A stretch of 64,000 bases of DNA. Origin: Quadrisphaera sp. DSM 44207. GTDB lineage: Bacteria > Actinomycetota > Actinomycetes > Actinomycetales > Quadrisphaeraceae. The stretch covers positions 1 through 64,000 of the forward strand of contig NZ_FNKA01000001.1 of assembly GCF_900101335.1 (NCBI RefSeq), given 5' to 3'. A program made the position numbers and the translations under genes. The notes under the pieces were generated by a model that saw only the letters and a program-made list of their open reading frames with translations, did not search any database and was not told where the DNA came from. The first letter of the stretch is position 1, and each line of letters opens with the position of its first letter. Positions 1 to 64,000 of this stretch are shown here, in pieces.

Positions 1-267
1 CAGTACCTGCGCCCCAGCGTGCGCCACCACCCGGTGGCGCGGTGGGTGCGCCCGGAGGAGTTCGTGGCGCTGGCCGCGGAGGCGGAGCGGATCGGCTTCG
101 CCGGGGTGCTGTCCGGGCCCCTGGTGCGCTCCTCCTACCGCGCGGGCCGCCTGTGGGCGCAGGCCATGCAGCGCCGCGGGCAGGCGATCCCGGCCGACCT
201 CGCGCACCTGGCGCAGAGCGGGCCCGCGCGCCAGGAGGCGTCGAGCCTGCTGCCTGCGCCTCGCTGA
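1..267 (+). CDS. lipA: Lipoyl synthase, C-terminal fragment (5' end outside window)
   Basis: Reading frame 1 is open from the first base and ends at TGA 265-267. The peptide begins QYLRPS and contains [18 protein letters not shown], the conserved tail of radical-SAM lipoyl synthases, which insert two sulfurs into the octanoyl chain bound to E2 and GcvH lipoyl domains. The radical-SAM CX3CX2C motif and the auxiliary cluster cysteines lie upstream of the window. The tail extends about 30 residues past the conserved AGRLWAQA segment and is low in complexity. DUF4191 follows 85 bp downstream, the usual lipA neighbour in actinobacteria. Confidence 0.93.
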
Positions 268-352
268 CCGCTGCCGCGCGACCTCTTCCGGTGACCTGCC
301 CGGGTGACCGCCGCTCCGTGACGGCGGGGCGCTGAGCCGTACCCTGGACGCC

Positions 353-1174
353 ATGCCCCGCAGGCCCGCTCCCGCCCCCTCCCGCGGCGCCGCGCCCAGC
401 ACCCGCTCCAGCGGCGCCACGCCCGTCGGCGCCGCGTCCGGCAGCACCGGTCCGTCCCCCCGCCGCGGCCTCCTGCGCCGACGCGGCGGGGGCGCCTCCT
501 CCAGCAAGCAGGGCCGGCTGAGCCAGCTGCGCGCCGTCTACCGCATGACGCGCACCCACGATCCCGCCGTCACGTGGTGGGTGCTCGGCGCGTTCGTGCT
601 CGTCCTCGGGCTCGCCCTGGCGATCGGGTTCGCCACGGGCCACCCGATCTACGCGACGATCCTCGGCCTGCCGCTCGCGCTGCTGGCAGCGCTGTTCTTC
701 CTGGCGCGGCGCGCCGAGCGGGCGGCGTACGGGCAGCTCGCGGGCCAGCCGGGCGCCGCGGGCGCGGCGCTGCGCGTGCTGCGCCGCGGCTGGCACGTCG
801 AGGACGAGCCCGTGGCGATCGACCCCCGCACCCGCGACGCCGTCTTCCGCGTCGTGGGGCGCCCCGGCGTGGTGCTCGTCTCCGACGGCCCCGCCCACCG
901 GGTCGGCAAGCTGCTCGAGGCCGAGCGCCGCCGGGTCGCCCGCGTCCTGCCCGACGTCCCGGTGCACCTGGTGCAGGCCGGGGACGGCGAGGGCCAGGTG
1001 CCGCTGTCCGCGCTGCCCCGGCGCGTGATGCGCCTGAAGGGCGGGCTGACCAAGCAGGAGGTCGCCGAGGTCGTCCGGCGCCTGCGCGCCCTCGGCGGCC
1101 TGCGCCCGCCGATCCCGCGCGGCATCGACCCGACGCGCGTGCGCCCGGACCGCAAGGGCGCGCGCGGCCGCTGA
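353..1174 (+). CDS. DUF4191 family membrane protein
   Basis: The protein has 273 aa. Residues 1-55 are rich in Pro, Ala, Arg and Ser and probably disordered. Two hydrophobic helices follow at about 74-96 (WWVLGAFVLVLGLALAIGF) and 99-117, then a basic soluble C-terminal region containing GRPGVVLVSDGP and a Lys/Arg-rich end. This matches the actinobacterial DUF4191 family, whose function is unknown. It sits directly after lipA on the same strand, a widely conserved arrangement. The ATG at 353 gives the longest form; an internal Met near residue 64 would remove the disordered tail and is a possible alternative start. Confidence 0.85.
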   Translation: MPRRPAPAPSRGAAPSTRSSGATPVGAASGSTGPSPRRGLLRRRGGGASSSKQGRLSQLRAVYRMTRTHDPAVTWWVLGAFVLVLGLALAIGFATGHPIYATILGLPLALLAALFFLARRAERAAYGQLAGQPGAAGAALRVLRRGWHVEDEPVAIDPRTRDAVFRVVGRPGVVLVSDGPAHRVGKLLEAERRRVARVLPDVPVHLVQAGDGEGQVPLSALPRRVMRLKGGLTKQEVAEVVRRLRALGGLRPPIPRGIDPTRVRPDRKGARGR

Positions 1175-1242
1175 CCGCTCCGTCACCCGTGCGGGCGATG
1201 GAGCGGAGCAGCTCGGCCACGCGGGCGTGGCACGATCCGGGG

Positions 1243-1557
1243 ATGGAGGTCCTGCTCGCGCTGCAGCTGCTGGCGCTGCCGGTCTCCGCGCTCCTGGCGC
1301 TCGTCGCGCCGCCCTTGTTCATGACGCTCCGCGACCGCTGGTCCCCGCTGGCGGGGGCGCTGTGGGTCGCCGCCCTGGTCCTCCTCGCGGTGTGGGTCGA
1401 AGCCAGCTACCGGGCCGGGGCCCACGCCGACGAGACCCGCAGCACCGGGAACGTCTTCGACACCGTCGAGTGGTTGACCGCCGCCGTGGTGGCGGCCGCG
1501 GCCTCCGCGCTGGTGACCCTGACCCCCGGCCGCAACGGCGCGCCGGGCAGGCTCTGA
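1243..1557 (+). CDS. Small integral membrane protein, function unknown
   Basis: The 104-aa product is mostly hydrophobic, with likely helices at about 2-24, 37-51 and 78-95 separated by short charged loops. I do not recognise a family. The start chosen is the ATG at 1243, which places the first helix at the N terminus. An in-frame ATG at 1198 would add 15 polar residues and cannot be excluded. It lies 68 bp after the DUF4191 gene on the same strand, so it may be co-transcribed. Confidence 0.6.
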   Translation: MEVLLALQLLALPVSALLALVAPPLFMTLRDRWSPLAGALWVAALVLLAVWVEASYRAGAHADETRSTGNVFDTVEWLTAAVVAAAASALVTLTPGRNGAPGRL

Positions 1558-1635
1558 CGGCGCCGAGCCGAAGACCCCAGATCGCCGGACCCTGGCCCTC
1601 GACCCGTACCGGACGGCGGATGTTCGGTGTCGGGC

Positions 1636-1854
1636 ATGGCGCGCCGTCCGGGCCTGCTGGCCCGGTTGCTGCTCCGCCGGACGCCCGCGGGCCCCGGCCG
1701 CCCCGGCGCCGGCCCGCAGCGGCGCGGGGACGGCGGCGCCGGGGTGCGCGAGCCGCGCCGTCCGCGCCCGTCCCCGCCCGGTGACGCCGTCGCGCTCGCG
1801 CCGCCCCCGCTGCCGAGCACCGTCGACCTGACGTCGGGCTTCCCCCGCTCCTGA
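1636..1854 (+). CDS. Possible small Pro/Arg-rich protein
   Basis: An ATG frame of 72 codons ends at TGA 1852-1854. It begins [15 protein letters not shown] and is dominated by Pro, Gly and Arg, a composition that random frames in such GC-rich DNA also give. There is no clear ribosome binding site and no recognisable domain. Apart from this frame, 1558-1884 shows nothing I can support. Confidence 0.25.
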
Positions 1855-1884
1855 CCGCGCCGCCCCGGAGCGCCACGAACTCGC

Positions 1885-1966
1885 GCGTGATCATGGGCCA
1901 GGTGCAGTCCGCGACCAGGAGCACCTGCACCTGGCCCATGATCACGCTCACCTCGCCCATGATCAC
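1885..1966. repeat. 22-bp perfect inverted repeat with a third partial copy
   Basis: The arm at 1885-1906 (GCGTGATCATGGGCCAGGTG then CA) is the exact reverse complement of 1926-1947, with a 19-nt loop. A third related copy, CCTCGCCCATGATCAC, lies at 1951-1966. The core TGATCATGGG is not otherwise obvious in the window. It lies just beyond the 3' end of the leftward RDD gene, where it could act as a bidirectional terminator, or it may be a copy of a dispersed REP-like element. Confidence 0.75.
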
Positions 1967-1987
1967 GGGCGGAGGACCACCGCAGGG

Positions 1988-2398
1988 TCAGCGGCGGACC
2001 AGCAGCGTGCCCGCGAACCGGTCGTGCAGGCCGCGGGAGTCGCGGTCCCAGATCAGCGCCGGCAGCGCCAGCCCCAGCAGCAGCCCGCGCACGAGCGCCG
2101 GCCCCCAGCCGGGTGGCCGCCCCGGCGGCGCGAGCAGGACCACCCGCAGGCCCAGCAGGCGGTGCCCGAATCCCGCGCCCAGGGTGGCGACGAGGAGGAC
2201 CTGCTCGACTGTGAAGACAGCCAGCGTCGCCCACGGGTCGCCGTCGAAGAAGGCGGCCGAGACCAGCATCGACGCCGCCCAGTCGACGGCGATCGCGGCC
2301 AGCCGCCGCCCGACCCGCGCCAGGGAGCCGGCACCGGTGGGCGGGGCCCCCAGGCGCCGTCCGGGCCAGTCGTCGTCTCCGGAGGGGTCCAGGGTCAC
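1988..2398 (-). CDS. RDD family membrane protein
   Basis: The gene reads leftward, divergent from glnA. The GTG at 2398 gives 136 aa; longer in-frame starts run back into the glnA promoter. The protein has an Arg-Asp pair early in helix 1 ([14 protein letters not shown]), a second hydrophobic segment ([20 protein letters not shown]), the HRLLGLRVV motif and a C-terminal [14 protein letters not shown] segment, all features of RDD domain proteins. The biochemical role of the family is largely undefined; some members are linked to ion exchange. RDD genes next to glnA recur in actinobacteria. Confidence 0.8.
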
Positions 2399-2442
2399 GA
2401 CCCACGAGCGTACGGGGGCCCGGCGCTGGCCCCGCGCGCTCC

Positions 2443-2480
2443 GTAACCTGGCTGAAATCCGACCGAGACGGCCGGGAAAC
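2443..2480 (+). promoter_or_regulatory. GlnR box upstream of glnA
   Basis: The sequence is GTAAC (2443-2447), 6 nt, GAAAT (2454-2458), 6 nt, GAGAC (2465-2469), 6 nt, GAAAC (2476-2480). Order and spacing match the actinobacterial GlnR consensus gTnAC-n6-GaAAc-n6-GtnAC-n6-GaAAc, with two single-base departures. It ends 66 bp before the glnA start, so GlnR probably controls glnA in response to nitrogen supply. It lies 45 bp upstream of the divergent RDD gene and might affect that too. Confidence 0.85.
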
Positions 2481-2546
2481 CACCGGTGCCTAGCGTCCCG
2501 AGCGACCGGCACACCCCTCTGCCGCCGAGCCCTCCCTGGAGGATGG

Positions 2547-3971
<1,425 letters not shown>

Positions 3972-4147
3972 GAGTCGCGCTCGCCACCTGTGGCAACCGC
4001 GAGGGATCTGTTCCTGAGCAGTGATGCCGACGATGGACGATGGGTGATGAAGGTCACTACTAGTCCCCGGTGTCGCAAGGGCGTGGTTTGTACCGCGCTC
4101 ATGAGATGAGCTTGACCATCGCACGGGGGTAGCGATTACTTCGTCGG

Positions 4148-4184
4148 GCCCCCGTCGACCCCTTCCTAGGTCGGCGGGGGCTTT
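4148..4184. terminator. Hairpin terminator between glnA and cas6e
   Basis: Arm GCCCCCGTCGACC (4148-4160) pairs with GGTCGGCGGGGGC (4169-4181) through 12 Watson-Crick pairs and one G-U, around an 8-nt loop. TTT follows at 4182-4184. It lies about 180 bp beyond the glnA stop and about 120 bp beyond the leftward cas6e stop, so it could end either transcript; the short T run favours the glnA direction. Confidence 0.7.
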
Positions 4185-4245
4185 GTCGTGCAGCAGGGCA
4201 TGGTCCTCCATCACCATCCCCCGGACGGCAGCGGACTACCGATCC

Positions 4246-4261
4246 CCTCACATATGTGAGG
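4246..4261. promoter_or_regulatory. 16-bp perfect palindrome, possible operator
   Basis: CCTCACATATGTGAGG is fully palindromic and AT-rich at its centre within GC-rich DNA, as expected for a dimeric repressor site. No gene starts beside it; the nearest feature is the cas6e 3' end, 40 bp away. It might be left over from a lost gene. Function is unknown. Confidence 0.4.
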
Positions 4262-4300
4262 AGCCGTAATGACGTCCGACTACGGCCACCATGGCTTGGG

Positions 4301-4954
4301 TCACGGCGTACCAACGGGGATGACGCTGAGTAGACCCAGGCCGTACGCCTTGCCAGGGCCGATGCCCGTCCGCACAGCTGTGAGCAGTAGGTCCAGGTCT
4401 TGCACTATCGCGAGCCCCTCGATGCGCTGCGCCCGGTGCGTGATCCGCTGGCCCCGAGGCGCCTGTGGGCGGGCACCATCGATCCCGGGTGCCGGGGTGA
4501 TCTGCACCAGCTGACCAGTCAGGTCCAGGCCTGCGGCCGTGGCCTTGCGCTGCCACCAAGCATGGACGTCGTTGTAGGCGATCAGAGCGACGCGCTTGCC
4601 CTTGAGCTCACCGACAGCTGCGCGTTTGGCCGGGCTGGCGGTCAGTGAGTAGCGCACTAGCCGTCCCAGGGTGAGCGCCGCGAAGAATTGGGTCATGGAC
4701 AAAGAGCGAACGGAGGAGCAGTAGCCGTCGGGCAGGCGTTCGTAGATGGCCTCGCCGCCGGTCTGGATGAGCAGGCGGGGCCCGGTGGAGGTGTCCTCGA
4801 TCCGGAACAGAGTTCGGGTCGAGGCGCGCGGATCCGGGCCGAGCCCGTCCGGGAGCAGACTCATCACGCGCTGGTGCAGCGCGTGGGCGTCGGCCAAGTC
4901 GTGCTGGACGGCGCGGTGGCGGGGGTTGAGCGTCAACTGGATCAACGTGGTCAT
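4301..4954 (-). CDS. cas6e: Type I-E CRISPR RNA endonuclease Cas6e
   Basis: The 217-aa protein cuts the CRISPR precursor within each repeat and stays bound to the 3' hairpin of the crRNA as part of Cascade. Two RAMP/ferredoxin-like halves are visible: the N-terminal part with DAHALHQRVMSLLPD, where the conserved His (residue 27) is the likely catalytic base, and the C-terminal Gly-rich loop GIGPGKAYGLGLLSV. It is the last gene of the leftward operon, 37 bp after cas5e. Family members usually have about 200-230 aa. No cas1 follows. Confidence 0.95.
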   Translation of the reverse strand: MTTLIQLTLNPRHRAVQHDLADAHALHQRVMSLLPDGLGPDPRASTRTLFRIEDTSTGPRLLIQTGGEAIYERLPDGYCSSVRSLSMTQFFAALTLGRLVRYSLTASPAKRAAVGELKGKRVALIAYNDVHAWWQRKATAAGLDLTGQLVQITPAPGIDGARPQAPRGQRITHRAQRIEGLAIVQDLDLLLTAVRTGIGPGKAYGLGLLSVIPVGTP

Positions 4955-4991
4955 CGGATCTCCGTGAACAGCTTGGTCGAACAGCGAGATG

Positions 4992-5834
4992 TCAGGCGAG
5001 GGCGGCCACTGCGCGGTGCAGCGCGCGCCATCCGGGCAGACCGACCCCGGCTGTCGGAACAGTCGCTGTGGCCATGCCGAGGCGCCGGGAGGTGAAGGTG
5101 CGGAGGGTCGGGTCGAAGGACACCGGTACGTCCCGGACCTCGGTGTAGGTTTCGGCCGCGGCGACGCCGTCCAGGTACACAGTCCGTTCCACGCACGGCG
5201 CGCCCGCGTCCACCGCAGCGTCGCGGTCCCGCTCGATCGCGGCGATCGCGGCGAACCAGTCGGAGTCGTCCTCCACCCGAGCGCCCTGTCGCGCAGGGGC
5301 CGGGGCGAGAGCAGGGGCGTAGGCCGGGAGCCGGTGCAGGACCTCCTCCCCAGGCACTGGCGTAGTGCCGAGCAGGAGCGGCAGGGCCGGTGGGCAGGAC
5401 CTGCGACCGAGGAACGGCGGCCAGCGCGGGCGCCGGACCGCCGCCGAGAGCCGGTCGATCAGGTGGTCGTCACCGGTGATGGTGACCACGAAGGTGGCGT
5501 CGGCCAGGTACCGGCGGTGGGTCAGCGCCGGGGACAGTGCGCCCGCTTGCTTGCGCGTCCTGCCTGCGGCGTTGACCAGGGCCCGGTGCTCCGGATACCC
5601 GCCGCCGACCATGTGGAAGTCGGTCATCACCTGACCTGGGGCGTCGGCGCGCACATGGATGGTCAGCCCATCCGCCCAGGACAGGTCCTCCTCACGCGCC
5701 TGGCCGAGCGTACTGGCCAGCAGCCCGACGACTCCGGAGCGAGTCGGATGGGCCATGGTGTCGCGTTCGGTGAACGCCGCCCGCGCACCCCAGGACTGCA
5801 TCGGAGCGCTGAGAATGAGGACTAGAGTGCTCAC
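4992..5834 (-). CDS. cas5e: Type I-E Cascade subunit Cas5e
   Basis: The 280-aa RAMP protein caps the 5' handle of the crRNA in Cascade. The N terminus (LVLILSAPMQSWGARAAF) and the PTRSGVVGLLASTLG segment are typical of CasD/Cas5e. The GTG start at 5834 overlaps the cas7e stop by 4 bases (GTGA), so the two are translationally coupled. At 280 aa it is slightly longer than the E. coli protein, mostly in the central region. Confidence 0.95.
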   Translation of the reverse strand: MSTLVLILSAPMQSWGARAAFTERDTMAHPTRSGVVGLLASTLGQAREEDLSWADGLTIHVRADAPGQVMTDFHMVGGGYPEHRALVNAAGRTRKQAGALSPALTHRRYLADATFVVTITGDDHLIDRLSAAVRRPRWPPFLGRRSCPPALPLLLGTTPVPGEEVLHRLPAYAPALAPAPARQGARVEDDSDWFAAIAAIERDRDAAVDAGAPCVERTVYLDGVAAAETYTEVRDVPVSFDPTLRTFTSRRLGMATATVPTAGVGLPGWRALHRAVAALA

Positions 5835-7048
5835 GCCACCGGCTCCCGGACCAACGCGGCCAGGTCGCAGGAGGCGAGCGCGGCGGTGGCCAAAGCGCCG
5901 GGGCCGCCGCTGACCCGGTCCCCGAACGCCGCGTTCAGGGCCTTGACCTGGTCCGGGTCGGTGGTCACCGCATTGAGGTGCCCAGACCAGACCGGACTGT
6001 CCCCGTAGGCATCAGCGATCAAGGTGGCGTGCTCGGTCAGCAGGTGCACCGCAGGCAGCAGGTAGCCCTGTCCGTCGTAGGTGACGGCACGCTCGAACGC
6101 GGCGGCGTAGGACAGCGGCTGGTCCTCGCGCACCTGCACCACGACCAGGTTGGGTCGGGTGTTCGGTGCGGTGGCCGTGCTCTTGCCGGAGGGCAGGGAG
6201 GAGACGAAGGAGGAGATGAACTGGGCGGCTAAGTCGTGGGCGAGCGCGGGGTCGCCGGTGTTGGTGGTCAAGTGCTCCAGATCCACGGTGGCGTAGCGGT
6301 AGAAGGTGCCGGTCGCGAACTCGGCCGCGCCTAGGTGCCCGGCGCCGGTGTTCTCGTCCTGGGTGTAGTCGTCCACTGCGGTGAAGTAGTCGAACTCCGC
6401 CGCGGCCTGGTGGACGGTGAAGGCATGGGCGACCTGCACACCGCCTTCGACGTTCGCGGTCGGCAGTGCGGCGATCATCCGGCCGAACACGGTGACCAGG
6501 CCACGGGGACTCTTGATCACCTCGCTGAGGGCTGCACGGATCTTCTTGAGTTCGGGGCCGTCCTTCTTGCTGGGCCTGCCCTTGGCGGCCACGGCTTGGA
6601 GGACCTCGCCCCTGTGCGTAGTGACGATCGCTGCGAGGTCGGCGTACTGGGACTCGGTGAGGAACAGCAGCACGTTCGCGGAGGAAACCGTGCTGCCGGT
6701 CACCTCGCCGTCCGCGGCGTCACCGCTGGCGTCCTGGGCGTCCTTGTAAGGGGCGAAGACGACCTCGGCGGCGTGGGTGGCGTCCTCGCGCGACCATCCG
6801 GCGTCGGTGAGGTGGGTGGTGAGGATGTCGAACGGCCGGCGGGTCCTGATCGCCCGGTCGTAGCGGGCGTGGCCCTGCAGTGCCCGCTGCATGTGCTCGC
6901 GCGTGGCGCGCTTCCAGCACTGGCTGGACACTCGCAGCCGCTGCACCGCGCCGTAGGTGAGGGCCTTCGGCGAGCCCAGGTCGTCCCGGTTGAGGTTGCT
7001 GAACGGAACGGTCTGGAGGACGTGGATGTCGATGTAGCGAGCGGTCAC
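5831..7048 (-). CDS. cas7e: Type I-E Cascade backbone subunit Cas7e
   Basis: The 405-aa protein polymerises (six copies in E. coli) along the spacer part of the crRNA. The N terminus YIDIHVLQTVPFSNLNRDD, then SPKALTYGAVQRLRVSSQC with WKRATR, is diagnostic of CasC/Cse4. FDYFTAVDDY and the DLEHL segment also fit the family. The GTG start at 7048 has only a weak purine-rich sequence upstream and lies 61 bp after cse2, the largest gap inside the operon. The 3' end overlaps cas5e by 4 bases. Confidence 0.97.
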   Translation of the reverse strand: MTARYIDIHVLQTVPFSNLNRDDLGSPKALTYGAVQRLRVSSQCWKRATREHMQRALQGHARYDRAIRTRRPFDILTTHLTDAGWSREDATHAAEVVFAPYKDAQDASGDAADGEVTGSTVSSANVLLFLTESQYADLAAIVTTHRGEVLQAVAAKGRPSKKDGPELKKIRAALSEVIKSPRGLVTVFGRMIAALPTANVEGGVQVAHAFTVHQAAAEFDYFTAVDDYTQDENTGAGHLGAAEFATGTFYRYATVDLEHLTTNTGDPALAHDLAAQFISSFVSSLPSGKSTATAPNTRPNLVVVQVREDQPLSYAAAFERAVTYDGQGYLLPAVHLLTEHATLIADAYGDSPVWSGHLNAVTTDPDQVKALNAAFGDRVSGGPGALATAALASCDLAALVREPVA

Positions 7049-7109
7049 GGCGAGAATCCCTATCTGGTCGATGTCGTCGGTGTTGGCGAAGCGGGCCGGA
7101 GTGAGGAGG

Positions 7110-7718
7110 TCAGCCCGAGGTGACCGTGGTGGAGGCCGTCACTGGGGCGTTGAGGTCAGCGGGCTGCAGGTCGCGGTAGAAGTCGCTCATCCACCGCTTG
7201 CTGATCTCCGCCGACCGGGTCGGCCAACGGAACAGGTCCCGGGTCAGGGCGGCGAAGTCGATCCGCTGGCCTGCGGCCGTCACGGCGCTGAGGATCTGCG
7301 GTAGGTGCTGGTAGAGCAGCGCGTCGCCGGGGGCGCGCCCAGCCGCCATCAGCCGGGTCTCGGCCGAGGTCTCCGCGATCCGCGTTCCGCCACCACCGCG
7401 CACAGCTGCCGCCAGCGCCTGCCCGAGCCGCGATCCCCGCGAACCGTCGGTGTGTGGTGCGCGGTCGTAGGTAGCCACCCACGCGGCCGTCTGGTACAGC
7501 ACCGCCTCCCGGTGCGCGCTGCTGCTCTCCCCGACCCAGGCCGCCAGGTACCGGTGAGCGGTGATCGCCTCCGCGGGGCGGCGGCGCGCGGCTCGGCGGA
7601 GCGCGGCGCGCGCCCCGGGATCCATGCACACCCGGCGCAGGTAGGCGACGAAGTCCTCGGCGAAACCGGGCGGCCGCGCGGAGGGTGACGGCTGGCTCTG
7701 CGGGGTCGGGTCACTCAT
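7110..7718 (-). CDS. cse2: Type I-E Cascade small subunit Cse2 (CasB)
   Basis: The 202-aa protein forms the inner belly dimer of Cascade that stabilises the target strand. The alpha-helical sequence contains PGARAALRRAARRRP and a basic segment WRTRS-like (FRWPTRSAEISKRW) near the C terminus, matching CasB proteins. The ATG at 7718 is chosen because GGGAGA lies 8 nt upstream. It overlaps the cas8e stop by 8 bases. A longer frame to 7748 exists but would overlap cas8e by 38 bases. Confidence 0.92.
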   Translation of the reverse strand: MSDPTPQSQPSPSARPPGFAEDFVAYLRRVCMDPGARAALRRAARRRPAEAITAHRYLAAWVGESSSAHREAVLYQTAAWVATYDRAPHTDGSRGSRLGQALAAAVRGGGGTRIAETSAETRLMAAGRAPGDALLYQHLPQILSAVTAAGQRIDFAALTRDLFRWPTRSAEISKRWMSDFYRDLQPADLNAPVTASTTVTSG

Positions 7719-9360
7719 CAGCAGTGTCTCCCTGGATGGTGTCGTCAACGGCAGCAGAAAGGCTGATCGACGAGCCCACCGGTGGCACCTGGCGCAGCGA
7801 CGGGCGGGGCATTGGGCGGTGCCTAATCACGGCGCGCAGGCCACGCGGGTCCTGCACCGGCCGGGTGAGCTGGTCGTAGAGGTCGACGCTGATCCGGCGC
7901 AGCAGCACTGGGGCGTCGGCGACGGTCTTGGCGAACGCTGCACCACCGGGGGCACTCAACGCCCGGTCGAAGACCGCGTAAGCGCGCTGCCAGTACAGAC
8001 CGGTGCCAGCTTGCGCCCAGGCCCGCGCAGCCTTGCCCTTGGGGTCGAGGCTGCGGGCATCGCGCAGCGCCCGGTAGAGGGCGTCGGAGAGGACCGCGAA
8101 CTCCCTTTCGGCGGCGGCCACCCAGCCCGGGACCGCGGTGCGGTATTCGTGCGCGCTCGCGTCCTCGGGGTTGGCCGCCGCGGACTCGAACACTTGCGGA
8201 TACATCGCCTCCATCCAGTCGTGATCGATGGCTTGGAAGGGGTGCTGGACGAAGGCGTAGGCAGCGATCCGGACTCGCTTGAGCACTGCCGGAGGCAACC
8301 CGGCCAACGCCACAGCGACCTGCGGCTGCTGGTACTCCGCGGGGTCACGAACCGCGCCCTGCGCTGAGGCGAGGAGCGCGGGCAAGTCTCGCCACAAATC
8401 CCGATCCAAGCTGGCGGGACGCGCGATCCGATCCTTCTTCTCCTGCTTGTACGACAGGTACGGGTCCCATCCGACGAGGTTGCCCGCCGTCTTGTCGGCG
8501 AACCGCCACGTGAAGTACCCACCGGTTACGGCGACCTGGCCGCGCTGATCGACGCCAGGTATCAGCAAAAGAGCGTGCCCGGAGTCGTTGGCGAGCAGGC
8601 CGATGATCCCCATCGGGGACGGCTTGACCCCGTCCGGATCCGGCAGTGTGTCGGTCTCCCACTCGGCCAGGTCCGGGCCTGACCCGAGGTGGACGGTCAC
8701 CGGGGGCACCAGGTGCGCCAGCAGCGTCTCGAACAGGCTCACCCCGAGCGGGTGGTAGGACACCCGAGCGCGCAGCGGTCCGGTGTAGGTGAAGTGCTTC
8801 GAGGATGCCTTGCCGGGCAGAGCCCGCGACTGGGTCGTGCCGTTCGGGCCGTAGAACTGGCGCACGAGGAGCGCTTCAACTGCCTCGGCGATGGTCGCGG
8901 TGCCCGGCGCTGCGTCGTGGAACGGCGAGAAGAGAGTGTGCCCGTTTCCCGAGGGACGGTTCGGAATGAGCGCGTTCATGCCCTTGACGTCATCGCACTC
9001 CCCGGCCAGGCGCGGCTCCTGACGCCAGGGTCGGTCGGCGTCGAACAAATCGAACCGCGCGTGCCACCGGGTGAAGTACGTCGCCACCCGCGCCGGGTCG
9101 AACCGGCCCGCCGTCAGCGCGGCGTTGCGCGCAGCGTGCCAGTCATCCACGCCGACGGCCGGGTCGTCCAGGCCAGTAATCCGGTAGGCCAGCGCGGTGA
9201 GGATCCGCAACAGGCTGGCCTGACCGGGCGGAGACGCCATCGTCACCGTGGCGATCTCGTGCGCGCGGACGAACACCTCACGCAGGCTGACCCGCTGGGG
9301 GATGCCGTCCACAAGGGTCACCGGGAGCCACGGGTCGGTGTCCAGGTGGAACGAGGTCAC
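7711..9360 (-). CDS. cas8e: Type I-E Cascade large subunit Cas8e (Cse1, CasA)
   Basis: The 549-aa protein recognises the PAM and recruits Cas3. The N terminus FHLDTDPWLPVTLVDG is typical of Cse1, followed by SLREVFVRAHEIATV, the FDLFDADRPWRQEP segment and NTHF-like FSPFHDA, and an alpha-helical C-terminal bundle. Size is normal (about 500-560 aa). The GTG start overlaps the cas3 stop by 4 bases (GTGA), showing tight coupling within the effector operon. Confidence 0.95.
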   Translation of the reverse strand: MTSFHLDTDPWLPVTLVDGIPQRVSLREVFVRAHEIATVTMASPPGQASLLRILTALAYRITGLDDPAVGVDDWHAARNAALTAGRFDPARVATYFTRWHARFDLFDADRPWRQEPRLAGECDDVKGMNALIPNRPSGNGHTLFSPFHDAAPGTATIAEAVEALLVRQFYGPNGTTQSRALPGKASSKHFTYTGPLRARVSYHPLGVSLFETLLAHLVPPVTVHLGSGPDLAEWETDTLPDPDGVKPSPMGIIGLLANDSGHALLLIPGVDQRGQVAVTGGYFTWRFADKTAGNLVGWDPYLSYKQEKKDRIARPASLDRDLWRDLPALLASAQGAVRDPAEYQQPQVAVALAGLPPAVLKRVRIAAYAFVQHPFQAIDHDWMEAMYPQVFESAAANPEDASAHEYRTAVPGWVAAAEREFAVLSDALYRALRDARSLDPKGKAARAWAQAGTGLYWQRAYAVFDRALSAPGGAAFAKTVADAPVLLRRISVDLYDQLTRPVQDPRGLRAVIRHRPMPRPSLRQVPPVGSSISLSAAVDDTIQGDTADE

Positions 9361-12300
9361 GGTGCTCCTGGGGGTGAGTAGTGCATGGTCAGGCCGCGGT
9401 CATGGTGCAGGTGGAACGTCATTCGGTCGTGGACGGCGGCCCTGCTGCCGCTGGTCTCGGGATCGGTGGTGAACGGCACGACGAGGACGTCTCGTAGTCG
9501 CTGATCCGATGCCCACGCGGTGGGCCGCAGCGCTTCCTGCCAGGCGGCGACGCGCCCGACCCAGCCGCCGGTGGACGGCACGGTGATCGTGTGCTCGACG
9601 ACCGTGCGGACCTGTTCGGGGGCGAATCGGCCTCGCGCAGCGTCCCCGGCAGTGGGTAGGGCCACGTTGCACGCTTGATCGAGCCACCAGGTCGACCCAG
9701 TCGACCAGATGGGGAGGACGGTGACCGTTTCCATCTCGTACCGGGCGGTGAATAAGCCCAAGGCGGTGTCGGCGTCCTCCGGCGAGGTCATCTCGGCTAA
9801 GTCCTGCACCGCACGCGGATGCGGAACCATGGCGATGTGCGCGGCGGCGCGCATCTGCTGCTCACGTGTACTCGCACTGCTCGACGCCTGGCGGTCCTGC
9901 TCGGCCAGGATGTCCAGGTCGGTCGCGAAGTCAGCGTCGTAAACCGCGTCGATGAGCTCCTGAACGTCCTCCGGAATCCGCACCCCGGCCCGGTGCGCCG
10001 CCAGGTGCTTGGTCAGAACCTGGTAGCTACGGGTTAAAAGGATTTGGTCGTACGGCGCGCAGTCCCGGTCGGCCAGGTTCTGCCCGTCGGCGTCGATCCC
10101 CGCGAACACGGTCAGTGATGGTGACTCGTACTTGACGGGCCGGGTCACCGGGATGAACGCGGCGTCCGGCGTGGGCGCGTAGACGGCGTGCCGGTGGCAA
10201 CGTCCGGCGCGTTGAAGCAGCATCGCCATCGGCGCCAGGTCGGTCACGACCGCGTCCATGTCCAGGTCCAGGGACTGCTCGACGACCTGGGTCGCGACCA
10301 GGATCGAACGCACCGGCCGCGGCGCGGCACCACAGCAAGGGGTGGTGCGCGAGTGCTTGCCGTACAGCCGGTTCACCTCGGCGGCGTGCCGGACCCGGTC
10401 TTTGACGGGGAAGCGGGAGTGCATCAGGCGCACCGGCGTCCCCGACTCCGGCGCGACCTCCTGCACGACTTCGGTCAGGGCGTCGTAGACCGCGACCGCG
10501 GCGGCCACGGTGTTGCAGACGACGAGGATGTTCCCGTCCGCCTTGCCCCGCGCGACCGGGCCGACCCGAGCCACGACGGCCTCGACCAAGCCGTCGACGT
10601 TCCCGCGCTGGTCGACCGGGTACCTGCCCACGGCGACACTGACGGTCGTGGAACGGTCGGTCACTGGAATCGACCCGCTCGACGCAACCTGGCGGGTGAT
10701 GTCGAAGTACATCCACCCCGGATAGGACGGCACCGTCCGGTCTGGGTCCAAGCGGATGCCCGCCCCGTCGGCGTAGGCGTCCACGAGCGACCGCGCCAAC
10801 CGCCCGGACAAGGTCGCCGACAGCAGCACCACCGGCACCCCGGCCGCCCCGAGCCAGGCCAGCACCCGGTGCAGCAGAGCCTGCATGTAGGCGTCGTAGG
10901 AATGCGCCTCATCCACGATGACGACCTTGCGGCTGACCCCGAGCAGCCTCAGCGGCTGCCACTTGCCGCGCAACCCCATCGCCAGCAGCTGGTCGATGGT
11001 GCCGACCGCGTTGGGCGCCAAGCCTGCGCGCTTGGCACCACTCATCCACGTGGTCACCTCCACCCGCCCACCACTGTGATCGGACCCGTGTCCAGTCCCC
11101 GCCACTCCGTCGCTCGACGCGGCGGAGTCGCAGTCGTCCAGCATCGCGAACTCGTCCTGCGCACCAACGGCGGAGTCCGGCGCCTGCGTGGGGCGCGTGG
11201 TGGCGACATACTCTTCGTTCAACGACGCGAGGGAGTGCATCAGCGACAACCGTGTCGGCTCCTCGAACGCTGAGGCGATGAACTCCCGCGTCCGCAAGTA
11301 CATCGCGTCCGTGGTCGCCATCGTCGGCAGCGCGAGGTGAACTCCGCTCGCCCCGGACGCCTCGCCCAACACCGCCGCGGCATGTAACGCCGCCTCGGTC
11401 TTCCCGTCCCCGGTCGGCGCCATCACCACGAAGATCCCCGGACCACGCACCAGGCCCGGGAGAACCTCGGCCGCGGTCACTTGCGGCCCCCGCGGGATGA
11501 ACCCAGAGAAGTGAGTCGTGAACGGACGGCGGCGCAACCGCGGCCCAGCAAGCCCCGAGTCCGTCAATGCCCGCCGCGCACGTCCTTCAGCGGCGGCGTA
11601 GTGCCGCGCCAGCTCAGCACGACCCAGGTCAGCCGGATTCAACGGCAGCATGGCGAGGGCGGCCTGGATGACGTCTACCTGCGACATCAGCCAGTCCGCG
11701 GTGATCACGACCCCGGTCAGCAGGGACGCGACCTCCACCGGCATACGCGCCAGGTCCGCACCCATCCATCGGCGTCCGAGCAGGACGGTCTCGACCCGCT
11801 CCAGGAGCGCCTCGCGAGTCGCCCGCCAGCGCCCGACCTGGTCCTCGTGCCAACCCTCCAGGCGGGGCTCCCACGTCCCGGATCCGAGCCCGTCCGACGT
11901 CATTGCCTCCGGGCGCGGGAAGACCCCGTGATGACCGCCCACGACCTGCCCCAGCCGCCACCCGACCTGCGGCGCCCGAGCCAGCAGTCCGTCCGCGACG
12001 AACCGACCGACCAGGTGCGCGAATCCCGCTGACGCGTGCCCGACCAAGTAATGCGGCAGGACCGGGCCCGGCGCCTGCCCGGTCAACGCCGTGAACGCGG
12101 ATGCGGACAGCGCCTGAAAGGCGGGCACGGCCTTCCCCACGTCATGCCACGCCGCGACCACTTGCACGAGGCCCCGGACCTCCGCCGCTGTCAGCCCCGT
12201 CCGAGCGAGGACCTCCCGCTGCGAGGACGTCAGGACCTCATCGATCATCAGACCCGCCGCCGCGGCCACGTCCAGCAGGTGCGCCTCCAGCGGGTAGACC

Positions 12301-12410
12301 CGCCCACCGGCCAAGCCACGCTGCTTGCCCCACACCAGCCCCGGTACGAATGTCGCCGCCGCACCGGCCGCTCCCGACGGCGGGGGCGGGCGGTGCTTCC
12401 TGATCGGCAT
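9357..12410 (-). CDS. cas3: CRISPR-associated nuclease/helicase Cas3 (HD domain N-terminal)
   Basis: The 1017-aa protein degrades target DNA after Cascade binding. An N-terminal HD nuclease domain has His44, His89-Asp90 (VVAAWHDVGK) and later His residues in LVGHASAGFAH and GGHHG. The SF2 helicase has Walker A APTGDGKTEA (331-340), DEAH at 500-503 and LLSATLSG. Motif VI is in LLQRAGRCHRH. All catalytic motifs appear intact. No Shine-Dalgarno precedes ATG 12410, so the transcript may be leaderless. It heads the effector operon and diverges from the CRISPR array across a 121-bp leader. Confidence 0.97.
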   Translation of the reverse strand: MPIRKHRPPPPSGAAGAAATFVPGLVWGKQRGLAGGRVYPLEAHLLDVAAAAGLMIDEVLTSSQREVLARTGLTAAEVRGLVQVVAAWHDVGKAVPAFQALSASAFTALTGQAPGPVLPHYLVGHASAGFAHLVGRFVADGLLARAPQVGWRLGQVVGGHHGVFPRPEAMTSDGLGSGTWEPRLEGWHEDQVGRWRATREALLERVETVLLGRRWMGADLARMPVEVASLLTGVVITADWLMSQVDVIQAALAMLPLNPADLGRAELARHYAAAEGRARRALTDSGLAGPRLRRRPFTTHFSGFIPRGPQVTAAEVLPGLVRGPGIFVVMAPTGDGKTEAALHAAAVLGEASGASGVHLALPTMATTDAMYLRTREFIASAFEEPTRLSLMHSLASLNEEYVATTRPTQAPDSAVGAQDEFAMLDDCDSAASSDGVAGTGHGSDHSGGRVEVTTWMSGAKRAGLAPNAVGTIDQLLAMGLRGKWQPLRLLGVSRKVVIVDEAHSYDAYMQALLHRVLAWLGAAGVPVVLLSATLSGRLARSLVDAYADGAGIRLDPDRTVPSYPGWMYFDITRQVASSGSIPVTDRSTTVSVAVGRYPVDQRGNVDGLVEAVVARVGPVARGKADGNILVVCNTVAAAVAVYDALTEVVQEVAPESGTPVRLMHSRFPVKDRVRHAAEVNRLYGKHSRTTPCCGAAPRPVRSILVATQVVEQSLDLDMDAVVTDLAPMAMLLQRAGRCHRHAVYAPTPDAAFIPVTRPVKYESPSLTVFAGIDADGQNLADRDCAPYDQILLTRSYQVLTKHLAAHRAGVRIPEDVQELIDAVYDADFATDLDILAEQDRQASSSASTREQQMRAAAHIAMVPHPRAVQDLAEMTSPEDADTALGLFTARYEMETVTVLPIWSTGSTWWLDQACNVALPTAGDAARGRFAPEQVRTVVEHTITVPSTGGWVGRVAAWQEALRPTAWASDQRLRDVLVVPFTTDPETSGSRAAVHDRMTFHLHHDRGLTMHYSPPGAP

Positions 12411-12531
12411 GCACGGAGGATGCCCGACCCGTCCGACAGTACGATCAGTGCAGCCCGCTGCACTCCGGGCCTACAACACCAAAGTGAAGCTAGAACGGAC
12501 CCTGCCAACGCAACGCCGCAGGTCAACAAGG
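12411..12531 (+). promoter_or_regulatory. CRISPR leader and divergent cas3/array promoter region
   Basis: This 121-bp segment lies between the cas3 start and the first repeat. Repeat polarity (5' GCCGTCCCC, 3' GGTGATCC) matches the transcribed strand of other I-E repeats, so the array is read rightward from here, and repeats decay at the opposite end. It contains an inverted repeat AGTGCAG-CCCG-CTGCACT at 12447-12464, a possible operator, and a comparatively AT-rich patch (CCTACAACACCAAAGTGAAG, about 12470-12489) that could hold the array promoter. Confidence 0.7.
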
Positions 12532-14271
12532 GCCGTCCCCATGCACGTGGGGGTGATCCGGGGTGCTGGACCAGCTGCGAGTTCGACGTGGTGCCGTCCC
12601 CATGCACGTGGGGGTGATCCCCTGTACGACGACGCCGGCGCGCGGATCAGCCTCGCGCCGTCCCCATGCACGTGGGGGTGATCCCACGTTCTTCGCGCGG
12701 GTGTGGCAGCCGGCGCTGCCGTCCCCATGCACGTGGGGGTGATCCCCACACGGCGAAGGCCACCCATCCCACCAGGAAGCCGTCCCCATGCACGTGGGGG
12801 TGATCCGCAACTTCACCGGCCTGGCGACGGGCGCGCAGGGCCGTCCCCATGCACGTGGGGGTGATCCCGAGCGCCACACCCCGCTGCCGTCCGAGGAGGG
12901 GCCGTCCCCATGCACGTGGGGGTGATCCGACGAGATCCAAGAGTGGATCCAGGACGCCGCCGCCGTCCCCATGCACGTGGGGGTGATCCGCGGTAGACGC
13001 GCACGAACCCGGCCGCGGGAAGGCCGTCCCCATGCACGTGGGGGTGATCCCGTCACGGTCACGGCGGTCGCGGTGGCGACGATGCCGTCCCCATGCACGT
13101 GGGGGTGATCCGGTGAGGTCGACCTCCATCACCCGCCAGCAGCCGCCGTCCCCATGCACGTGGGGGTGATCCGACGCCCCACAGGATCGAGCGCACGTCG
13201 TCCTGGCCGTCCCCATGCACGTGGGGGTGATCCCTCGCCGTACCCGTTCTTGGTCCGCCCGGTCCAGCCGTCCCCATGCACGTGGGGGTGATCCTGCTGA
13301 TCATCGAGGACGACGACCGCATCCGCCGCCGTCCCCATGCACGTGGGGGTGATCCACCGCTCCCGCCCCGAGAGGACGACACCCCCTCGCCGTCCCCATG
13401 CACGTGGGGGTGATCCCCTAGCTGCCGCGCCCTGGGCGGGCCGCGACGCGCCGTCCCCATGCACGTGGGGGTGATCCCAACTCCATCGCGCCGAGGGCGA
13501 GCTGGATGACGCCGTCCCCATGCACGTGGGGGTGATCCTCCGGATGCGCGCCGCGCCGCCCGCCGGTTAGCGGCCGTCCCCATGCACGTGGGGGTGATCC
13601 GGCGGATCTGGACCCGGCTACGGGCAAGGTGGTGCCGTCCCCATGCACGTGGGGGTGATCCCGGCGTACTCGACACCTGCGTAAGGCAGCATCTGCCGTC
13701 CCCATGCACGTGGGGGTGATCCCAGTTCGATCGAGCGATACGCACATACCCGACAGCCGTCCCCATGCACGTGGGGGTGATCCGACGGTCCACGAGCGCA
13801 TCGAGCGCGTCCGTGCGCCGTCCCCATGCACGTGGGGGTGATCCGGTTGAAGCCCTATCGGACAAGGCGTTCCGGCTGCCGTCCCCATGCACGTGGGGGT
13901 GATCCCGCGGCGACCGCGTCCACCCCGATATCCCGGTAGCCGTCCCCATGCACGTGGGGGTGATCCCGGCACCGGCGCTCCAGAGATGGTGATCCCGAAG
14001 CCGTCCCCATGCACGTGGGGGTGATCCCGCGTCGGTCGGGAAGTCCCCGGACCCGGCGGTGCCGTCCCCATGCACGTGGGGGTGATCCCGCGAGGTTCCC
14101 GATGCCGTTCGCGGTGCCGTCGCCGTCCCCATGCACGTAGGGGTGATCCCCCGGAGGCTCCGGCGTCGTTGACGCGGACCCGGCCGTCCCCATGCACGTG
14201 GGGGTGATCCGGAGTACGGCACGTCCTCGTAGGTGCGGGCGGCGCCGTCCCCATGCACGTGGGGGTGATCC

Positions 14272-14332
14272 CACCGCCATGACGTCGGCGGTGAGCACTC
14301 CGGTGCCGTCCCCATGCACGTGGGGGTAATCC
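14272..14332 (+). repeat. Spacer-repeat unit duplicated at 15004-15064
   Basis: Spacer 29 (14272-14304) and spacer 41 (15004-15036) are identical over 33 nt. Each is followed by the same variant repeat ending GTAATCC (14305-14332 and 15037-15064), found nowhere else in the array. The shared rare variant shows that a 61-nt block was copied within the array, rather than acquired twice. Confidence 0.95.
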
Positions 14333-15064
14333 GGGCGATGCACGCAAGGCCCACACGAAAGCGCTGCCGTCCCCATGCACGTGGGGGTGATCCCCAGAAC
14401 ACGTCCAGGTCCGTCTGCTGGGAGGTGCCGTCCCCATGCACGTGGGGGTGATCCGACGCCGTCACCACCCGCCACGACCTGCGCAAGGCCGTCCCCATGC
14501 ACGTGGGGGTGATCCGACCGTCACCCTCTACCCGCCCGTGCCGGTGGAGCCGTCCCCATGCACGTGGGGGTGATCCCAGCCCGGAGGCCAGGACCCACAT
14601 CTCCGGATCGCCGTCCCCATGCACGTGGGGGTGATCCGGTCAGCTCGGCGATGCGGCCGAAGGCGAGCAGGCCGTCCCCATGCACGTGGGGGTGATCCGG
14701 CGGCCAGGCCCTGCGGGGTGTCCCCGAAGACGCCGTCCCCATGCACGTGGGGGTGATCCGTCGGTCGATGCGCAGCTGCTGCGCGTCGCCCCGCCGTCCC
14801 CATGCACGTGGGGGTGATCCGGCGCCCGGCAGCTGCCCGGAGGTGAAGCCGAGGCCGTCCCCATGCACGTGGGGGTGATCCGAGGGCGACGCGGTGCCCG
14901 CCTCCCACGTGGAGACCGTCCCCATGCACGTGGGGGTGATCCCGTCTCGGCGGAGGACGTCGGGCGCCTGGCGACGCCGTCCCCATGCACGTGGGGGTGA
15001 TCCCACCGCCATGACGTCGGCGGTGAGCACTCCGGTGCCGTCCCCATGCACGTGGGGGTAATCC

Positions 15065-15218
15065 GGACGTGGGCACCAGCGCTCGCCTCGAAGCGCTGCC
15101 GTCCCCATGCACGTGGGGGTGATCCCTCGCCGCCGAGGCCCGCGCCGAGGCACAGCACGCCGTCCCATGCACGTGGGGGTGATCCGGACGTGGGCACCAG
15201 CGCTCGCCTCGAAGCGCT
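15065..15218 (+). repeat. Identical spacers 42 and 44 near the array end
   Basis: Spacer 42 (15065-15097) and spacer 44 (15186-15218) are identical over 33 nt and flank a single different spacer (43). The repeats at 15159 and 15219 carry small deletions. The leader-distal end has therefore undergone at least two rearrangements. Confidence 0.95.
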
Positions 15219-15300
15219 GCCGTCCCCATGCACGTGGGGGATCCCGTCGGTGCCGGCGTCCTCGCTAACAACCCGCACCGGAGCCGGAAGCCGAAGATCG

Positions 15301-15612
15301 TCAGAGGCTCATGACAAGACGCAGGGCGGCGTCGACCCGACGCAGCTCCTCGAAGGTGAGCCGCCCGACGGACTCCCCCAGCCGCTGACCGTCGACGGCC
15401 GCGGTCTGCTCGACCAGCACGCGTGTCATCCCACCAGCAACGGCGACCTCAGGGCGAAAGCTCGCCGCCAGCGCGGACGTCGACGTCGGCGCCACGAGCA
15501 GGGTGGACAGTTGTAGGGCATCGGACTGCATCACCATGGCGTAGCGTCACCCGGCTTGCTCATGACCGCTCGTGTCGCGAGGTGCCCTAGGGTGGAAAAC
15601 CTCACTCCGCAC
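15301..15612 (-). pseudogene. MazF/PemK-like toxin with an in-frame stop
   Basis: From GTG 15612 the frame reads VRSEVFHPRAPRDTSGHEQAG, hits TGA at 15549-15547 (codon 22), and continues in the same frame as RYAMVMQSDALQLSTLLVAP, ending LRLVMSL at 15301. GHEQAG, YAxVxQSD, VAPTSTSA and TRVLVEQ are the signature of actinobacterial MazF-type mRNA interferases. At about 103 codons in total the length is normal, so a single CGA to TGA change (Arg to stop) explains the break. The start overlaps the antitoxin stop by 11 bases. Restart at ATG 15537 would omit the N-terminal strand and probably abolish activity. A sequencing error is possible. Confidence 0.8.
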
Positions 15613-15865
15613 GCAGCGCCTCCATGTCGCGGACCACCTGTGCGGCTCGCTGCCGGTCCCTAGCGTCGGCTGCCAGCGCCACGGCCTCGGCGCGGAGCCG
15701 ATCCCGGACTGCAGCCTCTGCCGCAGCGACCAGCGCCGCGCGCACGACGACCGACACCGGCGCACCGCCCTCGGTCAGCACAGCGAGGGCCCGCCGGGCG
15801 TCGTCGTCGGGGCGGAAGGTGATCGAGTCGGCCATCCTCCCAGCGTCATGCCTTCCGTAGGACAT
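15602..15865 (-). CDS. Antitoxin of a MazEF-like pair
   Basis: The 87-aa protein begins MSYGRHDAGR and continues MADSITFRPDDDARRAL, a ribbon-helix-helix-like DNA-binding start, followed by a long Ala/Arg/Glu helical region that would wrap the toxin. ATG 15865 has GAGG about 7 nt upstream. The internal Met at codon 11 sits directly against a GGGAGG and is less suitable as a start. It precedes and overlaps the MazF-like gene, the normal antitoxin-first order. It appears intact although its partner is interrupted. Type II antitoxins normally repress their own operon. Confidence 0.75.
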   Translation of the reverse strand: MSYGRHDAGRMADSITFRPDDDARRALAVLTEGGAPVSVVVRAALVAAAEAAVRDRLRAEAVALAADARDRQRAAQVVRDMEALRAE

Positions 15866-15879
15866 GACGAGTCCTCGTC
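15866..15879. promoter_or_regulatory. Inverted repeat abutting the antitoxin start
   Basis: GACGAG (15866-15871), TC, CTCGTC (15874-15879) forms a perfect 6-bp inverted repeat immediately upstream of the antitoxin ATG. It is a plausible autorepression operator for the toxin-antitoxin pair, although the site also covers the presumed ribosome binding region. Confidence 0.4.
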
Positions 15880-15944
15880 CGTTCCGCAGCCCGGTAGCGG
15901 CGCTGCTGCGAGGGCGCCATCACCTGGCCCTCCGTCGTCCCGCC

Positions 15945-17744
15945 TCAGGACGACGGAGCCAGCACCCTGCGCGCGAAGCGGCGCCAGACCCACCCGGACG
16001 GCACGCGGTGGCCGGTGACGAGGTACTCCGGCACGGCGTCGACCACCAGCGCCGTCGCCAGCGCCCGCCGCGCCGAGGGGCGCCCCGCGAGCAGCATCTC
16101 GTCACCGGGCTGCAGCACCAGGTCCCCGTCGGGTGCCAGCAGGCACTCCCGCCCGCGCAGCACCAGCAGCGGCACCGCGGCCAGCTGCTCGGCGCGGTCC
16201 TCGGGGCTGCGCAGCAGGTCCTGCAGGCGCAGGGCGCCGCGCTCGAGCCACGCGGTGAGGGCCGGCGCCTCCTCCTGCGTCAGCCGCACCTTCCACAGCG
16301 CCTCCAGGCGGGTGCCGCAGCACGTCGCCAGGCGCTCCACGACCGCCGCGGCCCACGCGTCGCCCTGGTCGGGCAGCGCGCGCAGGAACCGCCAGAGCAG
16401 CGGGGTGCTCAGCTGCGCGTAGACCTCGTGCGCGACGACCTCGGTGGGCACGAGCAGGCCGTCGACCGCCATGGCCGCGAACAGCGAGGTGCTCGCGGGC
16501 TGGTTCTGGCGCGCGACGACGAACAGGTCCGGGTTGGCGCGGCGGGCGCCGGCGACCGCCGAGAGGTTCGTCGTGTCGTTGTCGGTGCCGGCCACGAAGC
16601 CGACCGCCCGCTCCACGCCGGCGCGCGCCAGGACGACCCGGTCCGCGCCGTCCCCGACGACGAGGGCGGGGTCGTCGTCCTCGGGGCGCGGGTCGACGAC
16701 CACGACCTCGAGCCCCTCGTCGCGCAGCACGGCGGTGAAGTGGCGCCCGAAGCGCCCGTAGCCGCACACCACCCACCGCCCCTCGCGCGGCGGGCGCCCC
16801 CGCTGCGGCAGCACCGCACCCGGACCGCTCTCCAACCACGTCAGCAGCTGGTAGGCGGCGGGTGAGCGCAGGGCCAGGCGCAGGTGGTCCGAGAAGCGGT
16901 CGAAGGAGTTGATCACCGTCGGGTCGCCGACGGTGCGCATGCGGTCCGCCACGGCGACGGAGGTGGTGCGCGTGACCACGGGCAGGTCCGGGCGCAGCAG
17001 CGACACGGCCATGGTGACGGCGAGGTTGGTCTCGTCGTCGTCCGTGAGCACGAGCACGCCCTCGCAGCACGGGTGGTGCAGGCCCGCGGCGTCGAGGGTG
17101 CGGGGGTCGCGGGCGTCGCCGACGAGCCCCGGCACGTCGGCGCGGTAGGTGTCGAGGGCGAGGGCGTCGACGCGCTCGTCGGCGGTGTCGACGACGGTGA
17201 AGCGCCGGCCGAGGGCGTCGAAGGAGCGCCCGAGCGACTCCCCCGTCTGCCCGTAGCCGGCCACCAGCAGGAACGGCTCGGACAGCCGCGAGACCTTGCG
17301 GGTGAAGTGCTGCAGCGCCAGGGCCTGGCGGAACGCGCGGTCCTGCAGCAGCGTGAGCAGGGAGCCGAGCGCGTAGGCCCAGCCGACCACGGTGACGAAG
17401 ATGCTGATGGTCACCCACAGGCGCTGCGCGGCGGTGAACGGGTGCGGGATCTCCCCGAAGCCGATCGTCGTCGCGGTGTAGCTCATGACGTAGAAGGCGT
17501 CGAAGAAACTCATGCGCCACGGCTGCCCGTTCCCGTCCCGCCCCGGGATGAGGGTCAGGCCGAGGACGCTGACCGCGAAGATGAGGATCAGCACGATCAG
17601 CGGTGCGCGCATGCGGCGCAGCACCTGGAAGATCGTGGCGGAGCCCTGCACCCCCGACGCGATGGCGAGCGGGCCGCCGCCCGCCCCGGACGGCGCCCCG
17701 CGCCCGCCGGGGCGGGGCCAGGGGTCGACGGGCGCTCTGCTCAC
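15945..17744 (-). CDS. Two-helix potassium channel with two TrkA-N (RCK) domains
   Basis: The 599-aa protein has a Pro/Gly-rich N-terminal tail, helix 1 (LIVLILIFAVSVLGLTLIPG, about 49-68), a pore loop with filter TIGFG at 93-97, and helix 2 (about 109-132). Two cytoplasmic Rossmann domains follow, with VAGYGQTGES near 161-170 and VVCGYGRFGRHF near 325-336, each binding nucleotide in relatives. The filter TIGFG is the form seen in some Kch/TrkA-linked channels. Codon 1 may be later (Met45), because residues 1-40 look unstructured. The DUF6394 gene lies immediately upstream on the same strand, 28 bp away. Confidence 0.88.
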   Translation of the reverse strand: MSRAPVDPWPRPGGRGAPSGAGGGPLAIASGVQGSATIFQVLRRMRAPLIVLILIFAVSVLGLTLIPGRDGNGQPWRMSFFDAFYVMSYTATTIGFGEIPHPFTAAQRLWVTISIFVTVVGWAYALGSLLTLLQDRAFRQALALQHFTRKVSRLSEPFLLVAGYGQTGESLGRSFDALGRRFTVVDTADERVDALALDTYRADVPGLVGDARDPRTLDAAGLHHPCCEGVLVLTDDDETNLAVTMAVSLLRPDLPVVTRTTSVAVADRMRTVGDPTVINSFDRFSDHLRLALRSPAAYQLLTWLESGPGAVLPQRGRPPREGRWVVCGYGRFGRHFTAVLRDEGLEVVVVDPRPEDDDPALVVGDGADRVVLARAGVERAVGFVAGTDNDTTNLSAVAGARRANPDLFVVARQNQPASTSLFAAMAVDGLLVPTEVVAHEVYAQLSTPLLWRFLRALPDQGDAWAAAVVERLATCCGTRLEALWKVRLTQEEAPALTAWLERGALRLQDLLRSPEDRAEQLAAVPLLVLRGRECLLAPDGDLVLQPGDEMLLAGRPSARRALATALVVDAVPEYLVTGHRVPSGWVWRRFARRVLAPSS

Positions 17745-17772
17745 GGAGGCCTCCCGCGCGGGTCGGAGACGG

Positions 17773-18159
17773 CTACGGGCGGTGGAAGGACACGGTCTCG
17801 ACCACGAGGAGCACGAGGGAGACCATGTTCGCGAGCAGCGCTCCCCCGGACAGCGACACCACGCTCGCGGTCGCCTCGGCGGTCAGGCCCTGCGCGGAGA
17901 TCTGCGAGGCGTACCCCCACACCACCGCGGCGGCGATGAGCTGCAGGTCGGCCACCAGGCTGGTGGCCAGGTGCACCGCGCCGACCTGGGTGCGGTCGCC
18001 GAACTTCAGCACGGTGGCCACGAGGTTGACGACGACGGCGGCGAACAGCTCGTACGGGTTGTGCAGGGCGGGGTCGTCGATGTCGCCGATGAAGAAGCCG
18101 AAGTTCAGCGTCGCGGCGAGGAGCACGAAGAACCCGAAGACGACCTTCTCCAGGTTCAT
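17773..18159 (-). CDS. DUF6394-like integral membrane protein
   Basis: The 128-aa protein begins MNLEKVVFGFFVLLAATLNF and has about four hydrophobic helices, with conserved-looking FFIGDIDDP, HNPYELFAA and FGDRTQVGAVHLATSLVADL segments. It resembles the small DUF6394 family, which I recall as often encoded beside TrkA-domain potassium channels. Here it directly precedes such a channel (28 bp), suggesting a shared complex or shared regulation. Function is unknown. Confidence 0.7.
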   Translation of the reverse strand: MNLEKVVFGFFVLLAATLNFGFFIGDIDDPALHNPYELFAAVVVNLVATVLKFGDRTQVGAVHLATSLVADLQLIAAAVVWGYASQISAQGLTAEATASVVSLSGGALLANMVSLVLLVVETVSFHRP

Positions 18160-18317
18160 GCGGCTCCCGAGGTCGACCTGCCGGGCGGATTCGCAGCGCT
18201 GCGGCCCACGGGCCCGACCCTAGGGCGGATCCCCCGCGCCGACCAGCACCGAGGTGCGCTGGGCCGACCTCAGGAGCGGAGGGACGGGTGCGCCACGGTC
18301 CTCGCAGGCGGCGAGCG

Positions 18318-19196
18318 TCAGCGGCGCCGGGAGAGGCCCACGCCTCCGAGCGCGAGCAGCCCGCCGGCCAGCGCCAGCGCCGGAGGCACCTCGCCGAGCA
18401 GCGGCCAGGCCAGCAGCACCGTCAGCGGCGGCACCAGGTAGGTGCTCACGCCGAGGCGGCCGGCGTCCGTGCGCGCGAGCGCGAACGCCCACGTGCTGAA
18501 CGCCAGCGCGGTCGGCACCACCCCGAGGTAGACCAGGCCCGCCACCGCACCCCCCGAGGCGTCGCCGGACTCGGCCAGCAGCCGCGGAGCGGCGGGCAGG
18601 CACACGAGCGCACCGACGGCGCAGGCCAGGAACGTCACCTGCAGCGCGGGCAGGCGGCGCAGCACGGGCTTCTGCGCCAGCACCCCGACCGCGTAGGTGA
18701 CGGCGGCGAGCAGGCACAGCAGCACGCCCCGCACGTCGGCCGACGGCGAGCCGGCCGTGGCGAGCCCGATGAGGACCGCTCCGGCGAAGGCGGTCCCGGC
18801 CCCGACGAGCAGCCAGCGGGGGAACCCCTCGCCCAGCACGGCACCGGCGAGCAGCGCGATGAGCACGGGGCCGACGTTGACGAGCATCGCCGTCGTCCCG
18901 GCGTCCACCCGCTGCTCGGCGGCGTTGAGGGCCACGTTGTAGACGGCGAACCACGCCACCCCGCACAGCACGACCAGGCTCCACTCGCGCCGCGTCGGCG
19001 CGGTCCACGAGCGGCGCACAACCAGCAGCAGGCCGAGCGCGAGCGCTCCGACGAGGAGGCGCCCGAGGGCCAGGGGCGCGGGGTCGAAGGAGCGACCGAC
19101 CCAGCGGATCGCCACGAACGCCGAGGCCCACGCCACGACGGTGACCGCGACGGCCAGCAGCGCCGGGACGTCGACCGCGCGAGCGCGATCGTTCAC
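18318..19196 (-). CDS. EamA/DMT-family transporter, second copy
   Basis: The 292-aa protein has ten predicted helices in two EamA repeats, for example VTVVAWASAFVAIRWVGRSF at the start and VPPLTVLLAWPLLGE near the end. GTG 19196 overlaps the stop of the preceding EamA gene by 4 bases (GTGA), so the pair is translationally coupled. DMT exporters move amino acids or other small metabolites outward; the substrate cannot be read from sequence. Two different EamA paralogues in tandem may form a heteromeric exporter or have distinct substrates. Confidence 0.88.
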   Translation of the reverse strand: MNDRARAVDVPALLAVAVTVVAWASAFVAIRWVGRSFDPAPLALGRLLVGALALGLLLVVRRSWTAPTRREWSLVVLCGVAWFAVYNVALNAAEQRVDAGTTAMLVNVGPVLIALLAGAVLGEGFPRWLLVGAGTAFAGAVLIGLATAGSPSADVRGVLLCLLAAVTYAVGVLAQKPVLRRLPALQVTFLACAVGALVCLPAAPRLLAESGDASGGAVAGLVYLGVVPTALAFSTWAFALARTDAGRLGVSTYLVPPLTVLLAWPLLGEVPPALALAGGLLALGGVGLSRRR

Positions 19197-20143
19197 ACCT
19201 GACCCACGCGGGCGGTGGCGCCGACCTCCTCGGCCGCGTCGTGGACGGCGCGCTGACGCGGCCCCAGCTCGACGACGTACATGGCCGCCAGGACGAGCGC
19301 GCCGCCGACGACGACGCGGGCACCCAGCGCCTCGCCGCCGAGCAGGACGGCGAACGCCCCGGCCCACACGGGCTCCATCGTCATGATCACCGCCGCGCGC
19401 TCGGCGGGCAGGTGCGACTGCGCCCACGTCTGCACCGCCAGCGCCGCCGCGCCGGCGAGGAGGGCCGTGTAGAGCAGGACGGCGAGGTCGTAGCCGGTGC
19501 TGGGCAGCGCGACGCCACCGGGCAGAGCGCCGAGCAGGCACACCGCCGCCACGGCCCACAGCTGCACGATGGTCAGCCCCAGGGCGCTGCGGGCGGTGCT
19601 GACGCGGCCCAGGCCGATGAGGTGCAGCGCGTACAGGACCGCCGAGGCCACCGTCAGGGCCTCTCCCCCGCCGACCGCGAAGCCCCGCAGCGACAGCACG
19701 CCGAGCCCGACCGTCGCCAGCGCGACGGCGAGCCAGGTCGTGCGGCCGATCCGCGCGCGCAGCAGCAGCGCCGCCAGCAGCGGGGTGAGGACGACGTACA
19801 TGCCGGTGAGGAACCCGGAGACGGAGGCCGACGTGGTGCGCAGGCCCTCGGTCTGCAGCAGCTGCGCGAGCCCGTAGACCACGCCCAGGCCCAGGCCCCA
19901 CCGCCGCTCGGACGGCGTGAGCCGGGCGAGCGCGCGCGGCGCGAACAGCGTGACCGCGGCCGTGGCGACGACGAAGCGGACGCCGAGGAAGTCGGCGACG
20001 GGCAGGCGCTGCACCGTCTCCTTGAGCATGAAGAACGTCGAGCCCCACACGGCGGTGACGGCGAGCAGGCCGAGCGCCGCGCCCAGCGGCGGGGCGGAGC
20101 GGGGAGGAGCGGGCGGTGCGGTCACGGGCGCGGTGGTGCTCAC
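19193..20143 (-). CDS. EamA/DMT-family transporter, first copy
   Basis: The 316-aa ten-helix protein begins after a short Pro/Ala tail with GLLAVTAVWGSTFFMLKETV, the typical EamA first helix, and has the second repeat from about residue 160 to IMTMEPVWAGAFAVLLGGE. GTG 20143 is the only close start in frame. AGGAG lies almost against it, so initiation may be weak. It is divergent from the Lrp/AsnC regulator across 54 bp, the usual layout for a regulator and the exporter it controls. Confidence 0.88.
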   Translation of the reverse strand: MSTTAPVTAPPAPPRSAPPLGAALGLLAVTAVWGSTFFMLKETVQRLPVADFLGVRFVVATAAVTLFAPRALARLTPSERRWGLGLGVVYGLAQLLQTEGLRTTSASVSGFLTGMYVVLTPLLAALLLRARIGRTTWLAVALATVGLGVLSLRGFAVGGGEALTVASAVLYALHLIGLGRVSTARSALGLTIVQLWAVAAVCLLGALPGGVALPSTGYDLAVLLYTALLAGAAALAVQTWAQSHLPAERAAVIMTMEPVWAGAFAVLLGGEALGARVVVGGALVLAAMYVVELGPRQRAVHDAAEEVGATARVGQV

Positions 20144-20197
20144 TCCTGCACACCACCAGACGGCGTCTGGGACGATCAAGCACGTGCGGGGAGACCG

Positions 20198-20644
20198 ATG
20201 AGCAACCGCCGCCCGGACCCGGTGGACGAGCGGATCCTCCGCCTCCTCGTGCGGAACGCCCGCGCGTCCTGGCGCGAGATCGGCGACGAGGTGGGGCTGT
20301 CGGCGAACGCCGTCGCCCAGCGCGTGCGCCGCCTGGAGCTCGACGGGTGGGTGCGCGGGTACACGACGCTGCTCGACCCGGCGCTGTCCGGGCCCGTCTC
20401 CACCGCGCTGGTGCAGCTGAGCACGGCCACGCACGTGCTCAACAGCGAGTTCGAGGAGGCCCTGGCCGCCGTGCCCGCCGTGGTCGAGGTGCTCGACCTG
20501 GCCGGGCCCGTGGACTACCAGGTGCGGGTGCTCTACAGCACCTCCCGCGAGCTGTACGAGGTCGTCAACGCCCTGCGAGCGCTGCCCGGCGTCACCGCGA
20601 TCGAGACCCGCCCGGTGCTGCGCGAGGTGCTCTCCCGGCGCTGA
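20198..20644 (+). CDS. Lrp/AsnC family transcriptional regulator
   Basis: The 148-aa protein has an N-terminal winged HTH (VDERILRLLVRNARASWREI, then GLSANAVAQRVRRLELDG) and a C-terminal RAM/AsnC effector domain (VVEVLDLAGPVDYQVRV...LPGVTAIETRPVL). ATG 20198 has GGGGAGA about 5 nt upstream. It is transcribed away from the two EamA genes and probably regulates them in response to an amino acid, as Lrp-type proteins do for LysE- and EamA-type exporters. That link is inferred from layout only. Confidence 0.93.
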   Translation: MSNRRPDPVDERILRLLVRNARASWREIGDEVGLSANAVAQRVRRLELDGWVRGYTTLLDPALSGPVSTALVQLSTATHVLNSEFEEALAAVPAVVEVLDLAGPVDYQVRVLYSTSRELYEVVNALRALPGVTAIETRPVLREVLSRR

Positions 20645-20651
20645 CGACGCC

Positions 20652-20678
20652 GACCGCGCCGACCGCGCCGACCGCGCC
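20652..20678. repeat. 9-bp tandem repeat, three perfect units
   Basis: GACCGCGCC is repeated three times at 20652-20678, with decayed GACGACGCC-like units on both sides. It lies between the convergent lrp-like and GGDEF-EAL genes and looks like simple slippage expansion. Confidence 0.9.
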
Positions 20679-20696
20679 GACGACGCCGGCTGGACC

Positions 20697-20713
20697 GACC
20701 GCTCTCAGCGGTC
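20697..20713. terminator. Short hairpin over the GGDEF-EAL stop codon
   Basis: GACCGCT (20697-20703), CTC, AGCGGTC (20707-20713) forms a perfect 7-bp stem that contains the stop codon (20705-20707) of the leftward gene. It could terminate the convergent rightward transcript, but no T run follows. Confidence 0.4.
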
Positions 20714-23700
20714 GATCACCCGCTGCAGGAGCGAGACCTCGTCGGCGGGCGCGGGCCGCCCGAACCAGTAGCCCTGCCCGACCTCGCACCCGAGGTCGAC
20801 GAGCCGGTTCACCTGCTCGCGCGTCTCGACGCCCTCCGCCACGGCCACGAGGTCGAGGGAGTGCGCGAGCGAGACGACGGCCCGCACGATCGCCTCGTCC
20901 CCGTCCGTGCCGCCGTCCGCGCCGTCCGCGCCGTCGGGACGGTCGAGCCCGGAGACGAAGGACCGGTCGACCTTCAGGCCGTCGACGGGGAAGCGCTGCA
21001 GGTAGGTCAGCGAGGACCACCCGGTGCCGAAGTCGTCGACCACCAGGCGCAGGCCGAGGTCCTTGAGCGCGGTGAGCACCGCGCCGCTGGCGACGACGTC
21101 GTCCATGAGGGCGCTCTCGGTGATCTCGAGCGTGATCCGGGAGGGGTCGACGCCGCTGCGCTTGAGGACCTCCCGCACCCGCGGCACGAGGTCGCGGTGC
21201 CCGATCTGGGCGGCGGAGAGGTTCACGCTGACGCCGATCCCGGGGCCGCTGCCCGGCCCGGGCTCCCAGCGGCGGGCCTCGCGCAGGGCCTCCTCCAGCA
21301 CCTGCGCGCCGATGGGCACGACGAGGCCGGTCTCCTCCGCGAGCGGGATGAACTCCGACGGGGGCAGCAGGCCCCGAGTGGGGTGGGCCCAGCGCACCAG
21401 GGCCTCGACCCCGAGCACCTCGCCCGTGTGCAGCGACACCGTCGGCTGGTAGAAGACCCGGAACTGCCGGCCCTCGATGGCCCGGTGCAGCGCGTTCTGC
21501 AGCTCCAGGCGGCGCACCGCCCGCATCCGCATCGCCTCGTCGAAGATCTCGTAGGAGGTGCCGCCGCGCTCCTTGGCCCGGTACATGGCCGCGTCGGCGT
21601 TCTCCAGCAGGATCTCCGGCCGGGTCTGGGGCCCGCTGCCGAGGGCCAGGCCGATGCTGGTGGTCACGAAGACCTCCGACCCGGCGAGGGAGAACGGGCG
21701 CCGCAGCGTCTCCTGGATGCGCCCGACGAGCTCGACGGCGTGCGCCTCGTCGCGGATGCCCTCGCACAGCATCGTGAACTCGTCGCCGCCGAACCGCGCG
21801 ATGGTGTCGCCGGGCCGCACCGCGCGGCGCAGCCGCTCCGCGACCGCGCGCAGCAGGGCGTCACCGGCCTGGTGGCCCAGGCTGTCGTTGATCACCTTGA
21901 ACCGGTCGAGGTCGAGGAACAGCACCAGCACGGAGCCGCCGGTGCGCGTGGTCTCCTCCAGCGCCTGGGCCACGCGGTCGACGAAGACGGAGCGGTTGGG
22001 CAGGTCGGTGAGCGGGTCGTGCGCCGCCTGGTGCGCCAGCCGGTCGCGCGCCATCGCGCCGGAGACGGCGATGTCGGCCAGACGGACAGCGGTCATGCCG
22101 AGGCGGCACGGTTCCACGTCGGCCGCCTGGTAGGTGCGGCAGAGCACCACGGCCCCGGGCACCTCCCCGGGGGCCGTCGGGGCCAACGGGTGCACCGCCA
22201 CCTCGCGCACCCCTGCCTCGACCAGCGCCCCTCCCGACGGGTCGTCGCCGGCTGCCGGCGCCACCAGCACCGGACGCCGGTCCTGCGCCCGCCCGTCCAG
22301 AGCGGCGGCCGTGAGCGTGCGCAGCGCGGTCAGGGCGGTCGGGTCCACCTTGGGCTCGACCACCAGAGCCACCTCCCCGTCGCGCGCGAGCGCGACGGCG
22401 CAGCGGACGCCGTCGTCCTGGGACTCGACGACCTCGGCCAGGAGGCGGAGCGTCCCGACCAGGTCCGCGCCGCAGGCCACCCGCTCCAGCACCCGCGCCT
22501 GGCCGGCCTGCAGCGCCTCGGCGCGGGTCCGCTCGGCGAGCACGGCTTCCGTGAGGTCCGCGCGGTGCAGCGCCTGGCCGAGGATGGAGGACGCTGCGTC
22601 GAGGACGGCGAGCTCGCCGACCTCGAAGCCCTCCAGCCCGTCGCGGTCGTGGGTGACCAGCACCCCGACCGTGTGTCCCTCCACACGCACCGGCACCGAC
22701 AGGCAGTTCCGCCAACCGAGCGCGCGAAGAGCCTCGGCAGCGCTCGGGTCGGAGCGGGAAGGCCAACGCACCGGGCTGTCAGCCCGCAGGAGAGCCTCGG
22801 CGAGGCGCATCTCCTCAGGGCGCACCAAGCCGGCCTGCTGCTCCTGGCCAGCGCGCACGACCTGGCGGCCGGACGAGCCATCTGCGGCGACGAGGTAGAG
22901 GACGACTCCGCGACATGCGAATGCCGAGCGCAGCTGGTTCAGAAAGGCCGGGACATCTGGCCGCGGATCGACGCTGCCCGACAGGACGAGGTGGCCACGC
23001 TGCAGCCCTAGCAACCGTGCCCGGCTCGCCCGCTCCCCCGCCAGTGCGCGTGCGCCGAGATGAACCCCGCTCAAGGCGGCGAATGTGAGGGGGATGGCGG
23101 CTGGTGCGTGCGTCCACACAACAACGGAGAGCAACCCGACGACAACGGCGACAATTAGGTCGAGGGCCGACGCGCGCAACCAGTCACCGATGTGGGCGCC
23201 GAGCACCAGGTGGAGCGGCTGCCGCTCGGCCAGACTGAGGACGCCCAGTGTCGCGGCGGAGTTGACGGCGGCTACGGCGGCCAAGGCCACGGCTATCAGT
23301 GGCAGCTCGCCCGCTTGAAGGGGACCTGGAGTCCGCAGGGTCGTGAAGACGAGGCTGCCGATCGCAGCCGCTGCCGCCCACTGCGCCGCGTTGAAGGCGA
23401 CCTTGATGGCGGGCAGCCGGCGTAGGAGGAGCACGCCTGCCTTGATCACCGCCACAAGGAGCACGGCCGTGTGTCCGGGAAGCAGAACGAGGGCAGGAGC
23501 GAGCCCGACGTCGGTCATGTTGATGAGATCACGCTGGCTACCGGTGCGAAGTTCGACATGCAGGGCCGATGCCACTGCCAGGTAGGCGAACAGCGTCGCA
23601 AGAGTCCCGACATCCGGGAGACCGGGGGACGCTGGCAGCGCAGCGGCGGCCATTCCGCCGGCAATCCCCACCCCGACGAGCACCGCCGTGAGCAGGAGCA

Positions 23701-23764
23701 CAGCGGAGCGGGTCTCGCCGCTGGGCCGCGCGGGTGAAGGTCGCCTCAGGACGCTGAGCAGCAC
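20705..23764 (-). CDS. Membrane-anchored GGDEF-EAL cyclic-di-GMP protein
   Basis: About 1019 aa from GTG 23764; the frame extends to a TTG at 23800 that would overlap the upstream gene. About six or more helices fill the first 220 residues, followed by GAF-like sensor regions ([33 protein letters not shown]). A GGDEF domain has intact RFGGDEF (GGDEF at 659-663) and an RPGD inhibitory site five residues before it. An EAL domain has [33 protein letters not shown] and AEGVET all conserved. Both synthesis and hydrolysis of c-di-GMP are therefore plausible. The DNA coding the N-terminal third (about 22.6-23.7 kb) is visibly less GC-biased than the rest. Confidence 0.93.
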
Positions 23765-23778
23765 CGGCGTGTGCCGTG

Positions 23779-25473
23779 TCAGTCCCAGGCTCCGTACCAA
23801 GCCGACCCTGCTGTCGGTCGGCCGTAGTTGGTGCCTTGTTCAGCCTGGCCGTACCACGAGGAACCGCCCCAGTCGTGGCCGCCCCAATCATGGCCGCTCC
23901 ACGACGCCGCGTTCCAGCCGAGCAGCGCGTGCGGGGACGCCGCCCACGTCGTCGGGGTCCACGGCAGGCCGGTGTACTCCGCCGCGTTCCACAGGGCCAG
24001 CTGCGCGGTCTGGCGGCCGGTGAGCACGGTGGAGAGCGGGTCGTCCAGGCGCACGTCCACGGTGCCGCGGCTGGCGTCGAGGTCGCCGAGGCCGCTGGAG
24101 CGCGCCAGGCCGGTGTTGGCCGTGCCCGTAGGCGCCTTCGCGGCGGCCGCCGCGACGTCGATGATGCCGGTGCCGACGGCGTTCGCGTCGTTCGAGGCGA
24201 CCTTCCGGGCCGTGGCGCGCAGCGTCGCCTTGACCTGGTTCGGGGTCAGCTTCGGCTTGGCCTGCAGCAGCTGCGCCACGGCGCCGGACACGACGCCGGC
24301 GGCCATCGACGTCCCGCTGCCGCGGCGGTACGCGCCCTCGGTGCCGGCGGGGAAGGCCGTGTCGATGGTGCTGCCGGGCGAGCGCAGGGACGGCAGGTGC
24401 GCTCCGGGGGCGGTCACGTCGGGCTTGGTGATCCCGTCCTGCGTAGGCCCGCGCGAGGAGAAGTCGGGCAGCCGGTCGTCCGAGGTGGTGGCGGTCTTCA
24501 GGTCGTCGACCGCCCCGACGGTGATCACCCACGGGTCGTCGCCGGGCTTGCTGATGGTGCCGGCGGCGGGGCCGAGGTTGGCCGCCGAGACCACGACGGC
24601 GATCCCCTCGTGCCAGGCCCGCTGCACGGCGTAGTTCAGCGGGTCCTGCTTGTAGGACTGCTTGGAGTCGGTGCCCAGGGAGAGGTTGAGCACCCGGATG
24701 CCGTACTGCTCGCGGAACGAGACGACCCACTGGATGCCCGCCAGCACCGTGCTGACGTCCGCAGCGCCGGAGCGGCCAGCCACCTTCACGGACAGCACGC
24801 GCGCTTCGGGCGCGGACCCGACGTACCGGCCGCCGGACGCCGAGCCGTTCCCGGCGACCAGGCCGGCGATGAACGTGCCGTGGCCGTAGGAGTCGGCGCA
24901 GCCGGGCTCCCCCGAGAGGTTCTGGCAGGAGGCCGTCCGGCCCAGCTCGTCGCGCACCGGCACGATGCGCCCGGCGAGGTCGGCGACGTCGGCGATCCCG
25001 GTGTCGAGGACGGCGACGGTGACCCCGCGGCCGGTGGTGCCCGCCTTCTGCAGCTTGTCGGACCCGATCTCGCGCAGGTGCACCGGCGCGGTGGCCGCAG
25101 GGGCGGCGGTGGGGACCGCCTGGACCTGGACCTGGCGGTCCGCCGAGACCACCCGCACGCCCGGCGTGCTCGCGAGGTCGCGGACCGCGCCGGCGGGCAG
25201 GGTCGCCGCGAACCCGTCGACGATGGGCAGGGGCCGGGTGACCAGGCCCCCGAGCCGCTCGACGGCCTCCTCGGGCCCGGACCCGGTGCCGGGGACCTCC
25301 TGCACGACCACCCGCACCGGCTGCGGGCCGGTCTGGTCCAGGGCCGGGTCCACGGCCGCCGCGGCGACGGCGCGGGGAGCGCCCTCCGCCTGCGCCGCGG
25401 CAGCCGGGGCCACCAGGGCGAGCGCCGCCACGGCAGCGAGCAGCGGACGGCGGAGCGGACGGAGCTGGCGCAC
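23779..25473 (-). CDS. Secreted S8 (subtilisin) serine peptidase with Trp-rich C-terminal repeats
   Basis: The 564-aa protein has a signal peptide (basic [10 protein letters not shown], then [17 protein letters not shown] with AQA cleavage near 28), an I9-like prodomain, and a catalytic domain. Asp157 is in [10 protein letters not shown], His198 in YGHGTFIAG, Asn299 in SAANLG and Ser389 in GSGTSMAAG. The last 60 residues carry short Trp/Gly/Ser units ([18 protein letters not shown]), a tail seen on actinobacterial secreted subtilases and possibly used for wall attachment. It lies just upstream of the GGDEF-EAL gene on the same strand. Confidence 0.93.
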
Positions 25474-25562
25474 CAGACCTCCTCAGCACTGAGGGACGAC
25501 CACGTCGGGTTTGCGCACATTACACAGAGCCACAACCGGGGGGCGAGACCCCGGCGGCCCCC

Positions 25563-27311
25563 TCAGCGGGCGCGGCGCCAGACGACCGACTCCCACGGCC
25601 GCAGCACGAGCCCGGCCGACGGCGCCGACGGCGGCTGCGGCAGGACGGCGACCACCGGGGCGGCCGCCGTCCAGTCGCCGTCGAGCGGCAGGTCGACGGG
25701 GACGTCCTGGGAGGAGAGGTTGGCGGCGACGAGCAGGTCGGCGTCGGAGCCGCGCCGCACGAACGCCCAGACGCTCGGGTGCTCGGGCAGCAGCAGCTCG
25801 AAGTCACCCTCAGTGACTACCGGGTCACTGTGGCGCAGGTCGATCAGCCGACGGTGGTGCGCGAAGACGGAGTCCGGGTCGTCCACCTGGGCGGCGGCGT
25901 TGACCTCGGCGGCGTCGGGGTTGACGTCGATCCACGGGGTGCCGGTGGTGAAGCCGGCGCCGGGCGAGGCGTCCCACTGCACGGGGGTGCGGGCGTGGTC
26001 GCGCCCGGCCCGCCCCAGCGCCTCGACGAGCGCGGCGAGGTCGGCCTCGCCGCGCAGGCTGGCCTCGGCGTGGACGTTGAGCGCCCAGACGTCGCGGTAG
26101 TGGCCGATCTCGGTGAAGGGCGCGTTGCGCATGCCGAGCTCGTCGCCCTGGTAGACGTACGGGGTGCCGCGGTGCAGGTGCAGCACGGTCGCGAGGGTCT
26201 TCGCCGACGCCGCGCGGTGCTCGGGGCTGTCGTCGCCGAAGCGGGAGACGGCCCGCGGCTGGTCGTGGTTGCCGAGGTAGAGGGAGTTCCAGCCGCGCTC
26301 GGCCAGGCCGTGCTGCCAGGCGGCCATCGAGCCCTTCAGCGCCGGCAGCGACAGCGGCCGCAGGTCGTAGCGGTGGTCGCCGATGTCGAGCGTGACGTGC
26401 TCGAACTGGAACACCATGTCGAGCTCGCGGCGCTCCGGGTCGGTGAACAGCACGGCCTCCGCCACCGTGACCCCGGGCGTCTCCCCCACCGTGAGCACGT
26501 GGGCGTCCCGCCCGGCGAAGACCTCGGCGTGCATCTCCTGGAGGAACTCGTGGTTGCGGGGGCCGCAGTAGGTGTGCTCGTCGGCCGGGCCGTACAGGGA
26601 CCCCGGCCGCGGCGTCGCGTCGGGCAGCGAGCCGTCCGGGGCGACGTCCTTGCTGATCATGTTGATGACGTCCATGCGGAAGCCGTCGACCCCGCGGTCG
26701 AGCCACCAGCGCATCATCGCGTAGACGGCCTGGCGCACCTGCGGGTTCTCCCAGTTCAGGTCCGGCTGCTTGCGGGTGAACAGGTGCAGGTAGTACTGCC
26801 CGCTCGCCTCGTCCCACTCCCACGCCGGGCCGGCGAAGTGCGACTCCCAGTTCGTCGGCTCCGCGCCCGGCGTGCCGGGCGCGTGCCCGGGGCGGGGGTC
26901 GCGCCACCAGTACCAGTCCCGCTTGGGGTTCTCCGGTGAGGAGCGGGACTCCACGAACCACGGGTGCTCGTCGGAGGTGTGGTTGACCACGAGGTCCATG
27001 ACGACGCGGATGCCGCGGGCGTGGGCGGCGGCGAGCAGCTCGTCGAAGTCCGCCAGCGTGCCGAAGAGCGGGTCGACGTCCTGGTAGTCGCTGATGTCGT
27101 AGCCGTTGTCGTCCATCGGCGAGCGGTAGATCGGGGAGAGCCACACGACGTCGACGCCGAGGCGCTGCAGGTGGTCCAGGTGCGCGAGGATCCCCGGCAG
27201 GTCGCCGACGCCGTCCCCGTCGGAGTCCGCGAAGCTGCGCGGGTAGACCTGGTAGACCACCCACCGCCGCCAGTGCTCGTTCGCGGGACCGGCAGCGGCG
27301 CTGGAGACCAT
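25563..27311 (-). CDS. GH13 alpha-glucosidase / oligo-1,6-glucosidase
   Basis: The 582-aa cytoplasmic enzyme has no signal peptide and hydrolyses alpha-glucosides. The (beta/alpha)8 barrel motifs are in order: DLVVNHTSDEHPWF, nucleophile Asp214 in GFRMDVINMI, acid/base Glu277 in TVGETPG, and transition-state Asp350 in LGNHDQPR. The QPDLNWENP segment is typical of the oligo-1,6-glucosidase/alpha-glucosidase group. It is about 4 kb from the sugar ABC transporter operon on the same strand, which could supply its substrate. Confidence 0.93.
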   Translation of the reverse strand: MVSSAAAGPANEHWRRWVVYQVYPRSFADSDGDGVGDLPGILAHLDHLQRLGVDVVWLSPIYRSPMDDNGYDISDYQDVDPLFGTLADFDELLAAAHARGIRVVMDLVVNHTSDEHPWFVESRSSPENPKRDWYWWRDPRPGHAPGTPGAEPTNWESHFAGPAWEWDEASGQYYLHLFTRKQPDLNWENPQVRQAVYAMMRWWLDRGVDGFRMDVINMISKDVAPDGSLPDATPRPGSLYGPADEHTYCGPRNHEFLQEMHAEVFAGRDAHVLTVGETPGVTVAEAVLFTDPERRELDMVFQFEHVTLDIGDHRYDLRPLSLPALKGSMAAWQHGLAERGWNSLYLGNHDQPRAVSRFGDDSPEHRAASAKTLATVLHLHRGTPYVYQGDELGMRNAPFTEIGHYRDVWALNVHAEASLRGEADLAALVEALGRAGRDHARTPVQWDASPGAGFTTGTPWIDVNPDAAEVNAAAQVDDPDSVFAHHRRLIDLRHSDPVVTEGDFELLLPEHPSVWAFVRRGSDADLLVAANLSSQDVPVDLPLDGDWTAAAPVVAVLPQPPSAPSAGLVLRPWESVVWRRAR

Positions 27312-27356
27312 GAGCCGACCGTCCCACCCCCTCCCGCCGAGCGCACCCCGGCGGGC

Positions 27357-28385
27357 TCAGTGCCGGGACGGCGCCCGGTCGGTGGCGGCCACGTGGAGGA
27401 TGCGGTCGCCGGCCTGCAGCACGCCCACCCCGGCGGCGTTGTAGTGCAGCACCCGCCCCGCGCGCACGACCGCGACGACCGGCACCTCCAGCGCGGCCGG
27501 CGCCCGGCCCACCTCGTGCGGCTGCACGGCGCGCTCGGCGAGGTCCAGGCCGGCCCCGAAGGAGAGCAGGTCCTCGACCACCCCGACCGCGTGCGGCAGG
27601 TCCGTGGCCAGGCCCAGCAGGCGCCCGGCCGTCTCCGAGGAGACGACGACGGAGCTGGCGCCGCTCTGGCGCAGCAGGTCGGCGTTCTGCGCCTCCCGCG
27701 CCGCGGCCACGACCGTGGTGCCCGGCGCGAGCCGGCGCAGCGTGAGGGTGGCGAGGACGGCGGTGTCGTCCCGGTCGAGCGCGACGATCGCGACGTCCGC
27801 GTGCTCCGCGCGGGCCTCGCGCAGCACCTCCGGGCGCGTGGCGTCGCCGACGACGACCACGTAGCCGTCGGCGGAGGCCTGCGCGGCCTGCTGCGGGTGC
27901 GACTCGACGACGACCAGCCGGTCGCGGGGGTGCTCGCGCATCCGCAGCGCGCGCACGGCGTTGCGCCCCTTGGTGCCGTAGCCCAGGACGACGACGTGAC
28001 CCTGCATGCGTGCCCTCCACCGCGCGAGGCGGAACTCGGTGCGTGAGCGCTCGGTGAGCGCCTGGATGGTGGTGCCGACGAGGATGATCACGAAGAGCAG
28101 GCGCATGGGCGTGACGACGACGGCGTTCAGCAGCCGCGCGCCCTGCGTGACCGGGGTGATGTCCCCGTAGCCCGTCGTCGACAGCGTCACCGTCGTGTAG
28201 TACAGCGCGTCGATGACGGAGACCTCGCCGTCGGCGTTGTCGGTGTAGCTCGAGCGCTCCAGCAGCACCAGGCCCCAGTTGACCGCCACGACGAGCAGGG
28301 CGAGGGCGAAGCGCAGCAGGATCGCCCGCACCGGGCTGACGGACCTGCCCGGGGGCAGGCGCAGGCCGGAGGGGTGGAGGGCCAT
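27357..28385 (-). CDS. Potassium channel with one TrkA-N domain
   Basis: The 342-aa protein has helix 1 (about 21-43), a pore loop with canonical filter STTGYGD at 70-75, helix 2 (about 87-108), and a cytoplasmic RCK domain with VVVLGYGTKGRNAV at about 131-144 and VVVGDATRPEVL. A TrkA-C-like portion ends the protein. It differs from the channel at 15.9-17.7 kb, which has two RCK domains and the filter TIGFG. It follows the GH13 gene region with a 45-bp gap and has no obvious partner. Confidence 0.92.
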   Translation of the reverse strand: MALHPSGLRLPPGRSVSPVRAILLRFALALLVVAVNWGLVLLERSSYTDNADGEVSVIDALYYTTVTLSTTGYGDITPVTQGARLLNAVVVTPMRLLFVIILVGTTIQALTERSRTEFRLARWRARMQGHVVVLGYGTKGRNAVRALRMREHPRDRLVVVESHPQQAAQASADGYVVVVGDATRPEVLREARAEHADVAIVALDRDDTAVLATLTLRRLAPGTTVVAAAREAQNADLLRQSGASSVVVSSETAGRLLGLATDLPHAVGVVEDLLSFGAGLDLAERAVQPHEVGRAPAALEVPVVAVVRAGRVLHYNAAGVGVLQAGDRILHVAATDRAPSRH

Positions 28386-28435
28386 CCCCGATGACTACCA
28401 CTCCCCGCGGCGCCCGGCAGCCGGTACCCGCCGGC

Positions 28436-28544
28436 GCTCCGCGGCGTCCGCCCAGCTCCGCGGCGTCCGCCCAGCTCCCCGGCGCCCGCCTCGTCAGGAC
28501 CCGTGGTCAGGACCCGTGGTCAGGACCCGTGGTCAGGACTCGTA
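28436..28544. repeat. Two adjacent tandem repeats at the chemoreceptor 3' end
   Basis: A 19-bp unit (GCTCCGCGGCGTCCGCCCA) occurs at 28436-28454 and 28455-28473, with a decayed third copy to 28490. A 13-bp unit (GTCAGGACCCGTG) follows three times at 28493-28531, and a fourth copy with two changes (28532-28544) overlaps the stop codon of the leftward chemoreceptor. The 13-bp array is thus a repeated copy of the gene's own last bases. Confidence 0.95.
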
Positions 28545-30116
28545 GCGGAACTGGCCCACCAGGGACTGCAGCTCGCGGGCCATGTCCGACAGCGCGTCGG
28601 CGGCCGACGCGGTGTCGCAGGCCCCTCGGGTCGTGTCCTGGGCGGAGCGGGCGAGGACGTCGACGTTCGCGGCGATCCGGCTCGCGCCGGCGGCGGCCTC
28701 GGCCACGTTGCGCGCCATCTCGCTCGTGGTCGCCGTCTGCTCCTCCACCGCCGAGGCGATGGTGGTCTGCCGGTCGTCGATGGAGGCGATGACCTCGGAG
28801 ATCCGCGCGATCACGGTGACCGCGCCGGCGGTGTCGGCCTGGATCGTCTCCACCCGCGTCGCGATGTCCTCCGTGGCCCGTGCGGTCTCCTGGGCCAGCT
28901 CCTTGACCTCGTTGGCCACCACGGCGAAGCCCTTGCCGGCCTCCCCGGCCCGCGCCGCCTCGATGGTGGCGTTCAGCGCGAGCAGGTTCGTCTGCTCCGC
29001 GATCGAGGTGATCACCTTCACGACGTCGCCGATCTCCCTGGAGGAGCTCCCCAGCTTGGTCACGGTGCTGGTCGCCTGCTGCGCGGCACCCACCGCGCCG
29101 GCGGCCACCTGCGCCGCCTCCGAGGCGTTGGAGGAGATCTCCCGGATGCTGGCGCCCATCTCGTCGGTGCCGGCGGCCACCGTCTGCACGTTGGACGACA
29201 CCTCCTCGGCCGCGGACGAGGCCACGCCCGCCTGGGTCGCCGACTCCTGCGCGGAGGCCGACAGCTGGGCGGAGGTGCGGGTCAGCTCCTGCGACGCGGC
29301 GGCCAGCGCGGAGGCGGTGCCTGCGGCCTGGCGGACCAGGTGCTGCATCCGCTCGAGGAAGCGGTTGGCGGCGGCGGCCACCTGCCCGAGCTCGTCGGAG
29401 CGGCTGGCGTCCACGCGCGCGGTCAGGTCCCCGTCGCCGTCGGCGATCTCCGACAGGCGCTGGCGCAGCGCGGTCAGCGGCCGCCGCACGGACGCCGCCA
29501 CGCACCAGCCCAGCGCGGCCATCACCGCGGTGGCGAGGACGAGGGCGACGAGCACCTGGGCGCGGGAGCTGCGCGTGGTGGCGGCGGTGTTCGCCTCGCC
29601 GGCGCGCGCGCCGGCCTCGATCAGCTCGCTGACGCCCTCCATGCCCTCCTCGAGGGCCCCGAAGGCCGCCACGAACTCCGGCAGCAGCACCTCTCCGGCG
29701 GAGAGGTCACCGCCCTCGGTGCTGCGGGCGATCCGCTCGGCCTGGTCGATGTACGCCTCGAGCGCCGGCGCGAGCTCCGCGAGCGCGGCGGTCGTGCCCG
29801 GGTCCTCGACCAGCTGGGCGTTCGCGTCCAGGTCGGCGCGGAACTGCTCGACGTGGGCCGCGAGCTCCTCCACCGCCGCGTCGTGCTCGGCGGGGGTGTC
29901 GCTGCGCAGGAGCGTCAGCACGTCGGCGCGCAGCGCGTCGTGCATCATGTCGGCGTCCAGGTGGTTGCGCAGCACCTGCTGGCCCGCGGCGGCGTCCCGC
30001 ACCGCCGCGTCCAGCTGACCGACGCTGCGCTGCCCCAGCGTGCCGACGGCAGCGATCATCGCGACGCCGACCGTGCACAGCAGCACGATCGAGCCCAGCA
30101 CTCCCAGCTTGCGCAC
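28533..30116 (-). CDS. Methyl-accepting chemotaxis protein
   Basis: The 527-aa protein has helix 1 at about 5-27, a roughly 160-aa extracellular four-helix-type sensor region, helix 2 ([17 protein letters not shown]), a HAMP domain ([20 protein letters not shown]) and a cytoplasmic signalling hairpin. Its tip ([20 protein letters not shown]) binds CheA and CheW. No CheA-pentapeptide tail is visible. The GTG start at 30116 is 22 bp after the GNAT gene stop. The ligand cannot be inferred. No che genes are in the window. Confidence 0.93.
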
Positions 30117-30138
30117 GAGGAGCGGTATCGGCCTCCGC

Positions 30139-30792
30139 TCAGCCCGGCTTGAGCCCGTCCAGGCGGGCGATCAGGCCGGCGCGCACGCGCGGCCACTCCT
30201 GCGCCAGGACGCTGTAGACCACCGAGTCGCGGAACGTGCCGTCCTCGCGCTTGACGTCGCGGCGCACGACGCCCTCCCGCTGCGCCCCGAGCCGGGCGAT
30301 CGCCGCCTGGGAGCGGGTGTTCAGCGCGTCGGTCTGGATCTTCACGCGCCCGTAGCCGCAGTCCTCGAAGCAGTGCCCGAGCAGCAGCAGCTTCGCCTCG
30401 GGGTTGACGGCGGTGCCCCACCAGCGACGGCCGTAGAGCGTGGAGCCGAGGTGGACCTTCTCGTGGTGCAGGTCGGCCTCCAGCAGCGAGGACGTGCCGA
30501 CCAGAGCGCCGAGCGGGCCGAGCGGGCCGTCGGCGGCGAGCCGGACGGCGTAGGCGGTGCGGCCCCCGCCGCGCCCGTCGGCCAGGCCCTGCCCGGCGCA
30601 GAACCGCTCCCGGGCCACGGCGACGCCGTCCTCGAGGGAGGAGGGGCGCCGGTGCACGACGTAGCCGGCGGCGTAGAGGGCGGGGTCGAGCAGCAGCGCC
30701 GCCAGCTCGGGCAGGTCCGCCTCGGTCAGCAGATCCAGGCGCACGCGGCGGCCCACGAGGGGCTCACCCGTGGGCAGCGCGGTCTCGGGCAC
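30139..30792 (-). CDS. GNAT family N-acetyltransferase (RimJ/RimL type)
   Basis: The 217-aa protein has the RimJ/RimL-like N terminus ([20 protein letters not shown]), central strands ([20 protein letters not shown]) and the acetyl-CoA motif region [19 protein letters not shown]. It probably acetylates protein N termini or a small molecule. It lies upstream of the chemoreceptor on the same strand. Confidence 0.85.
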
Positions 30793-30891
30793 CCGCGCGA
30801 CCCTAGCCGCGGCGCGGCGGGCAGGGCGGGACGTCCTGCCCTGCCCTGCCCGGGCCGGCGGTGCTCGGCCGGAGCGGTGGGAGCAGCCGGC

Positions 30892-32193
30892 TCAGGAGGC
30901 GGGCACGGCGCCGGAGGCGGGCACGGCGCCGGAGGCCCGCCGGCCGGTGGTGGTGGAGTGCTGCTCCTGCGCCTCGGCGAGCTGCTCGGAGCGGTCCTCC
31001 TCCGCCATCCGCGTCAGCTCGGCACCGGCCTGGGCGTCGCGGGTCAGGTTCATCCCCGTCGACGGGTCGAACACGTGCACCTTGCGGCTGTCGAGCCAGA
31101 AGTCCGCCTCGTGGCCCTCCCGGATCCGGCTGGCGGCGTCGATGGAGACGATCGCCTGGGTGCGCAGCTGGTCGCTGTCGAGCTCCCGCGACAGGTCGCG
31201 CAGCCGGGCGGTGACCTCCTCGGGCGCCTCGTAGGGGATGTAGGCGTACTGGGAGTCGCCCAGCCACTCCGTGACGTCGACCCGGGCGCGGAAGACCGAG
31301 CCCGCCGACCGCTTGGTCTCGTCGACGAACCGGGCGTCCTCGAAGTGCTCCGGGCGGATGCCGACGAGCACCAGGTCGTGGCCGGCGACGGCCTGGGCGC
31401 GGCGCCCGTCCAGCTCGACCGGCCCGAACGGCGTGACCAGCCGCGACCCCTGCACGTTCGCGGGCAGGAAGTTCATGGGTGGGGAGCCGATGAACCCGGC
31501 CACGAACAGGTTGACCGGCTGCTCGTACAGCTCCCGCGGCGAGGCGACCTGCTGGATCACGCCCTTGCGCAGCACGCACACGCGGTCCCCGAGCGTCATC
31601 GCCTCGGTCTGGTCGTGCGTGACGTAGACGGTGGTGACGCCGAGGCGCCGCTGCAGCCGCGAGATCTCGCTGCGCATCTGGCCGCGCAGCTTCGCGTCGA
31701 GGTTCGACAGCGGCTCGTCGAAGAGGAACGCCTCCGCCTGGCGCACGATCGCCCGCCCCATCGCCACCCGCTGGCGCTGGCCGCCGGAGAGGTTGGCCGG
31801 CTTGCGGTCCAGGTGCTCGTGCAGCTCCAGCACGTTCGCCGCGTCGACCACCCGGCGGCGCACCTCCTCGTCGGGGGTCTTGGACAGGCGCAGCGGGAAG
31901 GCGATGTTCTCGAACACCGTCAGGTGCGGGTAGAGCGCGTAGTTCTGGAAGACCATGGACAGGTTCCGCTCGCGCGGGGCCTTCTCGTTGACCCGCTGGC
32001 CCCCGATCAGCATGTCGCCGCCGGTGATGTCCTCCAGGCCCACGATCATCCGCAGGAGCGTGGACTTCCCGCACCCGGAGGGCCCGACGAGGATCATGAA
32101 CTCGCCGTCGGCGATCTCCAGGCTGACGTCGTTGACGGCCTTGAAGCCGTCCCCGTACTCCTTGACGATGTTGTGCATCTCGATGGAGGCCAT
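30892..32193 (-). CDS. Sugar ABC transporter ATP-binding protein (SugC/MsmK/UgpC type)
   Basis: The 433-aa ATPase has Walker A GPSGCGKST (37-45), Q-loop VFQNYALYPHLTV, signature LSGGQRQR, Walker B AFLFDEPLSNLD and H-loop THDQTEAM. A C-terminal regulatory OB/TOBE extension from about residue 240 contains GIRPEHFEDA and is typical of MalK-like subunits that may be shared among importers. ATG 32193 has AAGGAG six bases upstream. It is the last gene of the operon, 41 bp after the second permease. The final 30 residues are a repetitive tail (ASGAVPASGAVPAS). Confidence 0.95.
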   Translation of the reverse strand: MASIEMHNIVKEYGDGFKAVNDVSLEIADGEFMILVGPSGCGKSTLLRMIVGLEDITGGDMLIGGQRVNEKAPRERNLSMVFQNYALYPHLTVFENIAFPLRLSKTPDEEVRRRVVDAANVLELHEHLDRKPANLSGGQRQRVAMGRAIVRQAEAFLFDEPLSNLDAKLRGQMRSEISRLQRRLGVTTVYVTHDQTEAMTLGDRVCVLRKGVIQQVASPRELYEQPVNLFVAGFIGSPPMNFLPANVQGSRLVTPFGPVELDGRRAQAVAGHDLVLVGIRPEHFEDARFVDETKRSAGSVFRARVDVTEWLGDSQYAYIPYEAPEEVTARLRDLSRELDSDQLRTQAIVSIDAASRIREGHEADFWLDSRKVHVFDPSTGMNLTRDAQAGAELTRMAEEDRSEQLAEAQEQHSTTTGRRASGAVPASGAVPAS

Positions 32194-32234
32194 GCGGTGC
32201 TCCTTGGTCAGCCGGGGACGACGGGAGGGCGGCG

Positions 32235-33065
32235 TCAGCCCTTGACGGCGCCGTTGGTCAGTCCAGCCACGATCTTCTGCTGGAACAGGAGGACGAGGAC
32301 GATCACCGGGATGGTGACCAGGACCGACGCGGCGGCGATGGGGGCGGTCGGCTGGGCGAACTGGCTGGCCCCGCTGAAGAAGGCCAGCGCCGCGGGCACG
32401 GGTCGGGCCGCCTCGGTGGAGGTCAGCGTGATGCCGAACAGGAAGTCGTTCCAGATCGCGAAGAACGTCAGGATCGCCGCGGTGAAGACGCCCGGCGCCG
32501 CGAGCGGGACGATCACCTTGCGGAACGCCTGCCACGCCGTCGCGCCGTCGACCTGCGCCGCCTGCTCCATCTCCCAGGGGATCTCCCGGAAGAACGCGGA
32601 CAGCACGTACACCGACAGCGGGATCGAGAAGGACAGGTAGGGGATGATCAGCCCGAGCCACGTGTCGTAGAGGCCGATGGTGCGCCACAGGTCGAACAGC
32701 GGGGTGGCGATGGCGATGACGGGGAAGACGGTGATCGCCAGGGCGGTCCCCAGGAGCAGGCGCTTGCCGGGGAACTCCAGGCGGGCGACCGCGTACGCCG
32801 CGAGCGTGGCGAGGACCACCGAGATGGTCGTCGCGATGGCGGCGATGCCCACCGAGTTGCGCAGCGCGGTGAGGAAGATGTCGGAGGACAGGACGATGCC
32901 GTAGTTCTCGAAGCTCCAGGCCGTCGGCCAGAAGCGCTGGTTGTTGATGTCATCACCGGCCTTGAAGGACAGCGAGACGATCCACAGGACCGGGAGGATC
33001 GCGTAGGCGATGATGAGCACCGCCCCGACGGCCCAGAGGACCTGCCCCCTGCGGCTGGTGTTCAT
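32235..33065 (-). CDS. Sugar ABC transporter permease (SugB/MalG type)
   Basis: The 276-aa protein has six predicted helices, beginning VLWAVGAVLIIAYAILPVLW. The cytoplasmic EAA loop (EQAAQVDGATAWQAFRKVIVP) couples to the ATPase. ATG 33065 directly follows the stop of the first permease, so the two are translationally coupled. The pair forms the heterodimeric channel. Confidence 0.95.
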   Translation of the reverse strand: MNTSRRGQVLWAVGAVLIIAYAILPVLWIVSLSFKAGDDINNQRFWPTAWSFENYGIVLSSDIFLTALRNSVGIAAIATTISVVLATLAAYAVARLEFPGKRLLLGTALAITVFPVIAIATPLFDLWRTIGLYDTWLGLIIPYLSFSIPLSVYVLSAFFREIPWEMEQAAQVDGATAWQAFRKVIVPLAAPGVFTAAILTFFAIWNDFLFGITLTSTEAARPVPAALAFFSGASQFAQPTAPIAAASVLVTIPVIVLVLLFQQKIVAGLTNGAVKG

Positions 33066-34031
33066 CTAGGCGCCCCTCTGCTGCGACAGGTTGGTCCGGA
33101 AGACCTTGACGAAGAGCACGGCGATCAGCACCACGGTGACGGCGAGGATGACGCTGACCGCGGACCCGAGGCCGATCTGAACCCGGGCGATGGTCTGCCG
33201 GTAGGCGAGGAAGGACAGCGTCTCCGTCCCCTGCGCGCCCTGGGTCATGACGAAGACGTTGTCGAAGATGCGGAAGGCGTCCAGCGTCCGGAACAGCAGG
33301 GCCACCATGATGGCCGCCTTCATGTTCGGCATGATCACCCTGCGGAACCGCTGCCACGCGGTGGCCCCGTCGACCTTGGCCGCCTCCAGGTAGTCCTCGG
33401 GGATCTGGGCCAGGCCCGCCAGCAGCAGCAGCGACAGGAACGGCGTGGTCTTCCAGATCTCCGAGAGGCAGATCACCGCGAGGGCCGGGACGGTGTCGCC
33501 GAACCAGTTGAACCCGTCGAGGCCGAGGAGGGGGTTGACGAACCCGTAGGCGGGGGTGAAGGCGTACTGCCAGGCGTACGCCGAGACCACGGTGATGATG
33601 CCGTAGGGGATGAGGATCGCCGTGCGCAGCGACCTGCGCAGGAACAGCGCCCGGTGCATGACCATCGCGAGGGCGAACCCGAGGACGAACTCGACGGCGA
33701 CCGTGACCACCGTGATCGCCGTGGTGACGCCGAACTGCCGCCAGAACAGGCCGTCGGTGAGGATGGTGACGTAGTTGCCCAGCCCCACGAACGTCCTCGC
33801 GTCGGGGTTGGTCAGGCGGTAGTCGAACAGCGAGAGCCAGATGGCGTTGAGGATGGGGTAGCCGGTCACGGCGACCATGAGGACGAACGCCGGGCCGGCG
33901 AGCATCCACCCCAGGCGGCGCTCGTGGCGGGTGCGGTCGCTCAGCTGCGGCTTCCCGCCAGTGCTGGTGCCCGTTCCCGAGGCGACCTCCTGTCGCGTGG
34001 CCGCCGAGGCGGCGGGGACCGCAGTGCTCAC
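33066..34031 (-). CDS. Sugar ABC transporter permease (SugA/MalF type)
   Basis: The 321-aa protein has a polar N-terminal tail of about 40 residues, then six helices. The EAA loop is EAAKVDGATAWQRFRRVIMP. GTG 34031 is chosen because AGGAGG lies 5 bases upstream; the frame is open much further back but overlaps the binding-protein gene. It starts 8 bp after the solute-binding protein stop. Confidence 0.93.
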   Translation of the reverse strand: MSTAVPAASAATRQEVASGTGTSTGGKPQLSDRTRHERRLGWMLAGPAFVLMVAVTGYPILNAIWLSLFDYRLTNPDARTFVGLGNYVTILTDGLFWRQFGVTTAITVVTVAVEFVLGFALAMVMHRALFLRRSLRTAILIPYGIITVVSAYAWQYAFTPAYGFVNPLLGLDGFNWFGDTVPALAVICLSEIWKTTPFLSLLLLAGLAQIPEDYLEAAKVDGATAWQRFRRVIMPNMKAAIMVALLFRTLDAFRIFDNVFVMTQGAQGTETLSFLAYRQTIARVQIGLGSAVSVILAVTVVLIAVLFVKVFRTNLSQQRGA

Positions 34032-34039
34032 AGGGCCTC

Positions 34040-35410
34040 CTAGAGGAGCTGCTCGTTGGACAGGACGCCCTCGATGAGGCGGGCCGTCCGGTCGGGGGTC
34101 GTCTCGGGCGAGAGCTGGCCCGGCGGGTGGTAGCCCTGCTGGACGGCGCCGGTCACGTCGCCGTAGTACGGCGTGATGGGGCGCGGAGCGGCCTCGACGA
34201 GGCCGTCCCGGATCTCCTGCCACATCGGGAAGGCCTCGTGCACCTGCGGGTCCTCGTAGACGGCCGCCGCGGAGCCGGGCTCGCCCGCGTTGAGCATGTG
34301 CTCGACCTGGCTCTCCACCGAGCGCACGCACCGGACGGCGTCGACGGCCAGCTCCGGGTGCTGCGTGAACGCCCCGATGCTCAGGCCCACACCGCCGATC
34401 GGGTTGGCGCTGGGGGTGTCCGGGTCCACGCGCGGGTACTGGGCCCAGCCGACGTCCTCGCGGAAGTCCGCGGGCAGCGTGCCGGCCTCCTCGGCGGCGG
34501 CGAACGCGGCCCACACGTAGGGCCAGTTGACCATGAAGCCCCCGTCCTCGGCCTGGAAGGCGGCCCGGGACTCCTCCTCCCCCGCGGTGCTGAGGGCCGG
34601 TGGGGCCGCGGACGAGGTGGCGACGCGGTTGATGATCTCCGCGGCGGTCGAGCCGGGCGGGCTGTCGATGACGGCCTCGACGTCCTCGGGCTGCTGGCCC
34701 TCGCTGTCGGGGTCGAGGATGGTGCCGCCGGCGGACGCCACCAGGGCGTTGACCCACACCATCAGGCTCTCGTTGCGGCGGCCCTGGACGGCCACCGTGG
34801 CCTGGGTCTGCTCCGCCGCGGCGACGAGCTGCTCCCACGTCACCGGCTCGTCCTCCAGGTCGAGCCCGGCGGCCTCGGCGACGGACTTCTTGTACCAGAG
34901 GAGCTGGGTGTTGGCGAAGAAGGGAGCGCCGTACATGGTGCCCTCGTACAGGGACTGCTCGAGGGCGCCCTGCAGGACGCCGTCGGAGAACTCGGCCTGC
35001 TCCTCCTGCGTGAAGGGCCGCAGGAAGCCCGCGTTGGCGAACTCCGCCATGAACGGCGGGTCGAGGCTCATGACGTCGATGGAGGTGTCGTTGGCCGCCA
35101 GGCGGCGCAGCAGCTGCTCGCGCTGGGCGGCGGGCGAGGCCGGCAGCAGCTCCGTCTGGATGTCGTACTCGTCGGCCTCCTGCGAGCACCGCTCGGCGAT
35201 GGTGGCGTCGTAGGCGTTGTTGATGTACCAGGTCAGCACCGGCGGGCCGGCTTCCGCCTCGCCCCCGCACCCCGCCAGCCCCGCGGCGGCGGTGACGGCC
35301 GCCGCGGCCGCGACCACCCGCGCCGCGCTCCCGCGCCGCCTCCGCTTGCGGGCACCGGCCGCGCTCGGGCCGGGGACCCGCCCTGCACTCGCACCATCGC
35401 GCACGTGCAT
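34040..35410 (-). CDS. Sugar ABC transporter solute-binding lipoprotein (LpqY-like)
   Basis: The 456-aa protein has an Arg-rich n-region, a hydrophobic stretch and the lipobox LAGC (AAGLAGCGG), so it is lipid-anchored outside the membrane. The mature part (LTWYINNAYDATIAERCSQE, then LLRRLAANDTSIDVMSLDPPFMAEF) resembles the trehalose-binding LpqY group. The order binding protein-permease-permease-ATPase matches the mycobacterial lpqY-sugABC operon, so trehalose or a related alpha-glucoside is a likely substrate; this is inferred. ATG 35410 is preceded by CGGAGG. The roughly 105-bp gap to the divergent gene contains CGGTC-GGT-GACCG (35433-35445), a possible operator. Confidence 0.9.
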   Translation of the reverse strand: MHVRDGASAGRVPGPSAAGARKRRRRGSAARVVAAAAAVTAAAGLAGCGGEAEAGPPVLTWYINNAYDATIAERCSQEADEYDIQTELLPASPAAQREQLLRRLAANDTSIDVMSLDPPFMAEFANAGFLRPFTQEEQAEFSDGVLQGALEQSLYEGTMYGAPFFANTQLLWYKKSVAEAAGLDLEDEPVTWEQLVAAAEQTQATVAVQGRRNESLMVWVNALVASAGGTILDPDSEGQQPEDVEAVIDSPPGSTAAEIINRVATSSAAPPALSTAGEEESRAAFQAEDGGFMVNWPYVWAAFAAAEEAGTLPADFREDVGWAQYPRVDPDTPSANPIGGVGLSIGAFTQHPELAVDAVRCVRSVESQVEHMLNAGEPGSAAAVYEDPQVHEAFPMWQEIRDGLVEAAPRPITPYYGDVTGAVQQGYHPPGQLSPETTPDRTARLIEGVLSNEQLL

Positions 35411-35515
35411 CGCCTCCGTTGGCGAGCGGCCACGGTCGGTGACCGGTTGCGGGTGAGCGTTCTCCACGTCCCCCCGCGTGTCAACCCGTGCGGCGGGTGC
35501 GGGCACGATGGAGCG

Positions 35516-36043
35516 GTGGCTCCCGCCGACCCCGCACCCGACCCCGCACCCGACCCCGCGCCCGACCCCGCGCTGCACGCCCTGGTCAGCGAGCTGGCGG
35601 CCCAGGAGGAGCGGCTGCAGTTCGACCGCTTCGACGAGGACGACGCGTGGGCGCTCGGCTGCCGCCTCGTCGACCTCGCCCGCGAGCGGGACCTGCCCGT
35701 CGTGGTCGACGTGCGCCGCGGCGGCCAGCAGCTGTTCCACGCGGCGCTGCGCGGGACCACCCCGGACAACGACCGGTGGGTCGAGCGCAAGGTGCGGGTG
35801 GTGGAGCGCTTCGGCGCCTCCTCCTACCTCGTCGGCCGGCGCCTGGCCGCCCGCGGCGAGGTCCTGGACGCGCGCGCCGGGGTCGACCCGGCGCAGTACG
35901 CCACCCACGGGGGCGCCTTCCCGGTGCGCGTGCGCGGCGTGGGCGTCGTCGGAGCCGTCACCGTCTCGGGCCTGCCGCAGGCGCAGGACCACGCCCTCGT
36001 GGTCGAGGCGGTGCAGGCCCACCTGGACCAGCGGCGCGGCTGA
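35516..36043 (+). CDS. UPF0303 / heme-degrading-domain (GlcG/HbpS-like) protein
   Basis: The 175-aa protein starts at GTG 35516 and has an (AspPro-Ala-Pro)n N-terminal stretch from a 12-bp DNA repeat (35527-35572). The core ELAAQEERLQFDRFDEDDAW, then FHAALRGTTPDNDRWVERK, and YATHGGAFPVRVRGVGVVGAVTVSGLPQAQDHALV fits the UPF0303 branch of GlcG/HbpS-like proteins, some of which bind or degrade heme. The role here is uncertain. It is divergent from the sugar transporter operon. Confidence 0.8.
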   Translation: MAPADPAPDPAPDPAPDPALHALVSELAAQEERLQFDRFDEDDAWALGCRLVDLARERDLPVVVDVRRGGQQLFHAALRGTTPDNDRWVERKVRVVERFGASSYLVGRRLAARGEVLDARAGVDPAQYATHGGAFPVRVRGVGVVGAVTVSGLPQAQDHALVVEAVQAHLDQRRG

Positions 36044-36057
36044 CGCCTGCCCCGGTC

Positions 36058-37073
36058 TCAGGGCACGAGCACGGCGCGGCCGACGACGCGACCGGCGCGC
36101 AGGTCCTCCAGCACGCGCGGGGCCTGCTCGAGCGGCGCGGGCGTGATCGCCGTCCGCAGCCGTCCGGTGGCTCCCAGCTCCAGCGCGCGCACCAGCTCCG
36201 CCCGCCGGTTGCCCACCGACGTCAGGATCCGCTGCTCGGGCACCACCAGGGCCAGGGGGTCCAGCGCGACGCGCTCGCCGCTGTAGCCGAGGTAGACCAG
36301 CGCGCCGCGCGTGCCGAGGCACCCCAGGGCCGCGGCCCCGCTCGCGGCGGTGCCCACGAGCTCGAAGACGACGTCCGCGCCGGCGCCGCCGGTGGCCTCG
36401 CGCACCCGGGCGGCCACGTCGTCCGCGGACGCGTCGACGAGGACGTCGGCGCCCAGGTCGCGGGCCAGGCGCAGGCGCGCGGCGCTGCGGGCGACGGCCA
36501 CCACGCGCGCGCCGGCCAGCCGCAGCACCTGCACGAGCGCCAGCCCCACCCCCCCCCGGTGCCCAGCACGACCGCGGTCCGGCCCTCCTGCACGCCCGCG
36601 ACGTCCACCGCGTGCAGCGCCGTGGTCGCGCTGCAGCACAGCGTCGCGGCGGTCGGCAGGTCCAGCGCGTCCGGCACGGGCACCAGCGCGGACGCCGGCA
36701 CGAGCACCTGCTCGGCGAAGCCGCCGTCCGTGGCGAAGGCCAGGAAACCCAGGGGCGCGTCGCACAGGTGGTCCTCCCCCGCCCGGCACCAGCGGCACCG
36801 CCCGCACGCGTGCCGGTAGTGGACGGCGACCCGGTCGCCGAGGCCGACGCCCCGCACGCCCTCCCCCAGCCGGGCGACGGTGCCGGCCACCTCGTGGCCC
36901 AGGGTGATGGGCGTGCGGGCCGGCACCAGCACCCCGTCGAGGAAGTGCAGCTCCGTGCCGCACACCCCCGCCGCGGCGACGTCGAGGACCACCTGCCCCG
37001 GTCCGGGGCTCGGGTCCTCCACGTCCTCGACGAGGAGCGGGCGACCCGCTCCGGAGAAGCGCGCAGCGCGCAC
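36058..37073 (-). pseudogene. Zinc-dependent alcohol dehydrogenase, frameshifted, behind a TPP riboswitch
   Basis: GTG 37073 begins VRAARFSGAGRPLLVEDVEDP. The N-terminal GroES-like domain has the catalytic zinc site (AGVCGTELHFLDG; LGHEVAGTVARLGEG) and a structural zinc lobe (CGRCRWCRAGEDHLC). The frame is lost in a run of nine G (36549-36557) inside the dinucleotide motif. The expected LGTGGVGLALVQVLR then continues in another frame to the stop at 36058. Both halves are otherwise well conserved and total about 338 codons, the normal MDR length. A sequencing error in the homopolymer is as likely as a real mutation. The ribosome binding site lies inside the riboswitch. Confidence 0.85.
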
Positions 37074-37078
37074 TGGTC

Positions 37079-37164
37079 CCTCCCTACGCCGGCACGACCC
37101 GGACAGGTTCGAACGGTCGACGGCCCCAGCCGCCCTCTCAGCCCGCTGGTGCGGGCTCCCGCGT
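37079..37164 (-). ncRNA. TPP riboswitch (THI element)
   Basis: On the minus strand the segment carries the conserved CUGAGA (37141-37136) inside GCGGGCUGAGAGGG, followed by GAACCUGUCCGGGU and GCCGGCGUAGGGA (37093-37081), in the order and spacing of TPP aptamers. The Shine-Dalgarno GGGAGG overlaps the 3' end of the aptamer and lies about 6 nt before GTG 37073, so TPP binding would be expected to block translation. The downstream gene is a zinc alcohol dehydrogenase, not a classical thiamine biosynthesis or transport gene. The linker CCUGUCC is one base shorter than the common CCUGAUCC. Confidence 0.85.
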
Positions 37165-37220
37165 ACGGGCGCGAGGCTACGCGGCGGTGTGCCAGGGCGC
37201 CCGGCGGGTACCGCGCGGGC

Positions 37221-37547
37221 GTGGCAGCACAGCGCAGGGCCGGGACGTCCGTGGCCGCGTCCGTGGCGGCGTCCGGGCAGTGGAGGGACGAGGACGGCGT
37301 CCGCCAGCCGGGAGGCGAGGCGCACGCCTGGGAGCCCGGGACGAACCAGACGCTGTGCGGCCTGGCGCTCAGCCGCTCGCAGCTGGTGCGCTTCCCGCAC
37401 GTACCGTTCTCCGCCGTCGCCTCCGGGGACGGCGGGGGCGGCGGGGACGGCAGGCAGGTGCAGCGGGTCTGCCCGCGCTGCTCCGCGGCCACGGGCCGGC
37501 GCCGCGCCGGCCAGCGGTCGTGGACCCGCGTCGACCCGCGCCCGTGA
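37221..37547 (+). CDS. Hypothetical protein with conserved Cys/His pattern
   Basis: The 108-aa product from GTG 37221 contains GEAHAWEPGTNQTLCGLALS, RFPHVPF and VCPRCSAATG. The spaced Cys and His residues could bind a metal. I cannot assign a domain; similar short proteins may exist in related actinobacteria but this was not tested. It reads away from the riboswitch and toward the HNH gene. The start is uncertain, because the frame is open far upstream. Confidence 0.5.
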   Translation: MAAQRRAGTSVAASVAASGQWRDEDGVRQPGGEAHAWEPGTNQTLCGLALSRSQLVRFPHVPFSAVASGDGGGGGDGRQVQRVCPRCSAATGRRRAGQRSWTRVDPRP

Positions 37548-37566
37548 GCCGGCCGCGCGCGAGCGC

Positions 37567-38460
37567 TCAGCCCTCGCAGGCCGTCCCGTCGCCGTCGCCG
37601 TCCTGGTACCAGTCGTACTCCGGGTCGGCGCCGCGCCGGTAGGGCCCCAGTCCCGCGGCCACCACCTGCGAGCAGCTGCCGTGGCGCGGGTCGAGCCCGT
37701 CCCCCGCGGCCCCCGCGCCAGCTGCGCCGCCCGGCGTGGCAGGCGGTGCCGGGGCGCCGTCCCCGGCCGGCAGGGGCTCGTCGGGGCAGGCGGCGAGCAC
37801 GCGGGCGACGGCGTCGTGCTCGGCCTGCGTCATCCACAGCCCGTGGGCGCTCTTGACGGCCACCTGCCGCGCGACGTAGGCGCAGCGGTAGCCCCGGTTC
37901 GGGGGCAGCCAGGTGGCGGCGTCGGCGTCGCCCTTGGCCTGGTTCAGCTCCCCGTCGACCGCGAGGAGGTTCAGCGGGTCGTTGGCGAAGGCGGTGCGGC
38001 GCGCGTCGTCCCAGCCCTGGGCGCCCTTCTGCCAGGCGTCGGAGAGGGCGACGACGTGGTCGACCTGCACCAGCTCGCTGGTGCCCTCGCCGCGCTGGAA
38101 GCGCACGGCCTTCGGGGTGTACGGCTCCGCCAGGTCCCCGGAGACCACGACGCAGTCGCTGCCCGGCTCGAAGACCTCCCCCGTCAGGTCGCGGGCGAGG
38201 ACGTCGTTGCGGGTGTCGCACCCGTTGCGGTCCACGTCCGCCCAGGCCTGCCCGAAGCGCTCGCGCTCGTAGCCCGTGCGCGGCGCCCGGCCCTTGACCG
38301 GCACGGCCGCGAGCGCCTCGAGGGCCGACCCCGGCGCGCCGGCCGGCGCGGACGCCGGCGCCGGGCCGGGCGCGGCGAGCAGCCCGGCGCCGCACCCCGC
38401 CAGCAGCCCGGCGAGCACGGCTGGCAGCACCACGCGCAGCACCCGCTCCTCAGGACGCAC
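37567..38460 (-). CDS. Secreted HNH (DUF1524/GmrSD-type) nuclease lipoprotein with excalibur domain
   Basis: The 297-aa protein starts at GTG 38460 with a lipoprotein signal (VLPAVLAGLLAGCGAG). The central HNH domain has VQVDHVVALSDAW and NDPLNLLAVDGELNQAKGD, the His-Asn-type metal finger of the DUF1524/GmrSD family. A Pro/Ala linker leads to a C-terminal excalibur calcium-binding motif ending EYDWYQDGDGDGTACE. It is thus an extracellular, membrane-anchored nuclease candidate, possibly for nutrient DNA or defence. It is convergent with the small Cys/His protein gene. Confidence 0.85.
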   Translation of the reverse strand: MRPEERVLRVVLPAVLAGLLAGCGAGLLAAPGPAPASAPAGAPGSALEALAAVPVKGRAPRTGYERERFGQAWADVDRNGCDTRNDVLARDLTGEVFEPGSDCVVVSGDLAEPYTPKAVRFQRGEGTSELVQVDHVVALSDAWQKGAQGWDDARRTAFANDPLNLLAVDGELNQAKGDADAATWLPPNRGYRCAYVARQVAVKSAHGLWMTQAEHDAVARVLAACPDEPLPAGDGAPAPPATPGGAAGAGAAGDGLDPRHGSCSQVVAAGLGPYRRGADPEYDWYQDGDGDGTACEG

Positions 38461-38772
38461 CGCTCCCCCGCTCCCCCAGCCCGCACGGACACCACCGGAC
38501 ACCACCGGACACCACCGGCCGCCACAGGCTGTCACGCAGCGTCGTCGATGGGTCCGGCGGAGTGCTCCCCGACGCGCCGTGGCGTCGCGCGCGGGCTCCT
38601 CGGCCCTACTATCGGCCGCGGCGAGGTCCTGGAGCGAGCCGGCGAGCGCCGCCCGGACCGTCCGCACCCCGGCCCGCGCGACCCGGCCCGGCGCGGGTCA
38701 GCGCCACGACGACGGGCCCGGCACGGGCAGGACGCCGGCGCGCAGCCGGCCGCGGACGGACGGGGGACGGCG

Positions 38773-39893
38773 GTGCGGATCGTCTACAACAGCTTCGACG
38801 GGCGGTACTGCGACAGCCCCCGGGCCCTGCACGAGGCGCTGCTCGCGCGCGGCGACCGCGCCGAGCACGTCTGGCTGGCCTCTCCGCGCCACCAGCACGG
38901 CTTCCCCGCCGGCGTGCGCACCGCGCCGCCCCGCGGCCCGGCCGCCGCGGCGGTGCTGGAGCGCACCGACGTCGTCGTCTCCGACCAGCACCTGCCGACC
39001 GACTGGCGCAAGCCGCCCGGCTGCCTGTACCTGCAGACCTGGCACGGGACGCCGCTGAAGCGGATCGCCGGCGACGAGCCGGGCGCGCCGGCCGTGCTCG
39101 CCGCGGCGGACGACGTCGCCCGCTGGGACGTGCTGCTCTCCCCGAACGCGGCGAGCACCCCGCTGCTGCGCCGGGCCTTCCGCTACGACGGGCTGGTCGC
39201 GCAGACCGGCTGTCCCCGCAACGACGCCCTCAGCGCCCCGGACCGGGACGCCGTGCGGGCCCGCGTGCGCGCCGGGCTCGGCATCGCCGAGGGCACCACC
39301 GCCGTGCCGTACGCGCCCACCTGGCGCGACGACGTCCTGGACGCGCAGGGGCGCCGCGACGTGCGCCTGCAGCTGGACCTCGCGGCCTTCGCGGCGCGGC
39401 TCGGTCCCGGCCACGTGCTCCTGCTGCGCCTGCACCACTACGTCTGCGAGCGGCTCGGCGTCGTGCGCGCGCCCCCGGCGTGGTCGACGTCTCCGCGCAC
39501 CCCGACATCCGCGAGCTGCACCTGGCCGCCGACGCGCTCGTCACCGACCACTCCTCGACGGTGTTCGACTTCGCGATCACCGGCAGGCCCGTGCTGTTCT
39601 TCGCCTACGACCTGGAGCACTACCGCGACTCCGTGCACGGGTTCTCCTTCGACGTCCTCGAGCGCGACCCCCCGGGCCCCGTGCTCGCCACGAGCGAGGA
39701 GGTCGTGGCGGCCCTGGCGGACCTGCCCGCTCTCGCCGCGCGCCACGCGCGCGCGCACGCGGCCTTCCGGGCGCGGTTCTGCCACCTCGAGGACGGGTAC
39801 TCATCACAGCGGGTGGTGGAGCGGTTCCTCACCACCTCGACCGCGGCCGTCGACCGGACGGCGGTCGCCGACCCACGACGAGCACTGCGCTGA
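38773..39893 (+). pseudogene. CDP-glycerol glycerophosphotransferase-like gene, frameshifted
   Basis: GTG 38773 opens VRIVYNSFDGRYCDSPRALH and includes LQTWHGTPLKRI, the TagB/TagF-type signature. The frame is lost around a five-C run at 39472-39476, after ERLGVVRAP. In the other frame the protein resumes at GVVDVSAHPDIRELHLAADA, LVTDHSSTVFDFAITGRPV and LFFAYDLEHYRD, and ends at 39893. Together they make a normal catalytic domain of about 373 codons that polymerises glycerol-phosphate-type units on surface glycans. One missing or two extra bases in a C homopolymer explain the break, so a sequencing error is possible. Confidence 0.82.
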
Positions 39894-39991
39894 CCGGGGC
39901 CCTGGCCCCCGACCGGCACGGCCGGTCCAGACCCCATCCGCCCGACACCGCAGCACGCCGACGCACCGCTGCCGACAGGAGGCCGAGCCGC

Positions 39992-40738
39992 ATGAGCACC
40001 GTCCAGACCGTCATCCTCGCCGCAGGCCTGGGCACCCGCCTCGGCCGCGCGCTGCCCAAGCCGCTGACCGTCCTGCGCGACGGGCGGACGATCCTGCAGC
40101 AGCAGGTGGGCAACCTGCGCGCGGTCCTCGGCGAGCGCGTGCCGATCACCGCGGTCGTCGGCTTCAAGGCGCCGATCATCATGGAGGCCGAGCCGACGCT
40201 GCTGTTCGCCTACAACGAGAAGTACGACACCACCAACACGTCCAAGAGCCTGCTGCGGGCCCTCGGCACCACCCAGGACGGCGGGGTGCTGTGGATGAAC
40301 GGTGACGTCGTCTTCGACCCCCGCATCCTCGAGCACGTGCTGCCCTCCCTGCTGGCCGACCAGAGCTTCGTGTGCGTGAACACCGAGACCGTGGCCGACG
40401 AGGAGATCAAGTACACGGTGGACGGCGAGGGATTCATCCGCCAGCTGTCCAAGACCGTCGTCGGCGGCCTGGGCGAGGCGGTGGGCATCAACTACGTCTC
40501 CGCCGCCGACAAGCCCGTGCTCGTCGAGCACCTGCGCGCCTGCGCCGACACCGACTACTTCGAGCGGGCGATGGAGACGGCCATCGCCGAGCGCGGGCTG
40601 CGCTTCCTGCCCGTGGACATCAGCCGCTACGCCGCGGTGGAGGTCGACTTCGAGGACGACCTGCTGCGCGCCGACGGCCTGGAGTGGTCCATCCCCCTCG
40701 GCGGGATGGCGCCCGAGCCGGAGCGCAGCGCCGGCTGA
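39992..40738 (+). CDS. Nucleotidyltransferase, LicC/sugar-phosphate type
   Basis: The 248-aa protein has the nucleotidyltransferase signature VILAAGLGTRLGRALPKPL, the acceptor loop YNEKYDTTNTSKSLLRAL, and the metal-binding WMNGDVVFD. Such NTP transferases activate choline phosphate, glycerol phosphate or sugar phosphates. It follows the CDP-glycerol glycerophosphotransferase-like gene by about 100 bp, so it may supply the activated donor (a CDP-alcohol). AGGAGG lies about 9 nt before ATG 39992. Confidence 0.85.
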   Translation: MSTVQTVILAAGLGTRLGRALPKPLTVLRDGRTILQQQVGNLRAVLGERVPITAVVGFKAPIIMEAEPTLLFAYNEKYDTTNTSKSLLRALGTTQDGGVLWMNGDVVFDPRILEHVLPSLLADQSFVCVNTETVADEEIKYTVDGEGFIRQLSKTVVGGLGEAVGINYVSAADKPVLVEHLRACADTDYFERAMETAIAERGLRFLPVDISRYAAVEVDFEDDLLRADGLEWSIPLGGMAPEPERSAG

Positions 40739-40803
40739 GGCCCGGCGCGACCCGTCCGCCGTCCCGTCGCCGTCCCCGGCCGGGCCCGCCCACGCGGTCG
40801 CGC

Positions 40804-41577
40804 TCAGCCGAGGACGGCGACGTCGGCGACCAGGGCCCGGTGGTCGGAGATCGGCAGGTGGACGGCGCGACCGGGCCCCCGGGCCGCCACGCCCCGCCCC
40901 AGCAGGTGGTCGATCTGGCGGTCCGGGGCGCGCGCCGGGAAGGTGTCCGCGACCGCGAGCGGGCGCAGCCTCGTGGCGTGCGCCGGCCCCTCGCCCGCGG
41001 CGTTGAGGTCGCCCATGAGCACCAGCGGGCCCTCCTGCGCGGCGACGAGGCGGGCCAGGCGGCGCAGCTGCCAGGCGCTCCAGCCCGGCACGTGCGACAG
41101 GTGGGTGACCACGACCGTGAGCGGCCCCTCGGGGGCCAGCACGCGCGCGAGCAGCGCCACGCGCGGCTCGTCGCGCACCCACCGCAGCCGGCGCCGCCCG
41201 CCCCGGCGCTCCCAGCGGGGCGCGCTGACCGGCAGCAGGGGCAGGCGCACCTCGCCCCACGCCGCCACCGGGTGCCGCGAGAGCAGAGCGATGCCGTACG
41301 CGGTCGAGCCCGGCGGCTCCGCGCCCGTGGCGCGGCGCCAGCCGGCCCCGCGGGTGCCGGAGATCGCCGGGACGAACCGGTGGGCCACCGCCCCGCAGGC
41401 CCGCGCCGCGAGCGCGGTCAGGTCGGCGCGGTGCGAGCGCGGCTGGTCGCGGTCGACCTCCTGCAGGCCCAGGACGTCGGCGTCCAGGGACGCCAGCGCG
41501 GCGGCGTAGCGGTCCAGGTCCACGCGCCCGTCCGCGGGAGAGCGGCCGTGCAGGACGTTGGCGGTGGCCAGCCTCAC
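40804..41577 (-). CDS. Endonuclease/exonuclease/phosphatase family protein, copy A
   Basis: The 257-aa protein has the EEP motifs: Asn in RLATANVLHG, the metal-binding Glu in VLGLQEVDRDQPRS, VVVTHLSHVPGW, MGDLNAAGEGP and the C-terminal ISDHRALV Asp-His. No signal peptide is visible. GTG 41577 overlaps the ackA stop by 4 bases, so it is the last gene of a pta-ackA operon. It closely resembles the 257-aa protein at 56659-57432. The substrate (nucleic acid, phospholipid or sugar phosphate) is unknown. Confidence 0.9.
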   Translation of the reverse strand: MRLATANVLHGRSPADGRVDLDRYAAALASLDADVLGLQEVDRDQPRSHRADLTALAARACGAVAHRFVPAISGTRGAGWRRATGAEPPGSTAYGIALLSRHPVAAWGEVRLPLLPVSAPRWERRGGRRRLRWVRDEPRVALLARVLAPEGPLTVVVTHLSHVPGWSAWQLRRLARLVAAQEGPLVLMGDLNAAGEGPAHATRLRPLAVADTFPARAPDRQIDHLLGRGVAARGPGRAVHLPISDHRALVADVAVLG

Positions 41578-42761
41578 GGCGCCCCCGTGCCCGGCCCCGT
41601 GCCCGGCCCCGTCTCAGGCACCGTGCCGGGCCGCTCGCCGACGAGGTCGAGCACCTGGGAGGCGATCTCGGCCTCCTCGTCGGTGGGCACGACGAGGACC
41701 CGCACGGGCCCGGTGCCGTCGTCGACGGCCACCGGCTCGCGCGGCCCGGTCGCGGCGGCGTTGGCGGCGGGGTCCAGGCGCACGCCGAGATGCTCGAGGC
41801 GGGAGCAGACGGCCTCGCGCAGCCGCGCGTCGTTCTCCCCCACCCCGGCGGTGAAGACGAGCGCCTGCACGCCGGGCACGACCGCCAGGTAGGCGCCGAC
41901 GTACTTCAGGAGGCGGTGGGCGTAGACGTCGAGGGCCAGGCGGGCGCGCTCGTCACCGGCGTCCGCGCGCCGGCGCACCGCGCGCACGTCCGACTCCCCC
42001 GCCAGCCCGCGCAGCCCGCTGCGGTGGTTGAGCAGGTCGTCGACGTCCGCGACGTCCATGCCCGCCTCGCGCACGAGGTGGAAGACCACGGCCGGGTCGA
42101 GGTCGCCGCTGCGCGTGCCCATCACCAGACCCTCCAGCGGGGTCAGGCCCATGGAGGTGTCGACGCTGAGGCCGTCGCGCACCGCGGTCACGGACGCGCC
42201 GTTGCCGATGTGGCACGTGACCAGGCGCACCGCCCCGACGGGGACGCCGAGGACAGCGGCGGCGCGGTGGGTGACGTGGCGGTGGCTGGTGCCGTGGAAC
42301 CCGTAGCGGCGCACGCCGTGGCGTGCCGCCAGCTCCGGCGGGATCGCGTAGGTGGCCGCCTCGGGCGGGATCGTCGCGTGGAAGGCGGTGTCGAACACGG
42401 CGACCTGCGGGACGGACGGCAGCAGCCGGCGCAGCGCCCGCACGCCGGCCAGCTGCGGCGGGTTGTGCAGGGGCGCCAGCGACGACAGCGCCTCGATGCC
42501 CGCCTCCACCGCGTCGTCCACGAGCGCGGGAGCCGTGAACGCGGTGCCGCCGTGCACGACGCGGTGGCCCACGCCCACCAGGCCCGCCAGGCCCGGGCCG
42601 GCCTCCAGGTCGGCCAGGGCCGCGGAGAGGGCGGCGGCGTGGTCGGGCACCTGCGGGGAGCCGATCCGCTCGACGACGCCGCGGGCGAGCACGGCGCCGT
42701 CCTCGCGCAGCTGGTGCTTGAGGGAGGAGGAGCCGGCGTTGACCACCAGCACCCGGCTCAC
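41574..42761 (-). CDS. ackA: Acetate kinase
   Basis: The 395-aa enzyme interconverts acetyl phosphate and ADP with acetate and ATP. Family signatures are present: VLVVNAGSSSLKHQL at the N terminus, GHRVVHGG, FDTAFHATIPPEA, GFHGTSHRHV and CHIGNGASVTAVRDG. ATG 42761 overlaps the pta stop by 4 bases. Together with Pta it forms the overflow or acetate-assimilation route. Confidence 0.97.
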   Translation of the reverse strand: MSRVLVVNAGSSSLKHQLREDGAVLARGVVERIGSPQVPDHAAALSAALADLEAGPGLAGLVGVGHRVVHGGTAFTAPALVDDAVEAGIEALSSLAPLHNPPQLAGVRALRRLLPSVPQVAVFDTAFHATIPPEAATYAIPPELAARHGVRRYGFHGTSHRHVTHRAAAVLGVPVGAVRLVTCHIGNGASVTAVRDGLSVDTSMGLTPLEGLVMGTRSGDLDPAVVFHLVREAGMDVADVDDLLNHRSGLRGLAGESDVRAVRRRADAGDERARLALDVYAHRLLKYVGAYLAVVPGVQALVFTAGVGENDARLREAVCSRLEHLGVRLDPAANAAATGPREPVAVDDGTGPVRVLVVPTDEEAEIASQVLDLVGERPGTVPETGPGTGPGTGAP

Positions 42762-44944
42762 GCCGCGCCCTCCGCGCCTGCGGCGGCCGGCTCCGCGAGC
42801 CCCGCGGGCTCCGCGGGCTGCGCGGGCTCAGCAACCTGCGCCGCCTGCGCGTCGTCGTCGGCGTGCTGGGCCTGCACGGCCGTGATCGCCACCGTGCTCA
42901 CCACGTCGGCGACCGTGCACCCGCGCGAGAGGTCGTTGACCGGGCGGCGCAGGCCCTGCAGCACCGGGCCCACGGCGACGGCGTCCGCGGAGCGCTGCAC
43001 CGCCTTGTACGTGGTGTTGCCGGTGTTCAGGTCGGGGAAGACGAGCACGGTGGCGCGCCCGGCCACGGGGTCGCCAGGCAGCTTCGCCGCCGCCACGACG
43101 GGGTCGACGGCGGCGTCGTACTGCACCGGGCCCGTCAGCGGCAGGTCCGGGCGCCGGGCGGCGACCAGCCGGGTGGCCTCGCGCACCTTCTCCACGTCCG
43201 CGCCCGCGCCGGAGGTGCCGGTGGAGTAGGAGACCATCGCCACCCGCGGCTCGATCCCGAAGGCCTGCGCGGTCTGCGCCGTGCTGAGCGCGATGCCGGC
43301 CAGCTCCTCCGCCGTGGGGTCGAGGGTGACGGCGCAGTCGGCGAAGACGAGCACCCGCTCCGGCAGACACATGAGGAACGCGCCGGAGACCCGGGAGACG
43401 CCCGGCCGGGTGCGGATGACCTCCAGCGCGGGCCGGATCGTGGCCGCGGTCGTGTGGGTGGCCCCGGAGACCATGCCGTCCGCGTGCCCGGTCGCGACCA
43501 GGAGGGTGCCGAAGTAGGTCTCGTCGGCCAGCAGGTCGTGCGCCGCCTCCAGCGTGACGCCCTTGTGGGCGCGCCGCTGCGCCAGGGCGCGGGCCAGCTC
43601 CGGGCGCAGCGGGGACGTCGCCGGGTCGACCACGCGCGTGGGCCCGAGGTCGAGGCCGAGGCGCGCCGCGCGCGCGGCGACCTCCTCCGGGTCGCCGAGG
43701 AGGACGAGGTCGGCGACGTCGAGGTGCACCAGCTCCTCGGCGGCGCGCAGCACCCGCTCGTCCTCGCTCTCGGGCAGCACGACGGTGCGCCGCGAGGCCC
43801 GGGCGCGCTCGAGCAGGCGGGCGTTGAACATGGCCGGCGTGACGGCGTCGGTGCGCGAGAGGCGGATCCGCTCGTGCAGCTCCTCGGCGTCGACGCCCGC
43901 GGCGAAGGCGCCGAGCGCCGCGGCGACCTTGCGGGTGCTGCTGGGGCGGATCACCCCGTGCAGGCCCTCGAGGCGGTGCAGCACGGCGTAGGTGCTCTGC
44001 TGCACGGAGACCACGGGGATCCCGCTGGGCTCCAGCAGCCGCAGGCCCAGGGCGTCCGGGCGGGTGCCCAGGGTCAGCACGACGCCCGCCGGCGTCGGCA
44101 GGTCGGGGCCGAGGGCCGCCGCGGCGGCCCCCACGGCGAGGTCGACGCGGTCTCCCGAGGTCACGAGCAGGACGCCGTCGTCGAGCAGAGGCAGCACCGT
44201 CTGCAGGTGCCCGGAGCCGACGACGTAGCCGGCGACCTCCCGCTCCAGGCGGGGCCCGGAGCCTGCGAGGACGGTGCCGGACAGGGCCGTGACGACCTCG
44301 TCGACCGTCAGGGCCGCCAGCACGGCCATCTCGGGCAGCACGTAGACGGGGGCGTCCGCGTCCTCGGCGCGCAGCCGTTCGGCGAGCGCCTCCGCGGCGC
44401 CCGGCGCGGCCCGGTTGACGACGGTGGCCACCCGGGTGCAGCCGCGGGCGGCCAGCACCGAGCGGGCCTCGCGCGCCGCCGCGGAGACCACGGCCGGCTC
44501 CTTGCCGCGGGCGGAGACGACCGTGAGCACGGGCGCGCCGAGGTTGACCGCCAGGACGGCGTTGAGGTCGAGCTCCGTGGCCGGCGACGGCCCGGTGAAG
44601 TCCGTGCCGAGCACGAGCAGGAAGTCGCCGCGGGCGCGCAGGCGCGCCGCCCGCTCCACCAGCTCGGCCACCAGCCGGCGGGGGTCGGGCCCGGAGTCGG
44701 TGACCTCGACGAGCGCCGCCGCCTCGGCCCACGTCAGGCCGACGGCGTCCTCGTGCTCGCCGGGCAGGCCGTAGCGCTCGCGCAGCAGCTCCACCAGCGG
44801 GTCGGGGGCGTCGCGGTCGGGCACCACGGGGCGGAAGACCACCGGGCGGCGCACCGAGCGCGCCAGCAGGTCGAGCACCCCGAGCGCCACCACGGTCTTG
44901 CCGGCGTCGGGCTCCATCGACGTGACGTACAGGACGTCCGTCAC
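42758..44944 (-). CDS. pta: Phosphate acetyltransferase (long form)
   Basis: The 728-aa enzyme converts acetyl-CoA and phosphate to acetyl phosphate. It has an N-terminal BioD-like P-loop domain (YVTSMEPDAGKTVVALG), a DRTGG domain, and a C-terminal PTA_PTB catalytic domain with RTVVLPESEDERVL, GMVSGATHTTAAT and VFPDLNTGNTTYK. GTG 44944 has GGAGG 5 bases upstream. The last 40 residues are an Ala/Glu/Pro-rich tail. It is divergent from nrdA. Confidence 0.97.
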   Translation of the reverse strand: MTDVLYVTSMEPDAGKTVVALGVLDLLARSVRRPVVFRPVVPDRDAPDPLVELLRERYGLPGEHEDAVGLTWAEAAALVEVTDSGPDPRRLVAELVERAARLRARGDFLLVLGTDFTGPSPATELDLNAVLAVNLGAPVLTVVSARGKEPAVVSAAAREARSVLAARGCTRVATVVNRAAPGAAEALAERLRAEDADAPVYVLPEMAVLAALTVDEVVTALSGTVLAGSGPRLEREVAGYVVGSGHLQTVLPLLDDGVLLVTSGDRVDLAVGAAAAALGPDLPTPAGVVLTLGTRPDALGLRLLEPSGIPVVSVQQSTYAVLHRLEGLHGVIRPSSTRKVAAALGAFAAGVDAEELHERIRLSRTDAVTPAMFNARLLERARASRRTVVLPESEDERVLRAAEELVHLDVADLVLLGDPEEVAARAARLGLDLGPTRVVDPATSPLRPELARALAQRRAHKGVTLEAAHDLLADETYFGTLLVATGHADGMVSGATHTTAATIRPALEVIRTRPGVSRVSGAFLMCLPERVLVFADCAVTLDPTAEELAGIALSTAQTAQAFGIEPRVAMVSYSTGTSGAGADVEKVREATRLVAARRPDLPLTGPVQYDAAVDPVVAAAKLPGDPVAGRATVLVFPDLNTGNTTYKAVQRSADAVAVGPVLQGLRRPVNDLSRGCTVADVVSTVAITAVQAQHADDDAQAAQVAEPAQPAEPAGLAEPAAAGAEGAA

Positions 44945-45108
44945 GGCCACCTCCGCTCTGCGTGCGGGGTTCCGGCCCGCGCCTCCGTCCTCGCCGGGCA
45001 CACTCTGCCGCAGCCCGCCGGCTCCCGCAGGACCGTCCGACCCCCGTCGCACACTCGTCCCGAGCGGTGGCGAGCGGGGACGGCGAGGGCGACACACGAC
45101 GTGACCAG

Positions 45109-45155
45109 GCACTACATCTAGTGTCGTGGCGGATGCGAGCCACAGGATGTAGCGT
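45109..45155 (+). promoter_or_regulatory. Pair of NrdR boxes upstream of nrdA
   Basis: Box 1 is GCACTACATCTAGTGT (45109-45124) and box 2 is CCACAGGATGTAGCGT (45140-45155). Both fit the NrdR consensus acaCwAtATaTwgwgt, box 1 best. Their starts are 31 bp apart, three helical turns, the usual arrangement for cooperative NrdR binding. They lie about 80-125 bp before the nrdA start, so NrdR with bound dATP/ATP should repress the operon. The nrdR gene is not in this window. Confidence 0.85.
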
Positions 45156-45233
45156 CGCGGACAGCCGGGCGACTTCCCTGCGCAGCTGCGCGAACGGCCC
45201 CCCGCACGACGTCCACCTCCGGAGGAGAGCCCC

Positions 45234-48200
45234 GTGACCCAGGTCGCCGACGACGCGCCGAGCGTCGAGAGCCCCACGCCCGACGAGCCCACCGGCCCGT
45301 CCACCCCCACCGCGGTGATCACGCGCCGGGGCACCCTGGCGCCCTTCGACGCCGAGCGCATCCGCGTCGCGATCACGAAGGCGTTCCTCGAGGTCGAGGG
45401 CGAGGCCGCCGAGAGCTCCCCGCGCGTGCACGAGCAGGTGCAGGAGGTCACCGACTCCGTCGTGGCCACCCTGGTGCGCAACTCCCTCGCCGAGGCCGGC
45501 TCCTCCGGGCGCCCGGTCCTCCTCGAGGAGGTGCAGGACCAGGTCGAGCTGGCCCTGATGCGGGCCGGGCAGTTCCGCGTCGCCCGCGCCTACATCGTCT
45601 ACCGCGAGGCGCACGCCAAGGCGCGCCGCGAGCGCGAGGCCGGCCTGCCCCAGGTCGCCGTCCCCTCCCTCAGCGTCAGGACCACCGAGGGCGAGCTGGT
45701 CCCGCTCGACCGCGACCGGCTGCGCACCGTCGTCGCCGAGGCGTGCTCCGGCCTGCCGACGGTGGACGCCGACGCCGTGGTCTCCGAGGCCGTGCGCACC
45801 CTCTACGACGGCGTCGGCGAGCTGGAGCTGGCCCAGGCGCTCGTGCTGGCCGCCCGCACCAAGGTCGAGGCCGACCCGGACTACACCTACGTCAGCTCCC
45901 GCCTGCTGCTGGACGTGCTGCGCACCGAGGCCCTCACGGCCGTCTTCGGCGAGCGCCGCACGGCCAGCCAGGCCGAGATGGCCGCGATCTACCCGGAGTA
46001 CCTCGAGCGGTACGTGGCCAAGGGCATCGGGCTCGGCATGCTCGACCCGCGCCTGGCGGAGTTCGACCTCGACCGCCTGGGCGCCGCGATCGCCGCCGAG
46101 CGCGACCTGGACTTCACCTTCCTGGGCCTGCAGACCCTCTACGACCGCTACTTCCTGCACGAGCGCGGCCAGCGCTACGAGCTGCCGCAGGCGTTCTTCC
46201 TGCGCGTGGCCATGGGCCTGGCCCTGGGCGAGGCGGAGAAGGAAGAGCGGGCGATCGAGTTCTACCGCCTGATCTCCAGCTTCGACTTCATGTGCTCGAC
46301 CCCGACGCTGTTCAACGCCGGCACCACCCGGCCGCAGCTGTCCTCGTGCTTCCTGACCACGGTCTCGGACGACCTGTCGGGCATCTTCCAGTCCATCAAG
46401 GACAACGCGCTGCTGGCGAAGTACTCCGGCGGCCTGGGCAACGACTGGACGCCGGTGCGCGGCATCGGGGCGCACATCCGCGGCACCAACGGCCAGTCCC
46501 AGGGCATCGTGCCGTTCCTGAAGATCGCCAACGACACGGCGGTGGCGGTCAACCAGGGCGGCAAGCGCAAGGGCGCGGTGTGCGCCTACCTGGAGACCTG
46601 GCACATCGACGTCGAGGAGTTCCTCGAGCTGCGCAAGAACACCGGCGACGAGCGCCGGCGCACGCACGACATGAACACGGCCAACTGGGTGCCGGACCTG
46701 TTCATGCAGCGCGTCGCCGAGGGCGGCACCTGGACCCTGTTCTCCCCCGACGAGACCGCGGACCTGCACGACCTGTACGGCCCGGCGTTCGCGCAGCGCT
46801 ACGCCCAGTACGAGGCCGCCGCGCAGCGCGGGGAGCTGCGGGTGCACCGCACGCTGGGCGCCGTGGACCTGTGGCGCAAGATGCTCACGGCCCTGTTCGA
46901 GACCGGGCACCCGTGGATCACGTTCAAGGACCCGTGCAACCTGCGCTCCCCGCAGCAGCACGTCGGCGTCGTGCACTCGTCGAACCTGTGCACCGAGATC
47001 ACGCTGAACACGAGCGCCGAGGAGGTCGCCGTGTGCAACCTCGGCTCGGTCAACCTCGCCGCGCACGTGACCGAGCAGGGCCTGGACGTCGAGCGGCTGC
47101 GCCGCACCGTGCGCACCGCGGTGCGCATGCTCGACAACGTCATCGACCTGAACCTGTACACGATCCCGCAGGCCGAGCGCGCCAACCAGCGCCACCGCCC
47201 GGTGGGCCTGGGCCTGATGGGCTTCCAGGACGCGCTGTTCACCCTGCGCCTGCCGTACTCCTCGCAGGCCGCGGTGGAGTTCGCCGACACCTCGATGGAG
47301 CAGATCAGCTACGCCGCGATCGAGGCGAGCGCCGACCTGGCGGCCGAGCGCGGCGCGTACGCCTCCTTCGAGGGCTCCCTGTGGAGCCGGGGCGTCCTGC
47401 CGATCGACTCCCTGGAGGTCCTGCGCGAGGCCCGCGGCGGCGACGTCGTCCTCGACACCTCCGCCACCCTCGACTGGGCGCCGCTGCGCGAGAAGGTGCA
47501 GCGGCAGGGCATGCGCAACTCCAACGTGATGGCGATCGCGCCCACCGCGACGATCTCCAACATCGTCGGGGTCGCGCAGTCGATCGAGCCGATGTACCGC
47601 AACCTGTTCGTGAAGTCGAACATGTCCGGCGACTTCACCGTGGTCAACGCCGCCCTGGTGCGCGACCTGGCCGAGCGGGGGCTGTGGGACGAGGTGATGG
47701 TCTCGGACCTGAAGTACTTCGACGGCTCCCTCGGGCAGATCGACCGGGTGCCCGCCGACCTGCGCGACCTGTACGCCACGGCGTTCGAGGTCGACCCGCA
47801 CTGGCTGGTGCTCGCCGCCGCGCGGCGCCAGAAGTGGATCGACCAGGCCCAGTCGCTGAACCTGTACGTCTCGCGGCCGAACGGGCGCATGCTCGACGAG
47901 CTGTACCGCGCGGCGTGGCAGAACGGCCTGAAGACCACCTACTACCTGCGCTCGCAGAGCGCGACGCACGTGGAGAAGTCCACGCTGCGCGGCACCGACG
48001 GCAAGCTCAACGCCGTCTCCACCGGTGCTCCGGCCGCTGCTCCGGCCGCTGCTCCGGCCGCGGTGGCCGCCATTGCCCCCGCGGCCGCCCCGGCCAGCGT
48101 CGTGCCCGCCCAGGCGGTCGCCACCGCACCGCCGGCGGCCGTGACGACCAGCCCCTCCCCGGTGGTGGTCCTGCCCGACACCGCGGCGGCCGCGTGCTCC

Positions 48201-48236
48201 ATCGAGAACGGCGAGGACTGCGAGGCCTGCCAGTGA
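45234..48236 (+). CDS. nrdA: Class I ribonucleotide reductase, alpha subunit
   Basis: The 1000-aa enzyme reduces ribonucleoside diphosphates. Two ATP-cone-like domains are visible: [20 protein letters not shown] near residue 24, and a second with [20 protein letters not shown] near residue 145. Catalytic residues include Cys372 (SSCFLTTV), the thiyl Cys586 in SSNLCTE and Cys601 (VCNLGSVNL). The spacing Cys372-Cys586 equals that of E. coli Cys225-Cys439. A long Ala/Pro linker (about 930-975) leads to the C-terminal redox pair in EDCEACQ. GTG 45234 has GGAGGAGA upstream. Confidence 0.97.
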
Positions 48237-48268
48237 CCATCCCGACCCAGCACACCGAGGAGAGCGCC

Positions 48269-49363
48269 GTGGACGTGCGCGAGATGAGCCGCACCGACCC
48301 CGAGACCGTCGACACCACGGGCCTGGGCGCCATCGAGACCGGCGCCGCCCGCGTCGACGTCAGCGACAAGGCGATGATCAACGCCCGCGCCGACGTCAAC
48401 CAGCTCCTGCCGCTGAAGTACGGCTGGGCGTGGGAGAAGTACCTGGCCGCCTGCAACAACCACTGGATGCCCACCGAGGTGTCCATGCAGGCCGACATCG
48501 CGCTGTGGAAGTCCCCGAGCGGGCTGACCGAGGACGAGCGCCTGATGCTCAAGCGCAACCTCGGCTTCTTCGCCACGGCGGAGTCCCTCGTCGCCAACAA
48601 CATCGTGCTCGCGGTCTACCGGCAGCTGACCAACCCCGAGTGCCGCCAGTACCTGCTGCGCCAGGCGTTCGAGGAGGCCGTGCACACGCACACCTTCCAG
48701 TACATCTGCACCAGCCTCGGCCTCGACGAGGGCGAGCTGTTCAACATGTACCGGGAGATCCCCTCGATCTCCGACAAGGACTCCTGGGCGCTGCGGTACA
48801 CGAAGAACCTCGAGGACCCGGGCTTCCGCACCGGCACCCCCGAGGCCGACCAGGACTTCCTGCGCGACCTCATCGCCTTCTACGTGGTCTTCGAGGGCAT
48901 GTGGTTCTACACCGGGTTCGCGCAGATCCTCTCCCTCGGCCGGCGCAACAAGATGGTCGGCATCGCCGAGCAGTACCAGTACATCCTCCGCGACGAGTCG
49001 ATCCACCTGAACTTCGGCATCGACGTCATCAACCAGATCAAGGTCGAGAACCCGCACCTGTGGTCCGCGCAGTTCCAGGAGGAGGTGCGCACGATGCTGC
49101 GCGAGGCCTGCGACCTGGAGATCGCCTACGGCCGCGAGACGATGCCGCGGGGCATCCTCGGCCTCAACGCCGAGCTGTGCGCACAGTACATGCACTTCAT
49201 CACCAACCGCCGCTGCGGCCAGCTGGGCCTGGCGCCGGTGTTCGCGGAGGTGGACAACCCCTTCCCGTGGATGAGCGAGTCGATGGACCTGAAGAAGGAG
49301 AAGAACTTCTTCGAGACCCGCGTCATCGAGTACCAGACCGGCGGCGGGCTCTCCTGGGAGTGA
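48269..49363 (+). CDS. nrdB: Ribonucleotide reductase beta subunit, subclass Ic (Mn/Fe type)
   Basis: 364 aa from GTG 48269, chosen because GAGGAGA lies 6 bases upstream; an earlier GTG at 48233 overlaps the nrdA stop (376 aa). Metal ligands are Glu105 (TAESLV), Glu136, His139 (EEAVHTHTF), a Glu in VFEGMWF, and Glu/His in DESIHLNF. The residue four after His139 is Phe143, where E. coli R2 has radical Tyr122. Glu105 stands at the Asp84 position, 31 residues before Glu136 as in E. coli. These two changes define the chlamydial-type class Ic proteins, which use Mn(IV)/Fe(III) instead of a tyrosyl radical. Confidence 0.95.
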
Positions 49364-49430
49364 CCCCGCGCCGGCTCCGCGGCGGGCGCCCTCGCGCCTG
49401 ACGCACCCGCAGCTGACGCACCCGGACCCG

Positions 49431-49462
49431 ACGCCCCGGTGACCGAGAGGTCACCGGGGCGT
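49431..49462. terminator. Strong hairpin terminator after nrdAB
   Basis: ACGCCCCGGTGACC (49431-49444), GAGA, GGTCACCGGGGCGT (49449-49462) forms a perfect 14-bp stem with a GAGA tetraloop, 67 bp after the nrdB stop. No long T run follows, as is usual in GC-rich actinobacteria. Confidence 0.8.
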
Positions 49463-49593
49463 CGTGCTGCCTGCCCGCTCCGAGGACCTGCGCCCGGACG
49501 CCGACCGCCTGGGCGCATGAGGCCGGTGGTGCCGGGTAGGCAGGCCTGCGCCAGGGTCGAGCGTCGGCTCTGCCATCTCGACGGAGAGATGCC

Positions 49594-50763
49594 ATGACCC
49601 CCCTCACCCCAGGCGGCCCGGCTGCGGCGCCGGAGCCGGTGGGCGCCACCATCGGCGTGGAGCAGGAGCTGCACGTCGTGGACGCGCACACGTACGCGGC
49701 CCTGGACGACGACGCCCTGAGCAGCGCCGTGCTGCACGGCGAGGCGGGCCGGCACGTGCACGCCGAGATCGCCACGACCCAGGTCGAGGCCGCCACGGGC
49801 GTGTGCCGCACCCTGGAGGAGCTGCGCAGCAGCCTCGCCGCCGCGCGCGCGGAGGCCGCGGCCGCCGCCGCCACCGTCGGCGGGGCGGTGCTGGCCGCCT
49901 CCACCCACCCCTTCGCGGGGTGGGCGGACCAGCGGCTGACCAGCGGCCCGCGCTACCTGACCCTCTACGAGCGCTGGGGCGTCCTCGCGCTGCAGCAGGT
50001 GATCTGCAGCTGCCACGTCCACGTCGCCGTCCCCGACCTCGACACCGCGGTGACGGTCATGGACCACGTGCGGCCCTACCTGCCGCTGGTCCTCGCCCTG
50101 ACCGGCAGCTCGCCCTTCCACGAGGGCACCGACACCGGCTACGACAGCTACCGCACGCAGTGGTTCGACCGCTGGCCGATCACCGGCCCGCCCGAACCGC
50201 TCGGGGACGCCGGCAGCTACCTCGGGCTGGTGTACGGGCTCAAGGCCGCCGGCGTCATCGACGACGCGTCCAACCTGTACTGGGACGTGCGGCCGTCCTC
50301 GCGCTACCCGACGCTGGAGTTCCGCGTCGCCGACGTGGCCACCGACCTCGACGACTCCCTGCTGCACGCGGCGCTGGTGCGCTCCCTCACGCGCGTCCTG
50401 GACGCCCGGGACCGCACCGGGCGCCCTGCGCCGGAGGTGCGCCCGGAGCTGCTGCGGGCCGCGCGGTGGCGGGCGGCGCGCTACGGCATCCAGGGGCAGC
50501 TGTTCGACCCCGTGCGCCTCGAGCTCGTCGACGCCCCCGTGGCCGTGCGCCGCCTGCTCGAGGAGCTGCGCGACGACCTGACCGAGCACGGGGAGTGGGA
50601 CGAGGTCTCCGCCCTGACCGAGCAGCTGCTGGCCCGCGGCACCTCCGCGCAGCGCCAGCGCGCCGTCCTGCACCGCACCGGGGACCTGCGCTCGGTGGCC
50701 GAGATGCTCGTCAGGGAGTCCCAGCCGCCGCCGGGGCCACCGTCCACACCGCCGTGCGCTTGA
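49594..50763 (+). CDS. Carboxylate-amine ligase, GCS2 (YbdK-like) family
   Basis: The 389-aa ATP-dependent ligase has ATIGVEQELHVVDAHTY, the glutamate-cysteine-ligase-like start; EIATTQVEAATGVC; CSCHVHVAVPD; and TLEFRVADVATDLDD. Relatives join glutamate and cysteine or act in ergothioneine-type pathways; the true substrate is unknown. The last 50 or so bases overlap the opposite-strand methyltransferase gene. ATG 49594 is preceded by GGAGAG. Confidence 0.88.
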   Translation: MTPLTPGGPAAAPEPVGATIGVEQELHVVDAHTYAALDDDALSSAVLHGEAGRHVHAEIATTQVEAATGVCRTLEELRSSLAAARAEAAAAAATVGGAVLAASTHPFAGWADQRLTSGPRYLTLYERWGVLALQQVICSCHVHVAVPDLDTAVTVMDHVRPYLPLVLALTGSSPFHEGTDTGYDSYRTQWFDRWPITGPPEPLGDAGSYLGLVYGLKAAGVIDDASNLYWDVRPSSRYPTLEFRVADVATDLDDSLLHAALVRSLTRVLDARDRTGRPAPEVRPELLRAARWRAARYGIQGQLFDPVRLELVDAPVAVRRLLEELRDDLTEHGEWDEVSALTEQLLARGTSAQRQRAVLHRTGDLRSVAEMLVRESQPPPGPPSTPPCA

Positions 50764-51403
50764 CCTCGCGGTCCTCCAGCTCCGCCAGCACGGGCACGTC
50801 GTAGGTGGCCACCCGGCGCAGCCGCTCGCGCGGCAGGTGCGCGCGGCCGGGGTCGCCGAGCAGCACGGCGGCGCCGCGGGCGGCGGCCCGCTCGCAGAAG
50901 GCGGTCACGCGCAGCGCGAGGGCGCGCGCGTAGCAGGCGTCGCCGACCAGGACGACGTCCGCGCCCCCGCCGTCCCCGTCGAGGAGGTCCTCGCCGGTCA
51001 CCGCCACCGCGAGCCCGTTGGCGGCGGCGTTGGCGCGCACGGCCTGCAGGGCCAGGGGGTCGACGTCGTCGGCCAGGACGCTCGCGGCGCCGGCGCGGGC
51101 GGCGGCGAGCGCGACGAGCCCGGACCCGGACGCGACGTCGAGCACGCGCCGGCCGGCGACGACGTGCGGGTGGTCGAGGACGTAGCGGGCCAGCGCCTGC
51201 CCGCCCGCCCACGGGAAGGCCCAGAACGGCGGCTCCAGCCCGCTGCGCCCGACGTGCGCCTCGACGCCCTCCCACAGCTCCACCACGCCGGAGCCGACGT
51301 GGAGGAGGACCTCGGGCACGAACGGCGCCGGGACCAGGCGCGTGCGCCCGCGCAGCAGGTCCGCCGCGCTCGCCCCGTCGTGCACGCCCCCATGCTCCGC
51401 CAT
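50711..51403 (-). CDS. SAM-dependent methyltransferase (Methyltransf_16-like)
   Basis: The 230-aa protein has PFWAFPWAGGQALARYVLD, motif I VLDVASGSGLVALAAAR, motif II VLADDVDPLALQAV and VLVGDACYARAL. This pattern matches class I lysine or small-molecule methyltransferases related to nicotinamide N-methyltransferase and ETFB methyltransferase. Its 3' end overlaps the convergent ligase gene by 53 bases. It is divergent from the SpoIIE phosphatase. The target is unknown. Confidence 0.85.
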   Translation of the reverse strand: MAEHGGVHDGASAADLLRGRTRLVPAPFVPEVLLHVGSGVVELWEGVEAHVGRSGLEPPFWAFPWAGGQALARYVLDHPHVVAGRRVLDVASGSGLVALAAARAGAASVLADDVDPLALQAVRANAAANGLAVAVTGEDLLDGDGGGADVVLVGDACYARALALRVTAFCERAAARGAAVLLGDPGRAHLPRERLRRVATYDVPVLAELEDREVKRTAVWTVAPAAAGTP

Positions 51404-51509
51404 CCCCGGGTGAGCGCCTGCCGGTGGGCGCCCGCCGGTGGGCGCCCGCGCGAGGACGGGGCTGTCCGAAGCGGCCCCCGCGCGGCGCCCCGGCGGGTAG
51501 GTTCGCCAG

Positions 51510-54233
51510 GTGCTGACACCCGTCCAGGCGCTCTTCGCCGGCGCCGGATCGCTGCGCGCGGACTACGAGGGGGTCGACTGGGCCGCCGGCCCGCTCGGGC
51601 CCGTGGAGCAGTGGTCGCAGTCCCTGCGCACGACGGTGTCCATCTGCCTGGCCTCGGAGTTCCCCATCCTCCTGTGGTGGGGCCCGGACCTCGTGATGAT
51701 CTACAACGAGGCCTACCGGCCGATGGTGCTCGACAAGCACCCGCACGCCCTCGGCCGCCCCGGCCGGGACGTGTTCCCGGAGATCTGGGCGATGCTCGAG
51801 CCGATGCTGCGCGCCGTGCGCAGCGGCCGGGAGACCACCTACTCCGAGAACCAGCTGATGCTGCTCGAGCGGCGCGGCTTCGCCGAGGAGTGCTACTTCA
51901 CCTTCTCCGTCTCGGGCGTCGTCGACGACGACGGCAGCGAGGGCGGCATCTTCACGGCCGCGCTGGAGACCACCGCGCAGGTGATCGAGCGCCGCCGCCT
52001 GGACCTGCTGCGCCGCCTCGGCGCGCTCAGCGAGGCCCTGGACCTGCAGGAGGTCTCCTCGCGCGCGCTGGCGGCGCTGCGCGACGAGAGCGCCGACCTG
52101 CCGGCCGTCGACCTGCTGCTGCCCGCCGCCGACGGCGGGCTCGTCGCCGTCGAGCCCGCCGGCGAGCTGGCCGCGGGGCTGATCCCGCGGCAGGGGGCGA
52201 TCGAGGCGCCCGGGAGCGTCCGCGGCGCCGTCCCCGCCGAGGACCGCGTGGTGCGCCTGGACGTGCCGATCCGCGGCGGCGACGGCCGCCCGGCCGTGCT
52301 CGTCGTCCGCCTGAGCGACCGCCTCGCCGCCGACGAGGAGTACCTGTCCTTCCTCGGCTCCGTCGCGAGCGGCGTCGGCGGCGCGCTCAGCGCCTCGCAC
52401 CAGTACCAGATCGAGCGCGGGCGGGCCGACACGCAGTCGCAGCTGGCGGAGCGCCTGGAGGGCCTGGTCTCCGTCGCGCAGCTGCTCGGCGGCGCGCAGA
52501 CGGAGAGCGCCGTCCTGCACGTGGTCACCGGGCGCGGCGCCACGGTGCTCGGCGCCGTCGGGGGCGTGCTGGGCCTGCGCGCGGGGGACGGCGCGGACGC
52601 CGCCGGCGGGCTCGACGGCACGGACGCCGCCGGCGGGCTCGACGGCACGGACGCCGCCGGCGGGGTCGACGGCACGGTCGGCGCCGGGGTCGACGGCACG
52701 GTCGGCGCCGGGGTCGACGGCGCGGTCGACGGCACGGTGCGGCTGCTCAGCAGCGACTTCCTCAGCGACGACCTGCGCGCGGAGATCGCGGTGCTGCCCG
52801 TCGCGTTCCCGCTGCCGGTGGTGCACACCGCCCGCACGGGGGAGCCGCTGTTCCTCACCGACCGCGCCGGCACGCTGGAGCTGTTCCCGGACGCCGCGGA
52901 CCTGTACGCCCGCACGAGCGCGCAGGCGTCCGCGACGGTGCCGCTGCGCTCGGGCAGCGTGCTGATGGGCTCGCTGTCGGTGGCCTGGGACCACCCGCGC
53001 GACTTCACCGCCGCGGACCGGGACCTGCTGGCGGCGCTGGCGGCGCTGTGCGCGCAGGCGCTGGACCGGGTGCGGGCCCGCGCCGCCGAGCGCGAGTCCG
53101 TCGCCGCCGTCCAGCGCATGTCCGAGACCCTGCAGCGCAGCCTGCTGACCGAGCCGCCGCAGGCCGACGACCTGCAGATCGCCGTCCGCTACTCCCCCGC
53201 CTCCGAGCAGGCCCAGGTCGGCGGGGACTGGTACGACGCCTTCACCACCCCCGACGGGTGCACGTCGCTGGTGATCGGGGACGTGACCGGGCACGACCGC
53301 GACGCGGCGGCGGCCATGGGCCAGGTGCGCAACCTGCTGCGCGCCACCGCCTACGCCGCGCCCGCGAGCCCGGCGGGCGTGCTCGCCGCCCTGGAGCAGG
53401 CGATGAGCGGCCTGGCCGTCGACACCCTCGCCACCGCCGTCCTCGCCCAGCTCGAGCGGACGCGGACCGCGCGCGGGGAGGAGCAGCGGGTGCTGCGCTG
53501 GTCCAACGCCGGGCACCTGCCGCCCCTGCTGCGCCGCCCCGACGGCACCGTGACCGTGCTGGACTCCGGCGACCCGGACCTCCTCCTCGGCCTCGACCCG
53601 GCGACGGCCCGCACGGACGGCCGCGCGGTGCTCGAGGAGGGGGCGACGCTGCTGCTGTACACCGACGGCCTCGTCGAGCAGCGCGGGGAGGCCCTCGACG
53701 CCGGGGTGGAGCGGCTGCGCGCCGCCCTGCGCGACCTCGGCGGCCTGCCGCTGGAGGAGCTGTGCGACCGGCTGCTCGACCAGCTGCGCGAGCACGGCCC
53801 GGCCGGGCGCGGCGGCGCCGCGGACGACGTCGCCCTGCTCGCGGTGCGGGCGCACCCGCGGGCGCGGGCGGTGGCCCGCACGAGCCTGCCCTCCTCCCCC
53901 GCCAGCGTCTCCCCGGCCCGCCGCTTCGCCGTGCAGGCCTGCCGCGACGCGGGCCTGGAGGACCTCACCGACACCGTCGCCCTGCTGGTCAGCGAGGTCG
54001 CGACGAACGCCGTGCGGCACGGGGAGGGCGACGTGCGGATCACGGTGCTGGCCGCGGCGGCGTCCGTGCGGATCGAGGTGGCCGACGACGCCGCGGGCGC
54101 GCCCGTGCCGCGCACCGCGCGCGAGGAGGACGAGGGCGGGCGGGGGCTCGCCCTCGTCGACGCCCTGTCCACCGCGTGGGGCGCGGAGCCGGCCGGGCGC
54201 GGCAAGGTCGTCTGGTTCGAGGTCGGCGCCTGA
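51510..54233 (+). CDS. PAS-GAF-GAF-SpoIIE phosphatase with C-terminal anti-sigma-type kinase domain
   Basis: The 907-aa sensor contains a PAS-like domain (residues 1-150, WWGPDLVMIYNEAYRPMV), a GAF region (about 170-300), a second GAF (about 320-520), a SpoIIE/PP2C serine phosphatase domain (AQVGGDWYDAF; VIGDVTGHDRDAA; LYTDGLVE; GAADDVALLA) and a HATPase_c domain (VSEVATNAVRHG; GRGLALVDALS). Such proteins act on anti-sigma-factor antagonists. An in-frame minisatellite inserts about 47 Gly/Asp/Ala-rich residues (363-409) in the second GAF. Confidence 0.93.
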   Translation: MLTPVQALFAGAGSLRADYEGVDWAAGPLGPVEQWSQSLRTTVSICLASEFPILLWWGPDLVMIYNEAYRPMVLDKHPHALGRPGRDVFPEIWAMLEPMLRAVRSGRETTYSENQLMLLERRGFAEECYFTFSVSGVVDDDGSEGGIFTAALETTAQVIERRRLDLLRRLGALSEALDLQEVSSRALAALRDESADLPAVDLLLPAADGGLVAVEPAGELAAGLIPRQGAIEAPGSVRGAVPAEDRVVRLDVPIRGGDGRPAVLVVRLSDRLAADEEYLSFLGSVASGVGGALSASHQYQIERGRADTQSQLAERLEGLVSVAQLLGGAQTESAVLHVVTGRGATVLGAVGGVLGLRAGDGADAAGGLDGTDAAGGLDGTDAAGGVDGTVGAGVDGTVGAGVDGAVDGTVRLLSSDFLSDDLRAEIAVLPVAFPLPVVHTARTGEPLFLTDRAGTLELFPDAADLYARTSAQASATVPLRSGSVLMGSLSVAWDHPRDFTAADRDLLAALAALCAQALDRVRARAAERESVAAVQRMSETLQRSLLTEPPQADDLQIAVRYSPASEQAQVGGDWYDAFTTPDGCTSLVIGDVTGHDRDAAAAMGQVRNLLRATAYAAPASPAGVLAALEQAMSGLAVDTLATAVLAQLERTRTARGEEQRVLRWSNAGHLPPLLRRPDGTVTVLDSGDPDLLLGLDPATARTDGRAVLEEGATLLLYTDGLVEQRGEALDAGVERLRAALRDLGGLPLEELCDRLLDQLREHGPAGRGGAADDVALLAVRAHPRARAVARTSLPSSPASVSPARRFAVQACRDAGLEDLTDTVALLVSEVATNAVRHGEGDVRITVLAAAASVRIEVADDAAGAPVPRTAREEDEGGRGLALVDALSTAWGAEPAGRGKVVWFEVGA
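52596..52736 (+). repeat. In-frame minisatellite inside the SpoIIE gene
   Basis: A 27-nt unit starting GACGCCGCCGGCGGGCTCG occurs three times (52596-52676). A shortened 24-nt unit (GTCGGCGCCGGGGTCGAC then GGCACG) follows twice (52677-52724), then half a unit. All units are multiples of 3, so the frame is kept. The peptide repeats are GTDAAGGLD and GTVGAGVD. Copy number could vary between strains. Confidence 0.95.
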
Positions 54234-54282
54234 GCCGCGCCTGAGCCGCGCCTGGCTCGCGCCTGGGCCGCGCCGGGCCCGC

Positions 54283-55581
54283 TCAGGCGGGCGCCGGGTC
54301 GTCGTCGAGCGCGAGGACGAAGCCCGCGGCGGCGAGCCGGTCCAGGGCGCCCGCGCCCAGCGCCAGCGCGGGGGTCAGGCAGCCCGCGCGGCCGGCGGCG
54401 GCGCCGTCCCGGGCGAGGACGAGGCCCGCCTCGGCCACCAGGCGCGCCGTCGTCCCGTAGCCGGGGTGGCCGCGGCCGCGGCCGGTGACGCCGAGGACCC
54501 TCCCGGACGCCGTGCGCGCCCGCACCCGCAGCGTCCACCGCCACTCCTCCAGGGAGGGCCCCGAGGGCCCGGTGCCGGGGCCCGGCAGCACCCGCTCGGC
54601 CCAGCGGGCGGCCGGAGCGCGCACGCCCGCCGGCAGCGCGGCCAGGCCCGCGCCGGCCGCCTGACCGAGCGCCAGCGCTCCCGCCAGCGCTCCGCGCAGG
54701 GGCAGCGAGCCGCCGCGGGCCGGACCGAGGTCGGTGCCCTCGCGGAAGCGGAACGGCACGAGCGGGTCGCCCGCCTCCTCGGCGCGCAGCGCGGCGGTGC
54801 GGTGCACCACCGGCGGGTCGACGAGGGCCAGCGGCGAGCCGGGGCCGACGAGGCGGCCCTCGAGCACCCGCGGCAGCAGCGGGTGCTCCGCCCGGGTGCC
54901 CACCGCCCGGGCGCGCACGGCGGCCGCCGCCGCCGGGTCGGTCACGAGCGCCGCCGGGTCGCCCAGGTGCAGCCGCCCCGGCTCGGCGAGGACGGCGGCG
55001 ACGCTGCGCAGGGTGCCGCCGGAGACCCAGTGCGCGGGCCCGCCGCGGCCCGGCGGCGGCTGGACGGCCACCACCGCCTCGACGTCGTCGAGGCGGTCGC
55101 CGCGCCGCTGCGCCTCCTCCGCGGCGAGCAGCACCGCGACGTCGGCGGGCAGCGCCTCGAAGCCGGCGGCCTGCACCACCGCGACGCCGGCGGCCCGCGC
55201 GGCGGCGGAGTGCTCCTGCACGACGCGCCGCAGCAGGGGCACCTCGCCGCTGAGGTCGAGGTAGGAGGTGCCGGCGTCCACGCAGGCCGCCACCACGGCG
55301 GGGGCGCGGCCGGTGTAGGGCCCGGCGAGGTTGACGAGGACCCGGGTGGCGGCCGCGAGCTCGGCCAGGGAGGCCGGGTCCTGCACGTCCGCGGCCAGCA
55401 CGACGGGAGCGCTCGTGCCGTCCGCGGCCAGGACGTCGCGCACGCGCCGCGCGTCGCGGCCGGCGGCGGCCCACCGCTGCCCCAGCACCGGGGCGCGCTC
55501 GGCGAGGTGGGCGGCGGCCCGGCGCCCCGTGGTGCCGCTGGCGCCGAGGACGACGACGTCGAAGGGCCTCCCTCCCCTCAC
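54283..55581 (-). CDS. Saccharopine dehydrogenase-like NAD(P)-binding oxidoreductase
   Basis: The 432-aa protein has an N-terminal Rossmann fold (FDVVVLGASGTTGRRAAAHL), VLVNLAGPYTGRAPAVVAAC, and GTSYLDLSGEVPLL, typical of the saccharopine dehydrogenase/trans-acting enoyl reductase group that includes mycobacterial lipid-pathway enzymes. The substrate is unknown. Its start overlaps the upstream hypothetical gene by 4 bases. Confidence 0.88.
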   Translation of the reverse strand: MRGGRPFDVVVLGASGTTGRRAAAHLAERAPVLGQRWAAAGRDARRVRDVLAADGTSAPVVLAADVQDPASLAELAAATRVLVNLAGPYTGRAPAVVAACVDAGTSYLDLSGEVPLLRRVVQEHSAAARAAGVAVVQAAGFEALPADVAVLLAAEEAQRRGDRLDDVEAVVAVQPPPGRGGPAHWVSGGTLRSVAAVLAEPGRLHLGDPAALVTDPAAAAAVRARAVGTRAEHPLLPRVLEGRLVGPGSPLALVDPPVVHRTAALRAEEAGDPLVPFRFREGTDLGPARGGSLPLRGALAGALALGQAAGAGLAALPAGVRAPAARWAERVLPGPGTGPSGPSLEEWRWTLRVRARTASGRVLGVTGRGRGHPGYGTTARLVAEAGLVLARDGAAAGRAGCLTPALALGAGALDRLAAAGFVLALDDDPAPA

Positions 55582-56078
55582 GGCTCCTCCACGACCTCGG
55601 CCCGCGCGACCTCGGCCAGGGCGGCGTCGAGGAGGTCGTCGAGCGAGCGCGCCGAGGCGGGCAGGAGGTCCGCGAGGAGCAGCGCCGCGTGCTCGGCGAC
55701 CCGCAGCGCGCTCACGGGCGCCTGCTCCTCGGGGTCGTGCACGCCGAGGGCGCCGGTGAGGACGACGACGAACGCCTGCGGGTCGACGTCGGGGTGCCAG
55801 GCAGCGGCCCGGCGCACGCAGGACTCCAGCACCCGCGAGGCGGCCTCGGCGCCCACCTCGTCGCCGACGGCCTCCTCGAGCAGGACGGCGACGAGGCCGC
55901 CGAGGACGACGCGCACCCGCTCGGGGTCCTGGGCCGCCAGCCGCTGCGCCGCCTCGCCGAGCAGCGCCGGGTCCTCGGCGCGCGCGGCGGCGACCGCGTC
56001 GACGACCCCCCGGGCGAGGGCGCGCGGCACGGCCGGCAGGCGGCGCCAGGACGTGCTGGTGCCGGAACGAGCGGGCAT
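55578..56078 (-). CDS. Hypothetical Ala/Leu-rich protein coupled to the oxidoreductase
   Basis: 166 aa from ATG 56078 (MPARSGTSTSWRRLPAVPRA). It is mostly alpha-helical, rich in Ala, Val, Leu and Glu, with no transmembrane segment or motif I recognise. The stop overlaps the next gene by 4 bases (ATGA-type), which supports a real, co-translated gene. A longer in-frame start at 56129 exists. Confidence 0.6.
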   Translation of the reverse strand: MPARSGTSTSWRRLPAVPRALARGVVDAVAAARAEDPALLGEAAQRLAAQDPERVRVVLGGLVAVLLEEAVGDEVGAEAASRVLESCVRRAAAWHPDVDPQAFVVVLTGALGVHDPEEQAPVSALRVAEHAALLLADLLPASARSLDDLLDAALAEVARAEVVEEP

Positions 56079-56167
56079 GGCGGCAGTCAACACCAGCGCC
56101 CGCGCCGGCGCCCGCGGCGCACCTGGCACGACGGGCCCGCCGCAGCGGGCCCTGGCACGATCGGCGG

Positions 56168-56638
56168 GTGGTCCCGACCGCGCGCCCCGCCCGCCGCCTC
56201 GCCCCCGGGGACGCCGCGTGCTGGGTCCTGAAGACCAGCCTGCCGCCGGAGCAGGTGGCGCCCGGCTGGGCGCCCGGCGCCGAGCAGGTGCTGGCGCGCT
56301 GCGTGCGGCCCAGCTACCGCCTCGGCCTGGTGGCCCCGGGCCAGGCGGTCCTGCTCTGGCTGAGCGGGCGCAGCGAGCCCGGCGTCCACGCCGTCGGCAC
56401 CGTCGCGGCCGCCCCCGAGCCGGCGGGCGGCCCCGGGCAGCAGCCCTCGGTGCGGGTGGCCCTGCGCCGCCTCGCGGACCCGGTGCCGCGCGAGGAGCTG
56501 GTCGAGCACCCGGTCTTCGCCGCGGCCGAGGTCGTGCGGATGCCCGCCGGCAGCAACCCCTCCTACCTCACCGCCGCGCAGCTGGCGGTCGTGCGCGAGC
56601 GGCTCGGGGCGGAGGACCGGCGCCGAGCCGGGTGGTGA
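56168..56638 (+). CDS. EVE-domain-like (PUA-like fold) protein
   Basis: 156 aa from GTG 56168. The pattern WVLKTSLPPEQV, GQAVLLWLSGRSEPGVHAVG, VRVALRRLADPVPREELVEH and NPSYLTAAQLAVV resembles EVE/YTH-like domains that bind modified nucleotides and often occur in defence systems. It lies between the hypothetical gene and the second EEP gene, without an obvious restriction partner. The assignment is by pattern only. Confidence 0.6.
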   Translation: MVPTARPARRLAPGDAACWVLKTSLPPEQVAPGWAPGAEQVLARCVRPSYRLGLVAPGQAVLLWLSGRSEPGVHAVGTVAAAPEPAGGPGQQPSVRVALRRLADPVPREELVEHPVFAAAEVVRMPAGSNPSYLTAAQLAVVRERLGAEDRRRAGW

Positions 56639-56658
56639 CCCGGGTGGGCGGGCCGGGC

Positions 56659-57432
56659 TCAGGCCGCGGCGGACTCGACGTCGACCACGAGCGGGCGGTG
56701 GTCCGAGACCGGCAGCCGCGGGGCGAGCGCGCGGCCGGTCGAGCGCAGGCCGCCGCGCACGAGGATGTGGTCCAGCTGCCGGTCGGGCGCGTGCGCCGGG
56801 AACGTGGTGGCGGCGGCGAGCGAGCGCATGCGCGTCGTCCGCGCGGCCGAGGGAGCCTCGACGTTGAGGTCGCCCATGAGCACCACCGGCTCGGGCGCGC
56901 CCGCCACCGCGCGCACCAGGCACCGCAGCTGCACGGTGTTCCAGCCCGGCACGAACGACAGGTGCGTGACCGCGACCGTGACGCGCCCGACGGGGGACTC
57001 GACGTCGGCGCACACCGCCACGCGCGGCTCGTCCGCGACGATCGTGGGGGCGCGCCGGCCGCGGGACCACACGGGCACCCGCCCGTGCAGCGCCGGCAGG
57101 CGCACCACCTGCCACGAGTGCACCGGGTAGCGCGAGAGCAGCGCGATGCCGTAGCCCGCCGTGCCGGGCTGCTCCTCGCCCGTGGCCGCCATCCACGTCA
57201 GCCCGGGCGTGCCGTGCAGCGCCGCAACGAAGCGGTGGTGCGGCGCGCCCATGGCCTCCGCGGCGGTCGCGGTCAGGTCGGCCCCGCCCGAGCGCGGCTG
57301 GTCGCGGTCGACCTCCTGCAGGCCCAGGACGTCGGCGTCGAGGGAGGCCACCGCCTCGGCGCAGCGGTCGACGTCGACGCGCCCGTCCTCGGGCGACCGG
57401 CCGTGGAGGATGTTGAAGGTCGCCAGGCGCAC
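56659..57432 (-). CDS. Endonuclease/exonuclease/phosphatase family protein, copy B
   Basis: The 257-aa protein starts at GTG 57432 (VRLATFNILHGRSPEDGRVD). It carries the same EEP motifs as copy A: VLGLQEVDRDQPRS, YGIALLSRYPV, VAVTHLSFVPGWN, VVLMGDLNVEAP, APDRQLDHILVRG and LPVSDHRPLVVDV. It has the same length as copy A (40804-41577) and long blocks of identity. The metal ligands are intact, so both copies should be active. It is 71 bp from the LOG gene on the same strand. Confidence 0.9.
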   Translation of the reverse strand: MRLATFNILHGRSPEDGRVDVDRCAEAVASLDADVLGLQEVDRDQPRSGGADLTATAAEAMGAPHHRFVAALHGTPGLTWMAATGEEQPGTAGYGIALLSRYPVHSWQVVRLPALHGRVPVWSRGRRAPTIVADEPRVAVCADVESPVGRVTVAVTHLSFVPGWNTVQLRCLVRAVAGAPEPVVLMGDLNVEAPSAARTTRMRSLAAATTFPAHAPDRQLDHILVRGGLRSTGRALAPRLPVSDHRPLVVDVESAAA

Positions 57433-57503
57433 CGCTGCAGTCTCGTGCAGAACCCGCAGACGGCGACCGCGGAGCGCGACGAGACCCGGCCGGCGCGGGT
57501 CGC

Positions 57504-58307
57504 TCACTCCCCGTCGGCGCCGCTGGGCCGCCCGGCGGCGAGGGCCTCGGCGGCGCGGGTCTCCACCTCCCGGTGGCGCTCGGCGCTGGAGATGACCTCC
57601 ACGGCCTCGTCGACGTCGTCCGTGAGGGTCAGCAGCTCCAGGTCCACCGGGGAGATCGCCCCGCGCTCCAGGACCGTCCCGCGCAGCCACTGCAGCAGCC
57701 CGCTCCAGTACTCGGCGCCCATGAGCACGAGCGGGAAGCGGGTGACCTTCTGCGTCTGCACCAGCGTGAGGGCCTCGAACAGCTCGTCGAAGGTGCCGAA
57801 GCCGCCGGGCAGGACGACGAAGCCGCCGGCGTACTTGACGAACATCGTCTTGCGGGCGAAGAAGTACCGGAAGTGCACGCCGAGGTCGACCCACTCGTTC
57901 ATGCTCTGCTCGAAGGGCAGCTCGATGCCCAGCCCCACCGAGACGCCCCCGGCCTCGCTGGCGCCGCGGTTGGCGGCCTCCATCGCGCCGGGGCCGCCGC
58001 CGGTGATGACGGCGTAGCCGGCGCGCGCGAGCGCGGCGCCGACCCGCACGCCGAGGGCGTAGTCGGGGTGCTCCACGGGCGTGCGCGCGGAGCCGAACAC
58101 GCTGACGGCCGGTCCCAGCTCCGCCAGGGCCCCGAAGCCCTCGACGAACTCGCTCTGGATCCGCAGCACCCGCCACGGGTCCTGGTGGAGCCAGTCCGAG
58201 TCGGGGTCGCTGTCGAGCAGGTGCTGGTCGGTCGTCGTGCCCGGGACCATGTCGCGCCTGAAGGTGACCGGTCCCTGGTGGTAGCCGTTCGCGTAGCGGC
58301 GGGTCAT
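57504..58307 (-). CDS. LOG family protein (possible nucleoside-monophosphate phosphoribohydrolase)
   Basis: The 267-aa protein has an N-terminal extension typical of the bacterial long form, GPAVSVFGSARTPVEHPDY, the signature GGGPGAMEAANRG, and PGGFGTFDELFE. These define the LOG family, some members of which cleave cytokinin nucleotides or other nucleoside monophosphates. The actual substrate in this organism is unknown. Confidence 0.9.
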   Translation of the reverse strand: MTRRYANGYHQGPVTFRRDMVPGTTTDQHLLDSDPDSDWLHQDPWRVLRIQSEFVEGFGALAELGPAVSVFGSARTPVEHPDYALGVRVGAALARAGYAVITGGGPGAMEAANRGASEAGGVSVGLGIELPFEQSMNEWVDLGVHFRYFFARKTMFVKYAGGFVVLPGGFGTFDELFEALTLVQTQKVTRFPLVLMGAEYWSGLLQWLRGTVLERGAISPVDLELLTLTDDVDEAVEVISSAERHREVETRAAEALAAGRPSGADGE

Positions 58308-58385
58308 CCCCGCAGGCTACGTCGGGGCCGCCCGCCCGGCTGCGCGCGCGCACCGCCGTCCCCCGGTCGCCGCGGGACGGCGCCC

Positions 58386-59945
58386 TCAGGCGGGCGGGGC
58401 CGGCTCCAGGTGCACGGCCTTCAGCGCCGTGAGCTCACCGATCAGGTCCGGCCCGTAGCCGCGGCCGCTGCCGCTGGCGCGGCGGGGGTCGGCGGAGCCG
58501 CCGGGCGCCCCGCCCCACACGGCGTTGACCTTCACGGTGCCGACCTCGAGCTCCTCGACCGCCTGCAGCGCGTGCGCCGTGGAGGGGGTGAGCACGGTGG
58601 CCGCCAGCCCGTAGGCGCCGGAGCCCGCCAGCCGCAGGCCGGTGGCGAAGTCCGGGACGACGGTGACGGCCGCGACGGGCCCGAAGGTCTCCTCGGCCAT
58701 GACGGCCATGTCCTCGGTGCAGCCGACGAGCACGGTCGGCGGGTACCAGGTGCCCGGCCGGTCCGGGCGGGCACCGCCGGCCAGGACCCGGGCGCCGGCG
58801 GCGACGGCGGCGTCCACGTGCTGCTCGACCACGGCGAGCTGGCGCTCGTCGACCACGGGACCCAGCTCGCTCGCCGGGTCGGCCGGGTGGCCCAGCACCG
58901 TGCCCCGCGCGATCGCGACCAGCTCGGCGAGGACGGCGTCGGCGACGTCGGCGTGCAGGTAGACGCGCTCGACGGAGGTGCACAGCTGGCCGGTGTTCGT
59001 GAACGCGCCGGCGGCCAGCTGCCGCGCCGCCCAGGCCGGGTCCACGCCGGCGTCGACGAGGACGGGGTCCTTGCCGCCGTTCTCCACCAGCGCCCGCGCG
59101 CCGCGGGCGCCGGCCACCGCGGCGATCCGGCGGCCGGTGGCGGTGCTGCCCACCTGGGCCACCACGTGCACGCGCGGGTCCGCGACGATCCGCTCCCCGA
59201 CGGCCCCGTCGCCGCTGAGCACCTGCAGGACCCCCGGCGGCAGGGCGGCGGCGACGCGGCGCGCCATCTCGTAGCCGGGCAGCGCGCTGCGCTCCGACGG
59301 CTTGTGGACCACGGTGTTGCCGGTCACGAGCGCGGCCGCGAGCAGCCCGGCGGCGGCGGGGAACGGGTCGTTCCACGGCGTGATGACGGCCACGAGCCCC
59401 CGCGGCTCGCGGCGCACGAGGTCGAGCGCGCCGGCGGCCCCGCCCAGCGCCCGCCCGGCGTCGAGGACGCCGGTGACCGCCGCCTCCTCCAGCAGGTCCG
59501 CCGCGACGCGGGCGGAGTCGCGGGCCTGGCCCAGCAGGCGCCCGGTCGCCGCGCACAGCAGGTCGCCGAGGGCGTCGGCGTCGGCGCGCACCGCGGCGGC
59601 CGCGGCGCGCAGCGCGCCGGCGCGCTCGGCCGGTGCGGTGCGCCGCCACGGCGCCCGCGCGGCGTCGGCGCCCGCGATCGCGGCGTCGACCTCGGCGTCC
59701 GCGGCGGCCACGACGTCCCCGCCGGGAGCCCCGGTGGCGGGGTCGACCGCGGGCAGGGCCCGCGAGCCCGCGGCGGGCACCTCCCGGCCGTCGAGCCAGT
59801 GGCGGGCCAGGCGCCCCGGCGGCACCGGGGCGGCGCCGCCCGGAGCGGCACCGCCGGGAGCGGCGCCGTCGGGAGCGGCGCCCGGAGCGGGCGCGGCGGG
59901 GGCGGGAGCGTCGGGAGCGGCGGGGGCGGGAGCGGGGGAGGTCAC
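58386..59945 (-). CDS. NAD(P)-dependent aldehyde dehydrogenase
   Basis: The 519-aa enzyme has the fold and motifs of the superfamily: ITPWNDPFPAAAG, VHKPSERSALPGYEMARRV, the general base Glu in ALVENGGKDPVLV, the catalytic Cys322 in NTGQLCTSVERV, and EETFGPVAAV. The common ELGGK is replaced by VENGGK here. An N-terminal Ala/Pro/Gly-rich stretch (about 1-42) contains a DNA repeat of the GGAGCGGCGCCG type and is probably disordered. It may act on succinate semialdehyde-like or other short aldehydes. Confidence 0.93.
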   Translation of the reverse strand: MTSPAPAPAAPDAPAPAAPAPGAAPDGAAPGGAAPGGAAPVPPGRLARHWLDGREVPAAGSRALPAVDPATGAPGGDVVAAADAEVDAAIAGADAARAPWRRTAPAERAGALRAAAAAVRADADALGDLLCAATGRLLGQARDSARVAADLLEEAAVTGVLDAGRALGGAAGALDLVRREPRGLVAVITPWNDPFPAAAGLLAAALVTGNTVVHKPSERSALPGYEMARRVAAALPPGVLQVLSGDGAVGERIVADPRVHVVAQVGSTATGRRIAAVAGARGARALVENGGKDPVLVDAGVDPAWAARQLAAGAFTNTGQLCTSVERVYLHADVADAVLAELVAIARGTVLGHPADPASELGPVVDERQLAVVEQHVDAAVAAGARVLAGGARPDRPGTWYPPTVLVGCTEDMAVMAEETFGPVAAVTVVPDFATGLRLAGSGAYGLAATVLTPSTAHALQAVEELEVGTVKVNAVWGGAPGGSADPRRASGSGRGYGPDLIGELTALKAVHLEPAPPA

Positions 59946-60039
59946 CGCACGTTCCTACCGCACCCGCACCGGCCCGGCCGTGCCCTGGTCGGAGCACCGG
60001 GCGCAGCGGATGTCGGGCTCGTCCGATAAGAAGTGCCCC

Positions 60040-61701
60040 ATGAAGGTCCTGGGGATCAACGCCGTCTTCCACGACTCCTCGGCGGCGCTGGTGGTCGACG
60101 GGCGCGTCGTGGCGGCGGCCGAGGAGGAGCGGTTCAGCCGCCGCAAGCACGGCAAGCGCCCCGTCCCCTTCTCCGCCTGGGAGCTGCCCGAGCTGGCGGC
60201 GCGCTGGTGCCTGGAGGAGGCGGGCCTCGCCCCGGAGGACCTCGACGCCGTCGCCTACGGCTTCGACCCCGCCCTCGCGCGCCCGGCCGAGGAGATGGGC
60301 CTGTCCGACCCGTGGGACCACCTGCGGATCACGTACGCCCAGCGGGCGCCGGGCTTCCTCGCCACCGCCCTGCCGGGCCTGGACCCGGCGAAGGTGGTCT
60401 TCGTCCCCCACCACGTCGCGCACGCCGCCTCCGCCGGGCTGGCGGGGCCCTCGCCGACGAACAGCGTGCTCGTCCTCGACGGGCGCGGTGAGCGCGGCTC
60501 CCACCTGGCGGGGCGCTACGTCGACGGCAAGCTCGAGGTGCTGGCCACCACCGAGCTGCCGCACTCCCTGGGCCTGGTCTACGAGTCCCTCACCGACCAC
60601 CTGGGCTTCCTGCGCTCCTCCGACGAGTTCAAGGTCATGGCGCTGGCCTCCTACGGCACCCCGCGCCACCTGGAGGAGCTGCGCGAGGTCGTGCACGCCA
60701 CCGGGGACGGGCGCTTCGTCGCCCCGGAGCCGGACTGGTCGCGGTGGGCGCCGCGGCGCAGCCCGGACGCCGAGGACTGGGCGCCGGAGCACGCCGACCT
60801 GGCCGCCTCGGTGCAGGCGCTGACGGAGGAGGTGCTCGTGGACCTCGCCACCTGGCTGCACTCCCAGACCGGCGACCGGCTGCTGACCATGGCCGGCGGC
60901 ACGGCGCTGAACTGCGTGGCGAACACGCGCATCTGGCGCCGCACCCCCTTCGAGGAGGTGTGGGTGCAGCCCGCCGCGGGCGACTCCGGCACGGCCCTCG
61001 GGGCGGCGCTGCAGGTCAGCGCCGAGCACGGCCGGGTGCCGGAGCCCATGGGCAGCGCCGCGCTGGGTCGGTCCTGGGGCGAGGAGGAGCTCGCGGCCTG
61101 GCTGCGCCGGGCGAAGGTGCCGTTCACCACGCCCGCCGACCTGGCCGGGGAGGTCGCCGACGTCCTGGCCGCCGACGGCGTGATCGCCTGGTTCTGCGGC
61201 CGCTCCGAGTTCGGCCCGCGCGCCCTCGGGCACCGCTCGCTGCTGGCCCACCCCGGCCACGCGGCCAACGTCGAGCGCATGAACGACGTCAAGGGCCGCG
61301 AGCAGTTCCGGCCCATCGCGCCGATGGTGCTCGCCGAGCGGGCGCCGGAGGTCTTCACCGACGGCCCGTTCCCGAGCCCCTACATGCTCTTCGTGCACGA
61401 CGTGCGCCCGCAGTGGCGCGAGCGCATCCCCGCCGTGGTGCACGTCGACGGCACCGCGCGCATCCAGACCGTGGACGACGCCGCCGACCCGGCCGTGGCG
61501 GCCGTGCTGCGGGCGTTCGAGGCGCGCACGGGGCTGCCCGTGCTGGTGAACACGAGCCTGAACACCGCCGGGCGCCCCATGGTCGACGACCCCCGCGACG
61601 CCCTCGAGCTGTTCGGGTCCGCGCCGGTCGACGCCCTCGTGCTCGGGCCGCACCTGGTCCGGCGCGCGCACCTGTTCGCCGTCGACGGGGCGGGAGAGTG
61701 A
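60040..61701 (+). CDS. NodU/CmcH-type carbamoyltransferase
   Basis: The 553-aa protein has the N-terminal ASKHA-like domain (VLGINAVFHDSSAALVVDG; EEERFSRRKHGK), HHVAHAASA with metal-binding His residues, DSGTALGAALQ, and the C-terminal carbamoyltransferase domain (FCGRSEFGPRALGHRS; VLVNTSLNTAGRPMVD). It makes carbamoyl-AMP from carbamoyl phosphate and ATP and transfers the carbamoyl group to a sugar or natural-product hydroxyl. ATG 60040 is the family start. The stop overlaps the next gene by 4 bases. Confidence 0.95.
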   Translation: MKVLGINAVFHDSSAALVVDGRVVAAAEEERFSRRKHGKRPVPFSAWELPELAARWCLEEAGLAPEDLDAVAYGFDPALARPAEEMGLSDPWDHLRITYAQRAPGFLATALPGLDPAKVVFVPHHVAHAASAGLAGPSPTNSVLVLDGRGERGSHLAGRYVDGKLEVLATTELPHSLGLVYESLTDHLGFLRSSDEFKVMALASYGTPRHLEELREVVHATGDGRFVAPEPDWSRWAPRRSPDAEDWAPEHADLAASVQALTEEVLVDLATWLHSQTGDRLLTMAGGTALNCVANTRIWRRTPFEEVWVQPAAGDSGTALGAALQVSAEHGRVPEPMGSAALGRSWGEEELAAWLRRAKVPFTTPADLAGEVADVLAADGVIAWFCGRSEFGPRALGHRSLLAHPGHAANVERMNDVKGREQFRPIAPMVLAERAPEVFTDGPFPSPYMLFVHDVRPQWRERIPAVVHVDGTARIQTVDDAADPAVAAVLRAFEARTGLPVLVNTSLNTAGRPMVDDPRDALELFGSAPVDALVLGPHLVRRAHLFAVDGAGE

Positions 61702-63236
61702 CGCCCGGCGCCTCCTCCGGCGCGCCCGCGAGCGACCTCCTGCGCTTCGCGGTCGTCGTCCCCACCGTGGGGCGCCCCAGCCTGCAGCGGCTGCTGGACA
61801 CCCTGGCCGGGCAGGACGGGCCGGCACCGGCCGAGGTGCTGGTCGTCGACGACCGGCCCGGCACCGACGTGCCGCCCCTGCGGCTGGCGGGCGGCGCGGG
61901 GTGGCAGCCGCGGGTGGTCCGCTCCCGCGGCCGCGGCCCCGCCGCGGCGCGCAACCTCGGGTGGCGCCTGAGCACGGCGCCGTGGGTGGCGTTCCTCGAC
62001 GACGACGTGGAGCTGCCCGCGGGCTGGGCGCGGGCGCTGGTCGCGGACCTCGCCGCCGCCGGCGAGCGCACCGGCGCCTCCAAGGGCCGCCTGCACGTGC
62101 CCCTGCCCGCCGGGCGCCGCCCCACCGACTGGGAGCGCGGCACGAAGGGCCTGGAGACCGCGCACTGGGCCACGGCCGACATGGCCTACCGCCGCGAGGC
62201 CCTGGAGGCCGTCGGCGGCTTCGACGAGCGCTTCCCCCGCGCCTACCGCGAGGACGCCGACCTGGCCCTGCGCGTGCGCCGCGCGGGCTGGGAGCTGGCG
62301 CAGGGGCGGCGCACCACCACGCACCCGGTGCGGCCGGCCGACGACCGGGTGAGCCTGCGGGTGCAGCGCGGCAACGCCGACGACGCCCTGATGCGCCACC
62401 TGCACGGGCCCTCGTGGCGCGCCGACGCGCAGGCCCCGCCGGGCCGGCTGCCGTGGCACGCCGCCACCTGCGCCGCGGCGGGCGCCGCCCTCGGCGCGGC
62501 GGTGCTGGGCCGCCGGCGCGGCGCGGCGCTCGCGGCGGCGGCGTGGGTCGCCCTGACCGCGGACTTCGCGCGCCGCCGGATCGCCCCCGGCCCCCGCGAC
62601 GCCGCCGAGGTGCGCCGCATGGTGCTCACCAGCGCCGCTATCCCGCTCGCCGCGGTGGTGCACCGCGTGCGCGGCGAGGTGCGCCACCGGCGGCGGCGCA
62701 CGCCCGCCTGGCCGCCGCCGGTGCGGGCGGTGCTCCTCGACCGCGACGGCACCCTCGTGCACGACGTGCCCTACAACGGCGACCCGGCGCTGGTGCGCCC
62801 GGTCGAGGGCGCCGCCGAGGCCCTGGCGGCGCTGCGCGCGGCCGGGGTGCGCCTGGGCGTGGTGACGAACCAGTCCGGCATCGCCCGCGGCCTGCTCACC
62901 CGCGAGCAGGTCGACGCGGTCGACGCCGCCGTGGACGCCGCCCTCGGGCCGTTCGAGACCTGGCAGGTGTGCCCCCACGGGCCCGAGGACGGCTGCGCGT
63001 GCCGCAAGCCCGCCCCCGGCATGGTGCTCGCCGGGGCGGCGGCGCTGGGCGTGCCGGTGGAGCAGGTCGCGGTCGTCGGCGACATCGGCGCCGACGTGGG
63101 CGCGGCCCAGGCCGCCGGCGCTCGCGGCGTCCTCGTCCCGACCCCCGCCACGCGGCCCGAGGAGGTCGCCGACGCGCCCCTGGTGGCCCCCGACCTCGCC
63201 GCCGCCGTGCGCCTGCTCCTGGGCGGGCCCCGGTGA
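61698..63236 (+). CDS. Fusion of GT2 glycosyltransferase and GmhB-like HAD phosphatase
   Basis: 512 aa from GTG 61698, overlapping the carbamoyltransferase stop (GTGA). Residues 1-250 are a GT-A glycosyltransferase: FAVVVPTVGRPSLQRLL, VLVVDDRPG, WVAFLDDDVELP (the DxD-like metal site) and GGFDERFPRAYREDADLALR. A linker with hydrophobic segments (about 254-325) follows. Residues 340-512 are a HAD-IIIA phosphatase: AVLLDRDGTLVHDVP, VTNQSGIARG, zinc loop CPHGPEDGCACRKPAPGM, and VAVVGDIGADVGAA. The second half resembles D,D-heptose bisphosphate phosphatase. Fusion of the two is unusual. Confidence 0.93.
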   Translation: MTPGASSGAPASDLLRFAVVVPTVGRPSLQRLLDTLAGQDGPAPAEVLVVDDRPGTDVPPLRLAGGAGWQPRVVRSRGRGPAAARNLGWRLSTAPWVAFLDDDVELPAGWARALVADLAAAGERTGASKGRLHVPLPAGRRPTDWERGTKGLETAHWATADMAYRREALEAVGGFDERFPRAYREDADLALRVRRAGWELAQGRRTTTHPVRPADDRVSLRVQRGNADDALMRHLHGPSWRADAQAPPGRLPWHAATCAAAGAALGAAVLGRRRGAALAAAAWVALTADFARRRIAPGPRDAAEVRRMVLTSAAIPLAAVVHRVRGEVRHRRRRTPAWPPPVRAVLLDRDGTLVHDVPYNGDPALVRPVEGAAEALAALRAAGVRLGVVTNQSGIARGLLTREQVDAVDAAVDAALGPFETWQVCPHGPEDGCACRKPAPGMVLAGAAALGVPVEQVAVVGDIGADVGAAQAAGARGVLVPTPATRPEEVADAPLVAPDLAAAVRLLLGGPR

Positions 63237-64000
63237 CCGGTGCCGACGCGCCGCCGGCGACCGGGCGCGGGCTGCGGGTGCTCGCCGTCCGCCTCGACAG
63301 CGACGGCGACGTGCTGCTGACCGGGCCGGCGGTGGCGGCGCTGCGCACGGGCCCGGACGGCGCTCCCGCCGCCCGGGTCGACCTGCTCGCCTCCCCCCAG
63401 GGCGCCGGCGCCGCGCGGCTGCTGCCCGGCGTGGACGACGTCCTCGTCTTCGACGCCCCGTGGAGCGGGTACCGGCCCGCGCCCCTGGACCCCGGTGCGG
63501 TCACCGGCCTGGTGGAGCTGCTGCGCGAGCGGGCCTACGACGAGTGCGTGGTGTTCACCTCCTTCCACCAGAGCCCCCTGCCGACGGCGCTGCTGGCCCG
63601 CCTCGCGGGCGTGGCGCGCGTGGCGGGCGCCAGCGAGGACTACCCCGGCTCCCTCCTCGACGTGCGCCACCGCCGCGGCGGCGGCGCGGACGGCTCCGGC
63701 GGCGGCCACGAGGTGCTCGCCGCGCTCCGCCTGGTCGCCGCGACCGGGCGGGCCGTGCCGCGAGCTCCCCGCCTCGCCGTGCGCCGGCCCCTGCCGGACG
63801 TGGCCGCCCTGGTGCCACCCCACCCGTACGTCGTGGTCCACCCCGGCGCGTCGGTGCCCTCGCGCGCGCCCTCGCCGCACGTCGCCCGGGCGGCCGTCAC
63901 CGCCCTGCGCGCGCGGGGCTGGGCCGTGGCCGTCACGGGCGGGCCCGCCGAGACCGCGCTGACGGGCGCCGTGGCGGCGGGCACGGGCGCCGCGGACCTG
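63233..64000 (+). CDS. GT9 (ADP-heptosyltransferase-like) glycosyltransferase, 3' end outside window
   Basis: GTG 63233 overlaps the preceding stop by 4 bases, and the frame stays open to the window edge (256 codons). It contains VLAVRLDSDGDVLLTGPAVA, the GT9 start, and YVVVHPGASVPSRAPSP, the nucleotide-sugar binding segment of heptosyltransferases. The neighbour's GmhB-like domain supports a heptose donor. The rest of the gene and likely heptose genes lie to the right. Confidence 0.88.
   Translation, partial: MTGADAPPATGRGLRVLAVRLDSDGDVLLTGPAVAALRTGPDGAPAARVDLLASPQGAGAARLLPGVDDVLVFDAPWSGYRPAPLDPGAVTGLVELLRERAYDECVVFTSFHQSPLPTALLARLAGVARVAGASEDYPGSLLDVRHRRGGGADGSGGGHEVLAALRLVAATGRAVPRAPRLAVRRPLPDVAALVPPHPYVVVHPGASVPSRAPSPHVARAAVTALRARGWAVAVTGGPAETALTGAVAAGTGAADL

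Follow-up and report, generated by a model that had tools for sequence, protein, structure and literature searches.

Duplicated spacers in the leader-distal part of a type I-E CRISPR array of Quadrisphaera sp. DSM 44207, and a second array of the same genome with a similar rearrangement

The 3.2-Mb genome of Quadrisphaera sp. DSM 44207 is assembled in four contigs, and the 64,000-nt stretch of DNA analyzed here (the window) is the start of the 1.28-Mb contig C1. The window carries a CRISPR-Cas locus in which cse1 and cse2 occur together with cas7, cas5, cas6e and cas3, the gene set of type I-E:

4301 to 4954, minus strand: cas6e (Cse3), not followed by cas1 or cas2
4992 to 5834, minus strand: cas5
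5831 to 7048, minus strand: cas7 (Cas_CT1975 family)
7110 to 7748, minus strand: cse2
7711 to 9360, minus strand: cse1 (casA)
9357 to 12410, minus strand: cas3, with HD, helicase and C-terminal domains

Neither cas1 nor cas2 is present in this locus or at positions 3972 to 4300 on its cas6e side, and the neighboring gene on that side is, from its translation, presumably glutamine synthetase-like. Searches of the genome itself found matches to Cas1 and to the type I-E Cas2 on contig C2 only. The window's locus is an effector-only type I-E locus rather than a complete one with its own adaptation genes. In effector genes, leader elements and the form of its repeat it resembles those type I-E loci of the order in which cas1-cas2 adjoin the array, but here the array lies without these genes beside the divergent cas3. 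The array itself has the palindromic 28–29 nt repeat and the period of ~61 nt that characterize type I-E, and its features are as follows:

12411 to 12531, plus strand: leader, between the divergent cas3 and R1, with elements common to type I-E arrays of the order
12532 to 15244, plus strand: type I-E CRISPR array of 45 repeats (R) and 44 spacers (S), leader on the left
14122 to 14149, plus strand: R27, variant GTAGGGG
14272 to 14304, plus strand: S29, identical to S41
14305 to 14332, plus strand: R30, GTAATCC variant shared only with R42
14915 to 14942, plus strand: R40, variant with A as its first base
15004 to 15036, plus strand: S41, identical to S29
15037 to 15064, plus strand: R42, GTAATCC variant; probable source copy, judging from variant rates in surveyed arrays
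15065 to 15097, plus strand: S42, identical to S44
15159 to 15185, plus strand: R44, with a 1-nt deletion (one C missing)
15186 to 15218, plus strand: S44, the last spacer, identical to S42
15219 to 15244, plus strand: R45, the terminal repeat, with a 2-nt deletion

When the array was parsed, 39 of its 45 repeats were exact copies of GCCGTCCCCATGCACGTGGGGGTGATCC, four carried one substitution and two carried deletions, and 42 distinct spacers filled the 44 slots. Within the leader, the motif AAAGTGA lies ~50 nt upstream of R1 and CAGGTCAACAAGG is found at the leader-repeat junction; by eye, similar elements precede many of the order's other type I-E arrays (e.g., L050, L057, L060 and L063). 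Variant repeats number 0 of 26 in R1 to R26 and 6 of 19 in R27 to R45 (Fisher p 0.003, with the split picked post hoc). Together, the leader elements of the left flank and the confinement of variants to R27–R45 place the leader on the left and the S29/S41 region at the leader-distal side, as an earlier sequence-only reading of the window had proposed.

That reading had also described two pairs of identical spacers in the distal part of the array, and here its spacer numbering and coordinates proved correct. S29 and S41 are identical, and R30 and R42, each directly following one of the two copies, are the sole GTAATCC repeats in the array. The exact run common to the two copies measures 92 nt, starts at 14243 and 14975 and ends just beyond the variant repeat, so that the spacer and its private variant repeat appear as one copied stretch of at most 92 nt. 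Apart from these two copies, the genome contains no match to S29 at three or fewer mismatches. Among random pairs of non-terminal repeats in 58 complete surveyed arrays, a common variant was found in 151 of 127,119. R31 to R39 and R41 have the consensus sequence and R40 is a different variant, indicating that GTAATCC was not passed on by the leader repeat from one acquisition to the next. With a private repeat variant copied along with the spacer, acquisition of the same spacer twice is very unlikely for S29/S41. Capture of array DNA by Cas1-Cas2 was rejected as a copying route, since a 33-nt prespacer is too short to bring a variant repeat along.

S42 and S44 are likewise identical and form a second duplicated spacer, with an exact common run of 59 nt. 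Both pairs are identical and non-adjacent, the pattern by which segmental duplication is recognized, but the flanking repeat variant was copied with the spacer only in S29/S41; the repeats flanking S42 and S44 differ, as do the repeat indels of the two copies. The earlier claim of recombination rather than repeated acquisition is accordingly well supported for S29/S41 by the shared private variant, while the sequence of S42/S44 also allows re-acquisition; that this second pair is a duplication is probable from published frequencies. The 1-nt and 2-nt deletions in R44 and R45, reported earlier as decay of the array end, are real but usual, as the last repeat was a variant in 71 of the 90 surveyed arrays complete at the trailer side. 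A degenerate terminal repeat, with substitutions or deletions in the last repeats, is similarly described for Streptococcus agalactiae (PMC4466440).

The spacers that follow the two GTAATCC repeats, S30 (14333 to 14365) and S42 (15065 to 15097), have a common 7-nt 3' end, AAGCGCT, and the likeness extends to 9–10 nt with one indel. A common 3' end of 7 nt was found in 2 of 944 spacer pairs of the C1 array, both being S30 with S42 or S44.

A second type I-E array is located on contig C2, where a complete I-E locus is followed by 135 repeats and one more, decayed repeat (locus and array span the fetched regions L040, C2:846001-866000, and L041, C2:826001-846000). In this array S94 is identical to S134, the last spacer, and an identical variant repeat with three SNPs comes after each (R95 and R135). 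The next spacer, S95, matches the 32 nt of trailer DNA that lie past the terminal repeat; R96 is a hybrid, with its first half from the decayed last repeat and its second half normal; the internal copy of the array end amounts to an exact run of 140 nt. Acquisition could hardly bring trailer DNA and half of a decayed repeat into an array's interior, which suggests that the array end was copied or joined inward. Judged from these sequences, the end would plainly be the source and the interior the copy, and the C2 array is a rarer and clearer instance than the window's duplication. Its degenerate terminal repeat is also found internally, after the same spacer, unlike in the S. agalactiae case as given in PMC4466440. 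S14 and S15 of the C2 array form an identical tandem pair, and S123 and S126 are alike with one mismatch. The spacers preceding the two copies of the array end, S93 and S133, are both 34 nt long, as are 5 of the 134 spacers, and have GCCAG in common; sharing of at least 5 nt in this way occurs in 34 of 8,909 C2 spacer pairs. This likeness, and that of S30 with S42, could reflect tract ends inside spacers or post hoc chance. The C1 and C2 arrays have no spacers in common, their best pair having 11 mismatches and no common 14-mer.

The presence of adaptation genes on C2 may bear on how the window array acquired its spacers. Despite the absence of cas1 and cas2 at the window's locus, the leader-side repeats are uniform and the leader is of the type found in the order, suggesting that the C2 Cas1-Cas2 may serve this array; such adaptation in trans is plausible, and in Flavobacterium columnare it has been demonstrated between two other systems (PMC8092290). 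It is offered as a lead only, as the repeats of the two arrays differ in sequence and the similarity of the whole leaders lies within that of shuffled sequences (alignment score 73; shuffled mean 61, s.d. 5.6, maximum 82). Searches for protospacers of S29 and S42 with 18-nt seeds returned 7 and 4 contigs, respectively, from IMG/VR, of which 9 of 11 had 8 or 9 mismatches in their best alignment over 33 nt and two (L080 and L085) had more than 10; none was a credible target. The whole window array yielded only weak matches against phages (best E 0.07), and its longer matches against plasmids were tandem pieces resembling the repeats of other arrays.

The rearrangements were compared with type I-E arrays of other genomes. 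Cas2 matches were found in 45 of 297 genomes of the order and 67 of 394 of the class, these being overlapping sets. For the order, 37 of 44 other places were fetched, the 7 left out being cut by a contig end; for the class list of 76 places, 60 were fetched, 6 were already in the sample and 10 were left out as short, partial or below the cut-off. Of the resulting 97 other I-E loci, 83 had an array of at least 8 repeats, giving 91 arrays with 3,839 spacers; counts of variant rates and repeat pairs were made on the 58 of these arrays having at least 25 repeats, a complete trailer side and the consensus in at least 60% of repeats. An exact spacer duplicate occurred in 30 of 91 arrays (dispersed in 19, tandem in 17) and involved 124 spacers (3.2%), which agrees with the ~3.3% of spacers reported as duplication candidates in PMC11472070. 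By the rule of the script there were 26 dispersed blocks, 21 of them single units, although tandem runs account for at least 4 of them (L059, one in L060, two in L063). One of the 26 had a common variant repeat and two had differing repeats; the former is a three-spacer block in L064 (genome G202), where S26–S28 equal S59–S61. The duplication in the window array, which shares with published spacer-repeat duplications (PMC8047081, PMC11472070) the identical spacers, the copied repeats and the position in the distal half of the array, is an ordinary kind of event. In another surveyed locus, L048 (G255), the repeats of a long array change in blocks toward the distal end (cores GTGAG, CCTACG and CCCGCG), as if stacked in epochs.

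Duplication of the last spacer was much less common, being found in 1 of 90 trailer-complete arrays (L099, with 10 spacers), and trailer DNA was found inside none of the 91. Both arrays of the present genome duplicate the last spacer (Fisher p 0.0007, post hoc and for two arrays of one genome), and the C2 array has trailer DNA inside as well, unlike the pattern in a review according to which terminal units seldom join rearrangements (PMC8047081). None of the papers listed by literature searches described a trailer end inside a CRISPR array in its title or the opening of its abstract.

The direction of copying in the window array appears to be the reverse of that first proposed. The data do not support an older unit having been copied to the array end, as S29 is the copy nearer the leader and is younger by position. 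In the surveyed arrays the rate of variant repeats rises toward the end, from 3.4% at more than 20 positions away through 9.7% at 10–20 (62 of 638) and 22% at 5–9 to 44% at 2–4 (77 of 174) and 76% for the last repeat. Counted from the end, R42 is repeat 4 and R30 repeat 16, and from these distances and rates an origin of GTAATCC at R42 is favored by ~4.6:1. Transfer of S41-R42 toward the leader to give S29-R30 is likelier than the reverse, on a prior drawn from other arrays. The genus is represented by this genome only, the repeat was found in 0 of 12 other genomes of the family at three or fewer mismatches, and the exact repeat had no match in a wider search of genome contigs; with no related strain carrying this repeat, we infer the order and direction of events in the window array rather than observe them.

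On balance, the window array was probably rearranged by recombination among its almost identical 28-nt repeats, or by template switching there during replication, with a distal source. A nascent strand or recombination tract would enter at the repeat before S41, the presumed source unit being S41-R42, copy S41 and R42, and rejoin a normal repeat between S28 and S30, thereby inserting one unit leaderward without duplicating S30–S40. Similar copying may have given rise to the S42/S44 pair; with S44 as the source, the tract would have left R45 ahead of its 2-nt gap, which would explain why R43 is intact. One round of copying, its two junctions lying within or next to repeats, would suffice for S29/S41 and likewise for the C2 copy; S42/S44 would call for an additional or more complicated event. 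PMC8047081 also proposes that spacers are duplicated and deleted through recombination or slippage between repeats. Copying, by template switching or gene conversion between repeats, is the reading we favor, the C2 array having the same geometry with an unambiguous source and a hybrid junction repeat. Against it stand S42/S44, which lack a shared variant, and the 7-nt 3' end of S30 and S42, which no model accounts for. The consequence for the window array is probably neutral, namely two duplicated memories.

The main rival is a fusion of two arrays that kept a common old end while gaining different spacers in two lineages; one crossover between repeats would join one array up to R30 with the other from S30 onward. 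This is unlikely overall; the partners might be two strains or chromosome copies in one cell, and in the case of C2 the whole end of the first array, trailer DNA included, would be retained inside. Fusion would take one event per array, leave dispersed copies without tandem remnants, and account for both the complete array end in the interior of C2 and its hybrid junction repeat. Against it, each array retains just one shared old spacer, a second strain would be required, of which none is known here, and between-array recombination is described as rare in published reconstructions (PMC11472070, citing Kupczok et al.). Less probable again is a tandem duplication of 12 units, through unequal crossover between sister chromosomes, followed by an 11-unit deletion that left one dispersed unit. 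Such a history yields the same end state as copying; CRISPR arrays are known to undergo both steps, 17 of the 91 surveyed arrays have tandem blocks, and the 34-nt S93 and S133 of C2 with their common GCCAG fit a deletion inside a spacer. The deletions would, however, have removed exactly 11 units in the window array and 39 in C2, compared with a published mean deletion length of 2.7 spacers (PMC11472070), and no other duplicate remains between the copies.

An assembly artefact or a strain-mixing chimera is very improbable, although short-read assembly can be misled by exact repeats as long as those of 92 and 140 nt. The S29-S30 and S40-S41 links must be real DNA, and the assembled order would be the only linear path that uses all of them; the differing indels around S42 and S44 and the low reported contamination (0.14) also argue against this explanation. 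That the same spacers were acquired independently twice is scarcely credible. It could apply in principle to S42/S44, with their differing flanking repeats, but S29/S41 have a common private variant that did not ride on the leader repeat, and of the published duplication candidates 86% were classed as duplications and 1% as re-acquisitions (PMC11472070).

These arrays illustrate that repeat variants can serve as tags: they tell copying from re-acquisition where spacer identity by itself does not. The fossil end and hybrid junction repeat of C2 form an unusually clear trace of inward copying or fusion. A broader and rather doubtful proposal is that the array end is a preferred donor in this lineage, the degenerate terminal unit, otherwise regarded as stable, having been repeatedly copied or fused inward in two arrays; if so, old memories would shift leaderward and array ends would become internal. 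If array ends are copied or fused inward, spacer position would be no safe clock, and trailer-end spacers would be unsafe anchors for typing or for ancestral reconstruction.
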